Assembly (NCBI RefSeq): GCF_003287355.1
Contig: NZ_QMIM01000010.1
Span: 1 to 64,000 of the forward strand
Direction of reading: 5' to 3'
DNA from: Halorubrum sp. 48-1-W
GTDB taxonomy: Archaea; Halobacteriota; Halobacteria; Halobacteriales; Haloferacaceae
DNA: 64,000 nt
Below the pieces are notes generated by a model. That model was not told where the DNA came from. It did not search any database and saw nothing but the letters and a program-made list of their open reading frames with translations. Position 1 is the first letter of the stretch; each line of letters opens with the position of its first letter. The position numbers and the translations under genes were made by a program. Positions 1-64,000 of this stretch are shown here, one piece after another.

Positions 1-393
1 GCGGGCGCAGGCGTTCACGAGAGCAGAGCTCTCGTGAGCCAATCAGAACGCACTGTGTTCTGATGACGACGTAAGCACCGCAGAAACGAGCGAAGCGAGT
101 GACGAGGAGCGTGGTTCGAGACGCCTTTGGCGTCTCGTCATTCACGAAAGGCGCGCATGCGCGCCTTTCGAACGACAACGAGCGTGCGCCCGCCTCGCGA
201 CTGGGGCTTTGGAGGTGTTCACCGAAATCGTCCTCGCTACTCTGTAGAACCGAGCGACTGGGGCTTTGGAGGTGTTCATCCCGCTAGCAACGATCTCGTT
301 CCGATCAAGCCGATCTCTTACGAAACAACCGTACTACTAGCAGTTCTCATCGACCAGCTGTTTCAGTCGATACGGTATCTGAAGAATAGGAAT
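1..393 (+). repeat. Dispersed structured repeat, copy 1 (cut by window edge)
   Basis: This stretch has no convincing gene. It is one of three related copies (others near 9996-10412 and 54349-54690). The right arm TGCGCCCGC at 185-193 pairs with the first nine bases of the window, so the left arm is cut off. Two identical 24-nt boxes containing GACTGGGGCTTTGGAGGTG lie at 197-220 and 254-277, 57 nt apart, as in copy 2. Between the arms are four strong hairpins (about 16-36, 44-64, 119-137 and a 26-nt perfect palindrome at about 146-171). The tail at 278-393, with GACCAGCTGTTTCA, is also shared with copy 2. Function is unknown. Confidence 0.75.
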
Positions 394-504
394 CCACTGT
401 ACTATCCTTCATACTGAGTGATTCTGTAGATATCGCTTCAAACCCGCGAATGGGTCGCGTGGACCTACTCTCACTCCAGAGACGCCACGTATCTCCGTTT
501 GTTT

Positions 505-523
505 CAATATTCCAAGCTTTAAG
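505..523 (+). promoter_or_regulatory. Possible cetZ promoter (two TATA-like boxes)
   Basis: CAATATT at 505-511 and CTTTAAG at 517-523 are both TATA-like. The first would give a leaderless message at the ATG at 538; the second would leave a short leader before the ATG at 559. The sequence alone does not decide. Confidence 0.35.
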
Positions 524-558
524 CACCTTTCCCGCGTATGTTCACGAAGTGTGTTCAC

Positions 559-1731
559 ATGAAACTCGCATTGATCGGGATCGGACAGGCAGGCGGGAAG
601 GTTGTCGACGAATTTTTGACTTACGACGCGCGAACGGGGGCGGATGTCGTTCATGGAGCCATCGCCGTCAACACGGCGAAAGCAGACCTTCAGGGACTCG
701 ACCAGCTCTCGGAAGACCGTCGGATCCTGATCGGGCAGTCGCGCGTGAAGGGCCACGGTGTGGGTGCGGATAACGAACTGGGCGCGGAGATCGCCGAGGA
801 GGACATCGACGAGATCCAGGGGGCGCTCGACTCAGTGCCGGTTCACGAGATCGACGCGTTCCTCGTGATCGCGGGGCTCGGGGGTGGGACGGGTTCGGGC
901 GGGGCGCCCGTGATCGCTAAGAACCTCAAGCGGATCTACACTGAACCCGTGTATGGGCTGGGCATTCTGCCTGGCAGTGACGAAGGTGGGATCTACACCT
1001 TGAATGCCGCACGCTCGCTCAAAACGTTCGTCGATGAGGTGGACAACCTCATGCTGTTCGATAACGACGCCTGGCGTACCTCGGGCGAGTCTGTTGGAGA
1101 AGGGTTCGACGCGATCAATGAAGAACTAGTCCAACGGTTTGGCGTGCTCTTCAGTGCGGGCGAGGTGGCCGAAGGAAGCGATGTCGCCGAGAGTGTGGTC
1201 GACTCCTCGGAGATCATTAACACGCTCAAGGGTGGCGGGATCTCCTCGCTGGGCTACGCGGATGTGGCGGTGGACGAACCGGAGCGGAAGGGGTTGCTCT
1301 CGCGGCTTCGTGATAACGCGGATGCTGGGATCGACAGTACGGAGGCTACCAACCGGATCACAAGCCTCGTCAGAAAGGCGACGCTCGGTCGGCTCACGTT
1401 GCCCTGTGAGGTGAACGGTACTGAGCGGGCGTTGCTTATTGTCGCTGGACCGTCAGAGTATCTCAACCGGAAGGGGATCGAACACGGTCGCAAGTGGCTC
1501 GAAGAACAGACCGGATCGATGGAGGTCCGTGGTGGTGACTATCCACGACGTGGGGAAGGAACGGTCGCAGCACTCGTGTTACTCGGAGGCGTAACAAACG
1601 TCCCGCGGGTGAAAGAGCTCCAGCAAGTCGCGATCGAAGCCCAAGAGAACATCGGTGAGATCACAGACGAAAGTAGGGATCGCTTCTCGGATCTCATGAA
1701 TAGTGACGGAGAGTTGGAGTCGTTGTTTTGA
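559..1731 (+). CDS. cetZ: Tubulin/FtsZ superfamily protein CetZ
   Basis: CetZ proteins are tubulin-like GTPases of Haloarchaea; CetZ1 is known to control cell shape and motility. The 390-residue product begins MKLALIGIGQAGGK, the nucleotide-binding start of the family, and has the tubulin signature GGGTGSG at residues 108-114. I chose the ATG at 559 because family members begin at this MKL; an in-frame ATG at 538 adds seven residues. The gene stands alone between a dispersed repeat and an Lrp pseudogene. It uses visibly more A/T at third codon positions than the genes downstream, which may mean it is an accessory paralogue. The family call is firm; which CetZ subgroup it belongs to is not. 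Confidence 0.9.
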   Translation: MKLALIGIGQAGGKVVDEFLTYDARTGADVVHGAIAVNTAKADLQGLDQLSEDRRILIGQSRVKGHGVGADNELGAEIAEEDIDEIQGALDSVPVHEIDAFLVIAGLGGGTGSGGAPVIAKNLKRIYTEPVYGLGILPGSDEGGIYTLNAARSLKTFVDEVDNLMLFDNDAWRTSGESVGEGFDAINEELVQRFGVLFSAGEVAEGSDVAESVVDSSEIINTLKGGGISSLGYADVAVDEPERKGLLSRLRDNADAGIDSTEATNRITSLVRKATLGRLTLPCEVNGTERALLIVAGPSEYLNRKGIEHGRKWLEEQTGSMEVRGGDYPRRGEGTVAALVLLGGVTNVPRVKELQQVAIEAQENIGEITDESRDRFSDLMNSDGELESLF

Positions 1732-1913
1732 GGCTGTAGTGGCCTATCTTTACTGTCATTTTCGAGGCATTCACGTATCCGCTAGAAATACTCGTTGTTA
1801 ACGGGTCACCGGAACCGGTGCCGTCCTGAAGATAGTTCTGTGTTTTCTGTTCCCCCGTGGTGGTCGGGTGGAACGTTCGCGTTCCCCGTTCGCATGACGC
1901 AGTTCGGACGGCG

Positions 1914-2179
1914 CTACTCCGTCAGCTCCTCGATCAGCGTGTCGAGTTCGTACGTCGCCGGCGCGCGTGACTCGTCGCGGAGGGTCCCGATCGTGACGTC
2001 GAGTTGGTGCGTTCGACGCCGTCTATCGCCTCGAACTCGCTGATGAGCCGTTCGACGGTGTCCGACGACGAGAGCTGGGCGATGACGACGAAGTCGGTTT
2101 CGCCCACCGTGAAGAACGCCTCCGGACTGGTCCCGAGGTCCGAGATCGCCTTCACCAGCCGCACGTCGCGTTCGTCCAT
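1914..2179 (-). pseudogene. Lrp/AsnC-family regulator remnant (internal deletion plus frameshift)
   Basis: The minus strand from 2179 reads MDERDVRLVKAISDLGTSPE, the usual beginning of a haloarchaeal Lrp/AsnC regulator. It then passes directly into AFFTVGETDFVVIAQL, the effector (RAM) domain. The rest of the helix-turn-helix and the linker, normally about 60 residues, is missing. Near 2000-2015 the reading shifts frame, and the end of the effector domain (QLDVTIGTLRDESRAPATYE) continues in another frame to the stop at 1914. With both a deletion and a frameshift this is a decayed gene. It sits beside an unrelated regulator (2330-3205). Confidence 0.75.
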
Positions 2180-2329
2180 GCCGCCGGTTCGCGGGAGGTG
2201 GGTTCGACACTGGGCTTCGAGTTCGACCCTGAGTGACCGATCCGGGACGTCTTCACCCTCCCTCGGGGTCGGTGCGGGTCGATGGCCCGCCACCGTCGCG
2301 TTTAATCCGATCGCCGCGAAGGGTGGACC

Positions 2330-3205
2330 ATGTCCCTCGGTCCGTCGATCCCGACCGCCGAGGGCTCCCTCTCGATCGGATCGTTCGCGGACCCGCTGCT
2401 CGTCGACCCGGATCCGGCCTTGCTGTCGGCGGTCGTCGAGGCGTATCGCGAGACTGCCCCGGACCTCGTCGATCCCGACCTCCGGGCGCTTCGGGTCGTT
2501 GCCGACCGCGATCCCGACGCGGTCTCAGCCCCGGCGGACCTGCCCACGCTCACCGTGCTCGCGACCCCCACGGCGTTCGAGTCGGTCACGAACGGGTTTC
2601 GCGACGCGGCCCGCCTCGCTGGGCTTACAGCCGCGGAGGCGGTCGAACCCCTGGCGCTGGCGGAGCCGCAGCCGAACGTCATCCTTGCCGGCGACGCGAC
2701 GGGGTGTGTCCTCGTCGAGGCGGCCAGTGACGCGGTACGATGGTACCGCGTCGGGGACGACCCGCGGCTTCGGGACCGGTACGCGGCGGTCGTCACGAAC
2801 GCCGACCCGTATCGGCTCCGGACGCCGAGCCGTCGCCGCGTGTACGATGCGTTCCGGGAGCGATCCTCCGGGGCGGTCGCCGGCGACGTGATCCGGTTGC
2901 TCGATCCGGGCCCGGCCCTGTCCGCGGACCACCCGGTCGGCCCGCGAACCCGCGCGTACGCCGTCGGGGCGCGCCACGGGGTACACGACCGTACCCTCCG
3001 ACGCGCCTGTGAGGACGCCGGGCTTGGGAGCCCCTCCACGTTCACCCGGATCAAGCGTCGCCTGATCGACGCCGGGCTCGTCGAGACCGAGCGGGTCCCC
3101 CGGCCGGTCGGTCGCCCGCGCGAGCGGGTCGTCGCCACCGGTCGACTACAGCGTCCGCCACTCGAGGGCGTCGCCGACGCGATACGGGAGTCCCTCGGGG
3201 AGTGA
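2330..3205 (+). CDS. TbsP-like (DUF5821) transcriptional regulator
   Basis: The 291-residue protein resembles the haloarchaeal DUF5821 family that includes TbsP, a regulator of central carbon metabolism genes in Haloferax. The recognisable part is the C-terminal winged helix, where STFTRIKRRLIDAGLVETE and PVGRPRERV match the family pattern of KATFSRTKTKLEDLGLI followed by VGRPRLRL. The N-terminal 200 residues are an acidic alpha/beta domain with weak resemblance. TTTAATC at 2299-2305, about 28 bases upstream, suits a leaderless start at 2330. Orthology to TbsP itself is not established; it may be a divergent paralogue. Confidence 0.65.
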   Translation: MSLGPSIPTAEGSLSIGSFADPLLVDPDPALLSAVVEAYRETAPDLVDPDLRALRVVADRDPDAVSAPADLPTLTVLATPTAFESVTNGFRDAARLAGLTAAEAVEPLALAEPQPNVILAGDATGCVLVEAASDAVRWYRVGDDPRLRDRYAAVVTNADPYRLRTPSRRRVYDAFRERSSGAVAGDVIRLLDPGPALSADHPVGPRTRAYAVGARHGVHDRTLRRACEDAGLGSPSTFTRIKRRLIDAGLVETERVPRPVGRPRERVVATGRLQRPPLEGVADAIRESLGE

Positions 3206-3278
3206 TCCGCGCCGGTCACATCGGGTCGTCCGCGTCGATCACACGGGGTCGTCTACGTCGGTCGACGCGGCTCGACGG

Positions 3279-4157
3279 CTACGTCGAGCGATCGGCCTCC
3301 GAGGGGATCCCCGTCCCGGAGTCCGCTTCGGCCCGGGGATCCCCGCTGGTCTCCCGGTCGGCAGTCGCGCGCTTTTCGATCTCGCCTTTGAGTTCGGCGG
3401 TGTCGAAGTCGTGGTCCGGGCGGATCGCGACGAAATCGAGGAACCGGCTGGCTGCGAGTAGCTCTCCGGGGTCGTAGCTCGTAAGCGCCGCGTCGATCGC
3501 GGCCGACGCGCCAATGAGCGGCTCCAACGCGGCGAGCGCGCTCGCGAGGTCGTACGACCGGGCGTCCGCCCGGCCGTCCTCGCTCACGTTCGTCGCGTCG
3601 ATCACGTAGATCTCCCCGTCGAGGACCAGGACGTTCTCCGCGCGTACGTCCCCGTGTGCGAGCCCGGCGTCGTGGATACGCCGCAGCGTCCCGAAAAGCT
3701 CAGGCGCGAGCGCGCGCTCCCGCTCGTGGTCTATCGCGTCGAGCGTGCGGAACTCGGGGAGGTACTCCAACACGAGGACGCCGAACCCGTCCACCTCGAA
3801 CGCCTCGATCGGCTCCGGCGCGTTCACGCCGATCTCCCGGACCTTTCGGGTGGCCTCCAGCTCGTGGCGGGCCATCTCGTAGGGCGTCTCGTGGCGCTCG
3901 AAGAAGCCCTCGGTGCCGGCCGAGAAGGCCCCGAGGTTCCGGCCGGTGGTGAAGAGCGTGTGGACGAGCGTGTTCTGGCGCGTGATCACCTTCACGAAGA
4001 GGTCGTCGTCGATCACGAACGGGATCGACAGCCAGTTGTCGGCGTCGAGGAATTCGACGCGCACCTGATCGCGGTCGTACCGGTCCGCCAACTCGCGGAC
4101 GACCCCCTCCAGCTCGGGCCAGCTCGCGGTCCCCCTGACGAGTCGACGGAACTCCAT
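3279..4157 (-). CDS. RIO-type serine/threonine protein kinase-like protein
   Basis: The 292-residue protein has the protein-kinase fold of the RIO/Bud32 type. The catalytic loop reads HGDVRAENVLV (the family HGDL..xN motif) and the metal-binding segment reads YVIDATN, where the Asp replaces the DFG aspartate. A lysine in LFVKVI is the likely ATP-anchoring lysine. The last 30 residues (after ELKGEIEKR) are a disordered acidic tail. It is probably a cytoplasmic kinase or ATPase; the substrate is unknown. It ends 73 bases from the stop of the TbsP-like gene, in convergent orientation. The gap holds an imperfect 23-bp tandem repeat (about 3218-3263). Confidence 0.8.
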   Translation of the reverse strand: MEFRRLVRGTASWPELEGVVRELADRYDRDQVRVEFLDADNWLSIPFVIDDDLFVKVITRQNTLVHTLFTTGRNLGAFSAGTEGFFERHETPYEMARHELEATRKVREIGVNAPEPIEAFEVDGFGVLVLEYLPEFRTLDAIDHERERALAPELFGTLRRIHDAGLAHGDVRAENVLVLDGEIYVIDATNVSEDGRADARSYDLASALAALEPLIGASAAIDAALTSYDPGELLAASRFLDFVAIRPDHDFDTAELKGEIEKRATADRETSGDPRAEADSGTGIPSEADRST

Positions 4158-4288
4158 ACGTACCGGTCCACGCGTCCGCGACTGATAAAGGATCGCGAGC
4201 GATCCGTGTCAGGACCCTCCCCTCCGTTCCGAACCGATCGATCGAGACCGTCGTGTCGTTTATGCTCACAGCGGGAAAACCTCGGTCC

Positions 4289-5434
4289 ATGGAGTTCGAG
4301 CCCCCCGCGGAACACCGGATGATACGGGACACCGTCAGGGACTTCTGTGAGTCCGAGATCCGCCCGATCGCCCAGGAGATCGAGGACGAACACCGGTTTC
4401 CCGAGGAGACCTTCACGGCGCTGGCCGACCTCGACGTAATGGGGGTCCCGGTGAGCGAGGCGTACGGCGGGCTCGGCGGCGACCAGCTCATGTACGCGCT
4501 GGTGACCGAGGAGCTCGGCAGGGTCTCCGGCGGGATCGGCCTCTCGTACGCCGCCCACACCTCCCTCGGCGCGAAGCCGATCGAGGCGTTCGGCACCGAC
4601 GCACAGAAGGAGGCGTGGCTCCGGCCGCTCGCGGAGGGCGACGGGATCGGTGCGTGGGCGCTGACGGAGCCGGGGAGCGGGTCCGACGCCTCCGGCATGG
4701 AGACGACAGCCGAGTACGACCCCGACGCAGATGAGTACGTCCTGAACGGGACGAAACAGTTCATCACGAACGCCAACGTCGCGAACAGCGTCCTGGTGAA
4801 GGCGGTCACCGACCCCGACGCCGGCTACGACGGGATCTCGACGTTCATCGTCGATCCCGACGACGTCGGCTTCGAGGTCACGACCGTCTGGGAGAAGATG
4901 GGACTCAACTGCTCGCCGACCTGTGAGATCCGGTTCGACGACCTCCGTCTCCCGACCGATCGCCTGCTCGGCGAGGAGGGCGACGGCTGGGAGCAGACGA
5001 TGGCGACGCTCGACGGCGGCCGGATCTCCATCGCCGCGCTGTCGGTCGGGCTCGCACAGGGGGCCTACGAGGCCGCCAAGCAGTACGCCGGCGAGCGCGA
5101 GCAGTTCGGCAAGCCGATCGCGGAGTTCGACGCGATCCGCGACAAGGTCGTCCACATGTACCGCCAGATCGAGCGCGCGCGGCTGTTGACCCACAAGGCG
5201 GCGACGAGATACGACGCGGGCGAGCCGGTCACCCGCGCGTCGGCGCTCGCGAAGCTCGACGCCAGCGAGACTGCCCGCGAGGTCGCGGAGGAGGCCGTCC
5301 AGACGCTCGGCGGCTACGGCTACACCACCGACTTCGCCCCCCAACGGTTCTACCGCGACGCGAAGCTCATGGAGATCGGCGAGGGGACGAGCGAGATCCA
5401 ACACGTCGTACTCGGCCGGGAGCTCGGCCTCTAA
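4289..5434 (+). CDS. Acyl-CoA dehydrogenase
   Basis: This FAD enzyme catalyses alpha,beta-dehydrogenation of acyl-CoA in fatty-acid or branched-chain amino acid breakdown. The 381-residue protein has both family signatures: GAWALTEPGSGSD in the middle and QTLGGYGYTTDF near the end. IGEGTSEIQ carries the usual catalytic glutamate (short-chain/isovaleryl position). The ATG at 4289 (MEFEPPAEHRMI) matches family starts; an upstream ATG at 4253 would add twelve atypical residues. No partner ETF or thiolase gene is adjacent, so the substrate cannot be told. Confidence 0.93.
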   Translation: MEFEPPAEHRMIRDTVRDFCESEIRPIAQEIEDEHRFPEETFTALADLDVMGVPVSEAYGGLGGDQLMYALVTEELGRVSGGIGLSYAAHTSLGAKPIEAFGTDAQKEAWLRPLAEGDGIGAWALTEPGSGSDASGMETTAEYDPDADEYVLNGTKQFITNANVANSVLVKAVTDPDAGYDGISTFIVDPDDVGFEVTTVWEKMGLNCSPTCEIRFDDLRLPTDRLLGEEGDGWEQTMATLDGGRISIAALSVGLAQGAYEAAKQYAGEREQFGKPIAEFDAIRDKVVHMYRQIERARLLTHKAATRYDAGEPVTRASALAKLDASETAREVAEEAVQTLGGYGYTTDFAPQRFYRDAKLMEIGEGTSEIQHVVLGRELGL

Positions 5435-5470
5435 CCGGCGGTCATCGGAAGTCGCGAGCGCCGTGACGGC

Positions 5471-6067
5471 TCACTCGTCCCCGTAGGCGACGAGGTCGTC
5501 GTCGACGGCCCGCAGGCTCGCTTCGAGCCGTGACCCGTCCGGAACCGATTCGAGGAACGCGGGCGAACCGAACTGGGCCTCGCCGTTGACCGAGAGGTAT
5601 CCCAGGTCGGCGGGGTCGCCGTCGAGGCCGGTGAGGAAGCCGACGATCCGCGCGGTCGGCACGTCGCCGACGGTTCCGGCCCCGTCGACGGAACCGTACA
5701 GCGTCCGGTGGGTCGCGACGTGGTAGACGCACGTCGGCGTCGGCGCGAAGAACAGACAGTAGCGCGCGCCCGGGCCGACCCGACCCAGTTTCGGGCGGAG
5801 CCGATGAGCATCGTCAGCGTGGAAGTAGCGCTCCATCCGGCGGTACTGCCTGAGGACCTCGTTCGCGCCGGTGGCGCGGCGCACGGCGGCATCGGATTTG
5901 AGTTCGATGACGTGGTCGACCCGCTCCGGGGAGCGAAGCCGAACGTAGACGTCGGCGACCCCGCGTCGACCCTCCGCGTCGTACGGCTCCTCCAGGCGGA
6001 TCTCGGGGTCGTCGTGGGTGGCTTCGTAGTGATCGACGATCCGCGTCGCCAGGTCGTCCTCCCGCAT
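5471..6067 (-). CDS. Hypothetical protein with possible PD-(D/E)XK nuclease-like core
   Basis: I do not recognise this 198-residue protein. Near residue 38 it reads GVADVYVRL, and after a short gap VDHVIELKSD. The spacing of the Asp and the ELK resembles the D...ExK core of PD-(D/E)XK nucleases. This is only a motif-level resemblance, and the rest (YCLFFAPTPTCVYHV, YLSVNGEAQFGSP) gives no family. The start at 6067 is followed by MREDDLATRIVDHYEATH, a plausible helical N-terminus. It is convergent with the acyl-CoA dehydrogenase, 36 bases away. It could be a solitary nuclease-like protein or a non-catalytic relative. Confidence 0.6.
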   Translation of the reverse strand: MREDDLATRIVDHYEATHDDPEIRLEEPYDAEGRRGVADVYVRLRSPERVDHVIELKSDAAVRRATGANEVLRQYRRMERYFHADDAHRLRPKLGRVGPGARYCLFFAPTPTCVYHVATHRTLYGSVDGAGTVGDVPTARIVGFLTGLDGDPADLGYLSVNGEAQFGSPAFLESVPDGSRLEASLRAVDDDLVAYGDE

Positions 6068-6261
6068 GGGGTCACCGAGGACGCGGCGGCGCTTAAGCGT
6101 CCGTTTCGATCACGATCGCCTGTCGGTCTTCGGGCCATCGATCCGTTGTCAGTCGATCTGTCACGTTGATTCGTGTGAGAACGGATAGTCCGACTCGGAG
6201 CGTTGCCATCAACCGAAAGCGATCAAGGGGTTTGTATGTCTGTAGACCCTACGATCGATCG

Positions 6262-6762
6262 ATGACACGAAAACTGTCTAGACGCCGGTACGTCGTCGGA
6301 ACCGGTACAGCGTTGACCACTGGCGTGCTCGCGGGCTGTTCGGGCGGCGGTGACAGTGGCGACGGCGGGGACGGTGCCGAGACGATCGACGACGTGCCGA
6401 GCGAGATCGACGACTACCTCACCGAGAACGAGGCGCGGCTCTACGACGGAGCGCTCCTCGATTACACCGGCGAGGACGAGGTCGCCGTAGACGTGGGTGC
6501 CGGCGACGTCGGGTTCGCGTTCGATCCCGCCGCGATCCGGATCGACGCCGGAACGACCGTCGTCTGGGAGTGGACAGGCGAGGGCGGCGCACACAACGTC
6601 GCCTCCGCGGAGGGTTCCGCGTCGGACTTCGACAGCGGCGACGCGGTCGACGACGAGAGCGAGACCTTCGAGCAGTCATTCGACGACGCCGGGATCCAGC
6701 TGTACTACTGTACGCCACACGAGTCCAACGGGATGCACGGCGCGATCGAGGTCGTCGAGTAG
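6262..6762 (+). CDS. Halocyanin-like blue copper lipoprotein
   Basis: The protein has a twin-arginine-type start (RKLSRRRYVVGTG) and the lipobox LAGCSGG, so it is probably exported folded and lipid-anchored outside the membrane. A Gly/Asp-rich linker follows, then a cupredoxin domain with the type-1 copper ligands. The His is in GGAHNVASA; Cys, His and Met are in YYCTPHESNGMHG. Halocyanins are small membrane-attached electron carriers. The ATG at 6262 is used because it starts the signal sequence; the reading frame extends upstream without family resemblance. A 17-bp tandem duplication spans its stop codon. Confidence 0.9.
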   Translation: MTRKLSRRRYVVGTGTALTTGVLAGCSGGGDSGDGGDGAETIDDVPSEIDDYLTENEARLYDGALLDYTGEDEVAVDVGAGDVGFAFDPAAIRIDAGTTVVWEWTGEGGAHNVASAEGSASDFDSGDAVDDESETFEQSFDDAGIQLYYCTPHESNGMHGAIEVVE

Positions 6763-6792
6763 TCGCGGTCGCCGAGTAGTCGCGGTCGTCGG
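6752..6792. repeat. 17-bp tandem duplication across the halocyanin stop codon
   Basis: Copies at 6752-6768 and 6769-6785 differ at one base and both contain GAGTAGTCGCGG; a partial third copy follows to 6792. The first TAG is the halocyanin stop. The remaining gap up to gshA (6793-7065) shows no gene, only the gshA promoter. Confidence 0.8.
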
Positions 6793-7032
6793 GTGGTCGA
6801 GGCTGCAGGACTGGGTCGGCACCGGGGGTTCCAGGCCGTCCGGGGGCGGTCGCCGTGAACCGCACTACCATCGCCGGATCGGTTTTCACCGTTCGTTCGT
6901 CGTCGAGCTGTCGGCTCGTCGGTCGGTCCGGTGACACACGTTTCGTCTGCCACACGTTTCGTCAAAAACCCGTCCCGCCTCGAAAACCAGTCCCACCGGA
7001 CCGATCGGGGACGACAGTGCCGCCTTCCGCTC

Positions 7033-7040
7033 CTTATAAG
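7033..7040 (+). promoter_or_regulatory. TATA box of gshA
   Basis: CTTATAAG is centred about 29 bases upstream of the ATG at 7066, the spacing expected for a leaderless haloarchaeal transcript. Confidence 0.65.
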
Positions 7041-7065
7041 ACTGTACGGTCGGAACGGAGGCGTG

Positions 7066-8157
7066 ATGGAACTCGGTTCGCGGGACGCGTTCGACCGAAT
7101 GGGGACGCTCGGCATCGAGGAGGAGTTCTACATCGTGGACGCCGACGGTCGGCCGACGTCCGGGATCGACGACCTCGTGTACGGCCGTAAGCCCCCTGCT
7201 ACCGTCCCGAACGGGTTCGACCACGAGCTGTTCAAGTGTACGATCGAGGCGCAGACGGAACTGATCGAGGACCCGGCCGACGCCGGGTCGGCGCTCTCGA
7301 CGGTCCGGGAGGCGCTGGTCGATCACGCCGCCGCGGACGGCTACCGGATCGCGGCGGCGGGGTTACACCCGGCAGCGAAGTGGCGCGAGCTGGACCACGC
7401 GGAGAAGCCGCGGTACCGCTCCCAGCTCGACCGGATCCAGTACCCCCAACACCGGAACACGACCGCCGGCCTCCACGTCCACGTCGGCGTCGACGACGCG
7501 GACAAGGCGGTGTGGATCGCGAATCGCCTCCGCTGGTACTGCCCGGTGTTGCTCGCGCTGTCGGCGAACTCGCCGTTCTGGAACGGCTACGACACCGGGT
7601 TGGCGTCCGCACGGGCAAAGATATTCGAGAACCTCCCGAACACGGGAGTACCCTCGGCGTTCTCCGGGTTCGAGGCGTTCGACCGGTTCGAGCGTCGGAT
7701 GGTCGAGCAGGGCTCCATCGAGGACCGCGGCGAACTCTGGTTCGACGTCCGTCCGCACACCGGCCACGGCACCGTCGAGGTGCGCGCGCCGGACGCCCAG
7801 CGCGACCCCGAACGGACGCTCGCGTTCGTCGAGTTCGTCCACGCGCTCGTCGTCGACCTCGCGGAGCGGTACGACGACGGCGAGTATCGGGAGTCCGACC
7901 CGACCCTCCGACGCGAGCTGTTGGACGAGAACAAGTGGCGCGCGATCCGACACGGCCACGACGCGTCGTTCGTCACGCGCGACGGCGAGGGGACGGTGAC
8001 CCTCGGCGAGGTCGTCGACGAGGAGTGCGACCGCCTGGGAGTGACGGGGATCCGGGACGTGTACGACGCCGAGAGCGGGACCGACCGACAGCGGCGGATC
8101 CACGAGGAGGGCGGCCTCGACGCCCTGTGTGCGGACCTCGTGTTGAACGACGCCTGA
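7066..8157 (+). CDS. gshA: Glutamate-cysteine ligase
   Basis: The enzyme joins glutamate and cysteine to gamma-glutamylcysteine, the main low-molecular-weight thiol of haloarchaea. The 363-residue product starts [31 protein letters not shown] is the conserved glutamate-rich start of the GCS2 family. It also has [11 protein letters not shown] and [19 protein letters not shown], active-site blocks of archaeal GshA. The ATG at 7066 is supported by a TATA box at the right distance, although the open frame reaches further upstream. No bshA or gor-like gene is next to it. Confidence 0.92.
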
Positions 8158-8220
8158 CCGGTTCCGTCGGAACGAAAGCGACGAGAAACCCTTTTCCGCG
8201 CACGGAGCGAAGTCTCGGAC

Positions 8221-8823
8221 ATGACCACGGACGACGACGCCGAACGCGGAGACGCCGTCGGCGACGCCGAGGGGGACATCGGCGACGCCGGGGACGACGG
8301 ATCGCCCACGGAACGGACCAAAGAGGAGCTTCGACGGACGCGCGAGCGGCTCGGCGAGGGAGCCGACAAGGCGGTCAAGGGGTTCGACGACAACGTCGTG
8401 GACCTGCTGGCGTGGCTGCTCGACACCGAGACGCGCGCGCGGATCTACGTGTATCTCCGCGAGAACCCACAAAGCACCAGCGACGAGGTCGCCGACGGGA
8501 CCGGCCTCTACCCGAGCACCGTCCGGGAAGCGCTCGCGGAGCTTCACGACGAGGGAACCGTCTCGCGTGGGAAACGCGAGGCCGACGGCGCGGGCAACAA
8601 CCCGTACGAGTACGAGGCGATCGCGCCGAGCGAACTGGTCCGTGGCGTCGTCGGGGACGTCCAGGCCGAACTCAACGCCGTGTTCAACCTCGACCGGCGA
8701 CTGGGCGGGGAGTCGACCGAGGGCGACGACGAACCGGTCCAGATCTCCGTCGCCGGCGCGGACGAGGGGACGGACGGGGACGACGGGGACGACCCGTCCC
8801 ACGACGACACAGCCGACCGGTAA
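8221..8823 (+). CDS. Winged helix-turn-helix transcriptional regulator
   Basis: The 200-residue protein has an acidic disordered start (to about residue 35) and a short coiled segment. A winged helix follows at about residues 60-120, readable as LAWLLDTETRARIYVYLREN, then TSDEVADGTGLYPSTVREAL as the recognition helix, then EGTVSRGKREAD as the wing. The C-terminal 40 residues are again acidic and low complexity. This is the pattern of haloarchaeal ArsR-like regulators. The target is unknown. It starts 63 bases after gshA, so the two could be co-transcribed. An 8-bp repeat begins immediately after its stop codon. Confidence 0.8.
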   Translation: MTTDDDAERGDAVGDAEGDIGDAGDDGSPTERTKEELRRTRERLGEGADKAVKGFDDNVVDLLAWLLDTETRARIYVYLRENPQSTSDEVADGTGLYPSTVREALAELHDEGTVSRGKREADGAGNNPYEYEAIAPSELVRGVVGDVQAELNAVFNLDRRLGGESTEGDDEPVQISVAGADEGTDGDDGDDPSHDDTADR

Positions 8824-8879
8824 CCGAGCCACCGAGCCATCGAGTCACCGAGCCGCCGAGCCACCGAGCCACCGAGCCG
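8824..8879. repeat. 8-bp tandem repeat, seven units
   Basis: Seven units of CCGAGCCA, with variants TCGAGTCA and CCGAGCCG, start directly after the TAA of the HTH gene. The array is non-coding in the annotated strand and could vary in length by slippage. Confidence 0.9.
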
Positions 8880-8919
8880 GTCGGCGGCCGATCCGACGAC
8901 GGCGCCGTCGGTTCGGGAT

Positions 8920-8928
8920 GATTTAAGT
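8920..8928 (+). promoter_or_regulatory. TATA box of coaD
   Basis: The TATA-like box ATTTAAGTT is centred 27 bases before the ATG at 8951, which fits a leaderless transcript. Confidence 0.55.
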
Positions 8929-8950
8929 TCTGCCCGCGCAACCCACCGAC

Positions 8951-9445
8951 ATGAACGTCGCGCTCGGCGGCACGTTCGACCCCGTCCACGACGGCCACCG
9001 GAAGCTGTTCGAACGGGCGTTCGAGCTGGGTGACGTGACCGTCGGCCTGACGTCCGACGAGCTCGCCCCGAAGACGAGACACGTCGAGCGGTACGTCCGT
9101 CCCTACGAGGGACGGAAGCGCGACCTCGAGGCCGAACTCGCCCCCCTCGCCGAGGAGTACGACCGGGAGTTCACGGTCAGACGGCTCGAGGAGCCGACCG
9201 GGATCGCCGTCGAGCCGCAGTTCGACGCGCTGATCGTCTCGCCCGAGACGAAGGACGGTGGAGAGCGGATCAACGAGATCCGGGACTCCCGCGGGTACGA
9301 CCCCCTGGAGGTCGTCGTCGTCGACCACGTCCCCGCCGTCGACGGCGAGCGGATCTCCTCGACGCGCATCGTCGCTGGCGAGATCGACGAACACGGGAAC
9401 CTCACTCCCGACCGCGAAGGGCGGGGTGCGACGCGACCCGAATGA
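8951..9445 (+). CDS. coaD: Phosphopantetheine adenylyltransferase, archaeal type
   Basis: The enzyme transfers AMP to 4'-phosphopantetheine in coenzyme A synthesis. The 164-residue protein begins MNVALGGTFDPVHDGHRKLF; the HDGH segment is the nucleotidyltransferase HxGH motif. ISSTRIVAGEI near the end is the second nucleotide-binding motif (ISSTxI). Archaeal CoaD is a separate branch from bacterial CoaD, and this length fits it. The stop overlaps the start of the next gene (ATGA at 9442-9445), so the two are likely translated together. Confidence 0.92.
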   Translation: MNVALGGTFDPVHDGHRKLFERAFELGDVTVGLTSDELAPKTRHVERYVRPYEGRKRDLEAELAPLAEEYDREFTVRRLEEPTGIAVEPQFDALIVSPETKDGGERINEIRDSRGYDPLEVVVVDHVPAVDGERISSTRIVAGEIDEHGNLTPDREGRGATRPE

Positions 9446-9921
9446 CACGACTTTCGCGGCTCCTCCTCGGCGAGGCGGGCTTCGAGCGGGCGGCCGTCTG
9501 GAGCGCGACCGGGTTCGCGCTCGCGTTCCTCGCGGTCGACGCCGTCGCCCCCGCCGCGCCGCTCGCTCCGACGCCCGTCGCGGTCGCCTGCGTGGCCGTC
9601 GCCGCGGTCGGCGTCGCGGGCTTCGCGCGGGTCGGCGGCGGACTGCTCCCGAGCGCCCTCCTCGCGTACGGGCCGGTCGCGGGGGCCCTTCTCGGTCGCT
9701 CCGGGCCCGAGATACGCCTCGTCGCCGGCGGCGGGATCACGGTCGGGCCGGGGAGCGGGGGGACCGTCGGAACCGCCCTCGCTCTCGTGGAGCCGCTCGC
9801 GCTCGCGCTCGCCGGGGCGGTCGCGGTCGGCGGCGTCGGCTACGCCGTCGGCCACGGGCTGAGGGTCGTGGGCGACCGGGGGGCCGAGGCGGACGCCGGT
9901 TCCGAACCCGTGGACGACTGA
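9442..9921 (+). CDS. Small multi-pass membrane protein, unknown function
   Basis: The 159-residue protein overlaps coaD by four bases. After a charged start (MTRLSRLLLGEAGFERA) it has about four Ala/Val/Gly-rich hydrophobic stretches, roughly residues 18-36, 42-60, 66-82 and 108-138. A soluble acidic tail follows. It has no residues suggesting a catalytic site. The tight coupling to coaD suggests co-expression, not necessarily shared function. I do not recognise a family. Confidence 0.7.
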   Translation: MTRLSRLLLGEAGFERAAVWSATGFALAFLAVDAVAPAAPLAPTPVAVACVAVAAVGVAGFARVGGGLLPSALLAYGPVAGALLGRSGPEIRLVAGGGITVGPGSGGTVGTALALVEPLALALAGAVAVGGVGYAVGHGLRVVGDRGAEADAGSEPVDD

Positions 9922-9995
9922 CCGTCCCCGCCGGTAGGAACGCAGGGCCACGGCGTTCCGTTCGGGGAACGTGGGCGCTGTTGAAATCCTATTCA

Positions 9996-10412
9996 TCAAA
10001 CACGTTATCGTTGAAACAGCTGGTCGCTGAAGACTGCTAATGGTACGGTCGTTTCGATCGAGATCGGGGTAAGTAGAACGGGATCGTTGCTGGCAGGGTG
10101 AACACGTCCAAAGCCCCAGTCGCTCGGTTCTACAGGGTAGCGAGCGCGATTTCGGTGAACGCGTCCAAAGCCCCAGTCACGAGGCGGGCGCACGCTCGTT
10201 GTGCTCCTCAGTCGCTCGCGTTGCTCGCTCCCTGCGGTGCTTACGTCGCCTGCGCCCGCCTCGTGACTGCCCCTTTGAATCCCGCCCCGCCCCGCACAGC
10301 ACCGCACCTCACACCTCCCCAGCCTCGTCGCCCGGCCTCCGCTTCGCTCCGGCCGGCCGACTCCCTCGCGGGCTCCTCGCGCCCGGAGGGCGCTCGGAGG
10401 CGCGCCACCGCG
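9996..10412 (-). repeat. Dispersed structured repeat, copy 2 (complete)
   Basis: Read on the minus strand, this copy has a GC-rich head (10412 to about 10270) closely matching copy 3. A perfect 19-bp inverted repeat follows (10251-10269 with 10174-10192) around a 58-nt core. The two boxes are at 10157-10180 and 10100-10123, spaced 57 nt as in copy 1, each containing GACTGGGGCTTTGGAC. A tail down to about 9996 includes CAGCTGTTTCAACG. A chance reading frame across it (10005-10307) matches one in copy 1, but the conserved features are stems and boxes. The rest of the 9922-10625 gap has no gene. Confidence 0.8.
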
Positions 10413-10625
10413 ATCGTTCGTTCCTTCATCTGTATTGAGCGATCCGTGATTTCCCTGTATTAACTACGACCGAGCCAAAACATATCACTTGTAGCAGATT
10501 TCAATAGAGACGGAACGTACCAGTTGTTGGCACGGTGATCGACGGCATTCAGTTCGATCGACCTGAACACTGCGGAATCCTTGCCGGTCGTTGTTCGTGT
10601 TTCGACCCTCCAGGCGAGCGACTCC
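10413..10625. other. Intergenic stretch, no gene seen
   Basis: This moderately AT-richer stretch lies between repeat copy 2 and the purC stop. ATTTCAATAG near 10497 is weakly inverted relative to TGTTGAAATCC near 9980, so element ends could lie there. I see no reading frame or convincing promoter. Confidence 0.4.
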
Positions 10626-11687
10626 CTACCCGTCCAGCGACCGGACGGTCGCGACCGCCTCGTCGACGGGGGGCGCGTCGAACCACTCGCTCCCGGTGTA
10701 GGCGTTCGCGCCGGCGGCGTACATCGCCGAGACCGCCTCGAGGACGTCCCCGGGGAGGTCGATCGGTTCCGCCTCGCACAGCTCGCGCCAGTCGGCGGTG
10801 TCGCGGTCGGCGACCGCCGCCTTCGCCTCGCCGACCGCTGTGACCCACTCGGGGTCGGCGCGTTTGTACCACTGGCGGACGACCTCCTTCGAGACCTGCT
10901 GGCCGTCGTACGAAAAGCGGTTCTCGTCGAAGGTGCCGACCACGTCGGCGACGCGGAGCTCGCCGTCGACGTAGAGACACTCGATCTTGCCGTCCTCGTG
11001 GACGAACCCGGCCGCCTCCGCGCGGTCGGTGACGACCCGGTTCACGTCGCGGGCGAGGTCTGCGAGCGCGTCGACGTCGGCCTGACCGGCGATCCGGTCG
11101 GCCTCCGCACGGGAGAGATACCGGTCCTGCTCCTCGTACTTCGTCGAGAACTCCACGACCGGGTCGGGGAGGTCGACCGACTCCGCCGGCCACTCCTCGA
11201 AGGGGAGACCGAAGTCGGACGGGTCGCGCCGGCTTCGGAGGCTGGACCCCACGGGGACCGTGTTGCGGAACACGACCTCCAGGGGGACGAGGTAGTTCTC
11301 CCCGCCGTCAGCGTGGAAGACGTCGTAGTCGTACCCCGCCTCGGGGCCGCGGTACGAGAGGTCCGGGACCTGGGTCAACTCGATCGCCATCTCCGTCGGC
11401 GGCGCGCCGGCCTCCGCGAGGGGGACGACCGCGTCCTCGGGGTCGTCCCCCGACTCGACGGTGACGGGGTCGACGACGCCACGGTAGTGCGTGGGGACCC
11501 CAGCGTCGGCCAGCCGTTCGAAGTTGAACGCGCCCATCACACAGAGGCTCGCACCCTTCCGCGGGATCGCGTCCGGCATCCGTCCCCAGTCGAACACGGA
11601 ATAGGCGTCGGTGAACGCGAACCGACCACGACCGAGGTCGTCGGGGGTCGCGGGCTCGACGACGCGGAACTCCTTGACGCTCGTCAT
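10626..11687 (-). CDS. purC: Phosphoribosylaminoimidazole-succinocarboxamide synthase
   Basis: PurC (SAICAR synthetase) condenses CAIR with aspartate in purine biosynthesis. Family marks in the 353-residue protein include [21 protein letters not shown] near the start (the ATP-binding and substrate loop), [10 protein letters not shown], and [27 protein letters not shown]. The last block holds the metal-binding aspartate and glutamates. The ATG at 11687 (MTSVKEF) is preferred over one eight codons upstream: a TATA-like ATTCATTT lies 28 bases before it. The protein is longer than bacterial PurC, as is usual in haloarchaea. It is monocistronic here. Confidence 0.93.
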
Positions 11688-11857
11688 ACCGGATCCGCGG
11701 CCGCCTCCCAAATGAATCTTTCAGTTACGTGGTCACCTCGGTGACCCGGCGAGCGTATCGATCCACATCGATGGATCGGTTTGGGGAGACGGAGGTGTCG
11801 GAAAGTCGGGAAATCGGCATCGAAAGTCCCTCACACCCTCCCATCGCAGGTGGACGT

Positions 11858-12493
11858 ATGAACGAGACGAACGGGACGGGCGAGGAGACATCCGGGACGG
11901 GAGAGGTCGTCGTCCTCCGATACGGTCACCGACCCGGACGGGACGACCGCATGACGACGCACGTGGGCCTGACCGCGCGAGCGCTCGGCGCGGACCGGGT
12001 GATATTTCCGGACAACGCGGGCCAGTCGGCCGAGACGGTTCGAGGCGTCACGGACCGGTTCGGCGGCCCGTTCGGCGTCGAGCTCCGGGAGGACCAGCGG
12101 GCGATCGTCCGGAACTGGAGGGGGGTCGTCGTCCACCTCACGATGTACGGCGAGCGGATCCAGGACGTCGAGGGGGCGGTCCGAACGGCGGTCCGCAGTG
12201 ACGGGGAACCCGGCGACGTGCGGGACCTCCTCGTCGTCGTCGGCGGCGAGAAGGTCCCGTGGGCGCTCTACGAGCGGGCCGACTTCAACGTGGGCGTGAC
12301 CAACCAGCCACACTCGGAGGTCGCCGGCCTCGCCGTCTTCCTGGACCGGTTCTTCGAGGGCAACGAGCTCGACCGCGAGTGGGTCGACGCCGACCGCCGC
12401 GTGGTGCCCGAAGCGACCGGAAAGACCGTGGTCGACGCGGAGGGTGCGGGCGAAGACGTGGACGAAGAAGACGACGGCCACTCCGAGCGGTGA
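11858..12493 (+). CDS. trm56: tRNA (cytidine(56)-2'-O)-methyltransferase (aTrm56)
   Basis: This archaeal SPOUT-class enzyme methylates the ribose of C56 in the tRNA T-loop using S-adenosylmethionine. The 211-residue protein carries VVLRYGHRPGRDDRMTTHVG near residue 17. Later it has LLVVVGGEKVPWALYE and NVGVTNQPHSEVAGLAVFLD, the trefoil-knot SAM-binding segments of the family. The ATG at 11858 follows AGGTGG by a few bases, a plausible Shine-Dalgarno site, and no TATA box sits at the leaderless position. The open frame upstream lacks family resemblance. The C-terminus is a short acidic tail. Confidence 0.92.
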   Translation: MNETNGTGEETSGTGEVVVLRYGHRPGRDDRMTTHVGLTARALGADRVIFPDNAGQSAETVRGVTDRFGGPFGVELREDQRAIVRNWRGVVVHLTMYGERIQDVEGAVRTAVRSDGEPGDVRDLLVVVGGEKVPWALYERADFNVGVTNQPHSEVAGLAVFLDRFFEGNELDREWVDADRRVVPEATGKTVVDAEGAGEDVDEEDDGHSER

Positions 12494-12562
12494 GCGGACC
12501 CAGGACCGAAACGGGCGACGAGGCTCCGACAGTCAGCACTCGTCTTTGGAGTCACACCGTCC

Positions 12563-14017
12563 CTACTGCCGGTCGACGACCTCCGGCGTTCCACCCAGGA
12601 TCCCGCGCAGGTTCGACATCGGCTCGCCGACCGTGATCCCGTCTTCCGTGATCCGGAACTCGCGGATCGTCCGCTCGAAGTCGCTGGTTCGCTTCTTTAA
12701 TACGCCGATCGCCTTCCGCATCTCCCCGTGTACCTCCAGGTGGCGCAAGAAGACGATGTTGTCCGCGAGGTAGCTGACGTTCTCCATCGTCGCCTGGAAC
12801 TCGCCGGTGACGTTCCGCGTCTCGTCGATGAAGATGGCAGTGGCACCCATGTTCTTGAGGTAGCGTCCGAGCGCGTGCATCTGCTGGAGCATCGTGTCGT
12901 CCTCCCCCCGGAGCGTGAGGCGGTACCCCGCGATCCCGTCGATCATCACGATGTCGGCGTTCCGCCCTTCGACCTCCTCGCGAACCATCCGAGCGAACTC
13001 TTGGGGCGACCGTTCCAACGCCTCCACCTCGTTCACCTGGAGGGTTCCCTTCTCGATCATCCGGTCGACGGGGATGTCGACCGCCCGCGACCGGGTGAGG
13101 AACGTCCCTTTCGTCTCCTCGAAGAGGTAGATGACCGAGCGCTCCCCCCGCTCGGCGGCCGCCTTCATGAACTGCGTCGACAGCGTCGTCTTTCCGGCGC
13201 CGGTCGGACCGCTGATGATGTTGACGGTCCCACGTTCGATCCCGCCCGCGAGCAGCTCGTCGATCTCGGGGATCCCCGAGGAGACCGTCTCGAGGTCGTA
13301 CTCGCCCACGTGCTCGCCCGGCTGGAGGGCCGGATAGACCTCGATCCCACTGTCGGTGATGCGGTAGGCGTGATCGCCGCCTTGCGTGGAGGACCCGCGG
13401 AACTTCGGCACCCGAATCGACTTGCCGTACAGCTCGGTTTCCAACACGACCGTCCCGTCGGTGATGAACTCGAGGTCGTCGGTCGGCATCGACGACGTGT
13501 CCTGGACGGTGAACAGCACGGTCGCGTTCCGCTCCTTGAGGAACCGCATGAATCCGACGACCTGTTTGCGGAACTGGTAGTCGTCGTCGGTCAGGAACCG
13601 CAACTGCGTCAGGGGGTCGACGACGACGCGGTCCGGGTCGACCGCCGTGACACCCTCGACGATCCGCTCCGTGAGTGTCTCCCGTTCGACCTCCGAGGGA
13701 GCGAACACCTCGTAGGACTGCCCGTCGGTGAAGACGGCCGCGCTCGGGCTCAGATCGAGGAAGTCGATCGAGTCCGTGTCGAACCCGAGGGCAGTGGCGT
13801 TCGCCGTCAGGTCGTCGAGGTCCTCCTCGAGATTGATGAAGAGGGCCGTCTCGTCGTGTTCGACGCCCTCGGCGAGGAAGTGAAAGCCGAGGATCGTCTT
13901 TCCGCTCCCCGCCCGCCCGCTGATCATGTAACTCCGCTCCGGAACGAGCCCGCCGGCGAGGACCTCGTCGAGGCCAGCGACGCCCGTTGAGAGTCGCTCG
14001 GGCAGTGGTGGTGACAT
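12563..14017 (-). CDS. KaiC-like RecA-superfamily ATPase with two domains
   Basis: The 484-residue protein has two tandem KaiC domains. The first has Walker A GRAGSGKT at residues 34-41 and paired glutamates in FINLEEDLDD. The second has GPTGAGKTT near residue 270 and FEETKG. Both carry the Walker A lysine and the catalytic glutamate pair, so both may hydrolyse ATP. Haloarchaeal KaiC-like proteins usually act in signal transduction and are not tied to a KaiABC clock; no kaiA or kaiB is present. The start is 49 bases from the divergent LOV histidine kinase and they share a TATA region, so joint regulation or partnership is plausible. Confidence 0.9.
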   Translation of the reverse strand: MSPPLPERLSTGVAGLDEVLAGGLVPERSYMISGRAGSGKTILGFHFLAEGVEHDETALFINLEEDLDDLTANATALGFDTDSIDFLDLSPSAAVFTDGQSYEVFAPSEVERETLTERIVEGVTAVDPDRVVVDPLTQLRFLTDDDYQFRKQVVGFMRFLKERNATVLFTVQDTSSMPTDDLEFITDGTVVLETELYGKSIRVPKFRGSSTQGGDHAYRITDSGIEVYPALQPGEHVGEYDLETVSSGIPEIDELLAGGIERGTVNIISGPTGAGKTTLSTQFMKAAAERGERSVIYLFEETKGTFLTRSRAVDIPVDRMIEKGTLQVNEVEALERSPQEFARMVREEVEGRNADIVMIDGIAGYRLTLRGEDDTMLQQMHALGRYLKNMGATAIFIDETRNVTGEFQATMENVSYLADNIVFLRHLEVHGEMRKAIGVLKKRTSDFERTIREFRITEDGITVGEPMSNLRGILGGTPEVVDRQ

Positions 14018-14040
14018 CCCGTAGACCCTTCGGCGGGCGG

Positions 14041-14048
14041 TTATATAA
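14041..14048. promoter_or_regulatory. Shared palindromic TATA element between KaiC-like gene and LOV kinase
   Basis: TTATATAA is a perfect palindrome. It is centred about 27 bases from the minus-strand ATG at 14017 and about 22 bases from the plus-strand ATG at 14067. It is a clear leaderless promoter for the KaiC-like gene and possibly works in both directions. Confidence 0.6.
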
Positions 14049-14066
14049 ATGGATAATGCTTAGTGG

Positions 14067-15569
14067 ATGTGGACGCTCCTTTTATTGGACATGGGATCGG
14101 GTTCCGAGGACGTCGAGGCGGGAGCGAGCCACGGCACCTCCGAATCAGGGGACTCGTCCACTCTGCTGTTGTTCGTACGGCCGGGTCGGGACCGCGAGCT
14201 ACTCGAAGCGGCGCTGTCCGGCCGGTACCGGATCGAGACGGCGACGGACGTGACGGCGCTCGAGTCGGTCTACGACTGCTGTCTCCTCGACGTGGACGGA
14301 TTCCGACGGGCGGCGGACGCGATCGAGTCGAGACGGGAGCGCGCGGAGCCGGCCTTCCTCCCGTTCGTCCTGTTGATACCCGAAGAACGGAGCGACCGAT
14401 ACGTGGAGAACGCGTGGGACCGCGTAGACGACGTCATCGACCTCCCGGTGAAACGCGCCGAACTGGCGACCCGAATCACGAACCTGGTCGAACGGCGGGA
14501 GGCCTCTCGACGGCTCGCGGAGCGCGAACGCCTCCTCACGGAGACCGTCGAGGAACTCGAATTGAAGGATCGGGCGATAGACGAGGCGCCGGTCGGGATC
14601 ACGCTCGCGGAGCCGGGATCGGGGGACGATCCGCTGGTTTACATGAACGCCGAGTTCGAACGGCTGACGGGGTACGGACCGGAGATGCTCGGCGAGGACT
14701 GCCGGTTCCTCCAGGGCGAGGAGACCGACGATGAGACGCGGGCGACGATCCGGGAGGCGATAGACGCCGAGGAACCGGTTTCCGTGGACGTCCTGAACTA
14801 CCGGGCGAACGGCCGGAAGTTCTGGAACCGGCTTACGGTCGCGCCGATCCGTGGCGAGGACGGGACCGTCACGAACTACGTCGGGTTCCAGACTGACATC
14901 ACCGACCGGAAGATCCGCGAGCGGAGACTGGAGGTGATGAACCGGGTGCTCGACCACAACCTCCGGAACAAGATGAACCTCATCGACGGGTACGCGGAGC
15001 TCCTCCGCGAGGAGCTCGGCGACGAGTATCGGAAGCCGCTCGAGGTGATCTCCGAGACGGCGGACGACCTCATGCGGATCGCGGAGGCGGTACGGAAGAC
15101 CGACCACACGCTGTCCGTGACCGATCCCTCGGGTCCCCCGATCGCGTTGTGCGACCGGCTCTCTGAGCTCGTGAGTTCGTTCGAGGGACGGTATCCGGAG
15201 GCGAGGATCGACCTGTCCGTTACCGCAGACGACCCGCTCGAGGTGACCGCAACCGGACTGTTGACGGCGATCGAGGAGGGGATCGATAACGCGATCAAAC
15301 ACAACGACGACCCGCACCCGTCGGTCGAGATCCGGGTCGATCGTCCGGTGTCACAGTGGATCGAGATCGAGATCGTCGACGACGGGCCCGGTATCCCGGA
15401 CGATGAGACGTACGTGCTCAAGGGAGGTGAGACCTCGCTGAAGCACGCTGACCGGCTCGGGATCTGGATGATGTACTGGGTCGTGAACGCGTTGGGCGGC
15501 GACCTCTCCCTGTCCACCCGCGAGGGACGTGGAACGACCGTTCGGTTGTCCGTCCCGGCGGAGCCGTGA
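14067..15569 (+). CDS. LOV-domain sensor histidine kinase with receiver-like N-terminus
   Basis: The 500-residue protein has a divergent receiver-like domain (about 30-140), a PAS/LOV domain (about 165-283), a histidine-acceptor helix pair with DHNLRNKMNLI (His297) and a C-terminal ATPase with EEGIDNAIKHN, DDGPGIP and GRGTTVRL. The LOV domain keeps all residues needed for a flavin photosensor. GEDCRFLQG supplies the adduct cysteine Cys212 and Gln216; LNY supplies Asn244, FWN Asn254 and VGFQ Gln275. It is therefore probably a cytoplasmic blue-light-responsive kinase. The ATG at 14067 could be replaced by the one at 14091. The gene is divergent from a KaiC-like ATPase. Confidence 0.88.
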   Translation: MWTLLLLDMGSGSEDVEAGASHGTSESGDSSTLLLFVRPGRDRELLEAALSGRYRIETATDVTALESVYDCCLLDVDGFRRAADAIESRRERAEPAFLPFVLLIPEERSDRYVENAWDRVDDVIDLPVKRAELATRITNLVERREASRRLAERERLLTETVEELELKDRAIDEAPVGITLAEPGSGDDPLVYMNAEFERLTGYGPEMLGEDCRFLQGEETDDETRATIREAIDAEEPVSVDVLNYRANGRKFWNRLTVAPIRGEDGTVTNYVGFQTDITDRKIRERRLEVMNRVLDHNLRNKMNLIDGYAELLREELGDEYRKPLEVISETADDLMRIAEAVRKTDHTLSVTDPSGPPIALCDRLSELVSSFEGRYPEARIDLSVTADDPLEVTATGLLTAIEEGIDNAIKHNDDPHPSVEIRVDRPVSQWIEIEIVDDGPGIPDDETYVLKGGETSLKHADRLGIWMMYWVVNALGGDLSLSTREGRGTTVRLSVPAEP

Positions 15570-15615
15570 GGATCGACTACTGTCGCCATCGACGAGTCGG
15601 GACCTCCCGAGCCCC

Positions 15616-16605
15616 CTAGAGCGTCCGTTTCGACCGCAGTCTCGCGAGCCGTATCCGCGCCTCCTGTCGGCTCGTCCCGCGCACCCGGCCGGTCTCGTCG
15701 TCGGCCATCGAGACGAGCGAGAGCCGGTCGAAGAGCGGCGGCCAGTCCCCTGCGCCGGCGGCCTCGCCTGCGAACGCGACCGCGTTCGCGAGCCCGGCGC
15801 GTTCCGCCTCGCCGACGCGAGCCACCGCGACGTCGCCGGCGCGCCGGCGACCGGCGACGAACAGGCGGTCGCCGACGACCGCCGGGACCCACGCCGGGAG
15901 CGTGACGATCCAGACGAGCAGGCCGACGACGGCGTACGCGGGTGCCGGGATCCGTTCGCGGTCGGGCTCGTACCCGTGGATCCGGTTGACTCGACGGTCG
16001 GCGGGGTTCCGGTCGGTCCGCCTGCCGACGAGCAGGGTCGCCACGAGCGTCACCGTCTCGACGACGACGAGGCCGGGCAGAGCCGCGGTCGTGAACCCCG
16101 CCTCCCGCGTGCGTAGTCGGACCAACGCGTGACGCAACGCGGCGTCGCGGTCCCCCGCCGGCAACGAGAGGAGCCGCGTGGAGACGACGAGCCGCGGCCC
16201 CCGGTAGCCGTCTGCGACGGCGACGTTGGCCGCCTCGGCCCGGACGGCCGTGACCGGCGGGGGATCGATCCCGACCGCCTCCGCTATCGCGTCGACGCGC
16301 GAGTCGACGAACGCCGCGGGGCGGTCGTCGAGGTCGGCAGGGGGGAGCCGATCGATCCGCCGATCGACAAGGACCGGCCCGAGCACGGCCGAGACCGCGG
16401 GCCCGACAACGACGGCTGTGAAGAGGCCGACGACGACCCCGCCGACGTCCAGTCCGACGAGGACGCCGCCGACGTCGAGGAGCCACGCGAGCGGGACGAT
16501 CGGGACCGCCGCGATGACGACCGGGACGACCGCGAGCGCGAGCGCGCCGACGACTGTGGACGCCCGTTCGATCGCGGACGCCCGTTCGATCCGACCGGAG
16601 TTCAT
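15616..16605 (-). CDS. M48-like membrane protein lacking the zinc motif
   Basis: The 329-residue protein has two hydrophobic segments near the N-terminus (VVGALALAVVPVVIAAVPIV and a following Val/Gly-rich one) and two later ones (after residue 150 and near 215). The layout, and the segment GPRLVVSTRLLSLPAGDRDAAL, resemble HtpX/M48 peptidases. Where the family has HExxH it reads RHALVRL, so the zinc-binding motif is gone. It is likely a pseudoenzyme or a very divergent relative, not an active protease. The ATG at 16605 (MNSGRIERA) is chosen because the region upstream belongs to the divergent tfe promoter. The family assignment is moderate. Confidence 0.6.
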   Translation of the reverse strand: MNSGRIERASAIERASTVVGALALAVVPVVIAAVPIVPLAWLLDVGGVLVGLDVGGVVVGLFTAVVVGPAVSAVLGPVLVDRRIDRLPPADLDDRPAAFVDSRVDAIAEAVGIDPPPVTAVRAEAANVAVADGYRGPRLVVSTRLLSLPAGDRDAALRHALVRLRTREAGFTTAALPGLVVVETVTLVATLLVGRRTDRNPADRRVNRIHGYEPDRERIPAPAYAVVGLLVWIVTLPAWVPAVVGDRLFVAGRRRAGDVAVARVGEAERAGLANAVAFAGEAAGAGDWPPLFDRLSLVSMADDETGRVRGTSRQEARIRLARLRSKRTL

Positions 16606-16687
16606 ACGCGAACCCCGTGACTTGGGCGGCGTATAGCTCTGGCGGAGCGGGCTGAGATCGGGACCGAGGTCGTGGTCCCTTTCGGAG

Positions 16688-16696
16688 CTTTTAACC
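16688..16696 (+). promoter_or_regulatory. TATA box of tfe
   Basis: CTTTTAACC lies 25-33 bases upstream of the ATG at 16721, consistent with a leaderless message. Confidence 0.5.
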
Positions 16697-16720
16697 CCGC
16701 TCCGCCGCCATAATTCCGTA

Positions 16721-17245
16721 ATGGCTTTTGAGGACCTGTTGAACGACCCCGTCATCCAGAAGTACCTCCACGAACTCGTGGGACCGACGGGGATGCCGGT
16801 CGCGGCCGCGCCCCCGGACGGCGAGGTGACCGACGAAGAGTTGGCCGAGGAGCTCGGGTTGGAGCTCAACGACGTCCGCCGCGCACTGTTCATCCTCTAC
16901 GAGAACGACCTCGCCACCTACCGGCGGGTCCGCGACGAGGACTCCGGCTGGCTGACGTACCTCTGGACGTTCCACTACGACAACATCCCGGAGAACCTCC
17001 AGGAGGAGATGTACCGGCTCCTCGACGCCTTGGAGGAGCGCGAGGAGTACGAGCGAACCCACGAGTTCTACCTCTGTGAGGTGTGTTCGCTCCGCTTCGA
17101 GTTCGGCGAGGCGATGGACTTCGGCTTCGAGTGTCCCGAGTGTGGGTCGCCGCTCGACGCGATGGAGAACGACCGGCTCCGCGAGGCGATGTCGATGCGT
17201 CTCGAGGAGCTCCGGGACGAACTCAACGCGGATGTGACCGGCTGA
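16721..17245 (+). CDS. tfe: Transcription factor E, alpha subunit
   Basis: TFE helps open archaeal promoters together with TBP, TFB and RNA polymerase. The 174-residue protein has an N-terminal winged helix (MAFEDLLNDPVIQKYLHELV through LAEELGLELNDVRRALFILY). A C-terminal zinc ribbon follows with CEVC and CPEC around residues 119-142, then a charged helix. The length and order are those of archaeal TFE-alpha. The stop codon overlaps the start of the DUF2110 gene by one base (TGATG), so they form an operon. Confidence 0.95.
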   Translation: MAFEDLLNDPVIQKYLHELVGPTGMPVAAAPPDGEVTDEELAEELGLELNDVRRALFILYENDLATYRRVRDEDSGWLTYLWTFHYDNIPENLQEEMYRLLDALEEREEYERTHEFYLCEVCSLRFEFGEAMDFGFECPECGSPLDAMENDRLREAMSMRLEELRDELNADVTG

Positions 17246-17940
17246 TGGTCGTCCTCGCGACCAAGTGCTACGTCGAGGGCGGCGCTCGCGACCGCGCGCT
17301 CGACGGGATGAACTCGCTCGTGGGCAACGACGTGGGCGAACTCGCCGTCGACTGGACGGTCGGCGTCCGCGACGACGGGTTCGTCCAGGTGGACGTGACC
17401 GGCGAGGACGCCACCGTCGCCCGCAACGTCCTCGCGGAGACGTGGGGGGAGGTCGTCGCCCACGACGGGGGGCTCATCGCCGGCGAGACGTACGTCGGTA
17501 CCCTCGAGTCGTGGGACGCCGACGGGTTCGTCCTCGACGCCGGCGAGGACGTTCGCGTCCCCGCCGACGAACTCGGCCTCGGCGTCGGCTCTCCGGAGCA
17601 GGTCGTCGAGCGGTTCGGCCTCGTCCAGCACCTCCCGATGCGGTTCGTCTACGGCGGCGGTCCTGGCGACCCGGACGCCGATCCGAACCGGCTCGCCGAC
17701 GCCGAGCGGGACCGGCTCTACGACTGGCAGCGGGGACCGGGACGGCTGAACGTCAACTCCGCGACCCGGGGGGAGGTCCGCGCGACGGTGAACCGGGCGG
17801 GCCACGCGCAGGACATCGTCACCGTCGAGCGGTTGGGGCTCTTAGAACAGAGCGTCGTCTGTGCCGAGGGAACCGACCCGCCGGGACTGCTGGCCGCCAT
17901 CGGCTCGTATCTCCCGGCGGAGATGCGGTGTGTCGTCTGA
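17245..17940 (+). CDS. DUF2110 family protein
   Basis: The 231-residue protein overlaps tfe by one base, an arrangement I know from other haloarchaea. Recognisable parts are MVVLATKCYVEGGARDRALD at the start, GETYVGTLESWDADGFVLDAG in the middle and LGLLEQSVVCAEGTDPPGLL near the end, matching DUF2110. The middle part reads like a small beta-barrel (OB-like) segment. The function is unknown. The fixed link to tfe suggests a role in transcription or its regulation, which is inference from position only. Confidence 0.85.
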   Translation: MVVLATKCYVEGGARDRALDGMNSLVGNDVGELAVDWTVGVRDDGFVQVDVTGEDATVARNVLAETWGEVVAHDGGLIAGETYVGTLESWDADGFVLDAGEDVRVPADELGLGVGSPEQVVERFGLVQHLPMRFVYGGGPGDPDADPNRLADAERDRLYDWQRGPGRLNVNSATRGEVRATVNRAGHAQDIVTVERLGLLEQSVVCAEGTDPPGLLAAIGSYLPAEMRCVV

Positions 17941-17952
17941 GGTGGCTCGAGC

Positions 17953-18729
17953 GTGAACCGACGCTTCGCCCTCGCCGTGACGCTGGTCGCGTTGCTCGCC
18001 GCGAGCGCCGGCTGTCTCGGCTACGTGACCGGCGGCGGCGAGGTCACGAACGAGACGCTCGACGCCGAGCCACCGCGCGAGTACGACTTCGACACCGACC
18101 GTGACGCGGCCTTCGACCTCTCGACGGACGCGACGTACACGGTCGTCTACGACGTCTCCGGCCGCGACGAGCTCCGCCTGTACCGGCAGACCCCGTACAC
18201 CGGCGACCAGCCGCTGGAGTTCGAGGCGTTCCGGTACCAGTACCCGGACGGTGAGGTGGTGACCGGAAGCGAGTTCCGTGCCCGCGGCGGTGAGGTCGAT
18301 CGGACGACGGACGAGACGTGGGTCCGCCTCGCCGACGACATGGACGGCGGGAAGGTCGCGTTCTCGGGGGACGGCTCCCCCCGTCGGTTCACGTCGCTGG
18401 CGTACGTCGAGGGCTCCTACGCCGTGACGCTCCCGCCCGGGTTCAGCACCGACTTCCCGATCGTCGGCCACGTTTCGCCGCGGAGCTACGAGGTCGAGAC
18501 GGTCGGCGATCGCGACCGGATCGTCTGGGAAGAGGTCACGGGGTCGATCGTCGTCCAGGCGTACCGCGAGACCGACCTCGTCGTGTTCGGCGGGATCCTC
18601 GCGATCGCGATCCTCGTCGCGATCGTGGGGACGCTCCGGTTCAAACGCCAGCTCGAGGAGCTCCGCGAGCGCCGTAGCGAGATGGGACTGGGCGTGTACG
18701 ACGACGAGGACGACGACGGCTTCCTGTGA
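17953..18729 (+). CDS. Haloarchaeal lipoprotein with C-terminal membrane anchor (DUF5803-like)
   Basis: The start is the GTG at 17953, 12 bases after the DUF2110 stop. The protein has a signal sequence ending in the lipobox SAGCLGY, then about 180 residues of beta-rich extracellular domain. A transmembrane helix follows (LVVFGGILAIAILVAIVG, about residues 210-227), with a basic coiled cytoplasmic stretch and an acidic end. A membrane-anchored protein facing outward is clear. The DUF5803 name is from memory of the family shape and is less sure. It is likely in the tfe operon. Confidence 0.7.
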   Translation: MNRRFALAVTLVALLAASAGCLGYVTGGGEVTNETLDAEPPREYDFDTDRDAAFDLSTDATYTVVYDVSGRDELRLYRQTPYTGDQPLEFEAFRYQYPDGEVVTGSEFRARGGEVDRTTDETWVRLADDMDGGKVAFSGDGSPRRFTSLAYVEGSYAVTLPPGFSTDFPIVGHVSPRSYEVETVGDRDRIVWEEVTGSIVVQAYRETDLVVFGGILAIAILVAIVGTLRFKRQLEELRERRSEMGLGVYDDEDDDGFL

Positions 18730-18762
18730 TCCCCCGTCGATCCGGCCACTGCTCCCCGGCGA

Positions 18763-18773
18763 CCTTTTGAATC
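18763..18773 (+). promoter_or_regulatory. TATA box of the CinA-like gene
   Basis: CCTTTTGAATC is centred about 27 bases before the ATG at 18794. Confidence 0.5.
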
Positions 18774-18793
18774 GCCACCGCGTGGGATCGGAC

Positions 18794-19480
18794 ATGAACG
18801 CCGCGATCGTCACCGTCGGGGACGAACTCCTCGTCGGTGACACGGAGAACACGAACGCGACCTGGCTCTGCGGCCGACTCGCGGACCGGGGGGTCCCGGT
18901 TCGGCGGGTGACCGTCGTCCCGGACGAGGTCGGAGAGATCGCCCGAATCGTCAACGAGTACCACGCGGAGTATGACGCCGTGGTCGTCACCGGCGGGCTC
19001 GGCCCGACCCACGACGACGTGACGATGGAGGCGGTCGCCGCCGCCTTCGGTCGGGAGGTCGTCGAGAACGAGGAGGCGGCCGCGTGGCTCGAAGAGCGGG
19101 GGTACAGCGCCGAGGACCTCATCGCGGGGACGACACACCTCCCCGCCGGCTGTCGGCCGCTCGCCAACGAAGCGGGCGTCGCACCCGGCGCTGTCGTCGA
19201 GTCCGTCTACGTACTGCCGGGGGTCCCTGCGGAGATGAAAGCGATGTTCGAGCGGGTCGAGACGGAGTTCGACGGCGTCCCGACCCACGCCGTCGTCGTC
19301 GCCGTCGACGAGCCCGAGAGTACCCTCATCGACCGGTTCTCGGAACTCAGAGAGCGCTTCGACGTGCGCGTCGGATCGTACCCCGGCGAGAACGTGCGGG
19401 TGAAGATAACCGCCGACGACCCAGCCGAGGCCGAGCGGGCCGCGGCGTGGCTTCGGGACCGCGCGGAACTGGTCGAGTGA
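18794..19480 (+). CDS. Molybdopterin-binding (MoaB/CinA N-terminal type) domain protein
   Basis: The 228-residue protein is a stand-alone version of the molybdopterin-binding domain found at the start of CinA. MNAAIVTVGDELLVGDTENTN and VVVTGGLGPTHDDVTMEAVA are the family's substrate-loop motifs. VLPGVPAEMKAMF is typical of the CinA branch. In CinA this domain hydrolyses ADP-ribose or binds nucleotides, so the exact activity here is open. No molybdenum-cofactor genes are nearby. A TATA box precedes the ATG at 18794 at leaderless spacing. Confidence 0.88.
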   Translation: MNAAIVTVGDELLVGDTENTNATWLCGRLADRGVPVRRVTVVPDEVGEIARIVNEYHAEYDAVVVTGGLGPTHDDVTMEAVAAAFGREVVENEEAAAWLEERGYSAEDLIAGTTHLPAGCRPLANEAGVAPGAVVESVYVLPGVPAEMKAMFERVETEFDGVPTHAVVVAVDEPESTLIDRFSELRERFDVRVGSYPGENVRVKITADDPAEAERAAAWLRDRAELVE

Positions 19481-19520
19481 GACCGGAGCGGACGTGAGGA
19501 AACGGTGTCGAGAATCCGGG

Positions 19521-19634
19521 TCAGCGTGCGAGGTAGGCGACCCAGACGGCGGTGACGATCAGGCTGATGGCGAGGACGGCAAGCGCGGTCGCCTCGATCG
19601 GGAGCGGCTCGGGCTGAACGGCGGACAGTATCAT
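19521..19634 (-). CDS. Small single-span membrane protein
   Basis: A 37-residue frame starting at the minus-strand ATG at 19634 reads MILSAVQPEPLPIEATALAV, continues as one hydrophobic helix and ends VAYLAR. A TATA-like CTTTAAG on the minus strand (about 19659-19666) is 28 bases upstream, right for a leaderless transcript. The promoter and the typical short hydrophobic form support a real gene. There is no known function. It is convergent with the CinA-like gene. Confidence 0.6.
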   Translation of the reverse strand: MILSAVQPEPLPIEATALAVLAISLIVTAVWVAYLAR

Positions 19635-19756
19635 GGACGGAGGTTGTCCGGGTCCCGGCTTAAAGCTTGATCTTCGACGACCGGACACGACCCGACCGCC
19701 CGGCAAGCCGCCCGCGGTCGACGACCCGTTAAGTGCGCGCCGCCGTAACGTCGGGT

Positions 19757-20878
19757 ATGCACGTCGGCGTCGTGATGAACCCGATCGCCGGAATGGGCGG
19801 TCGCGTCGGGCTGAAGGGAACCGACGGGAAAGTGGAGGAGGCGCGCGAGCGCGGCGCGGAACCGCGCGCGCCCGACCGGGCGGGGCGGGCGATGGAGCGG
19901 CTCGCCGCGGTCGCGCCCGAGACGACGGTCTCGACGGTCGCGGACCCCATGGGCGAGTCCGTGGTCCGCGAGGCGGGCTTTTCGCCCGCCCGGGTCGTCG
20001 ACCCGTTCGACGGGGACCGGTCGGTGACGTCGGGGCCGACCGACGGCTCGCTCGACGACGCGCCAGAGACGACCGCCGAACACACCCGCCGTGCGGTGGC
20101 CGCCTTCCTCGAGGCGGGCGTCGACCTCGTGTTGTTCGTCGGCGGGGACGGCACCGCGGCCGACGTGACCACGGCGCTCGAGGGGACGGACACGCCGATG
20201 CTCGGCGTCCCGGCGGGCGTGAAGGTGTACTCGTCGGTGTTCGCGGTCTCGCCGGAGGACGCCGCGGAGGTTACAGCGACGTTCTCGCGGACCGAACGCC
20301 GCGAGGTGATGGACATCGACGAGGACGCCTATCGCGAGGGAGAGGTTCACCCCGAACTCCGCGGGGTGGCACACGTCCCCGTCGCCGAGGACCTCCAGTC
20401 GTCGAAACAGACCGCGAGCGGCACCGTCGAGTCGCTCGCGGAGGGCGTCGCCGACGACATCCGGGCGCGCGAGGGGGAGGGGGTCACCTACGTGCTCGGG
20501 CCGGGGTCGACCGTCGGGGCGATCAAAGCCGAGCTCGGGTTCGAGCCCTCGCCCATCGGGGTCGACGTCTGGCGCGACGGCGAGGTGGTCGTCCGCGACG
20601 CGACGGAGTCCGAGATCCTGGACGCGCTCGGCGAGGAGAACGTGATCGTCGTCTCGCCCATCGGCGGGCAGGGGTTCGTCTTCGGGCGCGGGAACCCACA
20701 GCTCTCGCCCGCGGTGATCCGCGAGTGCGACGTGACGGTCGTCGCCTCCCGGGCGAAACTCGACGACGTGCGCGTGCTCCGGGTCGACACCGACGACCCG
20801 GACCTCGACGACGAACTATCGGGCTGGGTTCGCGTGCGCGTCGGAAAGTTCGAGACGCGGATGATGAAGATCGTGTAG
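19757..20878 (+). CDS. ATP-NAD kinase family protein
   Basis: The 373-residue protein begins MHVGVVMNPIAGMGGRVGLK, the N-terminus of the ATP-NAD/AcoX kinase family. It has the kinase motif FVGGDGTAADV, then PAGVKVYSSVFAVSPEDAAE and LGPGSTVGAIKAELGF. Members phosphorylate NAD or a related compound, but this long AcoX-like branch is biochemically less certain than PpnK. A TATA-like GTTAAGT 27 bases before the ATG at 19757 supports that start over one eight codons upstream. No neighbour suggests a particular substrate. Confidence 0.88.
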   Translation: MHVGVVMNPIAGMGGRVGLKGTDGKVEEARERGAEPRAPDRAGRAMERLAAVAPETTVSTVADPMGESVVREAGFSPARVVDPFDGDRSVTSGPTDGSLDDAPETTAEHTRRAVAAFLEAGVDLVLFVGGDGTAADVTTALEGTDTPMLGVPAGVKVYSSVFAVSPEDAAEVTATFSRTERREVMDIDEDAYREGEVHPELRGVAHVPVAEDLQSSKQTASGTVESLAEGVADDIRAREGEGVTYVLGPGSTVGAIKAELGFEPSPIGVDVWRDGEVVVRDATESEILDALGEENVIVVSPIGGQGFVFGRGNPQLSPAVIRECDVTVVASRAKLDDVRVLRVDTDDPDLDDELSGWVRVRVGKFETRMMKIV

Positions 20879-20956
20879 GAGTTCCGTCGGCTCCCCGAGG
20901 ACGGATCCGTGTCGACCCCGATCGATCCGGCACCGACGACCCATCTAATCGAAACA

Positions 20957-20969
20957 TTAACTCTGTTAA
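20957..20969. promoter_or_regulatory. Palindromic operator overlapping the antitoxin promoter
   Basis: TTAAC-TCT-GTTAA is a perfect 5-bp inverted repeat. It overlaps the TATA position, about 28 bases upstream of the antitoxin ATG at 20986. This is a natural site for autorepression by the antitoxin. Confidence 0.45.
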
Positions 20970-20985
20970 ATACTCAACTACGAAT

Positions 20986-21261
20986 ATGGCAACCGCCGTA
21001 CGGATGGACGAGGAAACGAAGTCGAAGCTCGAGGAGTTACAGGCTGAAATCAAGCTTAGGACGGGACGGAAGGCCACCCAGCAGGAGATCCTGGGACGCC
21101 TCGTCGACTCCGCCATCGAGTCGCGAACGGAATTCATCGATAGCTTCCGTGACGGCACGGAGGCACTGTCCGCGGACGAGATCGACCGGTTCGATTCGGG
21201 CACGATCTCCTCGGGTGTCGAGACCGATGAGGACGAGATCGACGAGATCCTATACGGATGA
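20986..21261 (+). CDS. Antitoxin-like protein of a PIN-toxin pair
   Basis: The 91-residue acidic protein starts MATAVRMDEETKSKLEELQA, a ribbon-helix-helix-like DNA-binding start. Then comes KATQQEILGRLVDSAIESR and a C-terminal part rich in Asp/Glu that could bind the toxin. Its last four bases (ATGA) overlap the PIN gene, the standard antitoxin-toxin layout. The leader is AT-rich, unlike its surroundings, with a palindrome over the promoter. The sequence does not name the antitoxin family; the pairing carries the assignment. Confidence 0.8.
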   Translation: MATAVRMDEETKSKLEELQAEIKLRTGRKATQQEILGRLVDSAIESRTEFIDSFRDGTEALSADEIDRFDSGTISSGVETDEDEIDEILYG

Positions 21262-21692
21262 GCGTCTTCGTTGATACCGGGGTGTTCTACGCGCATCACG
21301 ACCTCGACGCGAGTCGGCACGACGTCGCGACCGAAGCGCTCACCGAGGTTCTCCGATCCGCCGACTACGGCCACGTGATGACGAGTGACTACGTCTACGA
21401 CGAATCGGTGACGCTCACGTACCGCCGTACCGGTCGGATGGCGGACGCGATCGAACTCGGTCGACGCGTTCGTGGCGTCGACCCCTTTCCGGACGCCATC
21501 GACATCCTGCACGCGTCACGTCCGGTCTTCGGCGAAGCGGTCGAACGCTTCGAGCAGTACGCCGACCATGGCCTCAGTTTCACCGACGCGATGACCGTCG
21601 CCCTCGTAGAGGGCCACGGTATCGACGCGGTGCTCAGCTTCGACGACGACTTCGACGGGCTCGTCGACCGGTTGGCTCCCGCGACGGTGTAG
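21258..21692 (+). CDS. PIN-domain ribonuclease toxin (VapC type)
   Basis: The 144-residue protein has the acidic residues of PIN nucleases in order: Asp in MSVFVDTGVFYA, Glu in YVYDESVTLTYRR, Asp in GLSFTDAMTVALV, and Asp in VLSFDDDFDGL. VapC-type toxins cleave tRNA or rRNA when released from antitoxin. The start overlaps the antitoxin stop by four bases. The full set of active-site acids suggests that it is intact. Confidence 0.9.
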   Translation: MSVFVDTGVFYAHHDLDASRHDVATEALTEVLRSADYGHVMTSDYVYDESVTLTYRRTGRMADAIELGRRVRGVDPFPDAIDILHASRPVFGEAVERFEQYADHGLSFTDAMTVALVEGHGIDAVLSFDDDFDGLVDRLAPATV

Positions 21693-21765
21693 CGACCCAC
21701 CGGCTTCACGTCGGGTTCCCTCCCACCTTTTCATCGGAACGCCTCCCGTATCTCTGACTCGGTAG

Positions 21766-22674
21766 CTATCCGTCGAAGTCGTGGATGCCCGCGGTCGTCA
21801 CCTCGACGCCGTCCTCGGTGACCAGGAGCGTGTGTTCCGCCTGGCTCACGAGCGCGTCGTCGGCCTCCTTCAACACCGGGTACCCCTTGATCACGTTCGC
21901 CTGCTTGAGCCGTCGGAGCGCCATTTCCGACCGATCGTCCGAGAGCCACCGGGCGGCGAAGGGGAGGCCGTCGAACTCGGCGATCTCCTCCAGCACCCGT
22001 CGCGCCCGCCGGTCGCGGACGCTCCGTTCGCGTTCCAGCTCGTAGATCTCCTCGTCGGTTCCCTCGCCGACCTTGCCGCGGCCGTCGGTCGCGAACGGCT
22101 CGATGGCGACCGCCTGTCCGGGTTCGAGCTCGACGGAGCGGTCGACCCCGCGGTTCGGGACGTTCGGCCCGGTGTGGGCGTCGTACCGCTCGACGCCGTG
22201 TCCCGAGAGGTTGAGCACCGGCGTGTAGCCGTACCCGCGGATCACGTCCTCGATGGCCTCGCCGACGACGCCGACCTCGACGCCCGGGCCCGCCTCGTCG
22301 ATCGCGGCCTCCAGCGCCATCTCGGCCGCCTCGACCAGTTCCGTGTTGCCGGTGTGGTCGACGGTCACGGCCGCGTCGGCGATGTAGCCGTCGACGTGGA
22401 CGCCGACGTCGAGACACACCATCTCCTCGCGGAACTCGGTGTCGTCGTCGCGGGACGGGGTCGCGTGGGACGCCTCGGGGTCGACGCTGAGGTTGACGGG
22501 GAACGCGAGCCCCGCCCCCTCCTCGCGCACGAAGTCCTCCACCCACTCGGCGACCTCGAGTTGGCTTCGGCCCGGTTCGACCATCCCTCTGGCCTCGTTC
22601 ATCGCCTCGACCAGCACCGCGCCGGCCTCCCGGTAGCTCTCGACCGCGTCGTCGTCGAGGGGTCCGTGACTCAT
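21766..22674 (-). CDS. map: Type II methionine aminopeptidase
   Basis: The enzyme removes the initiator methionine from new proteins. The 302-residue product has the metal ligands in order: CLDVGVHVDGYIADAAVTVD (two Asp), SGHGVERYDAHTGPN (His), AIEPFATDG (Glu) and SQAEHTLLV (Glu). The roughly 60-residue insertion between the third and fourth ligands (KVGEGTDEEIYELER onward) is the helical insert that defines type II enzymes. The ATG at 22674 gives the usual archaeal length; the frame extends upstream without resemblance. Confidence 0.94.
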   Translation of the reverse strand: MSHGPLDDDAVESYREAGAVLVEAMNEARGMVEPGRSQLEVAEWVEDFVREEGAGLAFPVNLSVDPEASHATPSRDDDTEFREEMVCLDVGVHVDGYIADAAVTVDHTGNTELVEAAEMALEAAIDEAGPGVEVGVVGEAIEDVIRGYGYTPVLNLSGHGVERYDAHTGPNVPNRGVDRSVELEPGQAVAIEPFATDGRGKVGEGTDEEIYELERERSVRDRRARRVLEEIAEFDGLPFAARWLSDDRSEMALRRLKQANVIKGYPVLKEADDALVSQAEHTLLVTEDGVEVTTAGIHDFDG

Positions 22675-22825
22675 ACCGTCAGGTTCGTCGAGGGCCCGCA
22701 AAGAGGTTGCGGGACCGGTCGGTCGTCGGACGGGGGCGGACCGGTCGCCGTGACGCAACTCGGCATCTCGTCGTCGGATCGGACCGGATCGGTGCCGATA
22801 AGCCGACACCGGCTCGACGGACGGT

Positions 22826-23296
22826 ATGCTCGACCCCGGCGACGACGCCCCGACGTTCACGCTCGAGAACCAGCACGGCGAGCCCGTCCCCCTCGCCGGG
22901 ACCGACGCAACCTACACGGTCGTCTACTTCTACCCGCGGGCGGACACGCCCGGTTGTACCACCGAGGCGTGTAGCTTCCGCGACGAGTGGGACGCCTTCG
23001 AGGACGCCGGCGTGCGGGTACTCGGGATCAGCGACGACCCCGTCGCCGACCTCGCGGACTTCGCGGCCGACTACGGTCTTCCCTTCGACCTCCTCTCGGA
23101 TCCGGACGGCGAGGTCGCGAGCGCGTACGACTCCTACGGTGAAAAGGAGATGTTCGGGAACGTCTTCGACGGCGTCTTCCGGAACACGTACGTGGTCGAC
23201 GACGAGGGGACGATCGCGCTCGCGTACGAGGGCGTCTCCCCGGAGGACCACGCCGCGGAGATCCTCGCGGACGTCGCGTCGCTCGAGGAGCGGTAG
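22826..23296 (+). CDS. bcp: Thioredoxin-dependent peroxiredoxin (Bcp/PrxQ)
   Basis: The enzyme reduces hydrogen peroxide and alkyl peroxides. The 156-residue protein has PRADTPGCTTEACSFRDEW, with the peroxidatic Cys in PGCT and the resolving Cys five residues later, the PrxQ arrangement. VVDDEGTIALAYEGVSPEDHA completes the thioredoxin fold. It is divergent from map with about 150 bases between them. Confidence 0.92.
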   Translation: MLDPGDDAPTFTLENQHGEPVPLAGTDATYTVVYFYPRADTPGCTTEACSFRDEWDAFEDAGVRVLGISDDPVADLADFAADYGLPFDLLSDPDGEVASAYDSYGEKEMFGNVFDGVFRNTYVVDDEGTIALAYEGVSPEDHAAEILADVASLEER

Positions 23297-23308
23297 GGAC
23301 GTCCTCGG

Positions 23309-24235
23309 TCAGAAGAACCCGCCGACCCGCGAGACGAGCCTCGGCACCTCCTCGGCGATCGCGTGGCGTTTGACCAGCCCGAAGCCGGCGATGATGACGA
23401 CGAACCCGACGACGGTTGTCGCCGTCACCGGCTCCGCGAGGAGGACCGCCCCGGCGACCGTCGCGACCACGGGGACGGCGTAGGAGACGAGGTTGATCTC
23501 GAACGCGCCGAGCCGGTCGAGGAGCGTGAAGTAGATCGTGTACGCCACGGCCGAGGAGAGCACACCGAGGAAGCCCAACGCGACGAGCGCCGGGAGCTCC
23601 GTCGCGGGGAGCCGCTGTCCCTCGCCGAGTCCGAGGCTGAGCCCGTGCATCAGGAGCCCGCCGAACAGCATCGCCCAGCCGGTGAGCGCGACGCTCGAGA
23701 ACGTCGTCTGTACGACCCGAAGCCCGACGCTACTGAACGAGACGGCGATCACGCCGACGAAGATGAGCGCCACCCCGAGCGTCACCCCCCCGGTCAGGTT
23801 CGCCGGGTCGGGCTGGGCGACGAGCCCGACGCCGACGAACGCGAGCACGACGCCGACGCTTCCCCGTAGATCGAGGCTCGATTCACCGATCCACATCGCC
23901 GCGACGGCCGCGGTGACGATCGGGACGAGGCTGTAGGTGATCGCGGCGATCCCGCTCGTCGTGTACTGTTGCCCGGTGAAGAGCAGCGAGTTGTTGGCGG
24001 CCACGTTGAACCCGCCGCTGAGCCCGATCGCGGCGAGGTCGCCGCGCGTCCGTGGAAACGGGTTCCGATCCGTCAGGAGGACGTACGTGACGAGGACCAG
24101 CGCCGCGATGTCGAACCGGTAGGCCCCGTACAACACGGGCGGGTAGTACGCCAGCCCGACCTCGATGGCGACGAACGAGCCGCCCCACAGGGTGGCGAGC
24201 ACGAAGAACAGGAGGACGTCTCGGTACCTGGACAC
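23309..24235 (-). CDS. EamA/DMT-family transporter
   Basis: The 308-residue protein has ten hydrophobic segments in two repeated halves, as in drug/metabolite transporters. It begins with YRDVLLFFVLATLWGGSFVA, where LWGGSF is the family's first-helix motif. The second half restarts around residue 148 (LGVALIFVGVIAVSFSS). It ends with a short cytoplasmic tail. It probably exports amino acids or other small metabolites; the substrate is unknown. It is convergent with bcp, 12 bases apart. Confidence 0.88.
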   Translation of the reverse strand: MSRYRDVLLFFVLATLWGGSFVAIEVGLAYYPPVLYGAYRFDIAALVLVTYVLLTDRNPFPRTRGDLAAIGLSGGFNVAANNSLLFTGQQYTTSGIAAITYSLVPIVTAAVAAMWIGESSLDLRGSVGVVLAFVGVGLVAQPDPANLTGGVTLGVALIFVGVIAVSFSSVGLRVVQTTFSSVALTGWAMLFGGLLMHGLSLGLGEGQRLPATELPALVALGFLGVLSSAVAYTIYFTLLDRLGAFEINLVSYAVPVVATVAGAVLLAEPVTATTVVGFVVIIAGFGLVKRHAIAEEVPRLVSRVGGFF

Positions 24236-24356
24236 GTCGGTGGGGACGGCGGCCTCCCGTATATCGGTGTCCGTTCCGGTCAGCGAACGGGGTGAATCCC
24301 GGTCGCGTCGAACGCCGAAGAGGAGAACGCGGCAGGTCGGACGGGGAGTGCCCCCG

Positions 24357-24728
24357 TCAGCTCTCGATCTCGATCTCGGTGCCGCTCACCACAGCGTCGT
24401 ACACGATCGGGAGCCGTACGGTGAGGACGCCGTTCTCGTACCCGGCTTCGATGTCGTCTTCGGCTACCGTCTTGGGGAACCGGAACCGACGGTGGTACGT
24501 CCGGCGGGTGTCGCGGAACTCGTCTTCATGTTCGCCGGCGATGTTCAACATGCCGTCGTCCCACGAGACGGTGAGTTCCTCGGGATCGAACCCTGGGAGC
24601 TCGACCGTGAGGACGAACTCGTCGTCCTGCTCGTACAGTTCGTAGTCGTTACTGCCGGCGCGCTCGAAGAGTCTGCTTGGCAGGTCCATGCCTCCGGTCC
24701 ACTTGCTGGCTGGTCGTGGGAGAGCCAT
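24357..24728 (-). CDS. Hsp20/alpha-crystallin family small heat-shock protein
   Basis: The 123-residue chaperone binds unfolding proteins without ATP. It has ELYEQDDEFVLTVELPGFDP, the opening strands of the crystallin domain, and YENGVLTVRLPI, the family's GVLTV closing motif. A short tail follows with no clear IxI. The ATG at 24728 has GAGGTGG about eight bases upstream on the minus strand; a GTG three codons earlier is less likely. An AT-rich TTTATAG box near 24770-24776 leaves a leader of some 18 bases, consistent with the Shine-Dalgarno site. Confidence 0.9.
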   Translation of the reverse strand: MALPRPASKWTGGMDLPSRLFERAGSNDYELYEQDDEFVLTVELPGFDPEELTVSWDDGMLNIAGEHEDEFRDTRRTYHRRFRFPKTVAEDDIEAGYENGVLTVRLPIVYDAVVSGTEIEIES

Positions 24729-24880
24729 GTCAACCACCTCGAACCCATCCGATGGTATGGTTGCGATTCTATAAATATGTAACGAAATTTGTTATGTATT
24801 AACGAATGACATAGCGGCGAAAAGTGCCGATCGTGGCGACGGAACGCGTCGATCGGTGTATGGGGGCCGTCGACCGGGTC

Positions 24881-24981
24881 CAGACGTCGAGTCGGTCGAC
24901 GACCCCGGCCAGGTTCAGACGTCGAGTCGGTCGACGACTCCGGCCAGATTCAGACGTCGAGTCGGTCGACGACCCCGGCCA
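24881..24981. repeat. 35-bp tandem repeat across the end of the Bat-type gene
   Basis: Three copies start at 24881, 24916 and 24951, each beginning CAGACGTCGAGTCGGTCGAC. The third is the true 3' end of the gene, including its stop at 24950-24952. The other two are extra copies downstream. The 35-bp period is not a multiple of three. Confidence 0.9.
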
Positions 24982-25636
24982 TCACCTTCGCCTCCGCACG
25001 GGAGAGGTGTTCCCAGACGGTGGTGGTGCCGAGGTCGAGTTCGTCGGCGATCGCCTCGAGGCCGACGTCGCCGCCGTGTTCGTAGTACCCGATCCCTATC
25101 GCGGTCGTGAGGACTTCGCGCTGACGGCGCGTGAGGTCCTCGAGGTAGCCGGTGGAATCGAGTCCCGGCGGGCGTTCGATCTCCGACAGTTCGACGTTGC
25201 GGGCGAGTTCGACGTCGTTACCTCCCTCCTCCAGCGACCGGATCACGCCAGCGAGGTCGTCGTCGGGGTCCAGATACAGCGTCCACCGCTCGATCCCCGC
25301 GTTGATCGTGGTCCCAGTCCGATAGTGGATCCCCAGGTCCGAGAGCCGCTCGGCGATGCTGTCCCAGCGGTCGGCGTCGACGACGAGCGCCACGTACACG
25401 GGATAGACGTCGAGCGGCGAGAGCGGCTCGGCTTCGAGAACCGAGTCCGCCTCGCGGAACACGTCGAGGAAGCCCTCGATATCGTCGCCCGGTCCCCGGA
25501 GTTCGATGATCCGTTTCCGCTCCGCGCTCCGGCCGGTCATGGAGGAGACGGACCGGAGAGTCACCTCCGGATACCGGGCACTGGCTACGCATTCGGGGGT
25601 GCCGTTGTGGCGGATCCGGAGCGTCACTTCGCGCAT
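24950..25636 (-). CDS. Bat-type (HTH_10) transcriptional regulator
   Basis: The 228-residue protein has an N-terminal sensor-like domain of the bacterio-opsin activator type. At its end it carries the HTH_10 domain: LTRRQREVLTTAIGIGYYEH, then GLEAIADELDLGTTTVWEHL. These regulators are common in haloarchaea and respond to light, oxygen or metabolites. This one lacks PAS or GAF domains, so the signal is unknown. The ATG at 25636 starts MREVTLRIRHNG, the usual start of the family. A duplicated promoter segment lies directly upstream. Confidence 0.88.
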   Translation of the reverse strand: MREVTLRIRHNGTPECVASARYPEVTLRSVSSMTGRSAERKRIIELRGPGDDIEGFLDVFREADSVLEAEPLSPLDVYPVYVALVVDADRWDSIAERLSDLGIHYRTGTTINAGIERWTLYLDPDDDLAGVIRSLEEGGNDVELARNVELSEIERPPGLDSTGYLEDLTRRQREVLTTAIGIGYYEHGGDVGLEAIADELDLGTTTVWEHLSRAEAKVMAGVVDRLDV

Positions 25637-25658
25637 GTCCGGAGGATGCGCGCGGGAA

Positions 25659-25708
25659 GGAATAACTTGTTCCCCGTAGCGAAGGGATAACCTGCTCCTC
25701 GCTGCGAG
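25659..25708 (-). promoter_or_regulatory. Duplicated 25-bp promoter segment upstream of the Bat-type gene
   Basis: Two imperfect copies (25659-25683 and 25684-25708) contain GGAATAACTTGTTCCCCG and GGGATAACCTGCTCCTCG. The first supplies the minus-strand TATA-like AAGTTATT, 27 bases before the ATG at 25636. The second repeats that box 25 bases further upstream and could be an operator or an alternative promoter. Confidence 0.55.
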
Positions 25709-25958
25709 GATATCGCCCGTCCGGCGGTGTCGATCCATTACACGGTCGCACGATGGAGCGATGGGACCGAATAGTTTCGGGCAATAGAATATAAATAACA
25801 TGTAAAAATAACAGAATTCGTATACTTCTGTGATTCTATAATCGCATGACTGCGAGTAGTTCCCCGTTCTATATTGATAAATATAGTTACCATAAACGGA
25901 AGGTATAAATTAGTAATGACCCAACGAACGCGCATGGTGACGTTTGCCACGAGAAATT
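25709..25958. other. AT-rich divergent regulatory region
   Basis: The stretch between the Bat-type gene and the peptide-binding protein holds no gene. From about 25780 it is strikingly AT-rich for this genome. GTATAAATTA near 25905-25914 is the best plus-strand TATA and would leave about 25 leader bases before the ATG at 25959. CTATAT-TGATAA-ATATAG near 25871-25888 can form a hairpin. Confidence 0.5.
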
Positions 25959-27692
25959 ATGTCAGATAAGAATACAACGAGTCCATCGATCTCCGACGTC
26001 GACGTCAGCCCTGCGGACCTCGAAGGTCCCAAAGTCGATCGTCGAACCGCAGTGAAGGTGTTCGGCGCGGCGGGGATGGGTGCGCTCGCCGGCTGTTCCG
26101 GAGGCGGTGGCGGCGACGGGAGCGGCGACGACGGGAGCGACGACGACGGGAGCGACGACGACGGGAGCGGCGACGACGGGAGCGGCGACGACGGCTCGGA
26201 CCGGTACGGCGGTCGCCTCAAAGCGGCGTGGTGGACCGGCGACATCAGCAACCTCGACCCGGCATACATCAGTACGGGGATCTACTTCCAGCTCTCGGTC
26301 AACATCTTCAACGGGCTCGTCATGGCCAACGAGAACCTGGAGATCGTTCCCGACCTGGCGACGGACTGGACCGTCGAGGACGACGGAACGAGGATGGTTT
26401 TCGACCTCCGTGACGACGTGTCGTTCCACAACGGGGACCACTTCACGGCCGAGGACGTCAAGTACACGATCGAACGGAACATCGAGCGGGAGGCACCCCA
26501 CAACCTGGAGAACGAACTCATCGCAGTCGAGGACGGAGCGGTCGAGGTCGTCGACGACTACACGGTCGCGTTGAATTGGGAGGCGCCGCTCGCGTCCGCG
26601 CTCGCGCTCCTCACCGCAGGTCCGGGGCGTGCGGCGACGATCGTGAACCGGACCGCGTTCGAGGAGATGGGTGCCGAAGAGTACAACCTCGAACCCGTCG
26701 GCACCGGGCCGTTCCAGGTCGAGAGCCACGACACGGGATCGGAGATAATCCTCGACGGGTTCGACGACTACTTCAGGGAGGACGAGGACGGCAACTCGCT
26801 CCCGTACCTCGACGGCGTCGACGTCAGTCTGATCCCCGAGCCCGGAACCGTCGTGAACACCCTCCAGTCCGGCGACATCCAGTTCACGAACCTCCTCCCG
26901 TTGGGGAACATCAACGAGGTTGAGGACAGTCCGGATGCCGGTGTCAGCAGTACGATCGGGAACACGTGGGCCGGCGTGATCTTCAACCACGCTCGCGAGC
27001 CGTTCGACGCCGTCGAGACGCGACTCGGCATCGCGAAGGCCATCGACAACGAGGCGTTCGTCGAGTCCGCGTACTTCAACTACGGCGTCGCGAACCCCGG
27101 CGTCTTCTCGCCCAGCCCCGAGTGGATCTGGCGAGAGCCCGACGAGAAACCGGACGACCAGGCCTACGCACCCGAGGAAGCACAGGAGCTGTTGGAGGAG
27201 GGCGGCGCGATGGACACCACCATCAGCATCCTCGCGAACCCGGAGAACCTGCGCGCCTCGCGGGTCCTGAACCAGCAGTTGAACGCGGTCGGTCTGGATT
27301 CCGAAGTCGATCAGGTGACCTCCGCGACGTTCTGGGAGCGGTTCGACTTCGACGGCGACTTCGACATCCTGCTCAGCGGGAGCGTCGACAAGCCCGACCC
27401 CGAGGAGTCGATCTGGAACTTCTTCCGGCTACCCGACGAGGACGGCGTCTGGAACTGGGCACAGTACCGCAACCAAGAGGTCCACGACCTCCTCGGCGAA
27501 CAGCGCCGTCAGATCGACCAGGAGGAGCGCCGTGAAACGCTCTGGGAGATCGAGGACATCCTCATCCGTGAGGCTGCCTCCGGGTTCATCGGTCACCAGG
27601 AGGACGTCTGTGGGATCCGTGACGAGGTGAAGGGCTTCGTCCACATCCCCGCGTTCGTCCGGAAGTTCGAACCGGTGTGGTTGGATGAATAG
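25959..27692 (+). CDS. Peptide ABC transporter substrate-binding lipoprotein
   Basis: The 577-residue protein is a family 5 extracellular binding protein for dipeptides or oligopeptides. A twin-arginine-type start (VDRRTAVKVFGAAGMGALAG) leads to the lipobox cysteine in AGCSGG. A repetitive Gly/Asp/Ser linker of about 30 residues follows, then the binding domain with NLDPAYISTGIYF and FDLRDDVSFHNGDHFTAEDV, the typical family-5 signature. The ATG at 25959 starts the signal. It is the first gene of a five-gene transport operon and is followed by peptidases, which supports peptide as substrate. Confidence 0.92.
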   Translation: MSDKNTTSPSISDVDVSPADLEGPKVDRRTAVKVFGAAGMGALAGCSGGGGGDGSGDDGSDDDGSDDDGSGDDGSGDDGSDRYGGRLKAAWWTGDISNLDPAYISTGIYFQLSVNIFNGLVMANENLEIVPDLATDWTVEDDGTRMVFDLRDDVSFHNGDHFTAEDVKYTIERNIEREAPHNLENELIAVEDGAVEVVDDYTVALNWEAPLASALALLTAGPGRAATIVNRTAFEEMGAEEYNLEPVGTGPFQVESHDTGSEIILDGFDDYFREDEDGNSLPYLDGVDVSLIPEPGTVVNTLQSGDIQFTNLLPLGNINEVEDSPDAGVSSTIGNTWAGVIFNHAREPFDAVETRLGIAKAIDNEAFVESAYFNYGVANPGVFSPSPEWIWREPDEKPDDQAYAPEEAQELLEEGGAMDTTISILANPENLRASRVLNQQLNAVGLDSEVDQVTSATFWERFDFDGDFDILLSGSVDKPDPEESIWNFFRLPDEDGVWNWAQYRNQEVHDLLGEQRRQIDQEERRETLWEIEDILIREAASGFIGHQEDVCGIRDEVKGFVHIPAFVRKFEPVWLDE

Positions 27693-27711
27693 GACGCTCC
27701 GTGACCGCTAA

Positions 27712-28671
27712 ATGAAGAAGTACATCGCCAAACGCGTCCTCAACGCGCTGTTCGTCGTTTGGCTGGTGGCGACCGTGGTGTTCTTCGGCCTGCGGGCCAT
27801 CCCCGGCGGGCCCGTTCGGACGATGTTGGGTGCCGAGGCCACCGAGGAGGCGGTAAACCGGATGCGTGCGGAACTGGGCCTGGACCAGCCTCTCTACGTC
27901 CAGTACGCCGAGTGGATGCTCGACCTGATAACGCTGGACCTCGGACAGAGCCTCACCTCAGGCGAACAGATCAGCGTGATGATGGCGAGCGCCGTCCCGC
28001 GGACGCTCTCGATAGCGCTGATCGGGGTCGTCGTCGGGCTCGGGATCGCGCTCCCGACCGGAATAATCAGCGCGACCCGGAAGGGACAGCGGTCAGACTA
28101 CGTCGCGACCGTCGCTGCCTTCCTCGGCCTCTCGATGCCGGCGTTCTTCATCGGCATCCTATTGGCGCTCGTCTTCGGCGTCTGGTGGGGTGTCCTCCCG
28201 ATCGTCGGATACGCCCCGTTACAGGAGGACGGGATCGTCGAGTGGTTCCGTCGGATCCTCCTCCCCGGGATCTCCGTCGGCGTTCCGTACGCGGCCGTCG
28301 TGATGCGGATGACCCGCTCGTCTCTGCTCGAAGTGCTCGATGCGGAGTACATGAAGACGGCGAAGGCGAAGGGCGTCGGTCGAACCACGAGGTTGTACAA
28401 ACACGCGATGCAGAACGCGCTCATCCCGGTGGTTACCGTCGCCGGGATCCAGATCGCGCTCGTGCTCGTCGGGAGCGTCACCGTCGAGCTCGTCTTCGGT
28501 ATTCAGGGGATCGGTCGGCTCCTCGTCGACGCGATCCTCGACCGCAACTATCCGGTCACTCAGTCGGTGATCCTCCTCGTCGCGGCGATCATGGTATTCA
28601 TGAACCTCACAGTCGACATCATATACACGTTCCTCGATCCGCGGATCCGCTACGGAGATGAGGCGTCATGA
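27712..28671 (+). CDS. Peptide ABC transporter permease (DppB type)
   Basis: This first membrane subunit of the peptide importer has 319 residues and six hydrophobic segments. The start (MKKYIAKRVLNALFVVWLVA) is typical of DppB/OppB. The EAA loop, where the ATPases dock, reads YMKTAKAKGVGRTTRLYKHA near residue 220. It lies 19 bases after the binding-protein gene and overlaps the second permease by four bases. Confidence 0.93.
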   Translation: MKKYIAKRVLNALFVVWLVATVVFFGLRAIPGGPVRTMLGAEATEEAVNRMRAELGLDQPLYVQYAEWMLDLITLDLGQSLTSGEQISVMMASAVPRTLSIALIGVVVGLGIALPTGIISATRKGQRSDYVATVAAFLGLSMPAFFIGILLALVFGVWWGVLPIVGYAPLQEDGIVEWFRRILLPGISVGVPYAAVVMRMTRSSLLEVLDAEYMKTAKAKGVGRTTRLYKHAMQNALIPVVTVAGIQIALVLVGSVTVELVFGIQGIGRLLVDAILDRNYPVTQSVILLVAAIMVFMNLTVDIIYTFLDPRIRYGDEAS

Positions 28672-29678
28672 GCAACGACCACACCACGTCCGGCCGGTCG
28701 GACTCGGGCGCGCTCGACCCCGACGAGCGGGAACGGATCGCTCGTCGGTATCGTGACGAATCGCCGGTCGACTCGACCGAGAACAGGGGCGTGTATCGCC
28801 GGATACGCGACCAGCTCCTCTCCGACAAGAAGGCGATCTTCGGCGCGACGATGGTGCTCCTGTTCGTCTTCACGGCGATCTTCGCGCCGATGATCGCGCC
28901 GTACGAACAGGACGACACGTTCGGGATAAACCAGGGGCCGAACAGCTACTCCGAGAGCGACGTCGACGGCGACGGCGAGATGGACCGCGTGTGGCACGTG
29001 CTCGGGACGGACTCGTTCGGTCACGACCTGTTCACCCGGATCGTCTTCGGGGCGCGGATCTCGCTTCTGGTCGCGCTGACGACCGTGGCGTTCGCGTTCA
29101 CCGTGGGGACGGCGATCGGGTTGATAGCCGGCTATTACGGCGGCCTGATCGACGAGTTGCTGATGCGGTACGTCGACTTCCAGTGGGCGTTCCCCTCGAT
29201 CATCCTCGCTGCGGGGCTGATCGCGTTCCTCGGCGGGCTCGGCGTGACCAATGTGGTGATCGCGATCGGGGTCGCCTTCATCGACGACTTCGCCCGACTG
29301 GTTCGGGGGGAAGTGCTGTCGATACGTGAGGAGGAGTACGTCCTCGCCGCCCGGGCGATCGGGACGAGCGACCGGCGGATCATGACCAAGGAGATCCTCC
29401 CCAACGCCGTCGCGCCGATCATCGTCCAGATGACGCTCATGATCCCGCTCGCGATCATCGCAGAGGCGGCGCTCTCCTTCCTCGGTCTCGGGGTCAAACC
29501 CACGACGCCGACCTGGGGGCTGTTGCTCGCGGAGGGGCGGCAGTACATCAACCAGGCGTGGTGGATCAGCGTCTTCCCCGGCCTGGCGATCATGGTCGTC
29601 GTGTTGGCGTTCAACATGTTCGGCGATAGCCTCCGGGACGCCTTCGACGTCAAGCAATCGGAGGTCTCGGAGAAATGA
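28668..29678 (+). CDS. Peptide ABC transporter permease (DppC type)
   Basis: This second membrane subunit has 336 residues. The N-terminal 45 residues are hydrophilic, then comes the DppC/OppC-type start (LLSDKKAIFGATMVLLFVFT). GTDSFGHDLFTRIVFGARIS and the EAA loop YVLAARAIGTSDRRIMTKEI are family landmarks. It overlaps both neighbours by four bases (ATGA), so translation is coupled. Confidence 0.93.
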   Translation: MSNDHTTSGRSDSGALDPDERERIARRYRDESPVDSTENRGVYRRIRDQLLSDKKAIFGATMVLLFVFTAIFAPMIAPYEQDDTFGINQGPNSYSESDVDGDGEMDRVWHVLGTDSFGHDLFTRIVFGARISLLVALTTVAFAFTVGTAIGLIAGYYGGLIDELLMRYVDFQWAFPSIILAAGLIAFLGGLGVTNVVIAIGVAFIDDFARLVRGEVLSIREEEYVLAARAIGTSDRRIMTKEILPNAVAPIIVQMTLMIPLAIIAEAALSFLGLGVKPTTPTWGLLLAEGRQYINQAWWISVFPGLAIMVVVLAFNMFGDSLRDAFDVKQSEVSEK

Positions 29679-30721
29679 CGATGCTGGAGATACGGAACCT
29701 ACGGACGGAGTTCGAGACACAGCGCGGGACGGTCACCGCCGTCAACGGCGTCGACTTACACATCGACAACGGCGAGATCGTCGGGCTCGTCGGCGAGAGC
29801 GGGAGCGGAAAGAGCGTCCTCGCACAGAGCGTGATGCGGCTCGTGGAGGACCCAGGCGAGGTCACCGCGGACGAGCTACTGTTCAAGGGCGAACCGCTGC
29901 TCGAGAAGTCCGAAGCGGAGATGACGGCGATCCGCGGCAACGAGATCTCGATGGTGTTCCAGGACCCGATGAACAGCCTCAACCCGACGATCACCGTCGG
30001 GGAACAGATCGCGGAGACCGTCCGGCTCCATCAGGACGTCGGGGAATCGGTCTCGCTTTCGGCAGAGATGAAACGAAAGATAATCGGCGCTTCGAAGGCG
30101 AGCGAGTCGTGGCGCCGGGCGATCGAGATGCTCGAGTCCGTTCAGATACCGCATCCTGAGAGCCGCGCGACGGATTACCCTCACGAGTTCAGCGGCGGGA
30201 TGCGCCAGCGCGCGATGATCGCGATCGCGCTCTCGTGTGAGCCCGATCTCTTGATCGCCGACGAGCCGACGACGGCGCTCGACGTGACGATCCAGGCGCA
30301 GATCCTCGAGGAGTTACACGACATCCTCGAGGTGTTCGATACCTCCATCCTGCTCATCACGCACGACCTGGCGGTCGTCGCCGAGACGTGTGACAGGGTG
30401 AACGTCATGTACGCCGGGGAGATGGTCGAACGGGCGACCGCTCGGGATCTGTTCGAGAACCCACAGCACCCGTACACGCAGGCGCTTCTCGCGAGCACTC
30501 CGCAGGTCGAGACGGCGGTAGACGAGCTGAAACCCATCCCGGGGACCGTCCCCGAACCGATCGACATCCCGTACGCGTGCCACTTCGCGCCGCGGTGTCC
30601 GGAGGCCAAAGAGGAGTGTTTCGAGGTCGACCCCGCGTTCAGACGCGTCGGTAGCGAGGGCCACGAGGCGGCGTGTATCCGCCGTGAGCCGGTGGACGGC
30701 GAGGTGATCGAGAATGAGTGA
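29675..30721 (+). CDS. Peptide ABC transporter ATP-binding protein (DppD type)
   Basis: The 348-residue ATPase subunit has Walker A GESGSGKS, signature [15 protein letters not shown] and Walker [13 protein letters not shown]. The C-terminal oligopeptide-transporter domain has the Cys pattern [14 protein letters not shown], which in relatives binds an iron-sulfur cluster. It overlaps the DppC-type gene by four bases and the next ATPase by eight. Confidence 0.94.
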
Positions 30722-32081
30722 AACCGATACGACGGACGTCGGAACGGGGAGAACGGACCGAGACTCGAACGACGGCCCACTGCTCGAAGCGGCCGGACTG
30801 AAGAAGTACTTCGACCAGTCGGACGGGATGATCGACCGGCTCCTCGGTCCCGCCTCGAAGGTGAAGGCCGTCGACGGCGTCGACTTCGAACTCGGCCGAC
30901 AGGAGACGGTCGCGGTCGTCGGCGAGTCCGGCTGTGGGAAGAGCACGCTCGGGAAAACGCTCCTCAACCTCCACGACCCGACGGGCGGGGAGGTCCGGCT
31001 GGACGGGACCGAGATCGGCGGCCTCTCCGACAAGGAGATGCTCCCGTACCGCAAGGAGATCCAGATGATCTTCCAGGACCCGCTCGCGTCGTTGAACCCG
31101 CGCCAGACCGTCGGTGACATCATCAAGGCCCCGTTAGAGGTCCACGGTATCGGCGAGGACGACGCGGACCGGACGGAGCGCGTGCGGTCGTTGCTCGACC
31201 GGGTGGGGCTCTCCCCCGACTACTTGGAGCGGTACCCGCACCAGTTCAGCGGGGGCCAACAACAGCGGATCGGGATCGCCCGGGCGCTGGCGTTGGAACC
31301 GCGGGTCCTGATCGCCGACGAGCCGGTGAGCGCCCTGGACGTCTCGGTCCAGGCACAGATACTCAACCTCCTCAGCACGTTCCAGGAAGAGTTCGGGCTG
31401 TCGATCCTGTTCATCACCCACGACCTCAGCGTGGTTCGGTACATCGCCGACCGGGTCCTGGTAATGTACTTGGGCGAGATCGTCGAGTCCGCGCCGGTGG
31501 ACGAACTGTTCGAGAGCCCACAGCACCCCTACACGCAGTCGCTCCTCTCGTCGGTGCCGCGGATCGACCCGGAGGAGCGGTCCGACCGGATCACGCTTCG
31601 GGGCGTGGTGCCGTCGCCGATGGACCCGCCCAGTGGGTGTCGGTTCCACACGCGATGTCCGGTCGTCATCCCGCCCGAGGATTGGCCCGGCACCGAGGAG
31701 GCGTTCCGGTTCGCCTTCCGGTTCCGGAACCAACTGCTCTCGGGGGAAATCGACGTCGAGAACATCGAGACGCACCTCGAGGCGACGAGCGGTCGCGCGA
31801 CGACGGAGGCGGTCGCGAACGAAGTGATCGCGGACGCCTACCCCGGATCGCCGGCGGACCTCCCCGAGGGGAAACGGGACGCGATCGAGTCCGCGGCGAC
31901 CGCGCTCGTGGAGGGGGACGAGGAGGAGGCCGGGTCGATCGTCTCCGAGGCGTTCCCCTCGCCGTGTGAACGGCGGACGCCGACCGAACACCGACACGCG
32001 AGCGATCACGCCGTGCGCTGTCACCGACTCGACCCGTCGGCGCCCGGACGGCCTCAGCGGATCGGGGCGGACGACAGTTAG
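30714..32081 (+). CDS. Peptide ABC transporter ATP-binding protein (DppF type)
   Basis: The second ATPase has Walker A GESGCGKS, signature [15 protein letters not shown], Walker [12 protein letters not shown] and the Cys-containing segment GCRFHTRCP. At 455 residues it is over 100 residues longer than bacterial DppF. The extra C-terminal part is acidic and ends with a further Cys/His-containing stretch ([20 protein letters not shown]), an extension known from haloarchaeal relatives. The last four bases overlap the convergent Xaa-Pro peptidase gene. Confidence 0.93.
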
Positions 32082-33247
32082 GACGAGTCGGCGGCTCGCG
32101 GCGTCAGCGAGAGCGGGTAGTCGACGAGGTTCTCGAACCCGTCACGGGTGACCACGACGAGGTCCTCGAGGCGGACGCCGCCCCGGTCGGGGTCGTACAC
32201 GCCCGGTTCGACCGTCACCACGTGACCGGGCCGTAGCTCGCGCTCGTCGGTCAGTCCCGGTCCCTCGTGGAGGCTGACCCCGATCCCGTGGCCGACGCCG
32301 TGATAGAAGCCTGTCGAGACGTCACCGACGCCGTATCCGGCGTCCGAGAGCACGTCCGAGGCGGCCTCGTGAACCGCAGCCGCGCGGACGCCGGCCCCCG
32401 AGTCGAGGACGGACATCGCCGCCTCCCTGGCGTCGAGGACCGCGTCGTAGGCGGTCTCGACCCACGGGTCGGGCGAGCCCACCGTGAACGTCCGCGTGAC
32501 GTCCCCGTAGTACCCGTGTGGACCCCGCGGCGAGAGGTCTATCAGGACCGACTCTCCCGGGCGTATCTCGTCGGTTCCCGTGAAGTGGAGGTCGGCACAC
32601 GTCGACCCCGCGCCGATGACGGAGTACCCGGACGGGTCCACGCCCTGCCGGGAGAGTTCGGCGTTGATCTCGCGACGGAGGACTTCGGTCGTCAACACGT
32701 CCCCGTTCCAGCGTGTCACGTCGCCGTCGACGGTGGCCTCGGCGAGGACGGCCTCGGCGCGTGCCAGCCCGCGTTGTGCCGCGCGCTCGACCGATTCCAG
32801 GCACCGTTGCTCCGGTTCGGTCTTGCGCTCGCGCGCGCTTTCGACCGCACTCGTCGTGACGACCTCGTACCCCGCCTTCGAGAGTCGGACGTACGCGTCG
32901 TGGCGGATCGCGGGCGGAACCGCGACCGGCCTCTCGACCTCGCGGTCCTCGAGAACCGCGAGCACGGCGTCGACCGGGTCGGGGTCCGACCGGTCGCCGT
33001 ACCCCACGACGGTCGCCCCCGGGAACTCCCGCTCCGCCTGTTCGTCGAAGAGGGACGGCGGGAAGAGCAGGGCGTCGCCGTCGTGGTACGCGAACGCGTA
33101 CGGTCGATCGGGCCCCGAGAACCGCGTGAGGTACCTGAGGTCGTCGTCGAACCGGTCGGCGACGTGGACGAACGCCTCGGCGTTCGCGTCGGTCAACGTC
33201 TCGGCCAGGAAGCCGTACTCCGTCTCAGGGTCGTCCGGATGGTCCAT
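32078..33247 (-). CDS. M24-family Xaa-Pro peptidase-like protein
   Basis: The 389-residue protein has a creatinase-like N-terminal domain and a C-terminal pita-bread domain. The metal ligands are visible as [20 protein letters not shown] (two Asp), [17 protein letters not shown] (His), [10 protein letters not shown] (Glu) and [11 protein letters not shown] (Glu). Such enzymes cut Xaa-Pro dipeptides or related bonds. The ATG at 33247 is chosen because ATATAAA at 33271-33277 is exactly 27 bases upstream; an ATG five codons earlier is too close to that box. Its place beside the peptide importer suggests a role in using imported peptides. Confidence 0.9.
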
Positions 33248-33283
33248 ACGAACACGGAGCATGACGCCCGATATAAACGCACC

Positions 33284-34189
33284 TCACTCGAGCCGTTCCG
33301 TGAGGTACGTCTCGACCGTCCCGTAGTGTTCCTCCGGTTGCTCCCAGAACGGCATGTGGCTGCTCGAGTCGAACTCGACCAACCGCGAGTCGGGGAGCCG
33401 GTCGTCGATCCCCACAGCGATCTCCGGGTCGATCTCGTCGTGTGTCCCGGTGAGCACGAGCGTCGGTACGTCGATCGTCCCGAGTTCGTCACGCACGTCC
33501 CAGCCGCGGAGCCGGGCCGTCTCCGTCAGGACGTACTCGTTCGGCCCCCACATCAGCCCGTACACGTCGGTGTTGACGTTCTCCAGGGTGTGTTCGACCG
33601 CACGCGGGTACTCCTCGAGCCGACAGACGTGGGCACGGTAGACGTCGTCGAGCGCGTCGAGGTACGCGGGCGCGTCGTAGGCACGCCTCGCCTCGTGTTC
33701 CTCGACCACGTCGAGCCGTTCCGACGGGAGGTCCTCGGCGCGGCTCCGCATCGACCGGTACGCGGACGCGGTGTCCGCGAGCGTGTTGGCCAGCACCAGC
33801 CCGGACAGGTGCTCGCCGTACTCGAGCGCGTACTCGAGCGCGAGCATCCCGCCCCACGACTGGCCGTACACGACGAACCGGTCGGGCTCGAGCTCGCGGC
33901 GGACGGCTTCGACCTCCTCGCGGTACGCCTCCACGGTGTACCCGTCGAAGTCGCCGGGGGCGGGCCCACTCGACCGTCCGACGCCGAACTGGTCGTACAG
34001 CACGACGCTCAACTCGTCCGACCCGTGTCGCGAGAGCGGGAGGAGGTAGTCGTGGGGCATGCCGGGGCCCCCGTGGAGCGCGAGCATGACGTCGTCGCCG
34101 TCGCCGAACCGGCGAAAGTACAGTTCCTTGTGGTCGACGGAGAGGTACCCCTCCGCGTGCGGCCGTTCCAGGTACTCGGACGTCGTCAT
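33284..34189 (-). CDS. Proline iminopeptidase-like alpha/beta hydrolase
   Basis: The 301-residue protein matches the S33 proline iminopeptidase family, which removes N-terminal proline. ALHGGPGMPHDYL is the oxyanion-hole region and VVYGQSWGGMLALEYAL holds the nucleophilic serine. VLTGTHDEIDPE carries the catalytic Asp region and DSSSHMPFWEQPEEH the catalytic His. It is on the same strand as the Xaa-Pro peptidase gene and 37 bases away from its start. A TATA-like ATATAT near 34224-34230 precedes it. The start at 34189 (MTTSEYLERPHAEGYL) fits the family. Confidence 0.9.
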   Translation of the reverse strand: MTTSEYLERPHAEGYLSVDHKELYFRRFGDGDDVMLALHGGPGMPHDYLLPLSRHGSDELSVVLYDQFGVGRSSGPAPGDFDGYTVEAYREEVEAVRRELEPDRFVVYGQSWGGMLALEYALEYGEHLSGLVLANTLADTASAYRSMRSRAEDLPSERLDVVEEHEARRAYDAPAYLDALDDVYRAHVCRLEEYPRAVEHTLENVNTDVYGLMWGPNEYVLTETARLRGWDVRDELGTIDVPTLVLTGTHDEIDPEIAVGIDDRLPDSRLVEFDSSSHMPFWEQPEEHYGTVETYLTERLE

Positions 34190-34263
34190 GGACGGATCGA
34201 GTGAACGGACGGGGGCGACGAAGCATATATCTGCCCCTCGCGGAAGACGGACGTCGCGGCTGG

Positions 34264-34341
34264 ACACCACGACCGCGACGCGGGGGAGGACACCACGACG
34301 CCGCGGCGGCGGAACACCACGGCCGCGACGCCACGGCGGGA
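34264..34341. repeat. Imperfect 24-26 bp tandem repeat after the DUF1028 gene
   Basis: Three GC-rich units each begin ACACCACG (34264, 34290, 34314). They end one base before the minus-strand stop of the DUF1028 gene. Confidence 0.65.
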
Positions 34342-35007
34342 CTAGTCGAAGATCCGCTCCTTCGAGTCCTCGCTGAAGCCGTCGCTGGCGTCGTATGCTG
34401 TCTCGTACACCCGACGGATCTCGGCGATGGGGTCGTCGGCGTGGTCGACGCGGAGGTCGTGGTACGCGGTCGTCTTCGGCGCGGACACACACACCGCAGC
34501 GGAGCTGTGTCCGCGCTTGTCGCCGCCGACCTCGACGCCGGCCGCGAGCGCGTCGATCAGGCGGGGAACGAGCCCGGCGTCGACGGCGTCGGCGGGCTCG
34601 GTCGCGAGGAACGCGTCGGCAGCGGCGGGGAGCGCCTCGGGGCCGGCGAGCATGTTGCCGGCGACGGTGACGCCCGCCTCGGGATACGTCTCGTCGCCCG
34701 ACCACGAGTCGGTCTCGTCGCCGGTGTACGCGAAGACGTCGCCGTCGGCGACGCCGTGAAGCTGGCGGAGTTCGCTGTGATCGTCCCGCTCGAGGACGCC
34801 CGAAAGCGCCTGCTCCAGCGGGACGTCCTCGAGGAGCGCGATGCCGCGGCGACCCAGCCGCACGTTGACGAACGCCTGGGTGCTGACGGCACCGCGACTG
34901 CTGACGTACGGGGCGAGCGCGCCCACCGCGGGCGCGTCGGTCGTCACTGCCACGCCGTACACCGTACCGGCGTCGGACTCCTCCTGGACGCAGATCGAGA
35001 ACGTCAT
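34342..35007 (-). CDS. DUF1028 family protein
   Basis: The 221-residue protein begins MTFSICVQEESDAGTVYGVA, followed by VGALAPYVSSRGAVSTQAFVN and GYETYPEAGVTVAGNML-like text near the middle, the pattern of DUF1028. The family is related to Ntn hydrolases, and its genes often accompany gamma-glutamyltransferase and peptide importers in bacteria. The same company is seen here. The activity is unknown; processing or hydrolysis of a gamma-glutamyl or peptide compound is inferred from the neighbourhood. It is divergent from gamma-glutamyltransferase. Confidence 0.88.
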   Translation of the reverse strand: MTFSICVQEESDAGTVYGVAVTTDAPAVGALAPYVSSRGAVSTQAFVNVRLGRRGIALLEDVPLEQALSGVLERDDHSELRQLHGVADGDVFAYTGDETDSWSGDETYPEAGVTVAGNMLAGPEALPAAADAFLATEPADAVDAGLVPRLIDALAAGVEVGGDKRGHSSAAVCVSAPKTTAYHDLRVDHADDPIAEIRRVYETAYDASDGFSEDSKERIFD

Positions 35008-35118
35008 ACGATCCTCTGTGACGGCCGTCGGTATAACGGTCACTCCGAAACTATCCGGTCGGGTTCGCCCGGAACAGTTCGGCTAGTTATTTAACCCAGT
35101 CCTCCGCCAACTGCTCGT

Positions 35119-36777
35119 ATGGAACCAGACCTCGACCGGTTCACTTCGCGTCGATCGACCGTCTACGGCCAGCGTGGCGTCGTCGCGACGAGCCAGCCGC
35201 TCGCGAGCGAGGCGGGAGTAGAGACCCTACGGAACGGGGGCAACGCCTTCGACGCCGCGGTGGCGACCGCCGCGGCGCTCAACGTCGTGGAGCCGACCTC
35301 GACCGGGCTGGGCGGCGACGTGTTCGCGCTGTACCGGACCGCCGACGGCGACGTGGGCGCGATGCGCGCCTGCGGCGGCGCGCCGGCCGACGCCACGATC
35401 GAGAACGTACAGGCCTCCCTCCGGGAGACCGACGACGTCGGCGCGTACTACCCCGACGACGGCGGTTACGCGGTCGACGACACCGAGGAGGCCGGGATGC
35501 CCTTCTACGGCCCGCACACGGTCACCGTCCCCGGCACGGCGCGGGGGTGGGAGGCGACCGTCCAGGAGCTCGGCCGGTTGACCCTCGCCGACGTGCTCGC
35601 GCCGGCGATCCGGTACGCGACCGAGGGCTACCCGGTCTCCGAGGTCATCGCTTCCTACTGGGAGGGGGCCGAGGAGCTGTTCACCGACGGGAACGCCCGC
35701 GAGGCCTTCCTCTTCGGCGGGGAGTCGCCGGCGGTGGGCCAGGAGGTGACCCTCCCGAAGCTCGGCGAGTCGATGGAGCGGATCGCAGAGGAGGGCGCCG
35801 ACGTCGTCTACGATGGCGAGATCGCGGAGGCGATCGCGACGGAGGTCCAGTCACACGGCGGGTTCATGACCGTCGACGACCTCGCGGACTTCGAGGTCGA
35901 GTGGCCGGAGCCGGTCTCGACGACCTACAACGGCGCGGAGGTGTACGAGCTCCCGCCCAACAACCAGGGACTCATCGCGCTCGAGGCGCTCAACGTCGCC
36001 GAGGAGCTGGGCGCGGGCGAGTACGACTACGACTCCGCCGAGCGCGTCCACTACTTCTCGGAGGCGCTCAAGGTCGCCTTCCACGACGGTCACCGCTACA
36101 TCACCGATCCCGAGTACGAGGACCACCCGCCGCTCGGGTCCAAAGGCTGGTCTGCGAAGCGCGCTGTAGAGGTCGGCGAGACGGCGAACCACGACGTGAG
36201 CTTCGGGGTGCCCGACGCGAACGCCGAGGACGCCGACACCGTGCTCCTTACCGTGGCCGACGAGGAGGGCAACGTGGTCTCGTACATCAACTCGCGGTTC
36301 GCCGGGTTCGGCTCCGGGCTCGTCGCAGGCGACACCGGGATCGCCCTCCAGAACCGCGGCGCGTCGTTCTCGCTCGACCCGGATCACCCGAACAGCCTCG
36401 AACCCGGCAAGCGCCCCTTCCACACGCTCATCCCCGGGATCGTCCGCCTCGACGAGGACGACTGGGCGGCCTTCGGCGTGATGGGCGGGTACATGCAGCC
36501 ACAGGGGCACGTTCAGGTGATCTCGAACCTGGTCGACTACGGGATGCCGCTCCAGCGCGCGCTCGACGAGCCGCGGTGGCGGTACCGCGAGAGCGGCGAG
36601 CTTGCGCTCGAACCCCACTTCGACGACGGCACTGCCGCCAAGCTCGTCCGGAAGGACCACCACGTGAGGACGCTCTCGCCGGTACAGTTCGGCGGCGCAC
36701 AGGTCGCCCGGAACCGCGACGGCGTCCTCTCGGCAGCGACGGAGCCACGCAAGGACGGCAACGCACAGGGGTACTGA
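35119..36777 (+). CDS. ggt: Gamma-glutamyltransferase
   Basis: The enzyme hydrolyses or transfers gamma-glutamyl groups and self-cleaves at a threonine. The 552-residue protein has GGNAFDAAVATAAALNVVEP and TSTGLGGDVFALYR at the start of the large subunit. DTVLLTVADEEGNVVSYINS contains the threonine expected to become the small-subunit nucleophile (just after Asp in DADT). No signal peptide is present, so it appears to act in the cytoplasm. Haloarchaea use gamma-glutamylcysteine as thiol, so thiol turnover is possible. The peptide cluster on its left suggests a catabolic role. Confidence 0.92.
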   Translation: MEPDLDRFTSRRSTVYGQRGVVATSQPLASEAGVETLRNGGNAFDAAVATAAALNVVEPTSTGLGGDVFALYRTADGDVGAMRACGGAPADATIENVQASLRETDDVGAYYPDDGGYAVDDTEEAGMPFYGPHTVTVPGTARGWEATVQELGRLTLADVLAPAIRYATEGYPVSEVIASYWEGAEELFTDGNAREAFLFGGESPAVGQEVTLPKLGESMERIAEEGADVVYDGEIAEAIATEVQSHGGFMTVDDLADFEVEWPEPVSTTYNGAEVYELPPNNQGLIALEALNVAEELGAGEYDYDSAERVHYFSEALKVAFHDGHRYITDPEYEDHPPLGSKGWSAKRAVEVGETANHDVSFGVPDANAEDADTVLLTVADEEGNVVSYINSRFAGFGSGLVAGDTGIALQNRGASFSLDPDHPNSLEPGKRPFHTLIPGIVRLDEDDWAAFGVMGGYMQPQGHVQVISNLVDYGMPLQRALDEPRWRYRESGELALEPHFDDGTAAKLVRKDHHVRTLSPVQFGGAQVARNRDGVLSAATEPRKDGNAQGY

Positions 36778-36865
36778 CCGCGCCGACCTCGACCGTCGGA
36801 CGGTACCCGATACCGTCTCGCTCCCGAACGAAGCGGTTGCCGTCGTACTCATCCGCGAGGATACT

Positions 36866-36873
36866 CTTATAAA
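36866..36873 (+). promoter_or_regulatory. TATA box of the permuted binding-protein gene
   Basis: CTTATAAA is centred about 29 bases before the ATG at 36899 and supports that start over the GTG at 36887. Confidence 0.6.
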
Positions 36874-36898
36874 GGCCCGTACGGTAGTGAGTCACAGA

Positions 36899-38221
36899 AT
36901 GAGACGGAAAATACAGCGGCGTGACGTTCTCAAAGGCGCTGGTGCGGCCGGAATCGCGACGCTCGCCGGCTGCTCCACCGAGGGTGGCGACGGCGACGGC
37001 GACGGAAGCGACGGCGACGGTGCGCCCGACGCCGTGATGGTCGTGGGGTTCCCGGAGTCCGGCATCCAGCTGTTCCGCGACTTCTACTCCGAGTTCGCCG
37101 ACGATGTGCCCGATCTCGACATAATCGTGCCGGACGGCCTGATCGATACCGACCTCCCCGGCGAGGTCGACAACGACATGAACAACGTCATCGGGACCGC
37201 GCCGTCGGCGGGTGGTCCGGGTGCGGACTTCTTCGCCGACCTGTACGAGGAGGAGTACGACACCTCCCCGGCCGTGTTCAACGCGCAGGCTTACGACGCG
37301 ATGGCGGTCGAGATCCTCGCCGCGACCGCGGCGGGCGAGAACGACGGATCGGCGATCCGCGACCGGATCCGGACCGTCGCGAACCCCGGTGGCGACGAGT
37401 TCGGCCCGGAGGACCTCCCCGAGGCGGTCGAGACCGTCGCTGGCGGTGACCCCGTCCACTACGTCGGGGCGTCCTCGAGCGTCGACTTCGACGTCAACGG
37501 GGACATCGCCACCGCCGCGTACGACGTGCGGGACTTCCAGGACGGCGAGATCGAGACGCTCGACACGCTGGAGTTCGGTAACGAACTCTCTGACGAGGAC
37601 CAGGACGCGACGGCCGAAGACCCGGTCGGCGTCGACGAGTTCGAGGCACGCATCGGCGTGTTGATGCCCGAGACCGGTGACCTCGGTCCGCTCGGCGGTC
37701 CGATCCGCGACGGCGCGCTACTCGCAGCGACCCAGGTCAACGACGCCGGGCTCAACGTCACGGTCGACACCCGCGTCGAAGACACACAGACCGACCCGCA
37801 GGCGGGTATCTCGGGCGCGAACGCACTCGTCGACGCTGGCTTCGGCGCCGTCGTCGGCCCCGCCGCCTCGAACGTGAACCTCCAGGTGGCCGACCAGGTG
37901 TTCATCCCGAACGGCGTCGTCGGCATCTCCCCGTCCTCGACGAGTCCGGACGTGACCGAGTTGGACGACGACGACTACGTCTTCCGGACCGCCCCGTCGG
38001 ACCTGCTACAGGGCCCGGCGATGGCCCAGCTCGCGAGCGGCGATCGGGTGGGTGCGGAGTCCTCCGGGACGCTGTACCTCAACGACGCCTACGGCCAGTC
38101 GCTCGAGGAGGAGTACGCGGCTGCCTTCGAGGAGAACGGCGGAGAGGTCACGGAGCGCGTCTCCTTCGAGCCGGCACAGTCGACGTACACCAGCCAGTGG
38201 TCGAGCGTCCTGAACGAGTAG
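36899..38221 (+). CDS. Branched-chain amino acid type substrate-binding lipoprotein, lobes in permuted order
   Basis: The 440-residue protein starts with a Tat-like signal (QRRDVLKGAGAAGIATLAGC, lipid Cys25) and an acidic linker. Residues 43-222 (PDAVMVVGFPESGIQLFRDF through NAQAYDAMAVEILAA) are what normally forms the second, C-terminal lobe of Leu/Ile/Val-type binding proteins. A new acidic linker (226-247) follows. Residues 248-440 (FEARIGVLMPETGDLGPLGG to TYTSQWSSVLNE) are the normal first lobe. The frame stops where the family would pass into the second lobe. This is the order of a circular permutant. The gene converges on livF and is the only candidate receptor for livHMGF here. Confidence 0.85.
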   Translation: MRRKIQRRDVLKGAGAAGIATLAGCSTEGGDGDGDGSDGDGAPDAVMVVGFPESGIQLFRDFYSEFADDVPDLDIIVPDGLIDTDLPGEVDNDMNNVIGTAPSAGGPGADFFADLYEEEYDTSPAVFNAQAYDAMAVEILAATAAGENDGSAIRDRIRTVANPGGDEFGPEDLPEAVETVAGGDPVHYVGASSSVDFDVNGDIATAAYDVRDFQDGEIETLDTLEFGNELSDEDQDATAEDPVGVDEFEARIGVLMPETGDLGPLGGPIRDGALLAATQVNDAGLNVTVDTRVEDTQTDPQAGISGANALVDAGFGAVVGPAASNVNLQVADQVFIPNGVVGISPSSTSPDVTELDDDDYVFRTAPSDLLQGPAMAQLASGDRVGAESSGTLYLNDAYGQSLEEEYAAAFEENGGEVTERVSFEPAQSTYTSQWSSVLNE

Positions 38222-38313
38222 CCGGTTCGCAGCGGCGGACGGTCCGTCGCCGAGGTTCCGTTCGATCGTTTCGCCGACCGAACTGATCGGGAGCGAACGC
38301 GCAGGCGACCGAG

Positions 38314-39120
38314 CTACCCGCCGAGGAAGTCCTTCCGCACGTCTTCGTCCGTAAGCAGTACGTCGCCGCGGTCGGTGTAGCGGTTCTCGCCGTTAACGAG
38401 CACGTAACCGCGGTCACAGCGGCGTAGCGCCTCCTTCGCGTTCTGTTCGACCATCAGGACCGCGGTCCCGCCCTCGTTGATCCGGTCGATCCGATCGAAC
38501 ATGTCGGCGACGAGGTCGGGCGCGAGCCCCGCCGACGGCTCGTCGAGCAACAGCAGGTCCGGATCGAGCATGAGCGCCCGCCCCATCGCGACCATCTGGC
38601 GCTGGCCGCCGGAGAGCGTCCCCGCCTTCTGATCGTTCCGCCTCCGGAGGATCGGGAAGCGGTCGTAGACCTCCTCGATCCGGTCCTCCGGGACGCTTTC
38701 GAGGATGTACGCGCCCATCTCGAGGTTCTCGCGCACGCTCAGGCCGGGGAACACGTTGTCGGTCTGGGGGACGAACCCGATCCCCTCGCGGATTATCTGC
38801 TCGGGTGCGAGCCCCTGGATCGGCTGGCCCTCGAACTCGACGACCCCGTCCATGTACGTCGTGAGCCCGAAGACCGTCTTCATTACCGTCGACTTCCCCG
38901 CACCGTTGGGACCGACGACGGTGACGTACTCCCCCTCTCCGACGTCGAGGTCGACATCGGAGAGGATCTGCAGGTCGCCGTACCCGGCGTCGAGGTCGCG
39001 AAGCCGGAGGATGGCGTCGCCCTCGAGCGTGTGTGACGTTCCCGCGACCCCTTCGTCGCCGTCGGCGGGTGTCGCGTCGTCGGGGGCACTCGACGTCTCG
39101 CCGGCGTCCTCGGCGCTCAT
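38314..39120 (-). CDS. livF: Branched-chain amino acid ABC transporter ATP-binding protein LivF
   Basis: The 268-residue ATPase has Walker A VGPNGAGKST, signature LSGGQRQMVAMGRAL and Walker B LLLLDEPSAGLAP; the SAGLAP ending is typical of LivF. An acidic 35-residue N-terminal extension precedes the ATPase. It is last in the order livH-livM-livG-livF, overlapping livG by four bases. Confidence 0.92.
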   Translation of the reverse strand: MSAEDAGETSSAPDDATPADGDEGVAGTSHTLEGDAILRLRDLDAGYGDLQILSDVDLDVGEGEYVTVVGPNGAGKSTVMKTVFGLTTYMDGVVEFEGQPIQGLAPEQIIREGIGFVPQTDNVFPGLSVRENLEMGAYILESVPEDRIEEVYDRFPILRRRNDQKAGTLSGGQRQMVAMGRALMLDPDLLLLDEPSAGLAPDLVADMFDRIDRINEGGTAVLMVEQNAKEALRRCDRGYVLVNGENRYTDRGDVLLTDEDVRKDFLGG

Positions 39121-40004
39121 ATGTCCTCCCCCAGGTACGCCTCGATGACGCGTTCGTCGTTCCGTATCTCTTCGCCGGTCCCTTCGGCGAGGACGGTTCC
39201 CTGATGCATGACGATGACGTGCTCGCAGTTGTTCATGATGACGTCCATGTCGTGTTCGACGAGGAGGAACGTGTACCCGTCCGCGCGAAGCCGGTGGATC
39301 CGATCGAGCAACTTCTCCTCTAACGTCGGGTTGACGCCCGCCAGCGGCTCGTCGAGCAGGACCATCTCGGGGTCGGTCATGAGCGCGCGGGCCATCTCGA
39401 GGAGCTTCCGTTGCCCGCCGGAGAGGTTCCCCGCATGTTCGTTCGCGAGGTGGTCGATCTCGAAGAAGTCGAGCGTCTCCCAGGCACGCTCGCGGATGGC
39501 CTTCTCCTGTTCGACCACCTCGCCCCGGAGACCCGGCGTGACCGATCGGATCGCCGACTCGCCGATCTGTCCCTTCGGGGCGAGCATCAGGTTCTCCAGC
39601 ACGGTCATCTCCTCCAGCTCGCGGGCGATCTGGAAGGTCCGGACGAGGCCCTTGCGCGCCATTTGGTACGGCTTCAGTCCCGTGACGTCTTCGCTTTTGA
39701 AGTACACGTTTCCCGCCGTCGGCTCGTGGACGCCGGTGATACAGTCGAACGTCGTCGATTTTCCGGCGCCGTTCGGACCGATCAGGCCGGTCAACGACCC
39801 CTGTTCGACCTCGAAGGTGGCCCCGTCGACGGCGGTGACGCCGCCGAACCGCTTGACGAGCCCCTCGACGCGGAGCGGAACGCCTGACGGCGTGTGCTTG
39901 GCCGCCTTTTCGACCTCGCTGTCGTTCGCCTCCGGTTCGTCGCCGGGCGTCGCCGCGTCCGCCGCCTCGGCGACGTCGGACGCGTCCGGGACGTCGCTAC
40001 TCAT
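39117..40004 (-). CDS. livG: Branched-chain amino acid ABC transporter ATP-binding protein LivG
   Basis: The 295-residue ATPase has Walker A IGPNGAGKST, signature LSGGQRKLLEMARAL and Walker B MVLLDEPLAGVNP. The C-terminal FLLVEHDMDVIMNNCEHVIV is a LivG landmark. The ATG at 40004 overlaps the end of livM by eight bases; an ATG three codons earlier is also possible. An acidic leader of about 35 residues precedes the ATPase, as in livF. Confidence 0.92.
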   Translation of the reverse strand: MSSDVPDASDVAEAADAATPGDEPEANDSEVEKAAKHTPSGVPLRVEGLVKRFGGVTAVDGATFEVEQGSLTGLIGPNGAGKSTTFDCITGVHEPTAGNVYFKSEDVTGLKPYQMARKGLVRTFQIARELEEMTVLENLMLAPKGQIGESAIRSVTPGLRGEVVEQEKAIRERAWETLDFFEIDHLANEHAGNLSGGQRKLLEMARALMTDPEMVLLDEPLAGVNPTLEEKLLDRIHRLRADGYTFLLVEHDMDVIMNNCEHVIVMHQGTVLAEGTGEEIRNDERVIEAYLGEDI

Positions 40005-41322
40005 CGACCTCACCCTCGCTGGGACGTTCGGAGAGGTCGACGGCCGCGGCCGTCTCGATCCGGTCGCCGAGAATGCCGTCGGGTCGTCGGTGGATGATGA
40101 ACACGAGTATCAGCCCGAGGAGGACGAACTGGAGCGGCGCGATGTTGTCGGTCGCGAACGCGAGGAACGCCGTCGGGTCGAGCGTGGCCACCGCGTCGGC
40201 GAACGAGGCCGGCGTCTCGGCGTCGATGACGTCGCGCACCGTCGCCCCGGCGCGTCGCGGCCCCTCGAACAGCACCGTCGCGAAGACGATCCCACCGAGA
40301 ACCGCGCCGGCGTTCGACCCCGACCCGCCGATGATGACGGCGATGAACACGTAGAAGGTCAAGAGAGGCATGAACTGCGGCGTCGGCGAGACGTTGCCCT
40401 GGCTGCCGAACCAGAGGATCCCCGCCAGCCCCATCAGCGCACAGCCGATAACGAACACCTTGATCTTGATCAGGTTCACGTCCTTCCCGAGCGAATCCGC
40501 GACGAGTTCGTCCTCGCGGATCGCCTTGAGGGTCCGACCGAACGGGGAGCGACCGAGCCGTTCGAGAAGCACGAAGAACCCGATCACGAAGCCGGCGAGG
40601 ACGACGATGTACCCCAAGTCGATGAGGATCGAGTTGGAGATGCCGAGCCCCCCGGCACCGAACACACCGAAGACGAGGTCGCCGAGTGCCGTCGGGGTAC
40701 CGCGTTGACCGTCGACGAGGAAGAGCTCGCGGACCGGGTTCCGTGGCATCCCCATCCCGCTGCCGCCGCCGGTTCCGACGCCGAGCGTGTCCCGGAGGAA
40801 CGCGTCGAACGCGCTGGACTGGAGGAATAGCCGGACGATCTCCGAGATGCCGAGGGTGACGATCGCGAGGTAGTCGGCCTTGAGCCGGAGTGCCGGGAGC
40901 GCCGCGATCAGGCCGACCAACGCGGCGACCAGCATGCCGGCGACGATGCCGACCGGCAACGGGAGCCCGAATCCGGGCGGACCGAACGCCGGGTCCGGCG
41001 ATCGGACGACGATTCCCATCGTGTAGACGCCGAGCGCCATGAACCCGGCCACGCCGATGTTGAACAGTCCGGCGTATCCCCACTGGAGGTTCAGCGCGAG
41101 CGCTGAGAGGGCGTACACCAGCCCGAGGAACGTCAGGGTTCGCATCAGGCCGACGACGCTGTTGAGTCCGTCAGTGAAGGTGAGGAGGGCCGCGACGAGG
41201 TAGACGAGTAGCAGCGTCCCGAGGATAAGCCCGAGGTCGCTGCGGCGCGCGGCCTCGAACAGGGCGGTCGTCGCGCTCTCGGGTGCCTCCGTGTCTTTCG
41301 GACGGGACGAGTCGTCGCTCAT
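39997..41322 (-). CDS. livM: Branched-chain amino acid ABC transporter permease LivM
   Basis: The 441-residue membrane protein has eight or more hydrophobic segments. LNLQWGYAGLFNIGVAGFMALG is the LivM start, and GRTLKAIREDELVADSLGKD is the cytoplasmic loop that contacts the ATPases. It is longer than bacterial LivM because of a loop after residue 180 (LGVGTGGGSGMGMPRNP) and a second one near residue 385. It overlaps livH by four bases. The start at 41322 (MSDDSSRPKDTE) follows that overlap. Confidence 0.91.
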   Translation of the reverse strand: MSDDSSRPKDTEAPESATTALFEAARRSDLGLILGTLLLVYLVAALLTFTDGLNSVVGLMRTLTFLGLVYALSALALNLQWGYAGLFNIGVAGFMALGVYTMGIVVRSPDPAFGPPGFGLPLPVGIVAGMLVAALVGLIAALPALRLKADYLAIVTLGISEIVRLFLQSSAFDAFLRDTLGVGTGGGSGMGMPRNPVRELFLVDGQRGTPTALGDLVFGVFGAGGLGISNSILIDLGYIVVLAGFVIGFFVLLERLGRSPFGRTLKAIREDELVADSLGKDVNLIKIKVFVIGCALMGLAGILWFGSQGNVSPTPQFMPLLTFYVFIAVIIGGSGSNAGAVLGGIVFATVLFEGPRRAGATVRDVIDAETPASFADAVATLDPTAFLAFATDNIAPLQFVLLGLILVFIIHRRPDGILGDRIETAAAVDLSERPSEGEVDE

Positions 41323-42440
41323 GCGGTCGTCACACCTCCGAACAGGCCCTCTGGACGCAACAGGAGCATGGTGATCATCACGGCGAATGCGGCGGCCTCG
41401 TTGAAGTCCGAGGGGATCCAGATCGTCGAGGTCGTGAACACGACCCCGATGACGACCCCACCGGCGATCGCGCCGTACACCGACCCGATGCCGCCGAGGA
41501 TCACGGCAGCGAAGATGAGGAGGAGGAGCAGCCAGCCGAAGTCGAACTGGATCGTCCCCCGGAGCAACACGTAGAGGTAGCCGGAGGCCCCCGCGAGCCC
41601 GCCGCCGATGATCCACGTGGCGGTGACGACGCGCTCGGCCGGAATGCCGGTGATCAACGCGAGGTCCTTGTTGTCCGCCATCGCCCGCATCGCGGTGCCG
41701 AGCTTCGTGTGCTGGAGCATGAAGTGCATCGCCAGCATGAGCCCGACGGCCGCGACGACGATGGTCAACTCGTGGGCGTTGATCGAGAGGCCGAGCGGGC
41801 CGAACGCGAGGTTCGACGCGTCGACGCTCGCCGTAACGCCCCGTCGGTCGGAGCCGTAGACGAACTGGATGACGTACCTGACGACCAGCGCGGCGCCGAT
41901 CGACGCGATGAGGATCGAGATCCCGTCGCGGTCCCGCATCGGCTTGTAGAAGGCACGATCGAGCGCCAGCGCGACGACTGCGGTGACCGTGAAGGCGACG
42001 ACGAGACCGATCAGTATCGCCACCGGCGCCGTGAGGATATGTGCGCCGATGTCACCGGCGCTCACGTCCCCGGCGTCCCGAACGGTCACCAGCGCGCGGA
42101 CCGGCACGTCGCCGAAGCCGGCGATCAGGAAGGCGACCCCCCAACCGGTGAACGCCCCCGTGCTGACGAGGTCTCCGTGCGAGAAGTTCGCGAACGAGAG
42201 GATACTGTACGTCATCGAGAGTCCGATCCCGGCGAGCCCGATCACGAGCCCGATCACGAGCCCGTTCCAGAGGTTCGAGCCGAGCCGGTCCGCGGAAAGG
42301 GCCCCGCCGATCGGACCGACCGTGACTCCCGCGAGCTTCGCCGCGAGATCGACGAGGAGCAGCCCGCCGACCAGAGCGACGAGGAGGATCCCCGGTCGGG
42401 TCCGCACTGCGTCGACGATCGACGGATCAGTCGTTCCCAT
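41319..42440 (-). CDS. livH: Branched-chain amino acid ABC transporter permease LivH
   Basis: The 373-residue permease has about nine hydrophobic segments. SMTYSILSFANFSHGDLVSTGAF is the LivH N-terminal motif, and GTAMRAMADNKDLALITGI is the ATPase-contact loop. It begins the livHMGF operon. An AT-rich TAAATAATT near 42479-42487 may be the promoter. No substrate-binding gene precedes it in the operon; the only one nearby lies beyond livF on the other strand. Confidence 0.92.
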   Translation of the reverse strand: MGTTDPSIVDAVRTRPGILLVALVGGLLLVDLAAKLAGVTVGPIGGALSADRLGSNLWNGLVIGLVIGLAGIGLSMTYSILSFANFSHGDLVSTGAFTGWGVAFLIAGFGDVPVRALVTVRDAGDVSAGDIGAHILTAPVAILIGLVVAFTVTAVVALALDRAFYKPMRDRDGISILIASIGAALVVRYVIQFVYGSDRRGVTASVDASNLAFGPLGLSINAHELTIVVAAVGLMLAMHFMLQHTKLGTAMRAMADNKDLALITGIPAERVVTATWIIGGGLAGASGYLYVLLRGTIQFDFGWLLLLLIFAAVILGGIGSVYGAIAGGVVIGVVFTTSTIWIPSDFNEAAAFAVMITMLLLRPEGLFGGVTTA

Positions 42441-42631
42441 GTGTACGTCTCACTATCGCTGGCTCCGATATGGAGAGGTAAATAATTCGCTGTTTCGACG
42501 GACGTCGGAACCGAGAACGTCGCTCACAGCTGACGGTCGCGAAACGTCTCTCGTCTCGGGAACGGTCCCATCGTCGACCGCGACGACGGCGACCTCCTCC
42601 CGCCGACACCCGTTCCGTTCAACTCCTCCCG

Positions 42632-43570
42632 TCAGTCTCCGCCGGCCGCCCGCGCCCGCCGTCTGGCGTCCTCGGCGGACCGCCCCTCGCGCACGAGCGC
42701 GTCGATGAACAGCTCGCCGGCCTTGTACGACGACCGGACCATCGGCCCGGACGCACTGTAGAGGAAGTCGAACTCCGTCTCGGCCACCTCGCGCCACGTC
42801 TCGAAGACGTCCGGGTGGACGTACTCGAAGACGTCGAGGTGCGACCGCGACGGCTGGAGGTACTGCCCGAAGGTGACGACGTCGACGCCGACCTCCCGGA
42901 GGTCGCCGAGCGTCCGGTACACCTCGTGGTGGTACTCGCCGACGCCGAGCATGAGGCTCGTCTTGGTGTGGATATCGGACTCACGGTCGACCCGGTCGAG
43001 GACCGACAGCGACTGCTCGTAGTTCGCCCGGCGGTCGCGCACCGGCCACTGGAGCCGCTCGACAGTCTCGACGTTGTGGGCTATCACGTCGGGGCCGGCG
43101 TCGACGATCCGGTCGACCGCGTCCGGGTCGCCGCCGAAGTCGGGGATCAGCGTCTCGACGAGTATGCCCGGGTCACGCCGTTTGATCGCGCGGATCGTCT
43201 CCGCGAAGTGGGCGGAGCCGCCGTCCGCGAGGTCGTCGCGGTCGACCGACGTGAGGACGACGTACTCGAGGCCGATCTCCGCGACCGCGTCCGCGACGTT
43301 CTCGGGTTCCTCGGGGTCCAGCGGCTCCATCCCGCCGGTCTCGACGTCACAGAAGTTACACCCCCGCGAGCAGCGATGTCCCATGAGCATGAACGTCGCC
43401 GTGCCCGGCCCGTTCCGGCCCGACCAACACTCGCCCATGTTCGGACAGTTGGCCTCCTCACAGACGGTGTGGAGGTCCCGATCGCGGAGCGTCTCCTTGA
43501 TCTCCGTGAACCGGCTCCCGGAAGGGGGACGCGACTTCAACCAGTCCGGTTTCCGCCGGCCGCGTTGCAT
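42632..43570 (-). CDS. lipA: Lipoyl synthase
   Basis: This radical SAM enzyme inserts two sulfurs into octanoyl groups to make lipoate. The 312-residue protein has the auxiliary cluster motif CEEANCPNMGEC and the radical SAM motif CSRGCNFC. TGGMEPLDPEEPENVADAVAE and SSYKAGELFIDALV follow in family order. The ATG at 43570 (MQRGRRKPDWLK) fits the family. The neighbours are not lipoate genes. Lipoate in haloarchaea serves glycine cleavage and 2-oxoacid dehydrogenase-like complexes. Confidence 0.95.
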   Translation of the reverse strand: MQRGRRKPDWLKSRPPSGSRFTEIKETLRDRDLHTVCEEANCPNMGECWSGRNGPGTATFMLMGHRCSRGCNFCDVETGGMEPLDPEEPENVADAVAEIGLEYVVLTSVDRDDLADGGSAHFAETIRAIKRRDPGILVETLIPDFGGDPDAVDRIVDAGPDVIAHNVETVERLQWPVRDRRANYEQSLSVLDRVDRESDIHTKTSLMLGVGEYHHEVYRTLGDLREVGVDVVTFGQYLQPSRSHLDVFEYVHPDVFETWREVAETEFDFLYSASGPMVRSSYKAGELFIDALVREGRSAEDARRRARAAGGD

Positions 43571-43643
43571 ATCGAACCCTCGGGCGGCGAGCGGAAAAAC
43601 GTGCGGGTCGCCCGCCCGAGATCCCGTCGTCGCCGGAGAAGCT

Positions 43644-43651
43644 ATATGACC
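43644..43651 (+). promoter_or_regulatory. TATA box of the Cys/Met PLP enzyme gene
   Basis: CTATATGA lies about 25 bases before the ATG at 43672, fitting a leaderless transcript. Confidence 0.5.
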
Positions 43652-43671
43652 CCCCTCCACGGTGTGAACGT

Positions 43672-44862
43672 ATGGACCACCCCGCGGAGCGTGCGGATCA
43701 CGACTTCGAGACGGAAGCGATCCACGCGGGCGAGGAACCGGACCTCGGGCCGGGCGGTACCGGCGACCTCGTCTCGCCCGTCCACCTGTCGTCGACGTTC
43801 GCGATGGACGAGGCCGGCGCCCCGAGCCACGGATACAAGTACTCCCGACTTGGGAACCCGACCCGCACAGCCCTCGACCGTCGCGTCGCGACGCTGAGCG
43901 GTGCGGACCACGCGATGACGTTCGCCTCCGGCATGGCCGCCATCGCGACGACGTGTCTGACCGTACTCGAATCGGGCGACCACGTCGTGGCGTTCGACGG
44001 CATCTACGGCGGAACGAAGGTGCTCTTCGACGAGTACCTGGCCGAGCACTTCGACGTGACCGTCGAGTACGTCGACGCGACCGACGCGGACGTCGTCGCC
44101 GACGCGGTCACCGCCGAGACGGCGCTGTGCTGGATGGAGTCGCCGACGAATCCGCTGTTGAAGCTGTGCGACGTCGAGGCCATCGCCGGGATCGCCGACC
44201 GGCACGGCGCCCTGCTGGCCGTGGACAACACCTTCGCGACGCCGTACTTCCAACGGCCGCTCTCTCTGGGCGCCGACGTGTCCGTCTACAGCACGACGAA
44301 GTACCTCAACGGGCACACCGACTCGATAGGCGGCGCGGTCGTGACGGACGACGACGCCCTCGCCGAGCGGATCCGGTTCGTCCAGGAGTACGCCCTCGGC
44401 GCGATGCTGTCCCCCTTCGACTGTTACCTGGTCCTCCGCGGGAGCAAGACCCTCCCGCTCCGGATGCGTCAACACGAGACGAACGCGACGCGCGTCGCCG
44501 AGTTCCTCTCGGACCACCCGGCGGTCACCGCGGTCCACTACCCGGGTCTCGAGAGCCACCCCCAACACGACCTCGCCGTCCGTCAGATGGACGGCTTCGG
44601 CGGCGTCGTCTCCTTCGAGGTCGACGGCGAGGCTGCAGAGGCGCGGGCGTTCGTCGAGTCGCTCGATCTCTTCACCCTAGCCGTCAGCCTGGGGAGCGTC
44701 GAGTCGCTGATCGAACATCCGGCGAGCATGTCGGCCTCGTACGTGCCGGAGGAGGAGCGGCTGGCGTCCGGAATCACGGATTCGCTGATCCGGGCACCGA
44801 TCGGCACGGAGAGCGCGGACGACCTGATCGCCGACCTGGAGCGGGGGTTACAGCACCTTTGA
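43672..44862 (+). CDS. Cys/Met metabolism PLP-dependent enzyme (cystathionine gamma-synthase/lyase type)
   Basis: The 396-residue protein has the family's ETEAIHAGEEPD start, FASGMAAIATTCLTVLESGDH, and the PLP-lysine segment VYSTTKYLNGHTDSIGGAVV, where the Lys in TTK forms the Schiff base. DFFTLAVSLGSVESLIEHPA-like text near residue 340 is the substrate carboxylate-binding loop. It could be cystathionine gamma-synthase, gamma-lyase or a related sulfhydrylase; sequence reading does not separate these. The stop codon lies inside a tandem duplication. Confidence 0.88.
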   Translation: MDHPAERADHDFETEAIHAGEEPDLGPGGTGDLVSPVHLSSTFAMDEAGAPSHGYKYSRLGNPTRTALDRRVATLSGADHAMTFASGMAAIATTCLTVLESGDHVVAFDGIYGGTKVLFDEYLAEHFDVTVEYVDATDADVVADAVTAETALCWMESPTNPLLKLCDVEAIAGIADRHGALLAVDNTFATPYFQRPLSLGADVSVYSTTKYLNGHTDSIGGAVVTDDDALAERIRFVQEYALGAMLSPFDCYLVLRGSKTLPLRMRQHETNATRVAEFLSDHPAVTAVHYPGLESHPQHDLAVRQMDGFGGVVSFEVDGEAAEARAFVESLDLFTLAVSLGSVESLIEHPASMSASYVPEEERLASGITDSLIRAPIGTESADDLIADLERGLQHL

Positions 44863-44902
44863 GGGCCGGGTCCTTTGAGGGCCGGGTCCTTCGAGGCCGG
44901 GG
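44856..44902. repeat. 16-bp tandem repeat across the PLP enzyme stop codon
   Basis: Two identical copies (44856-44871, 44872-44887) of CCTTTGAGGGCCGGGT and a diverged third (44888-44902). The first TGA is the gene's stop. Confidence 0.88.
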
Positions 44903-44918
44903 AACGGCCGGACGACGT

Positions 44919-44980
44919 CGGCCGCGGTCATCCGACGTCGACCGAGGTCACCAGGGTCGGCTGTGGTCACTCGATGTCGG
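44919..44980. repeat. Imperfect 20-bp repeat across the isochorismatase gene end
   Basis: Three diverged units of the form GTCGGCYGYGGTCAYYCGAY follow each other. Each contains TCA, a minus-strand stop. One of these is the actual stop of the gene at 44967. Confidence 0.55.
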
Positions 44981-45545
44981 CGGCGTCGACCACTCGCGCG
45001 AACTCCCCGTTCAGGTGCGCGAGCGCGACCTGGTGGGACGTCTCGGGGTCGATCCGCTCCCCGTCGGGGGCCTCGCGCTCGTGGGTCGCGGTCGCGTCGG
45101 CGACGAGGTACACGTCGTAGCCGCGGTTCTCAGCCATCCGGACGGTGGTCGAGACGCAGTGGTCGGTGGTGAGCCCGCAGACGACGAGCGTGTCGTGGCC
45201 GCGATCGCGTAGCCAGTCGTCGAGGTCGGTCCCGAGGAACGCGCCGTTGACCGACTTCTCGAAGGTCACCTCGCCGTCGGCGGGCGCGGTCTCGGCCTTC
45301 CAGGCGAACCCCGGCGCGTCGCGCCGGAGCGGCGATTCGGGCTCGGTCGAGGCGTGGCGGACGTGCGCTATCGGGCGGTCGGCGGCGCGCCAGCGCGAGA
45401 GCAGGTCGGCTGTGACCGCCTCCGCGTCGGGGTTGTTGCGCTCGCCCCACCCGGGTTCGTCGAAGCCGGTCTGGAAGTCGACGAGGAGCAGGACGGTGTC
45501 GTCGGGGAGCGAGTGCGCCTCCCCGGAGCCGACGCGGTCAGTCAT
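44967..45545 (-). CDS. Isochorismatase-family cysteine hydrolase
   Basis: The 192-residue protein belongs to the cysteine hydrolase family that includes nicotinamidase and isochorismatase. [20 protein letters not shown] holds the catalytic Asp, FEKSVNGAF the Lys, and [20 protein letters not shown] the nucleophilic Cys. The substrate is not clear: it could be nicotinamidase, ureidoacrylate hydrolase-like or another amidase. It overlaps the YqcI/YcgG gene upstream by eight bases, so the two are co-expressed. Confidence 0.9.
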
Positions 45546-46419
45546 CGCCGACCCCCAGAACGGTCGCCGGCGATCCCTCCGCGCCGTCCGAGTCCGTGTT
45601 CGAGCCGGCGAAGCGCCGCCACGCGCCGCGTTCGAGCAGTTCGGCGGGTGCCTTCGGGTGCTCGCGGGTCGGGTCGAGCGGGCACTCCGCGGGGCTCTCC
45701 GCGTCGTCCTCGCGGAAGAGGTACTGCGTCCACTCGCGGTCGCCCTCGACGCCCCAGTCGCCGAGGTCGGCGTGCGGACAGACCCCGTCGTACGCCTCCA
45801 TCCGTGAACGGATCGCGTCGCGGGCGCGCTCGCCGGCCTCGGTGTCCGCCGTGATCCCCTCGAAGACCGCGCGCGGCTGGAAGGTGACCTCCAGGCCGAC
45901 CGGCGAGTAGCGGCTCATCCGGTCGTCGTAGAAGGGGGCGCGCGAGGTGGGAAACAGCGGCTCACAGCCGAAACAGAACTCCCAGTGGGGGTCGTCGGGG
46001 TCGGTCGGAATCGAATCGGGCCACGGCTCGGGGTCGTGGACGTGGAGGAACTCGAGGACGTGCCAGAGCGCCTCGTGGTAGTCGGCCTCCGTGGCGTCCT
46101 CCCCGAAGGGCGCGAAGAAGACCGCCAGTGGCGCGCGGTCCGCGTGGTCCGCATAGCTCTCGAGGTACTCGAGGAGGACGTCGCGGAACCGGAGGAGTAC
46201 AGCGGGGTCGCTCGTGGACTCGCACGCTGTGTACAACAAGTCGCCCTCGCGTTCGACCTCGATCCCGAAGTAGCAGGGGAACGGCGACCCGTCGCGCTCG
46301 CCGAGCATCGACTCGCGGAACGTGCGGTAGTGCTCCGCGAGCCAGTCGGGGGCGTCCTCGAGCCGATCGTGGAGCGTCTCCTGGTCCAACAGCACGCCCT
46401 CGGTACCGGGCTCGTTCAT
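45538..46419 (-). CDS. YqcI/YcgG family protein
   Basis: The 293-residue protein has the family's early segment [20 protein letters not shown], a conserved Cys in FPC. Later blocks are [18 protein letters not shown] and [17 protein letters not shown], also with conserved cysteines. Function is unknown for the family; some bacterial members lie in biosynthetic clusters. The C-terminus carries [19 protein letters not shown]. It is transcribed with an isochorismatase-family hydrolase. Confidence 0.8.
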
Positions 46420-46550
46420 GGGCGTACTCGGTCGGCGACCGGCTTTTGGCTTTCGGCGGGACCCACGCCGTGGGAGCGATACGATCCGGTCGCCACACCC
46501 TCGTCCCGTCCCGCCGGGGCGTTTATGAAGTCGCCCACGAGTGACGACGT

Positions 46551-47621
46551 ATGCTCATGACGCCGGGGCCGACCGCGGTCCCAGAACCCGTCCGCGACGC
46601 GATGAGCCGTGAGCTGATCAACCCCGACGTCGACCCCGCCTTTTTGAGGATCTACGACGACCTGGTCGACCGGCTGTCGACGGTGTACGGGGTCGACGGG
46701 GTCGACTCACACGACGTCGTCGTCCCCGGCGGCGAGGGGATCCTGGGCCTGGAGGCCGCAGTCGCCTCCCTCGTCGAGCCCGGAACCGAGGTGGTGTGCC
46801 TGTCGAACGGGCTCTACGGCGACGGCTTCGCCGACTTCGTCGAGTCGTACGGCGGCGAGGCGACCGTGGTCAACGCTCCCTACGACGAGCCGCTCCCGCT
46901 CGAGGACCTCGAGACCGTGCTCGCGGCCGACGACGCAGACTTCGACCTCGCGACGATGGTCCACTGTGAGACGCCCACGGGGACGCTGAACGACATCGAC
47001 GCCGCGCTCGACCGGCTCGAGGCGACCGACCGGGAGGTACTCACGGTCGTCGACGCCGTCTCCTCGCTCGGCGGGACGCCCGTCCCGACGGAGCGGATCG
47101 ACGTCTGTCTGGGGGCCTCCCAGAAGTGTTTCAGCGCGCCGCCGGGGCTCACCACCGCCGCGATCAGCGACCGCGCGTGGACGGCGATGGAGGCGCGCGA
47201 CCCGCACTCGCTGTACACGAACTTCCTCCCGTGGCGCGACACCGACGAGGGGTTTCCGTACACCCACCTCACGACGAACGTCGTCGCCCTGTCGGAGGCG
47301 CTCTCGCTCCTCCTCGACGAGGGGCTCGGCGACGTCTACGCGCGCCACGAGGCGGCCGCAGCGCGCTGTCGCGAGCGCGGCGCGGAGCTCGGGCTGGAGC
47401 CGTTTTCCGACCCCGAGCGCGCGTCGCCCACCGTGACTGCCTTCGACGTTCCCGGGCGGGCCGAGGAACTCCAACACCGACTCCACGAGGAGCACGACGT
47501 GCTCGTCGCGACCGGCCTCGGCGACCTCGCCGACGACGTGTTGCGCGTCGGGCACATGGGCCACGCCGCGCGCGTCGAACGCGTGGACGAGACGATGGAC
47601 GCGCTCGCTGTGGTGCTGTGA
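46551..47621 (+). CDS. Class V aminotransferase (alanine-glyoxylate/serine-pyruvate type)
   Basis: The 356-residue PLP enzyme starts MLMTPGPTAVPEPVRDAMSR, the N-terminal motif of the AGT/SPT branch. VDAVSSLGGTPVPTERIDVC and LGASQKCFSAPPGL contain the PLP Asp and Lys, and MGHAARVERVDETMDAL ends the small domain. It probably interconverts glyoxylate or pyruvate with alanine or serine; the exact donor is undetermined. GTTTATGA near 46521-46528 is a TATA box at leaderless distance. Confidence 0.9.
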   Translation: MLMTPGPTAVPEPVRDAMSRELINPDVDPAFLRIYDDLVDRLSTVYGVDGVDSHDVVVPGGEGILGLEAAVASLVEPGTEVVCLSNGLYGDGFADFVESYGGEATVVNAPYDEPLPLEDLETVLAADDADFDLATMVHCETPTGTLNDIDAALDRLEATDREVLTVVDAVSSLGGTPVPTERIDVCLGASQKCFSAPPGLTTAAISDRAWTAMEARDPHSLYTNFLPWRDTDEGFPYTHLTTNVVALSEALSLLLDEGLGDVYARHEAAAARCRERGAELGLEPFSDPERASPTVTAFDVPGRAEELQHRLHEEHDVLVATGLGDLADDVLRVGHMGHAARVERVDETMDALAVVL

Positions 47622-47652
47622 CGGTCGTGTCTACCGTCCCTCCGGCGGTCGA

Positions 47653-50331
47653 TCACCGACGCGCCCACTCGAGCATCCGCCCGTAGAAGGGGTCCGAGGC
47701 GAGCGCCTCGGCGTCGCCGACCAGCGTTAGCTGTTTCTTCGCGCGGGTGAGCGCGACGTTCACCCGGCGGTGGTCCTCGAAGATCGGCCCGTCGAGGTCG
47801 CCGGTCGCGACGAACGAGACCACGACCACCTCCTTCGAGGAGCCCTGGAACCGGTCGACGGTGTCGACGGTCACGTCCGTTCGGCGACCGATCTCCGCCA
47901 CCTGCGCGCGGAACGGCGCGATCACGCCCACGTCGTCCGGGTCGACGCCGGCAGCGAGGTAGGCGTCGACGATCCCCGCGACGCGCTCCGCCTCCCGGAC
48001 GTTACGGTTGCCGTCGCGCTCGCCTGCCGGGTCGACGAACCCCACCCCGCCGGTCAGTTCGGGCGCGAGCGCGTCGGAGTCGACACCGAGGTCGTCTAGC
48101 CGCTGGCCGGCCACGCCGGGGGTCGCGGGACGTAGCGCCCCGTCGTAGAACTCGGCGGAGGCGAACGCCTGGATCCGCTGGCTCATCCGGTACTGCCGGT
48201 CGAGCATCACGCTCGCGTCGGGATACCGCTCGATGAGCCGCTGGAAGAGCGAGGTCGCCAGGTCGTTTTCCGCTCTCACGACCGGGGGAAGCTGCTCGTG
48301 GTCGCCCACGAGCACGAACCGGTCCGCGAGCGTGATCGCGGCGTGGGTGCTCGGCTCCGTGAGCTGTGAGGCCTCGTCGACGAGCGCCACGTCGAACTCG
48401 CACTCGCGCATGATTCGGGAGCCGCAGGCCGCGGTCGTGGCCGCCACGACGGGCGCGTCACGCAGCTCTACAGCCTTCTCGTTGGGATCGCCGCGCTCGA
48501 TCAGCCGCACGTCCTGCATGTCGGCGCGGACCCCGGTCTCCGACCCCACGCGTAGCACATCGTCGAACCCCTGGTCGCGGAGCGCCTCCAGGGCGTTGTC
48601 GACGGCGCGGTTCGTGAACGCCGAGAGCAACACGCGGTTGCCGTCGGCGACGAGCGCGCGGATCGTCCGCGCGATGGTGTACGTCTTGCCCGTCCCCGGC
48701 GGGCCGTGGATCAGCGCGCAGTCCTCGGCGTCGACCGCGAGCCCGACCGCCTCGTTCTGGGCTGTGTTGTTGTCGATGTAGGTCGGGGGGTCGTCGGCAG
48801 TAACGAACGCCGGTTCGCGTCTGCCGAAGATCACGTCCTTCCGTCGCTCGTCGCCCTTGAGCACCGCGTCGTGGAGGGCGGTGAGCATGCGGTCCACCGA
48901 TATCTCGGAGGGGTAGACGTCGAGCCGTCGGAGGTCGACCGGCTCGTCGGTCTCGACGACGACCTCCTCGCCCAACTCCCGGATCCGTCCGAGCTCGGCG
49001 TGGCCGGTGACGGGGTCGCCGTCGCTCGCGAGCGCCACGTCGCCCTCGCGGAGCTTCGAGACCGCGTCGCCCGGCTTGCGGGCGCGAAGCTCCCAGCGGC
49101 CGTCGTCGATCTCGGTCCGCGAGAGGGGTTCGAGGTCGATCAGCGCCCGGTCGTCGTCGGCGCGCTCCTCGGGGGTCTGATCCCAGAGCTTCCGGTACTC
49201 GGCGTGTGTCTCGCGGCGCTCCTCCTCGATGGCGACGTAGAACCGGTCGAAGTAGTCCCGCTCCTCCTGCGGGACGGGCGACCCGACCTGCCCCGCCTTC
49301 GACTCCTGGTCGAGACGGCCGGAGACGACCATACAGGTGTCCTGCTCGAAACAGTAGGCACAGGTCGCGTCCGCCTCGTAGCCGGTGGGCACCGTCGGGC
49401 GCTCGCCGGGGTCGTTGAGTGCGCGCCACTCCATCGCCGCGAGCGCGTTGCGCTCGCGTACGACGAACTTCAACAGGCCGTCGCCGACGGTGAACTCCTT
49501 GGCCGGCGCGAGGTCGCCCGACGCCTCGTTGCGGTCGAGGGCGGTGTTCTTGGTGTACAACAGGGTCCCGATGTCGGGGTCGACGCCGCGCTCGGCGAGC
49601 ATGAGCGCGTAACAGGCTGCCTGGACCTTGTCCTGGAACCGCGGCTCCCGGTTCGTGTTCTTGCCCGTCTTCAGCTCTACGGGGGTCCCGCGTCGCAGCG
49701 CGTCGGCGCGCCCTTTTAGCCCGAACCGCGGCGAGAGGAGCGTGAACTCCGACCGCCAGGTGTCCTCGTCGGTCAGCGTGCCCTGTGCGAGCCAGCCCTC
49801 GATGGCGGCGGCGTTGCGTCGGACCTCGTCTTCGACCTCCGCGGTCTCGTAGCCGAGCAGGCCGAGTTCGAGCCCCGCTTCCTCGACGCGGTCGGTCACG
49901 GACGCCTCGAGGTCCATCCCGCGGAGCAGGTCGCCGAACACCTCGTGGACGACCGTCCCCTTGACCACGGGGTAGTTGAGTGGGATCCCGGAGAGCTTGT
50001 TGAGGTAGTACATCCGCGGGCACTGGACCCACGACCGGATCCCGGTCACGTCGACGAGGAAGTCCGGCTCGAGGACGACCCACGAGTCGCCGGTCGTCGC
50101 GTATCCCGTCTCCCCGCCGTAGTCGTCCCGCTCGGCGTCGACGACGAGCAGTTCCATGCCGGGTTCGGCGTGCTCGCCGGTCTCGGCCCAGTCGCCCCAC
50201 AGGGTCACGTCGACCGGGTCGCCGGCGCCGCGCTCCGGCCGGACCCGGACCTCGCGGAGTTCGCGCTCGCCGTACGACGTCGACACCGTCCGCGTCTCCC
50301 CGACGGAGACGATCGGTCCCCGAACGTTCAC
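47653..50331 (-). CDS. Dna2-like nuclease-helicase
   Basis: The 892-residue protein has an N-terminal beta-rich (possible OB) segment. A RecB/Cas4-like nuclease follows, with His129, Asp210 and the Glu219-Lys221 pair (PVELKTGK). Four cysteines for an iron-sulfur cluster are split around it (Cys104; Cys324, 327, 333 in CAYCFEQDTC). The C-terminal SF1B helicase has Walker A GPPGTGKT (543-550), VALVDEASQ as Walker B, LDRQYRMS and VDTVDRFQGSSKEVVVVS. This is the domain order of eukaryotic Dna2, which processes flaps and resects DNA ends. All key residues are present, so it should be active. Confidence 0.92.
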   Translation of the reverse strand: MNVRGPIVSVGETRTVSTSYGERELREVRVRPERGAGDPVDVTLWGDWAETGEHAEPGMELLVVDAERDDYGGETGYATTGDSWVVLEPDFLVDVTGIRSWVQCPRMYYLNKLSGIPLNYPVVKGTVVHEVFGDLLRGMDLEASVTDRVEEAGLELGLLGYETAEVEDEVRRNAAAIEGWLAQGTLTDEDTWRSEFTLLSPRFGLKGRADALRRGTPVELKTGKNTNREPRFQDKVQAACYALMLAERGVDPDIGTLLYTKNTALDRNEASGDLAPAKEFTVGDGLLKFVVRERNALAAMEWRALNDPGERPTVPTGYEADATCAYCFEQDTCMVVSGRLDQESKAGQVGSPVPQEERDYFDRFYVAIEEERRETHAEYRKLWDQTPEERADDDRALIDLEPLSRTEIDDGRWELRARKPGDAVSKLREGDVALASDGDPVTGHAELGRIRELGEEVVVETDEPVDLRRLDVYPSEISVDRMLTALHDAVLKGDERRKDVIFGRREPAFVTADDPPTYIDNNTAQNEAVGLAVDAEDCALIHGPPGTGKTYTIARTIRALVADGNRVLLSAFTNRAVDNALEALRDQGFDDVLRVGSETGVRADMQDVRLIERGDPNEKAVELRDAPVVAATTAACGSRIMRECEFDVALVDEASQLTEPSTHAAITLADRFVLVGDHEQLPPVVRAENDLATSLFQRLIERYPDASVMLDRQYRMSQRIQAFASAEFYDGALRPATPGVAGQRLDDLGVDSDALAPELTGGVGFVDPAGERDGNRNVREAERVAGIVDAYLAAGVDPDDVGVIAPFRAQVAEIGRRTDVTVDTVDRFQGSSKEVVVVSFVATGDLDGPIFEDHRRVNVALTRAKKQLTLVGDAEALASDPFYGRMLEWARR

Positions 50332-50379
50332 GGCAACCCTCCTCGGCGACGGCGAAAAACGCTGTCGGTGTGGGGGATC

Positions 50380-50419
50380 GATCGGCGCTGTTCGGGTGGA
50401 CCGATCGGCGCTGTTCGGG
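50380..50419. repeat. 23-bp-period direct repeat in the dna2-like upstream region
   Basis: GATCGGCGCTGTTCGGG occurs at 50380-50396 and again at 50403-50419, between the divergent nuclease-helicase and small membrane protein genes. It could be a paired operator. Confidence 0.7.
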
Positions 50420-50465
50420 GGATCGAACCCGAGGGTTCCTTACTCCTCGCCGCGTGAGGGCGGAC

Positions 50466-50834
50466 ATGAGCGATTCGCTGTCCGACCGATACGGGCGACC
50501 ACTCGTCGTCGGGTTCGTCGTCCTGCTGGCTGTGCTGTCCGTGGTGAGCGCGTACCTCCGGATCGAGACCGCGGGAACGGCGGCCGTCGGCGACGCGCTC
50601 GTCAGCCTCTACATTTCAGCGGTCGTGGTCTGGGGGACGTTCCGGGAAGGATACGACACGGCCCGCTTCCGGATCGCCCTGTACGGCGTCTTCGTGCTCT
50701 GGGGGTCGGTCGACCTGATCGCCGGGGCCGACGCACCGCTCGCGTACCTCTTCCTGATAGGCGGCTCGCTTCTGATCGCGTGGGAGTCGTACTCCTATTC
50801 CCGTGAGCAACGAAAGCCCGTCTACGAGCGCTGA
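50466..50834 (+). CDS. Small membrane protein with four predicted spans
   Basis: The 122-residue protein has hydrophobic stretches at about residues 12-31, 38-55, 66-82 and 90-106, then a basic end (SREQRKPVYER). The ATG at 50466 starts MSDSLSDRYGRPLVVGFVVL. It is divergent from the Dna2-like gene. I do not recognise a family. Confidence 0.7.
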   Translation: MSDSLSDRYGRPLVVGFVVLLAVLSVVSAYLRIETAGTAAVGDALVSLYISAVVVWGTFREGYDTARFRIALYGVFVLWGSVDLIAGADAPLAYLFLIGGSLLIAWESYSYSREQRKPVYER

Positions 50835-50897
50835 GGCGGGCCGGCGGTCGCCGCGACCGACACGCTCATGCGGGCTCCGTCGTAAGGTACCGTCGAC

Positions 50898-51449
50898 ATG
50901 CGCGTACGCGACTGGCAGGACGTTCTCGCGGACGTCGCGAGCGACTCGACCGACCCGGACGGCTGGCGCGCCGTCGCCGGCTCCCGACGCGGGGGGCTCG
51001 GCGAGGACCTCTACTTCGGACACCCGAGCGTCGGCGTCTACCACCTGAAGACGTACGCGAAGAACCCGCGCGACCTCCGGGGGGTGGGCACCCGGGTCGC
51101 CCGGAAGGTCGACGACGAGCTCGACCCGCTGTTACCCGACGAGGGTTCGCCGGGGCGGTTCGCCCTGCGGACGCCGCCGGAGGACGAAGGCGAGGCGACG
51201 GACGTGGCCACCCGGTTGGAGGAGACGCTGAAGGTCCACGCCGAGGCGCCCACGAAACCCGAGCACCTTTTCGAGGACGTGATGGAGGCGATCGACTCGC
51301 CCGCGTTCGGCCCCATGGACTACGCGTTCGACGGACGGCCGGACGAGCTCGACGAGCTCGGCGACACCTTCGAGGAGGCGGAGGAACTGCTCTCGGCGGA
51401 GCTCGAGGACCTGATCGACGAGGACGACGTGGGCCGCGGGTTCCACTAG
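50898..51449 (+). CDS. Hypothetical acidic haloarchaeal protein
   Basis: The 183-residue protein is very acidic and shows no catalytic pattern I know. The first half (MRVRDWQDVLADVAS, LGEDLYFGHPSVGVYHLKTY, GVGTRVARKVDDELDPLLP) looks globular. The second half is helical with many Glu (FEEAEELLSAELEDLIDEDD). Haloarchaeal codon use and composition support a real gene. The function is unknown. Confidence 0.7.
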   Translation: MRVRDWQDVLADVASDSTDPDGWRAVAGSRRGGLGEDLYFGHPSVGVYHLKTYAKNPRDLRGVGTRVARKVDDELDPLLPDEGSPGRFALRTPPEDEGEATDVATRLEETLKVHAEAPTKPEHLFEDVMEAIDSPAFGPMDYAFDGRPDELDELGDTFEEAEELLSAELEDLIDEDDVGRGFH

Positions 51450-51450
51450 G

Positions 51451-51494
51451 CGTCCGACGACCCTCACTCAGACGTCCGACGACCTCCGCTCAGA
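51451..51494. repeat. 22-bp tandem repeat across the menC-like stop codon
   Basis: Copies at 51451-51472 and 51473-51494 both begin CGTCCGACGACC and differ at three bases. The second contains the minus-strand stop (TCA at 51490-51492) and the first has the same TCA. Confidence 0.8.
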
Positions 51495-52599
51495 CCACCC
51501 CGTCGAACGCGTCGCCCGCGATCCCCGGACCGTCGGGCACCTCCATCCGACCGTCGACGACCGGGCACGGATCCGGCGCGAGGTCCTCGTCCAGCAATCC
51601 GCCGGTCGCGAGCCCGCAGGGGAGGACGTCGGGGACCGCGCTCGCGACGTGGACGGCCGCGGTCCGTGCCACCACGGGATCGATCGTCGTCGTGAGAACC
51701 GGCTCGACGTCCGCCTCGCGGGCCCGGACCGCCGCGTCGAGCGCACGGTCGGGGCCGCCGAGTGCCATCGGCTTGATAACGACCACGTCGGTCGCGTCGG
51801 CCGCCAGCACCTCCGCTATCGAGTGTTCTGTGAGCGACTCGTCGACCGCGATCGGCACGTCGCTCTCCGCACGGAGAGCGGTAGCCCCGGCGAGGTCAGT
51901 CGCCGGAAGCGGCTGTTCGACGTACGCTGGGTCGAGCGGTTTCAGGCGCTCGAGCGCCCGACGCGCGCTGGAGCGGTCCCACGCGCCGTTCGCGTCGACG
52001 CGGAGGTCCACCGCCGGGCCGACCGCTCGCCGAACCGCCCGGAGCCGGTCGAGGTCCCGGTCCAGCGGGCGCGCGCCCGCCTTCACCTTCAGACAGCGGT
52101 AGCCGTCCGCGACCGCGCGCTCCGAGGCGGTCGCCGTCGCCTCCGGGGTGCCGTCCCCGATCGTGGCGTTCACCGGCACCGAGTCGGCCGGTGCCGGGAG
52201 CCCGGACCGGTCGGCGAGGCGGGAGGCCAGCGACTCCCCGACCTCACGGGCGGCCGCGTCGTCGAGCGCGAGCGCGAGCCCGTGGCGGGCGGCGGGGGTC
52301 TCCCCGGCGTCGAGACCGGCGAGGGCAGTCCTCGGACCGCCGGGCTCCGCAGCCGCTTCGCGGAGAGCGCGCTCACACGCCGACGGCGACTCGGTCCAGC
52401 CTGGAAGCGGCGTCGCCTCGCCGATCCCGGTCGCGGGCGCCGTCTCGAGCCCGGCGGCGGACGATCCGTCTACACCGGGCGCGGCGTCGTCGCCTCCGTC
52501 ATCCCCGATCCCGACGAGGAAGCCCGCCCGTTCGGTCAGTTCCGCCCGGGCTGTCCGCAGGGGGCTCGCGAGCGCCAGCGAGAACGGACGGAGCCGCAT
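51490..52599 (-). CDS. menC: o-Succinylbenzoate synthase-like enolase-superfamily enzyme
   Basis: The 369-residue protein is a mandelate-racemase/enolase-type barrel. KVKAG supplies the catalytic lysine near residue 171-173. The metal acids are in VDLRVDANGAW (Asp), PAYVEQPLP (Glu) and PIAVDESL (Asp), and VVVIKPMALGG has the second lysine. Its pairing with menA points to MenC, which dehydrates SHCHC to o-succinylbenzoate for menaquinone. Dipeptide epimerase is the usual confounder but is less likely beside menA. The start at 52599 overlaps the menA stop by one base. Confidence 0.85.
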   Translation of the reverse strand: MRLRPFSLALASPLRTARAELTERAGFLVGIGDDGGDDAAPGVDGSSAAGLETAPATGIGEATPLPGWTESPSACERALREAAAEPGGPRTALAGLDAGETPAARHGLALALDDAAAREVGESLASRLADRSGLPAPADSVPVNATIGDGTPEATATASERAVADGYRCLKVKAGARPLDRDLDRLRAVRRAVGPAVDLRVDANGAWDRSSARRALERLKPLDPAYVEQPLPATDLAGATALRAESDVPIAVDESLTEHSIAEVLAADATDVVVIKPMALGGPDRALDAAVRAREADVEPVLTTTIDPVVARTAAVHVASAVPDVLPCGLATGGLLDEDLAPDPCPVVDGRMEVPDGPGIAGDAFDGVV

Positions 52600-53528
52600 C
52601 AGACCGCGAGGCCGACGGCGAAGGCGACGGCGTACGCTGCGAGCAGTTTCCCCGTCGACTCCAGCGCCGGGTTGAGCGCCTCCCCGGACGTCTCGGTGAG
52701 GACGGTTCGGGCGACGCCGACCGCGAGCGGGATCGTCGAGAGCGGGAGGAGGACGGCGAGACCCGTCCCGTTCGCGTAGAACCAGAACGGTGTCGCGTAC
52801 GCGAGCGCGAGCAGGCCGACGTACTGGACCCGCGAGAACCGGTAGCCGAACCGGACGGCGAGGGTCCGCTTGCCCGTCTCGGCGTCCTCCTCCAGGTCCC
52901 GGACGTTGTTGACGACGAGGATGTTCGTCGAGAGCGCGGCCACTGGCAGGCTGGCGACGACGGCCGGGAGGGTGACGGTTCCCGCGGGGACCCACAGCGG
53001 GAACGCCCCGCCGAGCAACGCCGCTGTCTGGACGTAGTAGGTCCCTGTGACGGCGATCAGCCCGAAGAAGACGAAGACGAAGACGTCGCCGAGCCCGTGG
53101 TATCCCAGCGGGTAGGGGCCGCCGGTGTAGGCGATCCCCGCAGCGACGGACGCGAGCCCGACGACGAGGATCGGGACGCCGCCGACGTAGACGAGGTACG
53201 TGCCGACGCCGATCGCGGCTGTGAACGTCAGCCACATCGCGCGTTTGACCTCCGGCGGCTCGATGAGGCCGCTCGCGACGACGCGGGTGAACCCCTCGCG
53301 GTCGTCGGTGTCCGCGCCCTGGATCGCGTCGTAGTAGTCGTTCGCGAAGTTGGTCCCGATCTGGATCAGCGCCGCGCCGACGAACGCCGCGAGCGCCGGG
53401 AGCGGGGCGAACACGCCGGCCCCGATCGCGAGCCCGACGCCGACGATCACCGGAGCGGCCGCCGCGGGAAGCGTCTGCGGTCGCGCGGCGATCACCCACG
53501 CCCGCCGACGCGACACCTCCGTAGCCAT
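52599..53528 (-). CDS. menA: 1,4-Dihydroxy-2-naphthoate polyprenyltransferase
   Basis: MenA attaches the prenyl chain in menaquinone synthesis at the membrane. The 309-residue protein has about nine hydrophobic spans. The first Asp-rich motif reads NFANDYYDAIQGADTDDREG and the second NILVVNNVRDLEEDAETGKR, the two diphosphate-binding sites. It begins with AWVIAARPQTLPAAAAPV, typical of MenA. Translation runs into menC through TGATG. Menaquinone is the respiratory quinone of haloarchaea, so the pair is probably important; the remaining men genes are not in the window. Confidence 0.92.
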   Translation of the reverse strand: MATEVSRRRAWVIAARPQTLPAAAAPVIVGVGLAIGAGVFAPLPALAAFVGAALIQIGTNFANDYYDAIQGADTDDREGFTRVVASGLIEPPEVKRAMWLTFTAAIGVGTYLVYVGGVPILVVGLASVAAGIAYTGGPYPLGYHGLGDVFVFVFFGLIAVTGTYYVQTAALLGGAFPLWVPAGTVTLPAVVASLPVAALSTNILVVNNVRDLEEDAETGKRTLAVRFGYRFSRVQYVGLLALAYATPFWFYANGTGLAVLLPLSTIPLAVGVARTVLTETSGEALNPALESTGKLLAAYAVAFAVGLAV

Positions 53529-53671
53529 TACCGACGCTTGGGGTGTCCCGCCCGTTAAGCTTCCCATCGGTGGCGGGCGTTCGCCACGTCGTCGGCGTCG
53601 ACTCCCGTCGAGTCGCGGCCAACGCGGCCGAATCACGTACAGCTAACCCGTCGCGGGTCCGCTCCGGGAGC

Positions 53672-54214
53672 ATGGCACGCGTTCCGTACGTCGAGGCGTC
53701 GGACGTCCCGGACGAACACGAGCAGCTACTGGAGTCGGTTCTCCAGGGGAAGCCGCTCAACGTGTACCGCTCGCTCGGCAACAACCCGGCGGTGCTCGCG
53801 GGGATGCGGGCGTTCTTGCGCTCGCTGTGGCACGACAGCGGGCTCTCGGACCGCGAGCGGGAGCTCACCATCCTCACGACGGCGGCCACGATAGACAACC
53901 GCTACGAGTGGCACCAGCACGTCAACATTGCGCGCGACGTCGGCATCGACGACGCGGTCGTCGCCGGGATCGGGACCGGCGACCTGAGCGCGCTCGACGG
54001 CGACGAGCGGACGCTCGTGGAGTACGTCCGGGCGGTCGTCGAGGGTGACGTCGACGCCGTCACCCACGAGTCGATCGCGGCGCTGTACGACGACGCGGAG
54101 CTGGTCGGGATCGCCGCCACCGCGCAGGGGTACGCCGCGCTCGGCGGGCTCATCCGCGCGTTCGACCTCGAGTTGGAGTCGGGGTCGTCGTTCCACGGGT
54201 GGGACCCGCGGTGA
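53672..54214 (+). CDS. Carboxymuconolactone decarboxylase/AhpD-like protein
   Basis: The 180-residue protein is helical and fits the AhpD-like fold. SDRERELTILTTAATIDNRYEW is the family pattern, and VGIAATAQGYAALGGLIRAF is the last helix. The redox CxxC of AhpD is absent: the region reads RYEWHQHVN, as in the non-redox branch that keeps Glu and His. The actual reaction is unknown. The start at 53672 gives MARVPYVEASDVP, typical of the family. Repeat copy 3 lies downstream. Confidence 0.85.
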   Translation: MARVPYVEASDVPDEHEQLLESVLQGKPLNVYRSLGNNPAVLAGMRAFLRSLWHDSGLSDRERELTILTTAATIDNRYEWHQHVNIARDVGIDDAVVAGIGTGDLSALDGDERTLVEYVRAVVEGDVDAVTHESIAALYDDAELVGIAATAQGYAALGGLIRAFDLELESGSSFHGWDPR

Positions 54215-54348
54215 GGGGGGGATCAACGCAGCGTGTCGAGGCGATCCGAACCGAAACGGTCCGGACGGCTTCGTTGAAACAGTCAAGAATCGACCGTTTC
54301 CGTTCCCAGTCGGTCAGTACAGCCGAAGCAACCATCACTTGTAGTGCG
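54215..54348. other. Intergenic stretch before repeat copy 3, no gene seen
   Basis: The DNA contains TTCGTTGAAACAGTC at about 54270-54284, resembling the CGTTGAAACAGCTGG at the end of repeat copy 2, and CATCACTTGTAG just before the repeat head. I see no reading frame worth calling. Confidence 0.4.
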
Positions 54349-54690
54349 GTGGCGTGCGCCTCCGAGTGCCCCGGAGGGGCACGAGGAGCCCGTACGAGGG
54401 AGTCGACCGGCCGGAGCGACGCGGAGGCCGGTCGACGAGGCTGGGGAGGTGTGAGGTGCGGGGCGGTGCGGGGCGGGGCGGGATTCAAAGGGGTAGCCGC
54501 GAGGCGGGCGCAGGTGACGTAAGGACCGCAGGGAGCGAGCACAGCGAGCGACCGAGGACCGCAACGAGCGTGCGCCCGCCTCGCGGCTGGGGCTTTGGAG
54601 GTGGTCTCCGAAGTCGCCTTCACCGCGCCAACAACGACGTATCCTCGATCACACGACCGATACTACGAGCACGCTCCAGCGACCGACTGA
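54349..54690 (+). repeat. Dispersed structured repeat, copy 3 (one box)
   Basis: The head (54349-54494) matches copy 2 closely, with GGGGAGGTGTGAGGTGCGGG and GGGCGGGATTCAAAGGGG. An 18-bp perfect inverted repeat (54495-54512 with 54571-54588) encloses a core of exactly 58 nt, the length of copy 2. The box containing GGCTGGGGCTTTGGAGGTGG is at 54583-54606. The second box present in copies 1 and 2 is missing. The tail to about 54690 is a diverged form of the other tails. No gene is present. Confidence 0.78.
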
Positions 54691-54733
54691 TCCGGACCGA
54701 CAGATACGACTGGATTCGGAATCAACGTCGCGT

Positions 54734-55045
54734 ATGACGGACACCACGGAGTCGGATCACACCGAACCGGACCCAGCGACGACCGCCGAGACCGACGGCA
54801 TCACGGCCCGCTACGAGGAGACGGACGCCGAGCGACTGCTCACGTTCACCGCGGACGGGGGGACGGCGACCGTCGCACAGAACCGCGAGGGATACGCCAT
54901 GCTCAAGGTCCGGACGGGGCCGGACGGCGACGAACTGGAGCGGTACTACGGGTTCGACATGGCGCTCGATCACGCCGCCGAACTGCTCGGCGTCGGGGTT
55001 CACGACCTCCCCGTGCCGGCGGCTGCGGCCGACATGGGAATGTAA
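54734..55045 (+). CDS. Small conserved-looking haloarchaeal protein, unknown function
   Basis: The 103-residue protein has an acidic disordered start (to about residue 22). A compact domain follows with ITARYEETDAERLLTFTADG, GYAMLKVRTGPDGDELERYY and GFDMALDHAAELLGVGVHDL. It ends PAAAADMGM. The ATG at 54734 is the first in the frame. It lies upstream of leuA on the same strand but has its own spacing of 168 bases. I do not recognise a function. Confidence 0.7.
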   Translation: MTDTTESDHTEPDPATTAETDGITARYEETDAERLLTFTADGGTATVAQNREGYAMLKVRTGPDGDELERYYGFDMALDHAAELLGVGVHDLPVPAAAADMGM

Positions 55046-55182
55046 CTCGATTTCAAGTTCTCTCGATTTCGTTCTCCGCTCGATCATCCGGTAGCTACCG
55101 TCTCTCCGTGCGATATTCACGCTCCTCGTCGCGAGCGCGCTAGTGAGTGATCGAACGATCGGATCCGATCCGGGACGTAATC

Positions 55183-55190
55183 CTTAAGTA
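55183..55190 (+). promoter_or_regulatory. TATA box of leuA
   Basis: CTTAAGTA is centred 27 bases upstream of the ATG at 55214, the leaderless position, which marks that ATG as the original leuA start. Confidence 0.65.
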
Positions 55191-55213
55191 GACAAACGTT
55201 CTGCTGTCAGTCG

Positions 55214-56432
55214 ATGACAGACATCACGGAGGCTTCGTCGGACACCCCGGCGGATCGAGTTCTTCCAGGGCACGATAGCTTCTAACATCGAAATCGGTCC
55301 TGTACGGATCTTCGACACGACGTTACGAGACGGAGAACAGTCACCACGTACTTCGTTCAGCTACGACGAGAAACGCAAGATAGCGGCGACGCTGGACGAC
55401 ATGGGGACCCACGTCATCGAGGCCGGGTTCCCGGTGAACTCCGAGGCAGAGTTCGAGGCCGTGAGCGACATCGCCGCTGCGACGGACACGACCGTCTGTG
55501 GGCTCGCCCGCGTCGTCGAGGGCGACATCGAGGCGGCCCTCGACTCCGGCGTCGAGATGGTCCACGTGTTCGTCTCGACGAGCGACGTCCAACTCGAGGA
55601 CTCCATGCACGCGACCCGCAGGGAGGCGAAGGAACGCGCGATCGACGCCGTCGAGCAGGTGAAAGACGCCGGCGTCGAGTGCATGTTCTCCCCGATGGAC
55701 GCCACGCGGACCGACCCCGACTACCTGACGGAGATCGTCGAGGCGGTGGGCGAGGCCGGCACCGACTGGATCAACATCCCGGACACGTGCGGCGTCGCGA
55801 TGCCGACGAGCTTCGGAAAGACGGTGAAGGCGGTCGTCGAGGCGACGGAGGCCCGCGTCGACGTCCACACCCACGACGACTTCGGGATGGCCGCGGCGAA
55901 CGCGGTCATGGGCTTCGAGAACGGCGCGGAGCAGGCGCAGGTGTCGGTCAACGGGATCGGCGAGCGCGCCGGCAACGCGGCCTACGAGGAGGTCGTGATG
56001 GCGGTCGAGTCGGTGTACGGCGTCGACACCGGCATCGACACGACCCAGATCACGAAGCTGGCCCGGATCGTCGAGGACGCCTCGGACATCCCGGTGCCGG
56101 CGAACAAGCCAATCACCGGACGGAACGCGTTCGCCCACGAATCGGGCATCCACGCTGCGGGCGTGATCGAGAACGCGGACACGTTCGAGACGGGCGTGAT
56201 GACACCCGAGATGGTCGGTGCGGAACGCGAGTTCGTGCTCGGCAAACACACGGGCACCCACAGCGTGCGCAAACACCTGGTCGAGGCCGGATTCGACCCC
56301 ACCGACGGGGAGGTCCGCGAGATCACGAAGCGCGTAAAGGAGTACGGCTCCGGCAAGCGGCAGGTGACCGCGGGCGACGTCGAGCGGTTCGCCCGCGAGG
56401 CCGGCATCGAACGCGAGGAGGTCCGGATCTGA
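55214..56432 (+). CDS. leuA: 2-Isopropylmalate synthase/citramalate synthase-like, with apparent 5' frameshift
   Basis: The ATG at 55214 reads MTDITEASSDTPADRV and then stops within eight codons. The frame one step away continues IEFFQGTIASNIEIGPVRIF and the whole enzyme to 56432. The catalytic DTTLRDGEQSP motif lies in the second frame, which has no ATG, GTG or TTG between its own stop (55215) and that motif. The first ATG in that frame (55401) would omit the motif. The break is near 55250-55262 and fits a lost 2 or 5 bases. The barrel is otherwise intact (VDVHTHDDFGMAAANAV). The short LeuA form lacks the regulatory domain, so LeuA or citramalate synthase remain possible. Confidence 0.82.
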
Positions 56433-56542
56433 TGGCCTCCCCCGTCGTCGTTGAGATCCGCCAGCGACTGCCGAACGCCTCGCCCGGGCCGACGGGACCG
56501 ACCCGATCCACCGGACACGGCACTGGCGGCGAGCTGTCGGTC

Positions 56543-56630
56543 GGCGGTGGCCCGTCGGCCGGCGGTGGCCCGTCGATCGACGGGCCCACGCCTGACGGGT
56601 CCACGCCTGACGGATCCACGCCGGACGCCC
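56543..56630. repeat. Short tandem repeats in the leuA-ilvB gap
   Basis: GGCGGTGGCCCGTCG occurs at 56543-56557 and 56561-56575. CCACGCCTGACGGGT and close variants run three times at 56586-56630 with a 15-bp period. Confidence 0.8.
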
Positions 56631-56676
56631 GGGTCGCGTCGACGGGTCGGCGCGTCGATCGCGCGCGTCGACAGGA

Positions 56677-56683
56677 ATTTATA
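56677..56683 (+). promoter_or_regulatory. TATA box for the ilvB leader transcript
   Basis: ATTTATA stands out in a very GC-rich gap and is centred 29 bases before the ATG at 56709. It is a good internal promoter for the ilvB part of the operon with a leaderless mini-ORF. Confidence 0.55.
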
Positions 56684-56708
56684 GGCGGGTCACGTGGGTT
56701 CGGATCGA

Positions 56709-56783
56709 ATGCGACGGTTATCGTCCACCCGCGCGGGGCGGATCCGGTCGGGAGCCGTCGCTGTAGCCATCGTAGGGGTCTGA
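56709..56783 (+). CDS. Candidate 24-residue leader peptide upstream of ilvB
   Basis: The frame starts exactly where the TATA box at 56677-56683 predicts transcription to begin. It reads MRRLSSTRAGRIRSGAVAVA then IVGV and stop. The last nine residues contain four valines and one isoleucine, products of the pathway downstream. Its final codons and stop lie within a hairpin. Bacterial ilvB leaders are similarly rich in Val/Leu codons. This is an inference from position and composition; no homologue is known to me. Confidence 0.45.
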   Translation: MRRLSSTRAGRIRSGAVAVAIVGV

Positions 56784-56892
56784 TCCCCTACAACACCACT
56801 TCCTCACCGATCCGACGTACCGACGGACGCGGACGCACCGCCGACGAACCGTCGACCTTCGACGGTAGCCCGGCGACGCGCCCCGCGTCCGT
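56772..56892 (+). promoter_or_regulatory. Candidate attenuator-like stem-loops before ilvB
   Basis: GTAGGGG (56772-56778) pairs with CCCCTAC (56785-56791) around a six-base loop holding the leader peptide stop. ACGGACGCGG (56823-56832) pairs with CCGCGTCCGT (56883-56892). Inside that outer stem, ACCGTCGA (56848-56855) pairs with TCGACGGT (56859-56866) across a three-base loop. All pairings are perfect. No T-run follows directly. Confidence 0.5.
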
Positions 56893-56937
56893 ACCGATCG
56901 ACGCTCGAACCCGAGAGATACCCACACACCACACACG

Positions 56938-58770
56938 ATGAGCGATTCAGCAGCACACCAACGAGAGGACGACCCCGACGCCGAGCCGGCGTCCGGTCCG
57001 GCCGACGCGGACGGCCCGGACACTGCGGAGCCGGCCGGCGAGGAGAACCGACCAGACGGCGAACTGACCGAGGTGTCGACCGGTGCGGAGTCGGTCGTCG
57101 CCGCCCTCGAAGCCGCCGGCGCGAAGACCGCCTTCGGCGTTCAGGGCGGGGCGATCATGCCCGTCTACGACGCGCTGTACGGCTCGTCGATCCGCCACCT
57201 GACGATGGCTCACGAGCAGGGCGCGGCCCACGCGGCCGACGCGTACGGCGTCGTCTCCGGCGAACCCGGACTCTGTCTGGCCACGTCAGGCCCGGGCGCG
57301 ACGAACCTCGTCACCGGCATCGCCGACGCGGACATGGACAGCGACGCGATGCTGGCGCTCACCGGCCAGGTGCCGACGGAGTTCGTCGGCAACGACGCGT
57401 TCCAGGAGACCGACACGGTCGGGGTCACCCGCCCGATAACGAAACACAACTACTTCGCGGGTGACGCGGACTCCGTCGGCGACGTGGTCGGCGAGGCGTT
57501 CGCGCTCTCGACGGTCGGCCGGCCCGGCCCGACGCTCGTCGACCTCCCCAAGGACGTCACCCTCGACGACACGGAGGAGACGCCGAAGGCGGCGGAGGCG
57601 CCCGCGGGGACCGACCCCGACCCGTACGCTCGCGAGGACGCGGTCGAGGCGGCCGCCCGCGCGATCGAGGACGCCGACCGGCCGCTCTGTCTGTTCGGCG
57701 GCGGCGTTATCAAAGCGGAGGCCAGCGAGGCCGCACGGGAGTTCGCGCGCACCTACGAGATCCCCGTGACGACGACCATGCCGGGGATCGGATCGTTCCC
57801 GGAGGACGACGAGCTGTCGCTGTCGTGGGCGGGCATGCACGGCACCGGCTACGCCAACATGGCGATCACCCACACCGACTGTCTGATCGCGGTCGGCACC
57901 CGGTTCGACGACCGGTTGACGGGTGGGATCGACACGTTCGCGCCGGAGGCCGAGGTCGTCCACGTCGACATCGACCCGGCCGAGATCTCGAAGAACGTGT
58001 ACGCTGACTACCCGTTGGTCGGCGACGCCGGGACCGTCCTCGACCAGCTGTTCGAGGCGATCCACGGGGCGCCCGAGGCGGACGAGTGGCGCGAGCAGTG
58101 TCGAGAGTGGAAGGAGACGTACCCGATGACGTACGCGACGCCCGAGGACGAGCCGCTCAAGCCGCAGTTCGTCGTCGAGGCGTTCGACGAGGCGACCGAC
58201 GACGACACCATCGTGACGACCGGCGTCGGCCAACACCAGATGTGGGCCTCCCAGTTCTGGACGTACACGGAGCCCCGAACGTGGGTCTCCTCGCACGGAC
58301 TGGGCACGATGGGGTACGGCGTCCCGGCCGCGATCGGCGCGCGCGTCGCCGCGGACACGATGGGGGAACCCGACCGCGATGTGGTGTGTTTCGACGGCGA
58401 CGGCTCCTTCTTGATGACGATGCAGGAGCTGTCCGTCGCGGTCCGGGAGAACCTCGACATCACGTTCGCGGTGCTCAACAACGAGTACATCGGGATGGTC
58501 CGGCAGTGGCAGGACGCGTTCTTCGAGGGGCGACACATGGCGTCCGACTACAACTGGATGCCGGAGTTCGACAAGCTCGCGGAGGCGTTCGGCGCGCTCG
58601 GGATCCGCGTCGACGGCTACGACGAGGTCGCCCCGGCAGTCGAGGAGGCGCTCGCGTACGACGGTCCCGCGGTGATCGACTTCCACGTCGACCCCGAGGA
58701 GAACGTGTTGCCGATGGTGCCGAGCGGCGGAGCGAACGGCCGGTTCGCGCTGGCGGAGGATCAGCTATGA
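56938..58770 (+). CDS. ilvB: Acetolactate synthase large subunit
   Basis: This thiamine diphosphate enzyme makes acetolactate or acetohydroxybutyrate for Val, Leu and Ile. The 610-residue protein has the cofactor-activating Glu in MAHEQGAAHAADAYG, then LATSGPGATNLVTGIADA. The cofactor motif is GDGSFLMTMQELSVAVRENL ending at NNEYIGMV. A 45-residue acidic extension precedes the enzyme. The stop overlaps ilvN by four bases. A 505-base region with its own promoter separates it from leuA. Confidence 0.95.
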   Translation: MSDSAAHQREDDPDAEPASGPADADGPDTAEPAGEENRPDGELTEVSTGAESVVAALEAAGAKTAFGVQGGAIMPVYDALYGSSIRHLTMAHEQGAAHAADAYGVVSGEPGLCLATSGPGATNLVTGIADADMDSDAMLALTGQVPTEFVGNDAFQETDTVGVTRPITKHNYFAGDADSVGDVVGEAFALSTVGRPGPTLVDLPKDVTLDDTEETPKAAEAPAGTDPDPYAREDAVEAAARAIEDADRPLCLFGGGVIKAEASEAAREFARTYEIPVTTTMPGIGSFPEDDELSLSWAGMHGTGYANMAITHTDCLIAVGTRFDDRLTGGIDTFAPEAEVVHVDIDPAEISKNVYADYPLVGDAGTVLDQLFEAIHGAPEADEWREQCREWKETYPMTYATPEDEPLKPQFVVEAFDEATDDDTIVTTGVGQHQMWASQFWTYTEPRTWVSSHGLGTMGYGVPAAIGARVAADTMGEPDRDVVCFDGDGSFLMTMQELSVAVRENLDITFAVLNNEYIGMVRQWQDAFFEGRHMASDYNWMPEFDKLAEAFGALGIRVDGYDEVAPAVEEALAYDGPAVIDFHVDPEENVLPMVPSGGANGRFALAEDQL

Positions 58771-59435
58771 GCGACCAGGAACGGACGAGCGGTGTGAGCA
58801 GTGGCAGGATGCCGGGGCCGGCCCCTGACGAGCGTCCACAGCCCGAGGGCCGCCGCAACCTCGAGGGCCACCGGATCGACCCCGTCGTGGAGGCGGAGCA
58901 CGACTCGCGGCGCGCGGTCATCTCCGCGCTAGTCGAGGACGAACCCGGCGTGCTCGCGCGCGTCTCCGGGCTCGTCTCCCGGCGACAGTTCAACATCGAG
59001 AGCCTGACGGTCGGGCCGACGACGGTCGAGGGTCACTCGCGGATCACGATGGTGGTCGAGGAGACCGACCCGGGGATCGACCAGATCGAAAAACAGATGG
59101 CGAAGCTGAAACCTGTCATCTCCGTGGGCGAAGTCTCCGGCAGCGCCGTCACGTCCGAACTCGTCCTGTTGAAGGTCCACGGCGAGGAGCCGGACAAAGT
59201 CCACGCGATCGCGGAGATGTACGACGGCGAGGCGCTCGACGCCGGGCCGGAGACGATCACGGTGCAGCTCACCGGCGACGAGTCGAAGATCGACGACGCG
59301 ATCGACGCGTTCGACCAGTTCGGGATCATCGAGATCGCCCGTACCGGTCAGACCGCGCTCGCACGGGGGAACATCCCCACCGCGCCAGGAGAGAAACCCG
59401 GAACGGCCGGCGAACCGACCACACCCACCCAGTAA
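58767..59435 (+). CDS. ilvN: Acetolactate synthase regulatory subunit
   Basis: IlvN activates the large subunit and confers valine feedback. The 222-residue protein has an ACT domain starting RRAVISALVEDEPGVLARVSGL and RRQFNIESLTVGPTTVEGHS. A second part (VTSELVLLKVHGEE, then FGIIEIARTGQTALARG) completes the long form of the subunit. About 45 disordered residues come first. It overlaps ilvB by four bases. Confidence 0.94.
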   Translation: MSDQERTSGVSSGRMPGPAPDERPQPEGRRNLEGHRIDPVVEAEHDSRRAVISALVEDEPGVLARVSGLVSRRQFNIESLTVGPTTVEGHSRITMVVEETDPGIDQIEKQMAKLKPVISVGEVSGSAVTSELVLLKVHGEEPDKVHAIAEMYDGEALDAGPETITVQLTGDESKIDDAIDAFDQFGIIEIARTGQTALARGNIPTAPGEKPGTAGEPTTPTQ

Positions 59436-59441
59436 CACACA

Positions 59442-60494
59442 ATGACGGAAGACGACACTCAGACGTTCGATTCGACAGTATACTACGACGACGACGCCGA
59501 CAGCGAGGCGATCATCCAGAAGACGGTTGCCGTCCTCGGCTACGGCTCGCAGGGCCACGCGCACGCACAGAACCTCGCCGACAGCGGGGTCGACGTGGTC
59601 GTCGGCCTCCGCGAGGACAGTTCCTCGCGTGAGGCTGCCGAAGGCGACGGGCTCCGCGTGGAGACCCCCGCGGACGCGGTCGCGGAGGCCGACATCGTGA
59701 GCGTGCTCGTGCCCGACACCGTCCAGCCAGACGTCTACGAGAACGCGATCGAGCCGAACCTGGAGGCGGGTGACACGCTCCAGTTCGCGCACGGGTTCAA
59801 CATCCACTACAACCAGATCCAGCCGCCCGAGGACGTCGACGTGACGATGGTCGCGCCGAAGTCGCCGGGCCACCTCGTGCGCCGGAACTACGAGAACGAC
59901 GAGGGGACGCCGGGCCTGTTGGCGATCTATCAGGACGCCACGGGCGAGGCTCACGACGAGGGGCTCGCGTACGCGGCCGCGATCGGCTGTACCCGCGCGG
60001 GCGTCGTCGAGACGACGTTCCGCGAGGAGACGGAGACGGACCTGTTCGGCGAGCAGGCGGTGCTCTGTGGCGGCGTCACCTCGCTCGTGAAGCAGGGCTA
60101 CGAGACGCTCGTCGACGCCGGTTACTCCCCGGAGATGGCGTACTTCGAGTGTCTCAACGAGCTGAAGCTCATCGTCGACCTGATGTACGAGGACGGGCTC
60201 GGCGGCATGTGGGATTCGGTCTCCGACACGGCCGAGTACGGCGGGCTCACGCAGGGCGACGTCGTCGTCGACGAGCACGCCCGCGAGAACATGGAGGAGA
60301 TCTTAGAGAAGGTCCAGAACGGCCAGTTCGCCCGCGAGTGGATCGCGGAGAACCAGGCCGGACGGCCCTCCTACACCCAGCTCCGGACCGCCGAGAAGAA
60401 CCACGAGATCGAGGAAGTCGGCGAGGAGCTGCGCGGCCTGTTCGCCTGGCAGGAGGAGGAAGACGAGGATGAGACGGCCGAGGTGAAGGCCTGA
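59442..60494 (+). CDS. ilvC: Ketol-acid reductoisomerase
   Basis: The enzyme isomerises and reduces acetolactate-type compounds. The 350-residue class I protein has the nucleotide motif [20 protein letters not shown] followed by [13 protein letters not shown]. The catalytic domain carries the metal acids in [12 protein letters not shown] and [19 protein letters not shown]. The dinucleotide-binding loop keeps an Arg and several Ser, suggesting NADPH. It begins six bases after ilvN and overlaps leuC by one base. Confidence 0.95.
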
Positions 60495-61915
60495 TGGGAG
60501 AGGGGACGCTGTACGACAAGGTGTGGGACCGGCACAAGGTGACGGCGCTGCCGACCGGTCAGGACCAGCTGTTCGTCGGCCTCCACCTCGTTCATGAGGT
60601 GACGAGCCCGCAGGCGTTCGGTATGCTGAAGGAGCGCGACCGCGAAGTCGCCTTCCCGAAACGCACGCACGCGACGGTGGATCACATCGTCCCGACCGGG
60701 AACCGCGACCGACCGTACGCGGACGAGGCCGCCGAGAACATGATGGCTGAACTCGAGGAGAACGTCCGGGGCTCCGGGATCGAGTTCTCCGATCCCGACT
60801 CCGGCAACCAGGGGATCGTCCACGTCATCGGTCCGGAACAGGGGCTCACCCAGCCCGGCATGACGATCGTCTGTGGCGACTCACACACCTCGACGCACGG
60901 CGCGTTCGGGGCGTTGGCGTTCGGGATCGGTACCTCACAGATCCGTGACGTGCTGGCCACCGGCTGCGTCGCCATGGAGAAACAGAAGGTCCGAAAGATC
61001 GAGGTCACGGGCGAGCTCGGCGAGGGCGTCACCGCGAAGGACGTCATCCTCACCATCATCCGGAAGCTCGGGACCGACGGCGGCGTCGGGTACGTGTACG
61101 AGTACGCCGGCGAGGCGATCGAGAACCTCGGCATGGAGGGACGGATGTCCATCTGTAACATGTCCATCGAGGGCGGCGCGCGTGCGGGCTACGTCAACCC
61201 GGACGAGACGACCTACGAGTGGCTGGAGGGGACGGACGCCTTCGCCGACGACCCCGAGAAGTTCGAGGAGCTGAAGCCCTACTGGGAGTCGATCGCCTCC
61301 GACGACGACGCCGAGTACGACGACGTCGTCACCATCGACGGCTCCGAGATCGAGCCGGTCGTCACCTGGGGCACGACGCCCGGCCAGGGGATCGGCATCA
61401 CCGAGGAGATCCCACACCCGGACGACCTGCCCGCCGACAAGGCGGACACCGCCCGGCGAGCGCAGGAGCACATGCGCGTCGAGCCCGGCGACACGATGGA
61501 GGGCTACGAGATCGACGTGGCCTTCCTCGGGTCGTGTACGAACGCTCGTCTGAAGGACCTGCGGGAGGCTGCGGCGTTCGTCAAGGGTCGAACGGTCGAC
61601 GAGGACGTCCGCGCGATGGTCGTCCCCGGTAGCCAGCGCGTCCAGCGGGCCGCGGAGGCCGAGGGGCTCGACGAGGTGTTCACGGATGCCGGGTTCGACT
61701 GGCGTGACCCCGGCTGTTCGATGTGTCTCGGAATGAACGACGACCAGCTGGAGGGGGACGAGGCGAGCGCCTCCTCCTCGAACCGGAACTTCGTCGGCAG
61801 ACAGGGGTCGAAGGACGGGCGGACCGTGCTGATGAGTCCGATCATGGTCGCGGCCGCGGCGGTGACCGGGGAGGTCACCGACGTCCGCGAACTGAAGGAG
61901 GTGACCGTCGCGTGA
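60494..61915 (+). CDS. leuC: 3-Isopropylmalate dehydratase large subunit
   Basis: This aconitase-family enzyme isomerises 2- to 3-isopropylmalate. The 473-residue subunit has [20 protein letters not shown] and the iron-sulfur ligands: one Cys in [19 protein letters not shown] and two in [11 protein letters not shown]. All three cluster cysteines are present. Bacterial LeuC usually has a similar length. It overlaps both neighbours (one base with ilvC, four with leuD). Confidence 0.94.
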
Positions 61916-62610
61916 GCGACGCCGACATCGACCACGACGGCTTCGCGGACGGCGAGGCGCCCGCAGCGCGGGTGACACACGTGTCCGGGACCGGGATCCC
62001 GGTTCGCGGGAACGACATCGATACCGACCAGATCATCCCGGCGCGGTTCATGAAGGTCGTCACCTTCGACGGCCTCGGGCAGTTCGCCTTCTTCGACCAG
62101 CGGTTCGACGACGAGGACAACGAGAAGGACCACCCGTTCAACGAGGAGAAGTACAAAGGGGCGAACGTCCTCGTGGCCAACGCCAACTTCGGCTGTGGGT
62201 CCTCGCGCGAGCACGCCCCGCAGGCGCTGATGCGCTGGGGGATCGACGCGGTCGTCGGCGAGTCGTTCGCGGAGATCTTCGCGGGCAACTGCCTCGCGTT
62301 GGGGATCCCGACGGTCACCGCCGACACCGAGTCCATCGAGGCGTTACAGGACTTCGTCGAGGAGAACCCAGACGCCGAGATCGACATCGACGTCGAGGCC
62401 GAAACGGTGACGTACGGCGACGAGACGGTCGACGCCGACGTCAGCGAAGCCCAGCGAAAGGCGCTCGTCGAGGGGGTCTGGGACACGACGGCGCTGATGG
62501 GCGCGAACGGTGACGCCGTGAAGGCGACGGCACGCTCGTTGCCGTACGTTCCCGACGACCACGTGCCGGCCGACGACGCCGCGAGCGAGGGAGCCGTGGG
62601 GGACGACTGA
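61912..62610 (+). CDS. leuD: 3-Isopropylmalate dehydratase small subunit
   Basis: The start is the GTG at 61912, overlapping the leuC stop (GTGA), and gives a 232-residue protein. [20 protein letters not shown] and [20 protein letters not shown] are the swivel-domain motifs that bind the substrate carboxylates. A 20-residue acidic start and a similar C-terminal tail are haloarchaeal additions. The next gene begins at the base after its stop. Confidence 0.93.
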
Positions 62611-63603
62611 ATGGCCGAGGAGATCGTCGTCATCGAGGGCGACGGTATCGGCCAGGAAGTCGTTCCGTCAGCCGTGGAGGTGCTCGGATCGTTCGACCTC
62701 GGCTTCGAGTTCGCCGAGGCGGACGCCGGCGACGCCGTGAAGGAGGCCACCGGCGAGGCGCTCCCGGCGGAGACGTACGAACTGGTCGCGGGCGCGGACG
62801 CGACGCTGTTCGGTGCGGCGGGCGAGACCGCCGCGGACGTGATCTTGCCCCTGCGGGACGCGGTCGACTCCTTCGTGAACGTCCGCCCCGCGAGGGCGTA
62901 CCCCGGCGTCGACGCGTTGCGTCCGGAGACGGACGTAGTCTTCCTCCGAGAGAACACCGAGGGCGTCTACGCCGGCCACGAGGACCGGCTCTCCGAGGAC
63001 CTCTCCACGCTGACGCGCGTCGTCACCTCCTCGGCATCGCGCGAGCTCGCCGAGTTCGCCTGCGAGTTCGTCGCGGACGGCCGCGGACCGGACCACCGCG
63101 ACGGGTTCACGGTGGCGCACAAGTCGAACGTGATGCGCGAGACGGACGGACGCTTTCGACGGGAAGTACTCGACGTCGCCGAGGAACGCGGCGTCGACGC
63201 CGATGAGGAGCTGATGGACGCGTTCGCGACGAAGCTCCCGCTCGACCCGAGCGGGTACGGCGTGGTCGTTTGTCCGAACCTCGCGGGCGACGTGCTCTCC
63301 GATCTGGCCGCCGGGCTCGTCGGCGGGCTCGGCCTGCTTCCCTCCGCGAACGTCGGCCACGACAACGCCCTGTTCGAGCCGGTCCACGGCACCGCGCCCG
63401 ACATCGCCGGCGAGGGGATCGCGAACCCGACGGCTGCGGTCCTGTCCGCGGCCATGCTCCTCGAGTACCTCGGCTACGCCGAGGAGGGCGGCCGGGTCCG
63501 GACCGCGGTCGAGTCGGTGCTGTCCGACGGCCCCCGCACCGGCGACCTCGGCGGGGACGCGACGACGGAGGCGGTCACCGCGGCGATCGTCGACCAACTG
63601 TAG
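62611..63603 (+). CDS. leuB: 3-Isopropylmalate dehydrogenase
   Basis: LeuB oxidises and decarboxylates 3-isopropylmalate. The 330-residue protein begins [20 protein letters not shown]. It has [15 protein letters not shown] and [20 protein letters not shown], with the catalytic Lys. [22 protein letters not shown] carries the metal Asp, and [20 protein letters not shown] ends the NAD site. Isocitrate and homoisocitrate dehydrogenases are close relatives; the operon supports LeuB. It closes the branched-chain operon. Confidence 0.93.
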
Positions 63604-63731
63604 CTCAACGACGACGACGCGGCCGGCGACCGACGCGGTTCGCGATCGGCCTCCGACGCACCTTCGCCCGCCCGGGCGGACGAGCACGGACGAACCACAA
63701 GAGACGAAACCCTCCAGCCCCTGAAACGCGT

Positions 63732-64000
63732 ATGAGCAATTACGCGGTCGCGATGGAAGCTGCCTGGTTGGTTCGTGACGTCGAGGAGACCGACGACGCC
63801 ATCGGCGTCGCGGTCAGCGAGGCCGGAAAGCGACTCAACGAGACGGACAAACAGTACGTCGAGGTCGAACCCGGCGTCACCGGCTGTCCCGCCTGCGGGG
63901 AGCCGTTCGACGCGGCCTTCCTGGCCGCGAACACGGCGCTCGTCGGGCTCCTCTTGGAGATCGACGTCTTCAACGCCGACAGCGAGGAGCACGCGGAACG
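63732..64000 (+). CDS. DUF555 (UPF0212) family protein, truncated by window end
   Basis: The visible 89 residues start MSNYAVAMEAAWLVRDVEET and contain GVAVSEAGKRLNETDKQYVE, GCPACGEPFDAAFLAANTAL and LLLEIDVFNADSEEHA. These are the characteristic segments of archaeal DUF555, including the CPAC cysteine pair, likely a metal site. About 25 C-terminal residues are beyond the window. The function is unknown. It lies 128 bases after leuB and probably has its own promoter. Confidence 0.92.
   Translation, partial: MSNYAVAMEAAWLVRDVEETDDAIGVAVSEAGKRLNETDKQYVEVEPGVTGCPACGEPFDAAFLAANTALVGLLLEIDVFNADSEEHAE

Follow-up and report, generated by a model that had tools for sequence, protein, structure and literature searches.

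A protein family usually offers a single natural circular permutation, and one that is observed long after the event that gave rise to it. Amongst type I substrate-binding proteins the closest described case is TpMglB-2 (Tp0684) from Treponema pallidum, for which the class names 'Type Ic' or 'Cluster Bc' have been proposed, and whose authors considered that the permutation is perhaps an adaptation to membrane anchoring (PMC4990184). Here, we have analysed a 64,000-nucleotide stretch of DNA from Halorubrum sp. 48-1-W (the window) which encodes a LivJ/LivK-type (PF13458) substrate-binding protein of type I that has undergone natural circular permutation. In this protein the canonical second half of the sequence (N2) comes first and is followed by a linker and the canonical first half (N1).

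Table 1. Coordinates of the permuted gene, its parts and its neighbours in the window
Feature	Position	Strand	Remarks
Gamma-glutamyltransferase (GGT)	35119-36777	+	Conserved upstream neighbour in Halorubrum
LivJ/LivK-like permuted substrate-binding lipoprotein, 440 aa	36899-38221	+	ATG at 36899, stop ends at 38221
Tat-type signal (RRDVLK) and lipobox LAGC, residues 1-25	36899-36973	+	From sequence
Gly/Asp/Ser-rich spacer from lipobox to domain, residues 26-42	36974-37024	+	Variable length; from alignment
Canonical second half (N2), residues 43-228	37025-37582	+	Pfam 191 onward, now N-terminal
Linker from old C-terminus to old N-terminus, ~20-22 aa	37583-37642	+	GNELSDEDQDATAEDPVGVDEF, counted from residue 227
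Canonical first half (N1), residues 249-440	37643-38218	+	Pfam 3-186, now C-terminal, ends SVLNE
LivF-like ATPase	38314-39120	-	Convergent partner transporter gene
LivG-like ATPase (BCA_ABC_TP_C)	39117-40013	-	
LivM-like permease (BPD_transp_2)	39997-41325	-	
LivH-like permease (BPD_transp_2)	41319-42440	-	

Swapped order and the position of the break

The first-pass annotation of this DNA had described a single continuous frame with a lipoprotein signal and an acidic linker between two exchanged halves, and each of these features is present (Table 1). The open frame, for which an alternative upstream GTG start at 36887 is possible, encodes a protein beginning MRRKIQRRDVLKGAGAAGIATLAGC, in which a Tat motif and a lipobox can be recognised; PF10518 matches this region with an E-value of 2e-4, slightly below the cut-off of that profile. 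The linker occupies residues ~227-248. The spacer that follows the lipobox is a tandem repeat of GD/SDG type whose length differs strongly among species (window 36974-37024; L033-L051).

The Peripla_BP_6 profile (PF13458) matches the protein as encoded in two swapped pieces (E-value 5e-32), with profile positions 191-311 (residues 44-161) preceding positions 3-186 (residues 251-437). When residues 248-440 were placed ahead of residues 43-228, a single PF13458 match spanning profile positions 3-311 was restored (E-value 4e-36), together with a single ANF_receptor match (7-351). Similarly, the re-ordered version aligns continuously with the LivK structure from Thermotoga, 3td9_A (4-317 to 18-328, E-value 3e-18), whereas the protein as encoded matches this chain in two swapped pieces (E-value 1.6e-14). 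The protein is thus not collinear with ordinary family members, and the natural permutation proposed at first pass is confirmed. Peripla_BP_6 and ANF_receptor are its Pfam domain matches, and its sequence matches in the PDB, none of them a sugar-binding protein, are metabotropic glutamate receptors and chains of the leucine or HAAT type.

One element of the earlier description proved wrong, namely that the exchanged halves are the two structural lobes. In leucine-binding proteins the second lobe comprises residues ~122-248. By alignment, the break falls at Pfam position ~186-191 and residues 248-440 correspond to LivJ-like chains up to approximately residue 192, which places it in the middle of lobe 2, and so N1 and N2 are halves of the sequence rather than lobes. 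The site is a loop of 3-4 residues between a helix and a strand, reading ...SxAL-xDD-PDxLM... in the canonical order. All permuted genes examined, from every group, break within a few residues of this site: N1 stops directly after the helix that precedes the xDD loop (ending SVLNE, INSAMNQ or INQALSSGN) and N2 begins at the PD that follows it. Structural models add little to this picture, since the two AlphaFold models, built from a shallow alignment, had mean pLDDT values of 56.6 and 40.7, too poor for distances between termini to be taken from them. Leucine-binding proteins were the top structural matches of the better, still low-confidence, model, in which residues 248-440 align with the N-terminal ~192 residues of LivJ-like chains (Z 6.6-9.2); residues 68-440 also align end to end with permuted TpMglB-2 at a Z of 6.6, which is not significant alone.

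Distribution and number of origins

Permuted homologues, as anticipated at first pass, do occur in other genomes. We drew 392 Halobacteriales genomes evenly and counted a gene as permuted if it gave a single collinear match with an E-value of 1e-90 or better, a cut-off that was never reached by the halves alone (~5e-74 at best). The collinear permuted gene is found in 160 of these genomes and in 36 of 95 genera. In the window's own genus it is present in 32 of 34 other genomes, including one in which it is interrupted (G029); here the gene is split by an insertion of ~1.4 kb that is probably a mobile element (L024, G029:C2:2079722-2083657). A scan with the DNA pattern returned 21 permuted loci, 20 of which are labelled Halorubrum or Halohasta, with 74-85% identity over the best segment. 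The same order is conserved in ~20 named Halorubrum and Halohasta assemblies as well as in the 160 of 392 genomes, which excludes both chance and misassembly, including the assembly rearrangement that had been raised as a concern. No permuted gene was found in plasmids, viral contigs, Bacillota or those archaea of the phylum that lie outside Halobacteriales, all of which were sampled to a limited extent; the matches there have the canonical order or cover one half only. At the liv locus of one genus (g46) we also noted tandem pairs of permuted binding proteins (L066, L068, L069 and L109), and in the single pair inspected (L109) the second copy is without an obvious lipobox cysteine.

The window gene lies tail-to-tail with a LivF-LivG-LivM-LivH operon (38314-42440, minus strand), and this convergent arrangement recurs in almost all permuted and unpermuted homologues for which there is enough flanking sequence. 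Unpermuted orthologues that are up to 66% identical hold the same locus in other species. One such case is within the window's genus (L136, G034:C1:66000-79000), where an unpermuted orthologue sits beside the same GGT (81%) with a correspondingly diverged liv operon. Binding protein and transporter therefore appear to move as a unit, and in this genome they appear to have been replaced as such beside the conserved GGT. Conservation of GGT next to the binding protein across Halorubrum hints at gamma-glutamyl or peptide nitrogen use. The gene in the window is also adjoined, across 33284-36777, by genes for GGT, a DUF1028 protein and an alpha/beta hydrolase resembling S33 aminopeptidases.

We built a tree of 84 binding-protein homologues with their halves put into canonical order. 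Three sets of permuted genes, PA (the window's clade), the large clade PB and g19, form separate groups with support of 100/99-100, with PA nested among unpermuted genes. This tree requires four changes of state, and none of 200 bootstrap trees joins all permuted genes. Trees of N1 alone and of N2 alone also need four changes each and give the same groups, so that there is no support for N1 and N2 having been joined from different sources. The concatenated LivF, LivG, LivM and LivH tree (1363 columns), whose sequences are themselves untouched by the permutation, shows the same four changes, such that throughout these trees unpermuted genes separate the permuted ones into three or four groups. 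Forcing one permuted clade on the binding protein costs 52 log units, with a marginal AU p of 0.0498, and forcing PA and PB alone together costs 29 (AU p=0.025). The same constraint of one clade is rejected on the transporter genes (dlnL 163, AU p ~1.7e-129), a test that assumes that binding protein and transporter travelled together. Given that a single gain would further require at least eight reversions, compared with four gains, we conclude that the permutation has, as far as these trees can tell, arisen independently at least twice and probably three times, in PA, PB and g19. A further gene, L101, may represent a fourth origin or may belong with g19, whose linker its own resembles.

An unlikely alternative is that the permutation happened once, in the haloarchaeal ancestor of the locus, and was followed by repeated reversions or obscured by hidden paralogy. 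The break within a few residues of one site in every permuted gene would fit such a history, as would the marginal AU result on the binding protein alone. The transporter tree and the number of reversions argue against it, and each reversion would, moreover, have had to restore the xDD-PD kind of junction that unpermuted genes carry and that has a similar counterpart in a Bacillota relative. The linkers also differ between the permuted groups, with three types in total: GNELSDEDxxATAxDPVGVDEF in PA, EGxNPDGxGPSADSxPGGxGR in PB and (G)GSGDxPQPEPxGSGSxxxRT in g19, to which that of L101 is related. Hidden paralogues, for their part, would still leave the permuted genes as one clade.

Function, membrane tether and route to the permuted form

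We regard it as quite probable that these proteins are working receptors of a LivHMGF-type ABC importer for small amino-acid-like solutes, recurrently permuted at one loop. Conservation reaches at least 95% in the permuted and the unpermuted form alike at S324, S344-P345, S347-T348, Y398, D79, G50-P52-G55 and further positions. By motif, we take S324, T348 and Y398 to be the counterparts of the carboxylate- and amino-binding Ser79, Thr102 and Tyr150 of the Leu/Ile/Val-binding protein. The conserved residues are the same in permuted and unpermuted proteins, with no change specific to the permuted form beyond A206, and nothing suggests that the binding chemistry would have altered. Since both halves retain all of the conserved pocket positions, they would be expected to fold into an ordinary two-lobed Venus-flytrap, with the acidic linker bridging the old termini. 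The receptor would leave the cell through Tat, receive its lipid at the lipobox cysteine and then pass its ligand to LivHM. A lipobox was found in 78 of 88 permuted genes, compared with 30 of 31 unpermuted ones, leaving 10 of the 88 without a clear one, and the median spacer from lipobox to domain is similar in the two forms (32.5 and 30 aa, respectively).

It could instead be that permutation changed the function, turning a transporter receptor into a sensor, a ligand-binding protein for a chemoreceptor or a storage binder. TpMglB-2, a permuted relative in fold, has been discussed in connection with chemoreception (PMC4990184), and some permuted copies have no lipobox or occur in tandem pairs. 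We nevertheless consider such a change improbable, as both forms show near-constant convergent pairing with livFGMH, the binding-protein and transporter trees agree, and conserved positions are unaltered in the permuted form beyond A206. That the gene is decayed or scrambled, or an assembly artefact, as the one interrupted copy might suggest, has almost no probability and is refuted for the family as a whole by dozens of independent assemblies in which it is intact, by dN/dS values of 0.16-0.31 from codon comparison within the window's clade and by the conserved pocket and locus. Judging from these codons, the permuted gene in the window's clade is under purifying selection.

In the permuted proteins the membrane tether would no longer sit at the beginning of lobe 1 but on an outer loop of lobe 2, and we hypothesise that this shift is what selection favoured. 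The fuller proposal, that at least three independent permutations of one orthologous gene at an identical hinge loop were driven by selection for this move of the lipid tether between lobes, is one that we advance tentatively, as somewhat less than probable. If it is true, the recurrent tether shift would be an adaptation in the architecture of extracellular binding proteins that evolution can repeat.

The standard explanation of circular permutation invokes duplication (PMC3320104), and duplication followed by trimming would be the most likely route here; the tandem duplication suggested at first pass is plausible. No relics of lost halves were seen beside the permuted genes at 55 permuted loci. 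One non-halobacterial archaeon of the phylum encodes a 763-aa lipoprotein made of two complete fused LivJ-like units (L172:1-5501, G483:C1:169500-175000). Its order, N1-N2-N1-N2 in one lipoprotein, is what a duplication intermediate should look like, and its existence indicates that this type is tolerated. However, it is a distant relative that has not been trimmed to a permuted single unit, and is the only fused double binding protein that we found. We considered whether the shared breakpoint could stem from microhomology of the Asp/Gly-rich spacer with the xDD junction, but no enrichment was seen (the junction ranked at 0.46, the median of all positions), and it is therefore more likely that the shared site reflects a structural or functional constraint.

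Comparison with described binding proteins

The open literature that we searched contained no report of permuted haloarchaeal binding proteins, which is no proof of novelty, and a recurrent permutation of an archaeal LivJ-type protein at one site appears to be new within that literature. The recurrence at a single breakpoint, apparently through several independent events, amounts to a natural experiment of an unusual kind in how proteins evolve. In culturable haloarchaea, orthologues of both forms share locus and transporter and are up to 66% identical, and such close pairs permit direct tests of why a permutation becomes fixed (whether for the position of the tether, for export, for folding or for adaptation to salt), as well as of how it originates and how linkers evolve. 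The repetition also makes the membrane-anchoring idea put forward for TpMglB-2 testable. More practically, biosensor design gains a permutation site that nature has used repeatedly, and it should be borne in mind that sequence tools label these proteins mainly from one half.

The unpermuted haloarchaeal orthologues L136-L144 (~60-66% identity to the window protein) share its convergent livFGMH locus and type of signal. They are in canonical order, and an xDD loop occupies the site of the permuted form's termini. More broadly, LivJ/LivK and HAAT-type proteins (PF13458; 3td9, 3ipc, 4n0q and 1usg) have in common with it their family, pocket motifs and LivHMGF linkage, and differ in having the canonical order rather than N2-linker-N1. 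The other known permuted type I binding proteins belong to one lineage, that of Treponema TpMglB-2, and have a different break. Like the window protein, TpMglB-2 is a circularly permuted type I binding protein, tethered N-terminally as a lipoprotein and partnered with an ABC importer. It is, however, bacterial and a member of the glucose-binding MglB family, whereas the window protein is LivJ-like and gave no match to sugar-binding proteins such as MglB among its Pfam and PDB sequence hits. In TpMglB-2 the first three strands of the N-lobe have moved to the C-terminus and a fourth hinge crossing has been added; in the window protein the break instead follows Pfam position ~186, inside lobe 2, and recurs in several clades.
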